Assembly: GCA_002478765.1 (NCBI GenBank)
Contig: DLQO01000036.1
Coordinates: 1-13,041 of the forward strand
DNA: 13,041 nucleotides
Direction of reading: 5' to 3'
From: Flavobacteriales bacterium UBA7430
Lineage (GTDB): Bacteria > Bacteroidota > Bacteroidia > Flavobacteriales > UBA7430
The notes below the pieces were generated by a model that saw nothing but the letters and a program-made list of their open reading frames with translations, had not been told where the DNA came from and ran no database searches. Positions 1 to 13,041 of the stretch are shown here, in pieces. Each line of letters starts with the position of its first letter. The stretch's first letter is position 1. Position numbers and translations under genes: made by a program.

Positions 1-213
1 ATTCGATCGAATGTAATTGCCCCTGGTTTTATTGAAACTGAAATGACCGCTAAACTTCCTGAGGACGTTGTCCAAGGGTGGAGAAGTGGTATCCCTTTGA
101 AAAGAGGAGGATCACCAGAAGACATCGCTAATGCATGTGTTTTCTTAGGATCCGATCTATCCAACTACATCACCGGACAGGTGTTGAATGTAGATGGAGG
201 AATGTTAACTTAA
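1..213 (+). CDS. fabG: 3-oxoacyl-ACP reductase (FabG-like SDR), 3' end only
   Basis: This is the C-terminal 70 residues of a short-chain dehydrogenase/reductase, cut by the window edge and read in frame 1 to TAA at 211-213. The visible part contains NVIAPGFIETEMT, the Pro-Gly segment that follows the SDR active site. It then has IPLKRGGSPEDIANACVFL and ends in YITGQVLNVDGGM, the typical FabG C-terminus that contributes to the tetramer interface. FabG reduces 3-oxoacyl-ACP with NADPH in fatty acid elongation. The catalytic Ser-Tyr-Lys and the Rossmann fold lie outside the window, so another SDR of the FabG subgroup cannot be fully excluded. The next gene begins only 16 nt downstream, so the two may be co-transcribed. 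Confidence 0.85.
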   Translation: MRSNVIAPGFIETEMTAKLPEDVVQGWRSGIPLKRGGSPEDIANACVFLGSDLSNYITGQVLNVDGGMLT

Positions 214-229
214 TTTTAAAATTGTTATT

Positions 230-1048
230 ATGCAAAAATTACCCAAAATTGGCCTGCCCGTAATCGCAGGTATTTTTATTGTATTTATTTTTATCTCAAA
301 ATCTTCTATCAACATTGGATATGGAGAAGCTGGAGTGCTCTTTAGAACTTTTGGAGGGGGTGTTGTTATTGACGAGCCAGTGATTGGCGAAGGATTTCAC
401 ATCATTGCACCTTGGAATAAAGTTTATGTTTACAACGTTAAACAACAAGAAGTTTTTGAAAGTAAAATGCAGGTTCTTTCTTCCAATGGTCTGGAGATTT
501 CGTTAGATATTTCGGTGCTGTATCAGCCCCTTATATCGGAGCTTGGTTTGTTACACAAAACCAAAGGTGAAAACTATTTGAACATCATCATCATTCCTCA
601 AATTCGTGCAGTAGCTCGTTCTATTGTTGGACGTTATACACCTGAGCAATTGTATTCAACAAAAAGAGATGCAATTCAGCAAGAGATTTTTGAAGAAACT
701 AAAAAGGTTGTTGAAAATCAGCATGTACAGCTCAACGCGGTCTTGGTACGTGATGTTACCCTGCCGATCGCAATTCGTGAAGCAATTGAACGTAAGTTGA
801 ATCAAGAGCAAGAAGCTTTGGAATACGTCTTTAGAATTGAAAAATCTAAGCAAGAAGCCGAACGTCAACGTATTGATGCAGAAGGAAAAGCAACTGCCAA
901 CCGTATATTGAGTGCTTCGCTTACGGACAAAATTCTACAAGAAAAAGGAATTGAAGCGACGCTTAAGTTGTCCGAATCTCCCAATGCAAAAGTAATTGTT
1001 ATTGGAAGTGGTGACGGTGGTTTACCCATTATTCTTGGAAATCAATAG
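230..1048 (+). CDS. Prohibitin/SPFH (band 7) family membrane protein
   Basis: The 272-residue protein has one N-terminal hydrophobic segment at about residues 8-23. An SPFH/PHB domain follows at about 27-210, with the characteristic GYGEAGVLFRTFGG start, GEGFHIIAPW, and QIRAVARSIVGRYTPEQLYSTKRD. A charged, probably coiled-coil helix lies at about 185-230 (EAIERKLNQEQEALEYVFRIEKSKQEAERQR), and the tail ends GSGDGGLPIILGNQ. Family members form ring-shaped or cage-like oligomers on membranes and are linked to membrane organisation and control of FtsH-type proteases; the specific partner here is unknown. The arrangement predicts an N-terminal anchor with the SPFH domain in the periplasm or cytoplasm, not resolvable from sequence. 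The ATG at 230 is the first start before the hydrophobic segment, and a strong terminator follows. Confidence 0.9.
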   Translation: MQKLPKIGLPVIAGIFIVFIFISKSSINIGYGEAGVLFRTFGGGVVIDEPVIGEGFHIIAPWNKVYVYNVKQQEVFESKMQVLSSNGLEISLDISVLYQPLISELGLLHKTKGENYLNIIIIPQIRAVARSIVGRYTPEQLYSTKRDAIQQEIFEETKKVVENQHVQLNAVLVRDVTLPIAIREAIERKLNQEQEALEYVFRIEKSKQEAERQRIDAEGKATANRILSASLTDKILQEKGIEATLKLSESPNAKVIVIGSGDGGLPIILGNQ

Positions 1049-1101
1049 ATTAAAGTAAACGTATTGGCAATCGGGAATAGTCAATTGTCAACTTATATTA
1101 T

Positions 1102-1140
1102 AAAAGCCGAACCCATACGAATGGGTTCGGCTTTTTTTTT
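1102..1140 (+). terminator. Intrinsic terminator after the prohibitin gene
   Basis: A perfect GC-rich inverted repeat pairs AGCCGAACCCAT (1105-1116) with ATGGGTTCGGCT (1121-1132) around a four-base ACGA loop, and a run of T continues to 1140. It closes the prohibitin transcription unit and insulates it from the his leader. AAAA before the stem extends the pairing with the T run but is too short to suggest strong termination on the opposite strand. Confidence 0.95.
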
Positions 1141-1262
1141 AGAACATTCATAATTTTACCTGAATATAATTTGATTTATTTATCCAAAGGGCTGTTCTTT
1201 TGAGAATAATAAATTACAGTATCTAAAATAATCAGATAGGTCTAGTTTTAAAATAATTTCAA

Positions 1263-1270
1263 TACATTTG
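1263..1270 (+). promoter_or_regulatory. Bacteroidota -7 promoter element of the his operon
   Basis: TACATTTG matches the Bacteroidota -7 consensus TAnnTTTG exactly. No clear TTG-type -33 element is visible at the usual distance; the region around 1240-1246 is only AT-rich. The expected start of transcription, a few bases after the element, is about 1274-1277, immediately before the leader ORF. The rest of the gap after the previous terminator (1141-1262) is AT-rich and shows no gene. Confidence 0.75.
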
Positions 1271-1277
1271 TATGCTA

Positions 1278-1334
1278 ATGAAAATTATTACGACACATAA
1301 CCACCATCATTTTACGAACTCAAACGAGCTCTAA
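1278..1334 (+). CDS. hisL: Histidine operon leader peptide
   Basis: A short ORF encodes 18 residues, MKIITTHNHHHFTNSNEL, ending in TAA. Four of the 18 residues are histidine: codons at 1296-1298 and three consecutive ones at 1302-1310. It lies between a -7 promoter element and a terminator that sits directly before hisG. In the established attenuation model, scarcity of charged tRNA-His stalls the ribosome at these codons. An in-frame ATG at 1272 (MLMK...) is an alternative start, but it falls at or before the expected transcription start. The peptide shows no other feature, so its role is presumably in cis through its translation. Confidence 0.85.
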   Translation: MKIITTHNHHHFTNSNEL

Positions 1335-1371
1335 GGTTGATGTATATATACAACACTCAGAACCCGTTTGA
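1320..1371 (+). promoter_or_regulatory. Antiterminator stem of the his attenuator
   Basis: TCAAACG at 1320-1326, inside the last leader codons, is perfectly complementary to CGTTTGA at 1365-1371, the loop-proximal half of the terminator's 5' arm. It duplicates part of the terminator's 3' arm (TCAAACG at 1376-1382), so the two structures exclude each other. The enclosed segment contains a self-complementary TGTATATATACA (1341-1352) flanked by GTTG and CAAC, which could fold within the antiterminator. A ribosome stalled at the His codons would leave 1320-1326 free. A ribosome at the stop codon (1332-1334) would cover it and allow termination. The pairing is seen; the switching is inferred. Confidence 0.8.
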
Positions 1372-1391
1372 TTTTTCAAACGGGTTTTTTT
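1361..1391 (+). terminator. Attenuator terminator before hisG
   Basis: AACCCGTTTGA (1361-1371) pairs over 11 bp with TCAAACGGGTT (1376-1386) around a TTTT loop. A run of seven T (1385-1391) follows. It lies after the His-rich leader ORF and ends 13 nt before the hisG start, so it is placed to stop transcription before the structural genes when histidine is plentiful. Confidence 0.93.
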
Positions 1392-1404
1392 ATTTATAAC
1401 AATT

Positions 1405-2256
1405 ATGATACGCATAGCAATTCAAAAATCAGGACGCCTAAACATTGATTCCATGGCTTTACTCAAAAGTTGTGGTATTTCCATCGACAATGGGAAAGAT
1501 CAACTCAAGGCTGCCGCTCGAAACTTTCCAATGGAGGTATTCTTCCTTCGCAACGGCGATATTCCGCAGTATTTACGCGATGGGGTAGTAGACCTAGCCA
1601 TTGTGGGGAGTAATCTTTTGGTAGAAAAAGGAAAGGAACTGGAAATTATTGAGCCCTTAGGCTTTTCAAAATGTAGAGTATCTATTGCAATCCCTAAAGG
1701 AATTCCGTTTGCTGGTGTTTCCGATTTGGCGAATAAAAAGATCGCGACTTCCTATCCAAACACGGTAAATCAATTTTTAGATAAAAAAGGCATTCAAGCC
1801 GATATACACGTCATTAGTGGCTCTGTAGAAATTGCTCCCAACATCGGCTTAGCTGATGCCATTTGTGATATTGTTTCCAGTGGTAGTACCTTATTTAAGA
1901 ATAATCTGAACGAGGTTATTGAGATTTTAAAATCTGAGGCTGTATTGGTACAAGCTCCCAATGTAACCTCTGAACAGCAACTTTTAATAGATAAACTGCG
2001 TTTTAGAGTTCAAGCGGTCCTTCGTGCCAAGCAATCGCGCTACATCTTACTCAATGTACCAAACGAGCAAATAGATGCCGTATCGGCTATCTTACCGGTT
2101 CTAAAAAGTCCTACCGTTTTGCCATTGGCTCAAGAAGGCTGGAGTTCCATTCATTCGGTAATCAATTCGGGGGATTTTTGGGAAGTAATCGATCAGCTCA
2201 AAGCTGCGGGTGCTGAAGATATTCTGGTTTGTCCAATTGAAAAAATGGTACGCTAA
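1405..2256 (+). CDS. hisG: ATP phosphoribosyltransferase, long form (HisG)
   Basis: HisG catalyses the first committed step, ATP plus PRPP to N1-(5-phosphoribosyl)-ATP. The protein has 283 residues, the length of the long, self-sufficient HisG type; the short type is about 210 residues and needs HisZ. The N-terminal periplasmic-binding-protein-like fold includes RIAIQKSGRL at the start and VDLAIVGSNLLVEKG at about 62-76. The PRPP-binding loop DAICDIVSSGST is at about 151-162. The last ~75 residues (LPLAQEGWSSIHSVI to the end) form the ACT-like regulatory domain expected to bind histidine for feedback inhibition. The ATG is 13 nt after the attenuator's T run and has no Shine-Dalgarno. Its stop overlaps the hisD start as TAATG. 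Confidence 0.97.
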   Translation: MIRIAIQKSGRLNIDSMALLKSCGISIDNGKDQLKAAARNFPMEVFFLRNGDIPQYLRDGVVDLAIVGSNLLVEKGKELEIIEPLGFSKCRVSIAIPKGIPFAGVSDLANKKIATSYPNTVNQFLDKKGIQADIHVISGSVEIAPNIGLADAICDIVSSGSTLFKNNLNEVIEILKSEAVLVQAPNVTSEQQLLIDKLRFRVQAVLRAKQSRYILLNVPNEQIDAVSAILPVLKSPTVLPLAQEGWSSIHSVINSGDFWEVIDQLKAAGAEDILVCPIEKMVR

Positions 2257-3542
2257 TGCAAGAGTTTATTAATCCTGCTCCGGCTGATTGGGAGGCTATA
2301 TTGAAACGCCCTACGGCGAGCTTCAAAGATTTAGAATCTTTGGTAGAAGAAGTTTTTCAAGAAGTAAAAAGCAAAGGAGACCAAGCCATAGTTGATTATA
2401 CGCTGAAATTCGATAAAGTAAAGCTCAACGCTTTTACAGTAAGTGAAGCCGAATATACACGTGCTGAATCGGTAGTTGCTGCTCCTTTAAAAGAAGCCAT
2501 TCAACTGGCGCGAGAAAACATAAAAACTTTTCACAGCGCACAGCAAACCCAAACCGTTTCGGTTGAAACCCAACCGGGTGTACTGTGTTGGCAAGAAAAA
2601 CGTCCGATCGAAAAAGTTGGACTATACATTCCTGGAGGATCGGCGCCTTTATTTTCAACCTTATTGATGCTCGCAGTTCCCGCTCAAATTGCAGGCTGCA
2701 AAGAAATTGTATTGTGTACCCCACCTGATGCGAATGGATCCATTCCCGATGTGATTTTGTACACCGCACAACTGTGTGGCGTAACACAGATTTTTAAGGT
2801 AGGCGGGATTCAGGCAATTGCAGCTTTAACCTATGGAACTGCAACCATCCCCAAGGTATATAAGATTTTTGGCCCAGGAAATCAATACGTCACCGTAGCA
2901 AAACAGATCGCTACCCAACATCAGGTTGCCATTGATATGCCCGCTGGTCCAAGTGAATTATTGGTTGTTGCAGATCAATCTGCTAATCCGGCCTATGTCG
3001 CTTCGGATTTATTGTCACAAGCAGAACACGGCGCAGACAGTCAGGTGATTTTAGTCACTACCTTTCCTGCTTTATTGGATCAGGTACGAGGCGAAATAGC
3101 GGCTCAACTGCAAGCACTGCCTCGCAAGGAGATCGCGCAACAGGCAATGGTTAATTCCAGAATGATAGCATTTGAAATCGATGAACAGGCAATAGCCTTC
3201 ATCAATCAATACGGTCCTGAACACTATATTGTTTGTATGGAAAACGAAACGCTGTACGTGGATCAAATCACCAATGCAGGCTCTGTTTTTATAGGGAATT
3301 TCACCCCAGAAAGTGCGGGGGATTATGCCTCAGGGACAAATCACACCTTGCCAACCAATGGCTATGCAAAACAATACAGTGGAGTGAATTTGGATAGTTT
3401 TTTAAAGCAAATGACCTTCCAGAAAATATCGGCTAAAGGAATACAGGCTATTGGCCCAGCTATCGAGCTTATGGCCGAGGCTGAAGGGCTTCAGGCACAT
3501 AAAAATGCTGTAACCCTTCGCTTAAACGATTTAAAGAAATGA
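2256..3542 (+). CDS. hisD: Histidinol dehydrogenase (HisD)
   Basis: HisD performs the last two steps, oxidising L-histidinol to L-histidinal and then to L-histidine with two NAD+. The 428-residue length is normal for this Zn enzyme. By alignment with known HisD motifs, the Zn ligands are Q255 and H258 (DLLSQAEHGADSQ), D356 (ESAGDYASG) and H415 (GLQAHKNAV). The catalytic pair is E322-H323 in YGPEHYIV. NAD-binding segments include YIPGGSAP and FGPGNQYVTVAKQ. The start codon overlaps the hisG stop by one base and the stop overlaps hisC as ATGA, so translation is probably coupled in both directions. Confidence 0.97.
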   Translation: MQEFINPAPADWEAILKRPTASFKDLESLVEEVFQEVKSKGDQAIVDYTLKFDKVKLNAFTVSEAEYTRAESVVAAPLKEAIQLARENIKTFHSAQQTQTVSVETQPGVLCWQEKRPIEKVGLYIPGGSAPLFSTLLMLAVPAQIAGCKEIVLCTPPDANGSIPDVILYTAQLCGVTQIFKVGGIQAIAALTYGTATIPKVYKIFGPGNQYVTVAKQIATQHQVAIDMPAGPSELLVVADQSANPAYVASDLLSQAEHGADSQVILVTTFPALLDQVRGEIAAQLQALPRKEIAQQAMVNSRMIAFEIDEQAIAFINQYGPEHYIVCMENETLYVDQITNAGSVFIGNFTPESAGDYASGTNHTLPTNGYAKQYSGVNLDSFLKQMTFQKISAKGIQAIGPAIELMAEAEGLQAHKNAVTLRLNDLKK

Positions 3543-4591
3543 AAAGATCAATCAACATTGATGCGCTCACACGCCCAACAATACAAGCTATGCAAGCGTA
3601 TCGTTCTGCACGCTCAGAATTTGTAGCGTCAGATCGGGAAATGATTCTTCTGGATGCAAACGAGAATCCTTTTGAAACGGGATTGAATCGGTATCCCGAT
3701 CCCATGCAAACAGAATTGAAAGAACGCTTGGCCAAAGTCAAGGCTGTTGAGCCGTCTCATATATTCTTGGGTAATGGAAGTGATGAACTCATCAACCTCC
3801 TAATGGTTGCCTTTTGTGAGCCCAAAGAAGATGAAATCCTGTTGGTTCCGCCGACTTTTGGCATGTATCAGGTTTCAGCTAATTTGAATGGATTAGCTTG
3901 TGTAGAGGTTCCTTTAATTTCTGGTTTTCAGTTGAATGTCTCAGAAATACTAGCTCAAGCAACAGATCGTACCAAGATGATATTCATTCCAACACCAAAT
4001 AATCCAACCGGGAATCGCTTTCCTATGAAGAATATCAAGGCAATTGTAGCAGGTTTTCCTGGCTTGGTAGTGGTTGACGAGGCCTATGCCGAGTTTTCCC
4101 CTGGCGAAACAGCAATTGATTGGTTAGCGGATTATCACAATGTGGTGGTATTGCAAACCTTTTCCAAGGCACAAGGCCTAGCCGGTGCCCGTGTAGGAAT
4201 GGCTTTTGCTCACCCGGACATCATAGGAGTTTTAAATAAAATCAAAGCACCCTACAACCTTAATGTCTTGTCTCAACAGGCGGTTTTTGATCGTTTGGAC
4301 AATGCTGATACTGTTGCAAGTGAAGTTCAATTGATGCTTAAAGAGAAGGGGGTTTTAGTATCTAAAATACAGCAAATTAGACTTGTAAAAGAAATTTTTC
4401 CATCCGATGCTAATTTTATTTTAATTCGTGTCGATGATAGTCAATTACGATACAAGCAACTAATCGATAAAGGTATTGTTGTTCGGAATCCTTCGAATCA
4501 ATACGCCTGCGAAAATACACTGCGAATCTCCATTGGAACAGCAGCTCAAAATAAAGCCTTGATTGCTGCCTTTAAAACGATGGATCAATAA
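3539..4591 (+). CDS. hisC: Histidinol-phosphate aminotransferase (HisC)
   Basis: This PLP enzyme of fold type I converts imidazole-acetol phosphate plus glutamate to histidinol phosphate plus 2-oxoglutarate. The 350-residue protein has the expected landmarks in order: LDANENPF near 38-45, [10 protein letters not shown] near 77-85, PNNPTG with N155, VVDEAYAEF with D180 and Y183, and the Schiff-base lysine K210 in [14 protein letters not shown]. The substrate-carboxylate arginine is R329 in LRISIGT. The start overlaps hisD by four bases (ATGA). hisB begins four bases after the stop. The operon context separates it from related aminotransferases that act on aromatic amino acids. Confidence 0.97.
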
Positions 4592-4595
4592 TACC

Positions 4596-5732
4596 ATGCA
4601 AATGAAAAAAGTTCTCTTTATCGACCGTGACGGAACGCTAGCCCAAGAGCCAGCGGACTATCAGTTGGATGCACTTTCCAAATTGGAATTTTATCCGGAA
4701 GTATTTACATACTTAAGAAAAATAGTGACTGAACTGGATTACGAATTGGTTATGGTAACCAATCAAGATGGTTTAGGTACCGATTCATTTCCAGAAGACA
4801 CTTTTTGGCCTACCCATAACTTTCTATTAAAAGCCTTTGAAAACGAAGGGATTAGCTTTAATGACATCTGTATCGATCGCAGTTTTCCTGCGGACAATGC
4901 ACCAACACGCAAACCAAGAACAGGCTTACTTACATCCTATCTCAATGCTGAGCAATATGACATGCAGCAGTCATTTGTGATTGGCGATCGGATGACGGAT
5001 ATCGAATTGGCCTATAATTTAAAAGCTGAAGGAATTTTCATCGCAAATGATACCGAACTTGGAGCAGCGGAAGTTGGGGCTTCAGATTTTAGGGATACTC
5101 TTGCACTCACCACCACCAGCTGGAAAGAAATCTATGAATTTTTAAAGTTGAAGCAACGCATTGTAGTTCAAAAGCGAACAACAAACGAAACCGATATTAC
5201 ACTTGAATTGAACCTAGATGGAACTGGTAAAAGTCAGATTGATTCGGGAATTGCCTTTTTCGATCACATGCTGGATCAAATTGCCCGCCACGGGAATATG
5301 GATTTGAAATTGAATATTAAAGGCGATTTAGAAGTAGACGAACACCATACTATTGAAGATACCGCTATTGTTCTTGGAGAAGCCTTTGCACAAGGCTTGG
5401 GAGACAAACTTGGGATAGAACGCTACGGCTTTTGCTTGCCCATGGACGACTGCTTAGCGCAAGCATCAATTGACTTTGGTGGAAGAAATTGGCTGGTTTG
5501 GGAAGCCGATTTTAAACGTGAAATGATTGGGAAAATGCCTACTGAAATGTTTTATCATTTCTTTAAATCCTTTACCGATGGTGCCAAAGCCAATTTGAAT
5601 ATCAAAGCTGAAGGAAGCAACGAGCATCATAAAATCGAGTCCATTTTTAAGGTCTTTGCCAAAGCAATTAAGGTTGCAGTAAAGCGCGATCCCGATAAAA
5701 TGATTTTACCCAGTACAAAAGGCAGCCTTTAA
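4596..5732 (+). CDS. hisB: Bifunctional histidinol-phosphatase / imidazoleglycerol-phosphate dehydratase (HisB)
   Basis: A 378-residue fusion carries out two steps. Residues 1 to about 170 form a HAD-type histidinol-phosphatase with the DxD nucleophile motif D10/D12 (FIDRDGT), [10 protein letters not shown]106 in TRKP, and GDRMTD with D131/D135. Residues from about 187 form the imidazoleglycerol-phosphate dehydratase, with H224 and H232 ([13 protein letters not shown]), DEHHTIED at 248-255, EHHKIE at 343-348, and the LPSTKGSL end. The ATG at 4596 is chosen because it lies just after the hisC stop and gives [17 protein letters not shown] 4602 is equally possible, and an upstream TTG at 4563 lies inside hisC. 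The Cys/His Zn-binding loop known in E. coli HisB is not conserved: only C92 remains. Confidence 0.96.
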
Positions 5733-5745
5733 AACAACAACACCA

Positions 5746-6333
5746 ATGAACGTAGTCCTTGTAAATTATGGTGCAGGAAATATTAAAAGCCTGCAATTTG
5801 CCTTAGAACGTTTGGGAGTAACTGGAATATTGAGTTCTGCTGCTACTGAAATTCAAGAAGCCGACAAAGTAATCTTTCCTGGAGTAGGCGAGGCGAGTAG
5901 CGCTCTGTCGAAACTTAAAGAATCTGGTTTGGATGTGGTACTTCCCAAGCTCAAACAACCTGTTTTAGGCATTTGCCTGGGCATGCAACTCATGTGTACC
6001 CATACCGAAGAAGGAAATACTCCCGGTTTAGGAATCTTTGATGTTGCTGTTAAGCGTTTTGACAATGATTTAAAAGTTCCTCAAATGGGTTGGAATACCG
6101 TGTTAGAAACGAAGTCTCCTTTGTTTGATAATCTTGACGCTGAATCTTATATGTACTCCGTCCACAGTTACTATGCTGGGCTATGCAAGGATACCATAGC
6201 ACAAACGAATTATGGAATAGCCTACAGTTGTGCTTTGCAAAAGGATAATTTTTATGGGGTACAATTCCACCCAGAAAAAAGTAGCAAGGCTGGAAGTCAG
6301 CTGCTTTCTAATTTTTTAGCTTTAACCACATGA
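5746..6333 (+). CDS. hisH: Imidazole glycerol phosphate synthase, glutamine amidotransferase subunit (HisH)
   Basis: HisH hydrolyses glutamine and passes ammonia to HisF, with which it forms imidazole glycerol phosphate synthase. The 195 residues cover a class I (triad) glutaminase domain. The nucleophile is C77 in [12 protein letters not shown] and the rest of the triad is H175 and E177 in [22 protein letters not shown] at the N-terminus and [11 protein letters not shown] are typical of HisH. The gene starts 13 nt after hisB and its stop overlaps the hisA start as ATGA. Its partner hisF is two genes further downstream. Confidence 0.96.
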
Positions 6334-7055
6334 GAATAATACCCGCCATAGATTTAATTGACGGTAAATGTGTCCGCCTTTCTAAAGGGGATTACGCCAC
6401 TCAGAAAATATACAACGAACATCCGCTTGAGGTTGCGAAAGCATTTGAAGCCCACGGAATTCAGCATTTGCATTTAGTTGATCTTGACGGAGCGAAGTCC
6501 AAGCACATAGTAAACCACAAGGTGCTGGAGGATATCGTCTCTAAAACCAGCCTTAAAATTGATTTTGGCGGGGGATTGAAGTCGGATGAAGACTTAAAAA
6601 TAGCCTTTGAAAGCGGCGCACATCAAGTTACGGGTGGAAGTATTGCCGTAAAAGAACCTGGGGTATTTGAACAATGGATAGAAACTTATGGGAGTGAAAA
6701 AATTATTTTAGGTGCCGATGTACAAGGAGAACGCATTGCTACCAATGGATGGCTAGAAACCTCGGAACATCGTTTAGTTGATTTTGTAAAAGATTATCAC
6801 GCCAAGGGAATACAGTATGTTATTTGTACTGACATCAGTAAAGATGGGATGCTAGAAGGCCCATCGTTTGAAGTTTATGCTGATTTATTAGCGGCACAAC
6901 CCGGAATTAAACTCATTGCTTCGGGAGGTATTTCAAGCTTTGACGAGCTTCCAAGATTAGCAGCCATGGGTTGTGAAGGAACCATTATTGGGAAAGCGAT
7001 CTATGAAAATAGAATTACTTTGGCAGCATTAGAAAACTTTATCTTGCAATCATGA
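6330..7055 (+). CDS. hisA: ProFAR isomerase (HisA)
   Basis: HisA opens the aminoaldose of ProFAR to the ketose PRFAR by an Amadori rearrangement. The 241 residues form a (beta/alpha)8 barrel of normal length. The two catalytic aspartates are D8 ([14 protein letters not shown]) and D130 (LGADVQG). Phosphate-binding loops appear as [11 protein letters not shown] and as [12 protein letters not shown], with [10 protein letters not shown] near the end. It overlaps hisH by four bases and its own stop overlaps the next gene by four bases (ATGA), so it is translationally linked on both sides. Confidence 0.97.
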
Positions 7056-7561
7056 AGGATCTCATTTTAAAAGAATTTAAAGAGAATACCGTTTTTCGAC
7101 TCGAAGAAAGCTTGTGTATGATTACAATCGCTTTTTCAAAAATAACAGAGGATATGCTCTGGAAACGCCCAACTGAGAAAGGCATGGCATTGGGAAATCA
7201 AATTTTGCACAGCTGTGGCAATATGACTCAGTACATTTGTACTTCCTTGGGAGAACAAAAGGATGAACGGAAACGGGAGCTAGAATTTTCTACACATGCG
7301 GGAGCAACTAAAGAAGAATTACTCAAACAATTAGCAACTACGGTTCGAACAGCTCAAGACACCATCCATAATGCCACTGCACTTCAATACGAAACCGTTC
7401 GTGAAGTTCAAGGTTTCCAGCTTTCTGGTGTTGGAGTTGTTTTGCATGCCGTAGAGCATTTTTCTTATCATACGGGACAAATTGCCTTTTGGGTAAAACA
7501 GATGACTCAAGAGGAACTTGGTTTTTATGAGGGAATCGATTTAACTCAAAACAATAAATAG
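7052..7561 (+). CDS. DinB-like (YfiT/DinB fold) protein inside the his operon
   Basis: The 169-residue protein matches the DinB-like four-helix-bundle superfamily. A candidate metal-binding triad is visible: H53 in [12 protein letters not shown], and H136 and H140 in [20 protein letters not shown], the family's usual C-terminal signature. Known members bind a divalent metal, and some act as thiol-dependent S-transferases; many have no assigned function. No histidine pathway step is missing that this protein would need to fill. It is nonetheless tightly embedded: its start overlaps hisA by four bases and hisF starts one base after its TAG stop. Its role is unknown. A contribution to the pathway, to detoxification of a reactive intermediate, or mere hitchhiking are all possible. 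Confidence 0.85.
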
Positions 7562-7562
7562 T

Positions 7563-8318
7563 ATGCTGACCAAACGCATCATTCCCTGTTTAGACATCAA
7601 AGACGGACGCACCGTAAAAGGGGTGAATTTTGTAAACCTTCGCGATGCTGGAGATCCCGTAGAATTGGCACGTCAGTATGCAAAACAAAATGCTGACGAA
7701 TTGGTTTTTTTGGATATCTCTGCAACCGAGCAAAAACGAAAAACACTAGCCGATTTGGTTCGCAAAGTAGCACAAGCCATAGACATTCCCTTTACCGTAG
7801 GTGGCGGGATAAGTTCGGTTGAAGATGTAGCCATTCTCTTACAAAACGGAGCAGATAAGGTATCCATCAATTCTGCTGCTGTCAAGCGACCCGAACTCAT
7901 CAATGATTTAGCAGCCCAGTTTGGAAGCCAATGCATTGTTGTTGCCATGGATGCCAAGCAAATCGATAAGCAATGGAAGGTGCATTTGGTCGGTGGTAAA
8001 ATTCCAACCGAAATTGACCTTTTCGATTGGGCAAAAGAAGTTGCCGATCGTGGTGCCGGAGAAATTTTGTTTACCTCAATGGATCATGATGGAACCAAAG
8101 CTGGTTTTGCAAACCAAGCCTTAGCCCGAATTTCTGAGGAGGTGAACATTCCAATAATAGCCTCAGGGGGTGCGGGTAACACCCAGCACTTCGTCGATGC
8201 GTTTACCCAAGGTAAAGCAGATGCCGCTTTAGCAGCAAGTATTTTCCATTTTGGAGAAGTTGATCTACCCGATTTAAAACAAAAACTTAAGCAACAGCAG
8301 ATCGCTGTTCGTATTTAA
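7563..8318 (+). CDS. hisF: Imidazole glycerol phosphate synthase, cyclase subunit (HisF)
   Basis: HisF uses ammonia from HisH to convert PRFAR into imidazole glycerol phosphate and AICAR; the AICAR is recycled into purine synthesis. The 251-residue (beta/alpha)8 barrel starts [20 protein letters not shown] with catalytic D11 and has D130 in IVVAMDAK. Further signatures are [33 protein letters not shown] and IIASGGAG. It follows the DinB-like gene by one base and precedes hisIE by nine bases. Confidence 0.97.
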
Positions 8319-8327
8319 TACATACCC

Positions 8328-8924
8328 ATGAATTTAGATTTCAATAAAAACACTGATGGTCTTGTACCGGCAATTATTCAAGACGCAACTACTCAAAAAG
8401 TATTGATGTTGGGCTATATGAATGCTGAGGCATTGTCAGTAACCCAGACAACAGAAAAAGTTACTTTTTTTAGCAGAACAAAAAACCGCCTCTGGACCAA
8501 AGGGGAGGAGAGTGGTAATTTCTTGGAACTGGTAAGCATAAAAGAAGATTGTGACGATGACACACTCTTGATTCAGGTGAATCCACAAGGACCAACCTGT
8601 CACAAAGGAACAGATACCTGTTGGGAAGAATCAAATACGTCTAGTTTTGGGTTTTTAAGTACGCTCGGAAAAACGATTAAAGAGCGGAAAGAAAATAATG
8701 AAGACGATAGTTATGTCGCTTCTTTATTTCGTTTGGGAATCAATAAAATAGCACAGAAAGTAGGCGAGGAGGCTGTTGAAACTATTATTGAGGCAAAGGA
8801 CGCTGATGAGGAGTTATTTTTAAGTGAAAGTGCAGATTTGTTATTCCATTATCTTATTCTGCTTGAAGCCAAAGGCTTTTCTTTACAAGACATTGAGCAG
8901 CGTTTAGCTTCAAGAAGTAAATAA
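8328..8924 (+). CDS. hisIE: Bifunctional phosphoribosyl-AMP cyclohydrolase / phosphoribosyl-ATP pyrophosphatase (HisIE)
   Basis: This 198-residue fusion carries out steps two and three of the pathway. Residues 1 to about 105 are the HisI cyclohydrolase, with GYMNAEAL, FFSRTKNRLWTKGEESGN, acidic Mg-binding residues in CDDDTLL (C75-D78), and the Zn cysteines C91 and C98 with H92 in GPTCHKGTDTCW. From about residue 108 the HisE pyrophosphatase is an all-helical MazG-like domain; its signature is KIAQKVGEEAVETIIEAK followed by ESADLLFHYLILL. It is the last his gene. The next promoter lies 25 bases after its stop and no obvious terminator is seen between them. Confidence 0.97.
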   Translation: MNLDFNKNTDGLVPAIIQDATTQKVLMLGYMNAEALSVTQTTEKVTFFSRTKNRLWTKGEESGNFLELVSIKEDCDDDTLLIQVNPQGPTCHKGTDTCWEESNTSSFGFLSTLGKTIKERKENNEDDSYVASLFRLGINKIAQKVGEEAVETIIEAKDADEELFLSESADLLFHYLILLEAKGFSLQDIEQRLASRSK

Positions 8925-8948
8925 TTTCTGTAAAAACAGGGAAATATG

Positions 8949-8956
8949 TACATTTG
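8949..8956 (+). promoter_or_regulatory. Bacteroidota -7 promoter element downstream of hisIE
   Basis: TACATTTG is an exact match to TAnnTTTG and identical to the element before the his leader. It lies 33 bases before the TTG start of the DUF885 remnant and after the end of hisIE. A possible weak -33 match is TTTCTG at about 8925-8930. It probably drives the remnant and the two genes after it. Confidence 0.65.
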
Positions 8957-8988
8957 AATTCAATCGAGATATAATTAAACCTACTGAA

Positions 8989-9324
8989 TTGAAAAAAATA
9001 GTTCTTTTTTTAGCAATTACAATATACTCTTGTAGCTGGTCTCGTGAAAAAGCAATACAGTACTCATTGGATAACGAAGCGGAGTCAGAAGCCAGTATTA
9101 CCTCCGAGATTGAACGATATATGGCTAATCCCGGTCAAGCTTTGTCCTATAAAATGGGACAATTGAAAATCCGAGAATTACGAAAACGTGCCCAAACTAG
9201 TTTAGGAACGGTTTTCGATATCAAAACTTTTCATAAAATTGTTTTAGAATCGGGATGTATTCCGTTGGAATATTTGGAAGAAAAAATTGATTCATGGATT
9301 CTGCAAAAGAAAGCTAATGGTTAA
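8989..9324 (+). pseudogene. Internally deleted DUF885 lipoprotein (signal peptide joined to C-terminal tail)
   Basis: The 111-residue reading frame begins with a lipoprotein-like signal (MKKIVLFLAITIYSC, lipobox ending at C15). From about residue 17 it passes directly into what I recognise as the last ~90 residues of DUF885 proteins: SREKAIQYSLDNEAES, YMANPGQALSYKMGQLKIREL and FHKIVLESGCIPLEYLEEKIDSWI. Full-length DUF885 proteins are around 550-600 residues and belong to a metallopeptidase-like group. The whole catalytic centre is therefore missing here, while the two ends are joined in frame. The start is TTG (8989-8991), with no ATG nearby, which may be a degraded ATG. A promoter element remains upstream. 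The product could still be made as a small lipoprotein, but enzyme activity is unlikely. Confidence 0.75.
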
Positions 9325-9336
9325 GCAATAGAACGT

Positions 9337-10014
9337 ATGACAGCCATAAAGAAAGAGGTACTTTCGTTTTTTAAAAAATTAGAAAAGAACAACAACCGCG
9401 AATGGTTTGAGATTAATAAGCCTGAATTTAAACGTATTGAAGCAGAGGTGAAACACTTTGGTCAACAGCTCAAAGAAGCCCTCGAAGCTACTGAGCACAT
9501 TGATCGAGTGAAACTGTTTCGGGTATATCGAGATGTTCGTTTTTCAAAAGACAAAACCCCCTACAAAACCCATTTTGGGATATCAATGCATAGGGAAAAG
9601 CCCTGTTACCGCGGTGGGTATTATGTTCATCTAAAGCCCAATAAAAACTTTGCAGCAGTAGGTTTTTGGGACCCAAATAAAGAAGACCTTTTGCGCATCC
9701 GTAAAGAATTGGAATTAGATCCCAGTGAATTTAGAGAATTGATGCAAGAATCGGATTTTAAAAACACTTGGGGTGACTTAGAAGGTGAGGAAGTAAAAAC
9801 TGCGCCCAAAGGCTTTTCTAAAGAAGACCCAAACATTGATTTAATTCGCAAGAAAATGTTTTTATTTCGAAAAAAATACAGCGACAAAGAGGTGCTCAGC
9901 CCAAATTTTTTAGAGCAACTCGCCCAAGATTTTAGAACTGTTCGTCCCTTTTTGGATTATATGAGCAGTGTTTTAACCACAGATTTAAACGGAGTTTCTC
10001 TCCTTGATAACTAA
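9337..10014 (+). CDS. DUF2461 (TIGR02453) family protein
   Basis: The 225-residue protein is recognisable as DUF2461. It has an N-terminal FFKKLEKNNNREWFEINKPEFK block, then KLFRVYRDVRFSKDKTPYKTHFGISM, then YYVHLKPNKNFAAVGFWDP, and a C-terminal basic helix with IRKKMFLFRKKYSDKEVLSPN. No signal peptide or membrane segment is seen, so it is likely cytosolic. The family is widespread in bacteria without an established biochemical role. The ATG starts 12 nt after the preceding remnant ORF and the stop is four bases before the next gene's ATG, so the three are probably one transcript. The family assignment is strong; no function can be stated. Confidence 0.88.
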   Translation: MTAIKKEVLSFFKKLEKNNNREWFEINKPEFKRIEAEVKHFGQQLKEALEATEHIDRVKLFRVYRDVRFSKDKTPYKTHFGISMHREKPCYRGGYYVHLKPNKNFAAVGFWDPNKEDLLRIRKELELDPSEFRELMQESDFKNTWGDLEGEEVKTAPKGFSKEDPNIDLIRKKMFLFRKKYSDKEVLSPNFLEQLAQDFRTVRPFLDYMSSVLTTDLNGVSLLDN

Positions 10015-10018
10015 TACT

Positions 10019-10453
10019 ATGACCCTATACCAACTCAAAGAACAACTTCAACAACAAAGCACACTTACATTTGAATTGCCCGATGGAAGTTTAGTACCCA
10101 ATCATTTTCACGTAACTGAAGTTGGAAAAGTAACCAAGCACTTCATTGACTGTGGGGGCGTGATCCGAAAAGAAGAAGTGGTGAACTTACAATTATGGGA
10201 GGCCGAGGATTATGATCATCGCTTGCATCCCGAGAAAATATTACAAATTCTAACCCTTTCCGAAAAGGCGTTTAATCTTCAAGACCACGAAATTGAAGTG
10301 GAATATCAAGGTACTACCATTCAAAAATTCGGATTGGATCTCAAGGGGAATAACTTTCTTTTAACCCAAAAACAAACCGCTTGTTTGGCGCAAGACGCTT
10401 GTGGAATTCTCGAAGTTAAAGAAGACTGTGCTCCTGGTTCTGGATGTTGCTAA
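10019..10453 (+). CDS. DUF6428 family protein with Cys-rich C-terminus
   Basis: The 144-residue product has the blocks VPNHFHVTEVGKVTKHFIDCGG, VVNLQLWEAEDYDHRLHPEKI and IEVEYQGTTIQKFGL. It ends in a cysteine-rich tail (CLAQDACG, then DCAPGSGCC). I recognise it as DUF6428, a small family I recall from Bacteroidota and other bacteria, sometimes next to ArsR regulators and arsenate-related genes; none of those is present here. The vicinal CC tail would suit binding of a soft metal or metalloid, but that is inference. The ATG at 10019 is preferred over an in-frame TTG at 10004 because the latter lies inside the previous gene. Confidence 0.75.
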   Translation: MTLYQLKEQLQQQSTLTFELPDGSLVPNHFHVTEVGKVTKHFIDCGGVIRKEEVVNLQLWEAEDYDHRLHPEKILQILTLSEKAFNLQDHEIEVEYQGTTIQKFGLDLKGNNFLLTQKQTACLAQDACGILEVKEDCAPGSGCC

Positions 10454-10483
10454 GCACTGATGGCTGCCTGCTTTTCAGACTTT

Positions 10484-10873
10484 TCAAAAAGCTGTACCTT
10501 GATCTTTTATTCGTTCAATAACCATCGACATGATCCGTTTGTTTAAGGCAGAAGCGTTGGTGGTATAGGCATTGTATTCACTTATCGTAAAATGTCCCAC
10601 TACCATTCCTTTGATGGTGTTGTTGAACTTTTGATCTTTTATAAAAACGGCTTCAATATAGTCAAGTTTTTTTGTCAGACTTAAGCCGTAAAAAACACCC
10701 TTGCGCATTTCAATATAAGCTTGAAAAACAGCTACCAATAGGGGGTTTTGGAGTTTTAGGATCGGGCGGAGGGTTTCATTCTGGAAGCGTTCTTCGGCAC
10801 TCATGGAATCGAACTGCTTGGTTTTCTTAATTTCGGGGCGGATGCGGAGCAGGTCGTTGGGTCGATCGTTCAT
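10484..10873 (-). CDS. Conserved flavobacterial protein of unknown function (relatives sometimes labelled 'glyoxalase')
   Basis: The 129-residue product starts MNDRPNDLLRIRPEI from the ATG at 10873 (reverse strand). An in-frame TTG at 10927 would add 18 residues, but the ATG start matches the family start I recognise. Conserved-looking blocks are SAEERFQNETLRPILKLQNPLLVAVFQ, KKLDYIEAV, KGMVVGHFTISEY and SALNKRIMSMV. It is predicted to be mainly helical, with no signal or membrane segment. Similar flavobacterial proteins have, as I recall, been called glyoxalase, but I see no VOC-type metal-binding pattern here, so I would not use that name. It converges on the DUF6428 gene with a 30-nt gap that holds no clear terminator. 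Confidence 0.75.
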   Translation of the reverse strand: MNDRPNDLLRIRPEIKKTKQFDSMSAEERFQNETLRPILKLQNPLLVAVFQAYIEMRKGVFYGLSLTKKLDYIEAVFIKDQKFNNTIKGMVVGHFTISEYNAYTTNASALNKRIMSMVIERIKDQGTAF

Positions 10874-10996
10874 TAGAAAAAGTTTGGATAAAGTTAATTT
10901 GAATTTAACGGATACGAATGAAATCAACGGTTGCTTTGTTCACAGGTTTGTTAACAGTCTATAGACTTAAAAAAAGAATGACTTTTACTAACAACT

Positions 10997-11013
10997 CATC
11001 CTTTGCAAGGATG
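10997..11013. other. Perfect 7-bp hairpin in the divergent gap
   Basis: CATCCTT (10997-11003) pairs with AAGGATG (11007-11013) around a TGC loop. It lies in the 240-nt gap between the minus-strand gene start and the MscS pseudogene start. No T run follows on either strand, so it is not a standard terminator. It could be an operator, a 5'-UTR hairpin of the channel gene, or chance. The rest of the gap (10874-11113) shows no gene or clear TAnnTTTG element. Confidence 0.35.
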
Positions 11014-11113
11014 CTACAAATTGGTCTAGAAATAGATTGTTTTTTATGAAAATCTCACAAAATTCAAAGTTTAAAGTCTTTTTCATATATTAGAATACCT
11101 TAAATCTTATATC

Positions 11114-11925
11114 ATAAACATTACAAAGCTCTACGAAGACCTACAAGCCTTTATTTTCGAATTCGGTACAAAAATCCTAGGCGCAATCGTTGTATGTATT
11201 ATTGGATCTTGGATCATTAAGTTAGCCGTAAAAGTTTTAAAGAAAATCTTTGAGCGCACCAAGCTCGACAAGTCGCTCAAACCTTTTATCCTAAGTTTAT
11301 CTGGAATCACTACGAAACTGCTGCTAGCCATCTGCGTCTTGGGAATGCTGGGGTGGAAATGACTTCTTTTATAGCGATACTGGGTGCAGCTGGCTTGGCC
11401 ATCGGGATTGCTTGAGAGGAACGCTTCAGAACTTTGCCGGAGGGGTCATGATCCTGGTGTTTAAGCCATTTTAAAGTAGATGACTTAATCGACACCCAGG
11501 GGCATATTGGAGTGGTAAAAGAAATTCAGAATTTTGTAACCATTTTGCTGACTCCAGAAAACAAGACCGTCATTCTGCCCAACGGAGCTGTAGCAAACGG
11601 TGAAATAACCAATTATACTACAGAAGGTAATATTCGTGTGGACCTAGAGTTTGGCATCTTGTACAATGATTCTATCGACAATGCAAAGAAGATTTTATAT
11701 AAGGTCATGGAAGAGCATCCTTTGGTGTTGGACGATCCCAAAGCATTTGTTTGAGTAGTGGCGCTAGGGGATTCTTCGGTCAACCTAGTTGTTCGACCTT
11801 ACTCAAAACCTCGGGATTATTGGAAGGTGTCTTTTGATGTTTATGAACAGGGCAAAAAAGCCTTAGACGCAGGCGGTATCGAAATTCCTTTTCCTCAAAT
11901 GGTTGTACACCAAGCAAGCTCATGA
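11114..11925 (+). pseudogene. MscS-type mechanosensitive channel, multiply disrupted
   Basis: Joined across the breaks, the sequence encodes a small MscS-family channel of about 270 residues. It has an N-terminal membrane segment (ILGAIVVCIIGSWIIKL), the pore helix region TSFIAILGAAGLAIGIA then LRGTLQNFAGGVMILVFKPF, and the beta domain (KEIQNFVTILLTPENKTVILPNGA). The C-terminal domain ends GGIEIPFPQMVVHQ. Five lesions are visible: ATA at 11114-11116 where the start ATG is expected; one G missing in the run at 11350-11353; one T missing at 11412-11413; one extra T at 11469-11472; and TGA at 11752-11754 where FVGVVALGDSS is expected. The indels add up to the observed shift between first and last frames. 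The stop overlaps the next ATG as ATGA, so it once headed a coupled operon. Confidence 0.92.
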
Positions 11926-12471
11926 TTTTTAAAAATAAACAGCTGTGTGTGCTTTTGATGATGAGCGTATTGTTTTATTCCCAATATAGTTTCGCTCAAG
12001 TAAGCAACCCATTGAATACAGTTGACACTTTTTTTGAAGGGTTTCATAAACGCGATAGTATAATGATTCAATCAGTTGTTACAGCAGATGCACAGCTTTT
12101 TAGGACCGGTAACGCTAAAGATGGGGCTCCTTTTCGAAAAGTCATGACAATGGAACGATTCATTCGATCGGTAACTTCTCGACCAGAGAAACCCAATTTG
12201 GAGAGAACAACAGGGAAAGCCTATCCTACATCAAGACCAAAACTTAGCAGTAGTATGGATTCCTTTTCGCTTTTACTTAGATCAAAAACTTCGACATTGT
12301 GGGTATAATTTGTTTACTTTGTTTTGGAAAGGAGATACTTGGCTGATCACAGAAGTTTCGGATACCGGAACTACGGATTGTACAGTCGATGATTCCTATT
12401 TTATTCCATTGATTAACAGTTTAAATAACAAGACACAATATGTTAAAAATAATCGCTTTAGGTGGAAGTAA
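11922..12471 (+). pseudogene. Secreted NTF2-like/DUF4440 family protein, frameshifted
   Basis: The ATG at 11922 opens a good signal peptide (MIFKNKQLCVLLMMSVLFYSQYSFA, probable cleavage after Ala or Gln) and the start of an NTF2-like fold (NTVDTFFEGFHKRDSIMIQSVV, DAQLFRTG, MERFIRSV). Around 12200-12240 the reading frame is lost. The open frame continues wrongly to a stop at 12306-12308. The real family sequence resumes in another frame from about 12232: DQNLAVVWIPFRFYLDQKLRHCGYN, then LFTLFWKGDTWLITEVSD. That frame has no stop until 12469-12471, inside the following gene. More than one indel is likely in the break, because a fragment resembling LSYIKT appears in the third frame. Family members vary widely in role, so none is assigned. 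Confidence 0.8.
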
Positions 12472-12973
12472 TAGTACAAAATCCATCAATAAAAAATTGG
12501 CAGTTTATGCAGCGAACCAAGTTGCGAATGCAGAAGTTACTGTAGTCGATTTAAAAGAGCTGGATTTACCCATGTTCGGAATTGACGAAGAAGCAATACA
12601 TGGAATTCCAGCAAACGCTAATAAACTCAACCGGCTTATCGCAGCGACCGATGGGTTGATTATTTCCTTAGCTGAACACAACGGTTGTTATTCTGCAGCC
12701 TTTAAGAATGCCTACGACTGGTTGTCTAGGATAGACGGGAAAGTTTGGCAAAACAAACCGATGCTGCTCATGGGGACTTCGCCGGGTGCACGTGGTGCGC
12801 AAACGGTACTTGGTATTGCTTTGGCTGGGTTTCCTCGTTTAGGTGGTAACATTGTCGCCGACTTTTCATTCCCATCGTTTGGAGCTAATTTTTCTGATCG
12901 AGAGGGTATTATCAACCCCCAGTTAAAAGCAGTATTTGATTCTAAGATTGAATCCTTGGTGAAGGCACTATAA
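12440..12973 (+). CDS. NADPH-dependent FMN reductase family protein
   Basis: The 177-residue flavodoxin-like protein belongs to the NADPH-dependent FMN/chromate/azo reductase family. The FMN phosphate loop is GGSNSTKSINKKLA (8-21). The flavin-ring segment is SLAEHNGCYSAAFKNAYDWLSR (76-97), where family members usually have PEYNxSxPxxLKNAIDW; here Cys-Tyr replaces part of it. A third contact is GTSPGARGAQTVL (112-124). It is likely a cytosolic flavoprotein reducing quinones, flavins or oxidised electron acceptors with NAD(P)H; the substrate cannot be told. It is the only intact gene of the MscS/NTF2-like cluster and appears undamaged. The ATG at 12440 lies inside the open tail of the preceding pseudogene. 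Confidence 0.9.
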   Translation: MLKIIALGGSNSTKSINKKLAVYAANQVANAEVTVVDLKELDLPMFGIDEEAIHGIPANANKLNRLIAATDGLIISLAEHNGCYSAAFKNAYDWLSRIDGKVWQNKPMLLMGTSPGARGAQTVLGIALAGFPRLGGNIVADFSFPSFGANFSDREGIINPQLKAVFDSKIESLVKAL

Positions 12974-13041
12974 ATAAATCCAATTGGCGTATGCTTTTGT
13001 TATTCTATTCAAAGAATATTGTGAGCTTAGGATATTTTTCG

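Follow-up and report, generated by a model that had tools for sequence, protein, structure and literature searches.

Ribosome-mediated attenuation requires a ribosome that follows close behind RNA polymerase, and among the RNA elements of the Bacteroidota we take Bacteroid-trp (RF01692) to be a trp leader attenuator. A comparative study of attenuation by Lopatovskaya and co-workers from 2010 may already cover the Bacteroidetes. Bacteroid-trp appears as a cis-regulatory RNA in Table 1 of Weinberg 2010 and comes from the same phylum as the DNA analysed here. The excerpts available from a transcriptome study of F. psychrophilum (PMC9723704; 2021) offer clues to leader-peptide attenuation upstream of amino-acid operons, and they describe a structured 5' element upstream of hisG that is conserved in other Flavobacteriaceae genera and has no Rfam hit. 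That element, whose hisG anatomy is not given in the excerpts, is probably the same as ours, and because the study already contains both the attenuation clues and the hisG element, we regard the attenuator below as a variant within a known class of regulator. A mention of a Bacteroidota hisG upstream element was found in PMC9723704 only, and not in the accessible text of PMC7366714, PMC8305728, PMC9413887, PMC4833913, PMC2965389, PMC2864571 or PMC6847099.

Here we analyse 13,041 nucleotides from Flavobacteriales bacterium UBA7430 (contig DLQO01000036.1; the whole stretch is called the window). Judged from its sequence and modelled folds, the segment at 1263-1404 is very probably a ribosome-mediated transcription attenuator that senses histidyl-tRNA. 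All of its parts lie on the forward strand. A -7 box of the Bacteroidota primary sigma type (TACATTTG, 1263-1270), recognised by direct reading and from published box positions, precedes a short leader ORF (MKIITTHNHHHFTNSNEL, 1278-1334; ATG at 1278, stop codon TAA at 1332-1334) whose predicted translation includes four His codons (1296, 1302, 1305 and 1308). Strand 2, the antiterminator TCAAACG (1320-1326), falls within the leader codons Ser-Asn-Glu. The core of strand 3, CGTTTGA (1365-1371), can pair either with strand 2 or with the core of strand 4 (1376-1382), the 3' arm of the terminator. The 3:4 hairpin (AACCCGTTTGA-TTTT-TCAAACGGGTT, 1361-1386) and a run of seven T (1385-1391) form an intrinsic terminator (1361-1391) between the leader and hisG, whose ATG (1405) lies 13 nt past position 1391. 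A preliminary description had listed the four His codons, the complementary strands at 1320-1326 and 1365-1371, the seven T and the 13-nt distance to hisG, and had put the antiterminator strand in the last leader codons; when the sequence was re-read directly, its coordinates at 1263-1404 proved correct and each of these parts was found in place. It had also called the arrangement unusually compact. This holds for the short spacer between terminator and hisG and not for the distance from ATG to terminator: 106 nt, where the median over 126 loci is 108 nt. Two features, a hairpin that we call A:B (1305-1342) and the near-leaderless start of the ORF, are additions to that description.

The first gene of the operon, hisG (1405-2256), is followed at 2256-8924 by hisD, a hisC-type aminotransferase gene, hisB (HAD and IGPD domains), a hisH-type GATase gene, hisA, a DinB/DUF1572 gene, hisF and hisIE. 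Domains in the operon were assigned by Pfam, and the names hisC, hisH, hisA and hisF by context. The DinB/DUF1572 family gene (7052-7561) thus sits between hisA and hisF, inside the his operon. The terminator was reported by a hairpin scan, which gave two terminator-like sites in 1000-2000 against 0.9 (sd 0.8) expected, and the gene upstream of the leader has a terminator-like hairpin of its own at 1102-1135. Two Rfam matches at 1073-1137 (RefA9, E = 0.15; MIR9486, E = 0.94) cover this upstream hairpin; both are far below gathering and were rejected.

The proposed mechanism runs as follows. RNA polymerase would begin transcription only a few bases upstream of the leader AUG. When histidine suffices, the ribosome would get to the stop codon and cover strand 2, so that strand 3 would pair with strand 4 and transcription would end in the T run. 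With histidine short, the ribosome would stall at the first His codons; strand 2, left free, would pair with strand 3 ahead of the synthesis of strand 4, and the polymerase would read into hisG. If the leader were untranslated, A:B could form and keep strand 2 in its apex, a state that should favour termination. On this scheme the enzymes of the his operon would probably be made only when histidine is short. The analysis shows the parts themselves, how they are conserved, and folds that are predicted to exclude each other; from them we infer stalling, masking, read-through and the precise start of transcription. The hairpin could alternatively act on the initiation of hisG translation rather than on transcription: the terminator lies near the hisG start in the window's clade (20 nt by the survey measure), and an added translational layer is possible. 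However, the 3:4 hairpin leads into a T run, which ends ahead of the hisG start codon by the 13 nt noted above, and we consider an attenuator of translation in place of transcription very improbable.

How general is the transcriptional attenuator? We compared 171 hisG upstream regions, consisting of the window, 77 of 79 GTDB loci (L058 and L064, being too short, were left out), 33 loci from genome searches and 60 fetched regions. The sample leans toward HisG sequences near that of the window, and it covers lineages below about 45% HisG identity only in part. A search of the phylum gave a HisG match in 213 of 247 genomes, from which 29 newly given loci and 60 others, mostly of higher identity, were used; the viral contigs searched yielded no HisG relatives. 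A short ORF with at least three His codons in eight consecutive codons is present in 152 of the 171 regions, including 48 of the 60 fetched ones, compared with 133 of 3420 shuffled regions (3.9%). The other 19 of the 171 lack such an ORF. When one leader with undetermined bases (L025) is left out, a simple finder reports a T-tailed hairpin after 126 of 151 leaders and no terminator after 25; by eye, five of the 15 inspected among these 25 (L113, L078, L062, L074, L075) show a T-tailed hairpin that the filter missed, and several from one family (f4) have weak hairpins or none. The preliminary description had proposed this comparison of hisG upstream regions for a His-rich ORF and matching strands, and the outcome is positive in most of the regions examined. 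In eight loci with His-rich leaders (L148-L151, L153, L160, L161 and L173) the hairpins are weak or an intrinsic terminator is not recognisable; such loci may use another form of termination or control. Another locus (L061) has several tandem copies of terminator hairpin and T run within about 160 nt before hisG.

Could the ORF instead encode a functional small peptide, for example a metal-binding one, next to an unrelated terminator or insulator? Its length is conserved (median 18 amino acids among the 126 loci) and it is rich in His. Against this, the antiterminator strand falls on the conserved C-terminal codons, which vary from clade to clade in step with the terminator; there is already a terminator-like hairpin for the upstream gene; and the ORF precedes hisG in most of the examined regions. 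These observations make a peptide function, with the hairpin as a bystander, highly unlikely. We assign a still smaller chance to control of the terminator by a protein, a T-box or a ligand-sensing riboswitch with the His codons incidental. No supporting point was found for it, the His codons are far above the chance level given above, and at E ≤ 1 no Rfam family, T-box included, matches 1263-1404.

Within the attenuator reading, the pairing of strand 2 with strand 3 is the central prediction. In the window this pairing is by itself only moderately unusual (one of 50 shuffles is as good), and support for the attenuator therefore rests on its conservation. Set against shuffled sequence, strand 2 reaches a mean z of -2.7 for pairing with the arm and loop of its own terminator, and it beats all 50 shuffles in 59 of 126 loci. 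Over the 126 loci it pairs more strongly with its own terminator arm than with foreign ones (-8.7 versus -5.9 kcal/mol); the own arm wins 79% of comparisons on average, and a level of at least 90% is reached in just 36 loci. Terminator cores are clade-specific (CCCGTTTGA, CCCGTCTGA, GGCTTACC, CCCGGC, GGCATTCCGGT and others), and strand 2 changes along with them. In an alignment of the window's clade (40 sequences, 38 distinct; L029, L034, L037, L041 and L045 left out) the 2:3 pairs are formed in 100% of cells; two-sided changes are absent from these 40 sequences, so this clade gives no covariation for 2:3, its antiterminator pairs being nearly invariant. Among 29 further relatives, 2:3 is paired in 99.6% of cells, with two-sided changes at two pairs (seven cells versus 2.6 shuffled). 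For the terminator, two-sided cells number three in the window's clade and six in the further relatives. For 2:3, the compensatory changes that the preliminary description had named as a check are missing from the window's closest clade and present in the 29 relatives.

The position of the ribosome relative to strand 2 can be predicted from the geometry of the leader. In 117 of 126 loci the whole of strand 2 falls between -18 and +14 relative to the stop codon, so that a ribosome at the stop is expected to cover it. In 125 of 126 loci at least one His codon is located 16 nt or more upstream of strand 2, where a stalled ribosome is predicted to leave it free. The masking that the preliminary description had envisaged, with strand 2 covered at the stop and free at an early His stall, is in keeping with both counts. 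The four His codons of the window are located 24, 18, 15 and 12 nt from strand 2, and a ribosome at either of the last two would leave the strand free only marginally. If the ribosome is modelled as stalled at the second His codon, 2:3 is part of the fold predicted ahead of strand 4 synthesis in 126 of 126 loci, versus 42% of 630 controls in which the region after the His codons was shuffled. The corresponding count with the ribosome at the stop, 0 of 126, follows from the construction of the mask and hence is not evidence; in that state the terminator arm still finds other partners in 43 of 126 loci. When no ribosome is present, 2:3 belongs to the equilibrium fold that precedes strand 4 in 77 of 126 loci, the window among them, and termination by default would therefore need kinetics or an order of folding. 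Fold prediction, geometry and conservation together point to an antiterminator that is exclusive with the terminator, would be exposed on an early stall and would be covered at the stop. The His-rich ORFs, the 2:3 pairing predicted throughout for the stalled state and the co-change of strand 2 with the terminator between clades all support the ribosome-mediated his attenuator that had been suggested from the window alone.

Classical attenuators have a protector hairpin, and A:B is similar, but it encloses strand 2 where the classical one shares it. In the window, fold prediction pairs the segment from the last two His codons onward (1305-1314) with the last codon, the stop codon and the bases after it (1330-1342), giving a hairpin of -9.5 kcal/mol with strand 2 in its apex, predicted to form before strand 3 is synthesized; the duplex by itself has p = 0.11 against shuffles. 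Across loci, the leader start and His codons can pair with the post-stop segment and enclose strand 2, and the relatives support A:B better than the window does. At p ≤ 0.05 this duplex is stronger than its shuffles in 62 of 126 loci, and at least five A:B pairs are predicted before strand 3 exists in 116 of 126, a modest excess over the 73% obtained when the post-stop segment is shuffled in a way that roughly keeps dinucleotides.

The start of the leader ORF deserves separate attention. In F. psychrophilum a TAnnTTTG box lies at -12 to -5, and the part of the F. johnsoniae data consulted puts the box 4 or 5 nt from the transcription start site. When these spacings are applied to TACATTTG, transcription is predicted to begin at about 1275-1278, which would make the window's leader ORF near-leaderless, with only about 0-3 nt of 5' UTR predicted. 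Another ATG in frame, at 1272, was dropped as a leader start, as it is upstream of the predicted start of transcription. A sigma-70-like site from a generic scan (1200-1229) was likewise dropped; it is not of the Bacteroidota promoter type, and the -7 box was preferred. By raw counts, a full TAnnTTTG match occurs within 70 nt upstream of 114 of 151 leaders, and its end lies 4-9 nt before the start codon in 54 of these 114. In the window's clade, here coded as 45 loci including the more distant L037, L041 and L045, the distance between a box matching at five or six of six positions and the start codon is 4-8 nt in 39 of 45 (again raw counts), from which a 5' UTR of 0-4 nt is predicted for the clade. 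Three more loci (L029, L031 and L032) would join these 39, with a distance of 5 nt, if the first ATG is taken; other clades vary, and in many the 5' UTR is longer. As background, leaderless mRNAs make up 5.5% in F. psychrophilum; in the sections consulted of the respective studies, 5' UTRs shorter than 10 nt amount to 3.7% in B. thetaiotaomicron, and 13% of those in F. johnsoniae are 10 nt or less and 87% longer.

Some relatives carry a fifth strand (L045, L047, L049, L050, L052, L081-L083, L086, L090, L094-L097, L099-L108 and others). In 35 of 126 loci the stretch from terminator to hisG contains a segment whose pairing with the 5' arm and loop of the terminator is better than in all 50 shuffles; at L061 this segment is a repeated terminator. 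In an alignment of 29 loci, picked because the strand seemed present, 95.3% of cells are paired; two-sided changes affect five pairs (26 cells versus 9.2 shuffled), and the score is 0.278 against 0.135 when shuffled and at most 0.058 when slid. When the region from strand 3 to hisG is folded in 28 loci chosen on the same basis, a 3:5 pairing rather than the terminator is the predicted minimum in 25; contrary to this, the consensus fold of the aligned region still favours the terminator. A DNA-binding palindrome is a less likely explanation, as the spacing varies and the bases covary with the terminator loop, and a mere copy of the terminator 3' arm would not account for the loop pairing. The window, with its short spacer between terminator and hisG, has no fifth strand. 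Our guess is that the strand refolds the terminator in read-through mRNA. It is tempting to see the Bacteroidota his leaders as attenuators of a widespread class, near-leaderless in certain lineages and five-stranded in many, in which, after escape from the terminator, the fifth strand before hisG pulls the terminator into a longer read-through hairpin with a role of its own (e.g., in mRNA stability, hisG translation or pairing with terminated leader RNA), and to suppose that the window's compact lineage lost the strand; we hold this view tentatively and with somewhat less than even confidence. We know of no such extra conserved strand in textbook attenuators.

A covariance model built from the 40 window-clade sequences was searched against 30 genomes, of which 14 supplied training sequences and 16 did not, with 125 candidates scored per genome. 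The best match is beside hisG in 30 of 30 genomes, and 31 matches have E ≤ 3.1e-6, the next being at 1.1e-4. Eleven weak matches were inspected, nine of which have no comparable leader and look like ordinary terminators. The other two (L178 and L186, in the genomes of L045 and L050, the latter labelled Fluviicola sp.) are Tyr-rich leader ORFs with a terminator before a gene of the phenylalanine-hydroxylase type. The genes after these leaders encode closely similar proteins, one of which was tested and carries a biopterin-dependent aromatic amino acid hydroxylase domain. Pairing of the 2:3 type amounts to about -12 kcal/mol in both, a raw energy without shuffle control. On their sequences, these are likely tyrosine attenuators with the same layout as the his leader.

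Two of the 31 top matches come from the window's own assembly. A second hisG and hisD, on contig C57, are 66% and 58% identical to those of the window and match genus mates. The window itself is collinear over 4.25 kb, at 86% DNA identity, with a MAG of Flavobacteriaceae and another of Candidatus Arcticimaribacter. The window's contig (G000:C76) is therefore probably misbinned.

Existing Rfam models do not recognise the element. With RF00514 (His_leader), none of 10 genomes has a match above the 49-bit cut-off, which one of 14 control genomes exceeds; the hisG leaders of G174, G000:C57 and G001 score 33.4, 28.4 and 28.4 bits, below it. Matches to RF01692 pass the 49-bit cut-off in four of 10 genomes, none of them at hisG, and the window's locus is unmatched. 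The analysis adds an RNA element that Rfam models do not match, together with a conserved extra strand in relatives. Less expected are a leader ORF 0-4 nt from the predicted transcription start in the window's clade and the covariation of the fifth strand in some relatives. Bacteroidota mRNAs naturally lack Shine-Dalgarno sequences, as stated in the portion of the literature consulted. A his attenuator in most of the examined regions of this phylum, and in the window with a transcript predicted to start nearly at the AUG, would be natural evidence for coupling of transcription and translation, and it would serve as a ready reporter for such coupling in this phylum.

The his attenuators predicted in Firmicutes share with the window a leader with three to five consecutive His codons, a terminator and an antiterminator (PMC9413887, from its description of them); they belong to another phylum, and the likeness is one of layout. 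The enterobacterial his leader (RF00514), as far as the consulted account of it goes, is alike in its His-rich leader peptide, its mutually exclusive antiterminator and terminator, and its control of the his operon. It differs from the window, where strand 2 sits within the final sense codons, the leader begins almost at the predicted 5' end of the transcript, and the A:B hairpin encloses strand 2.
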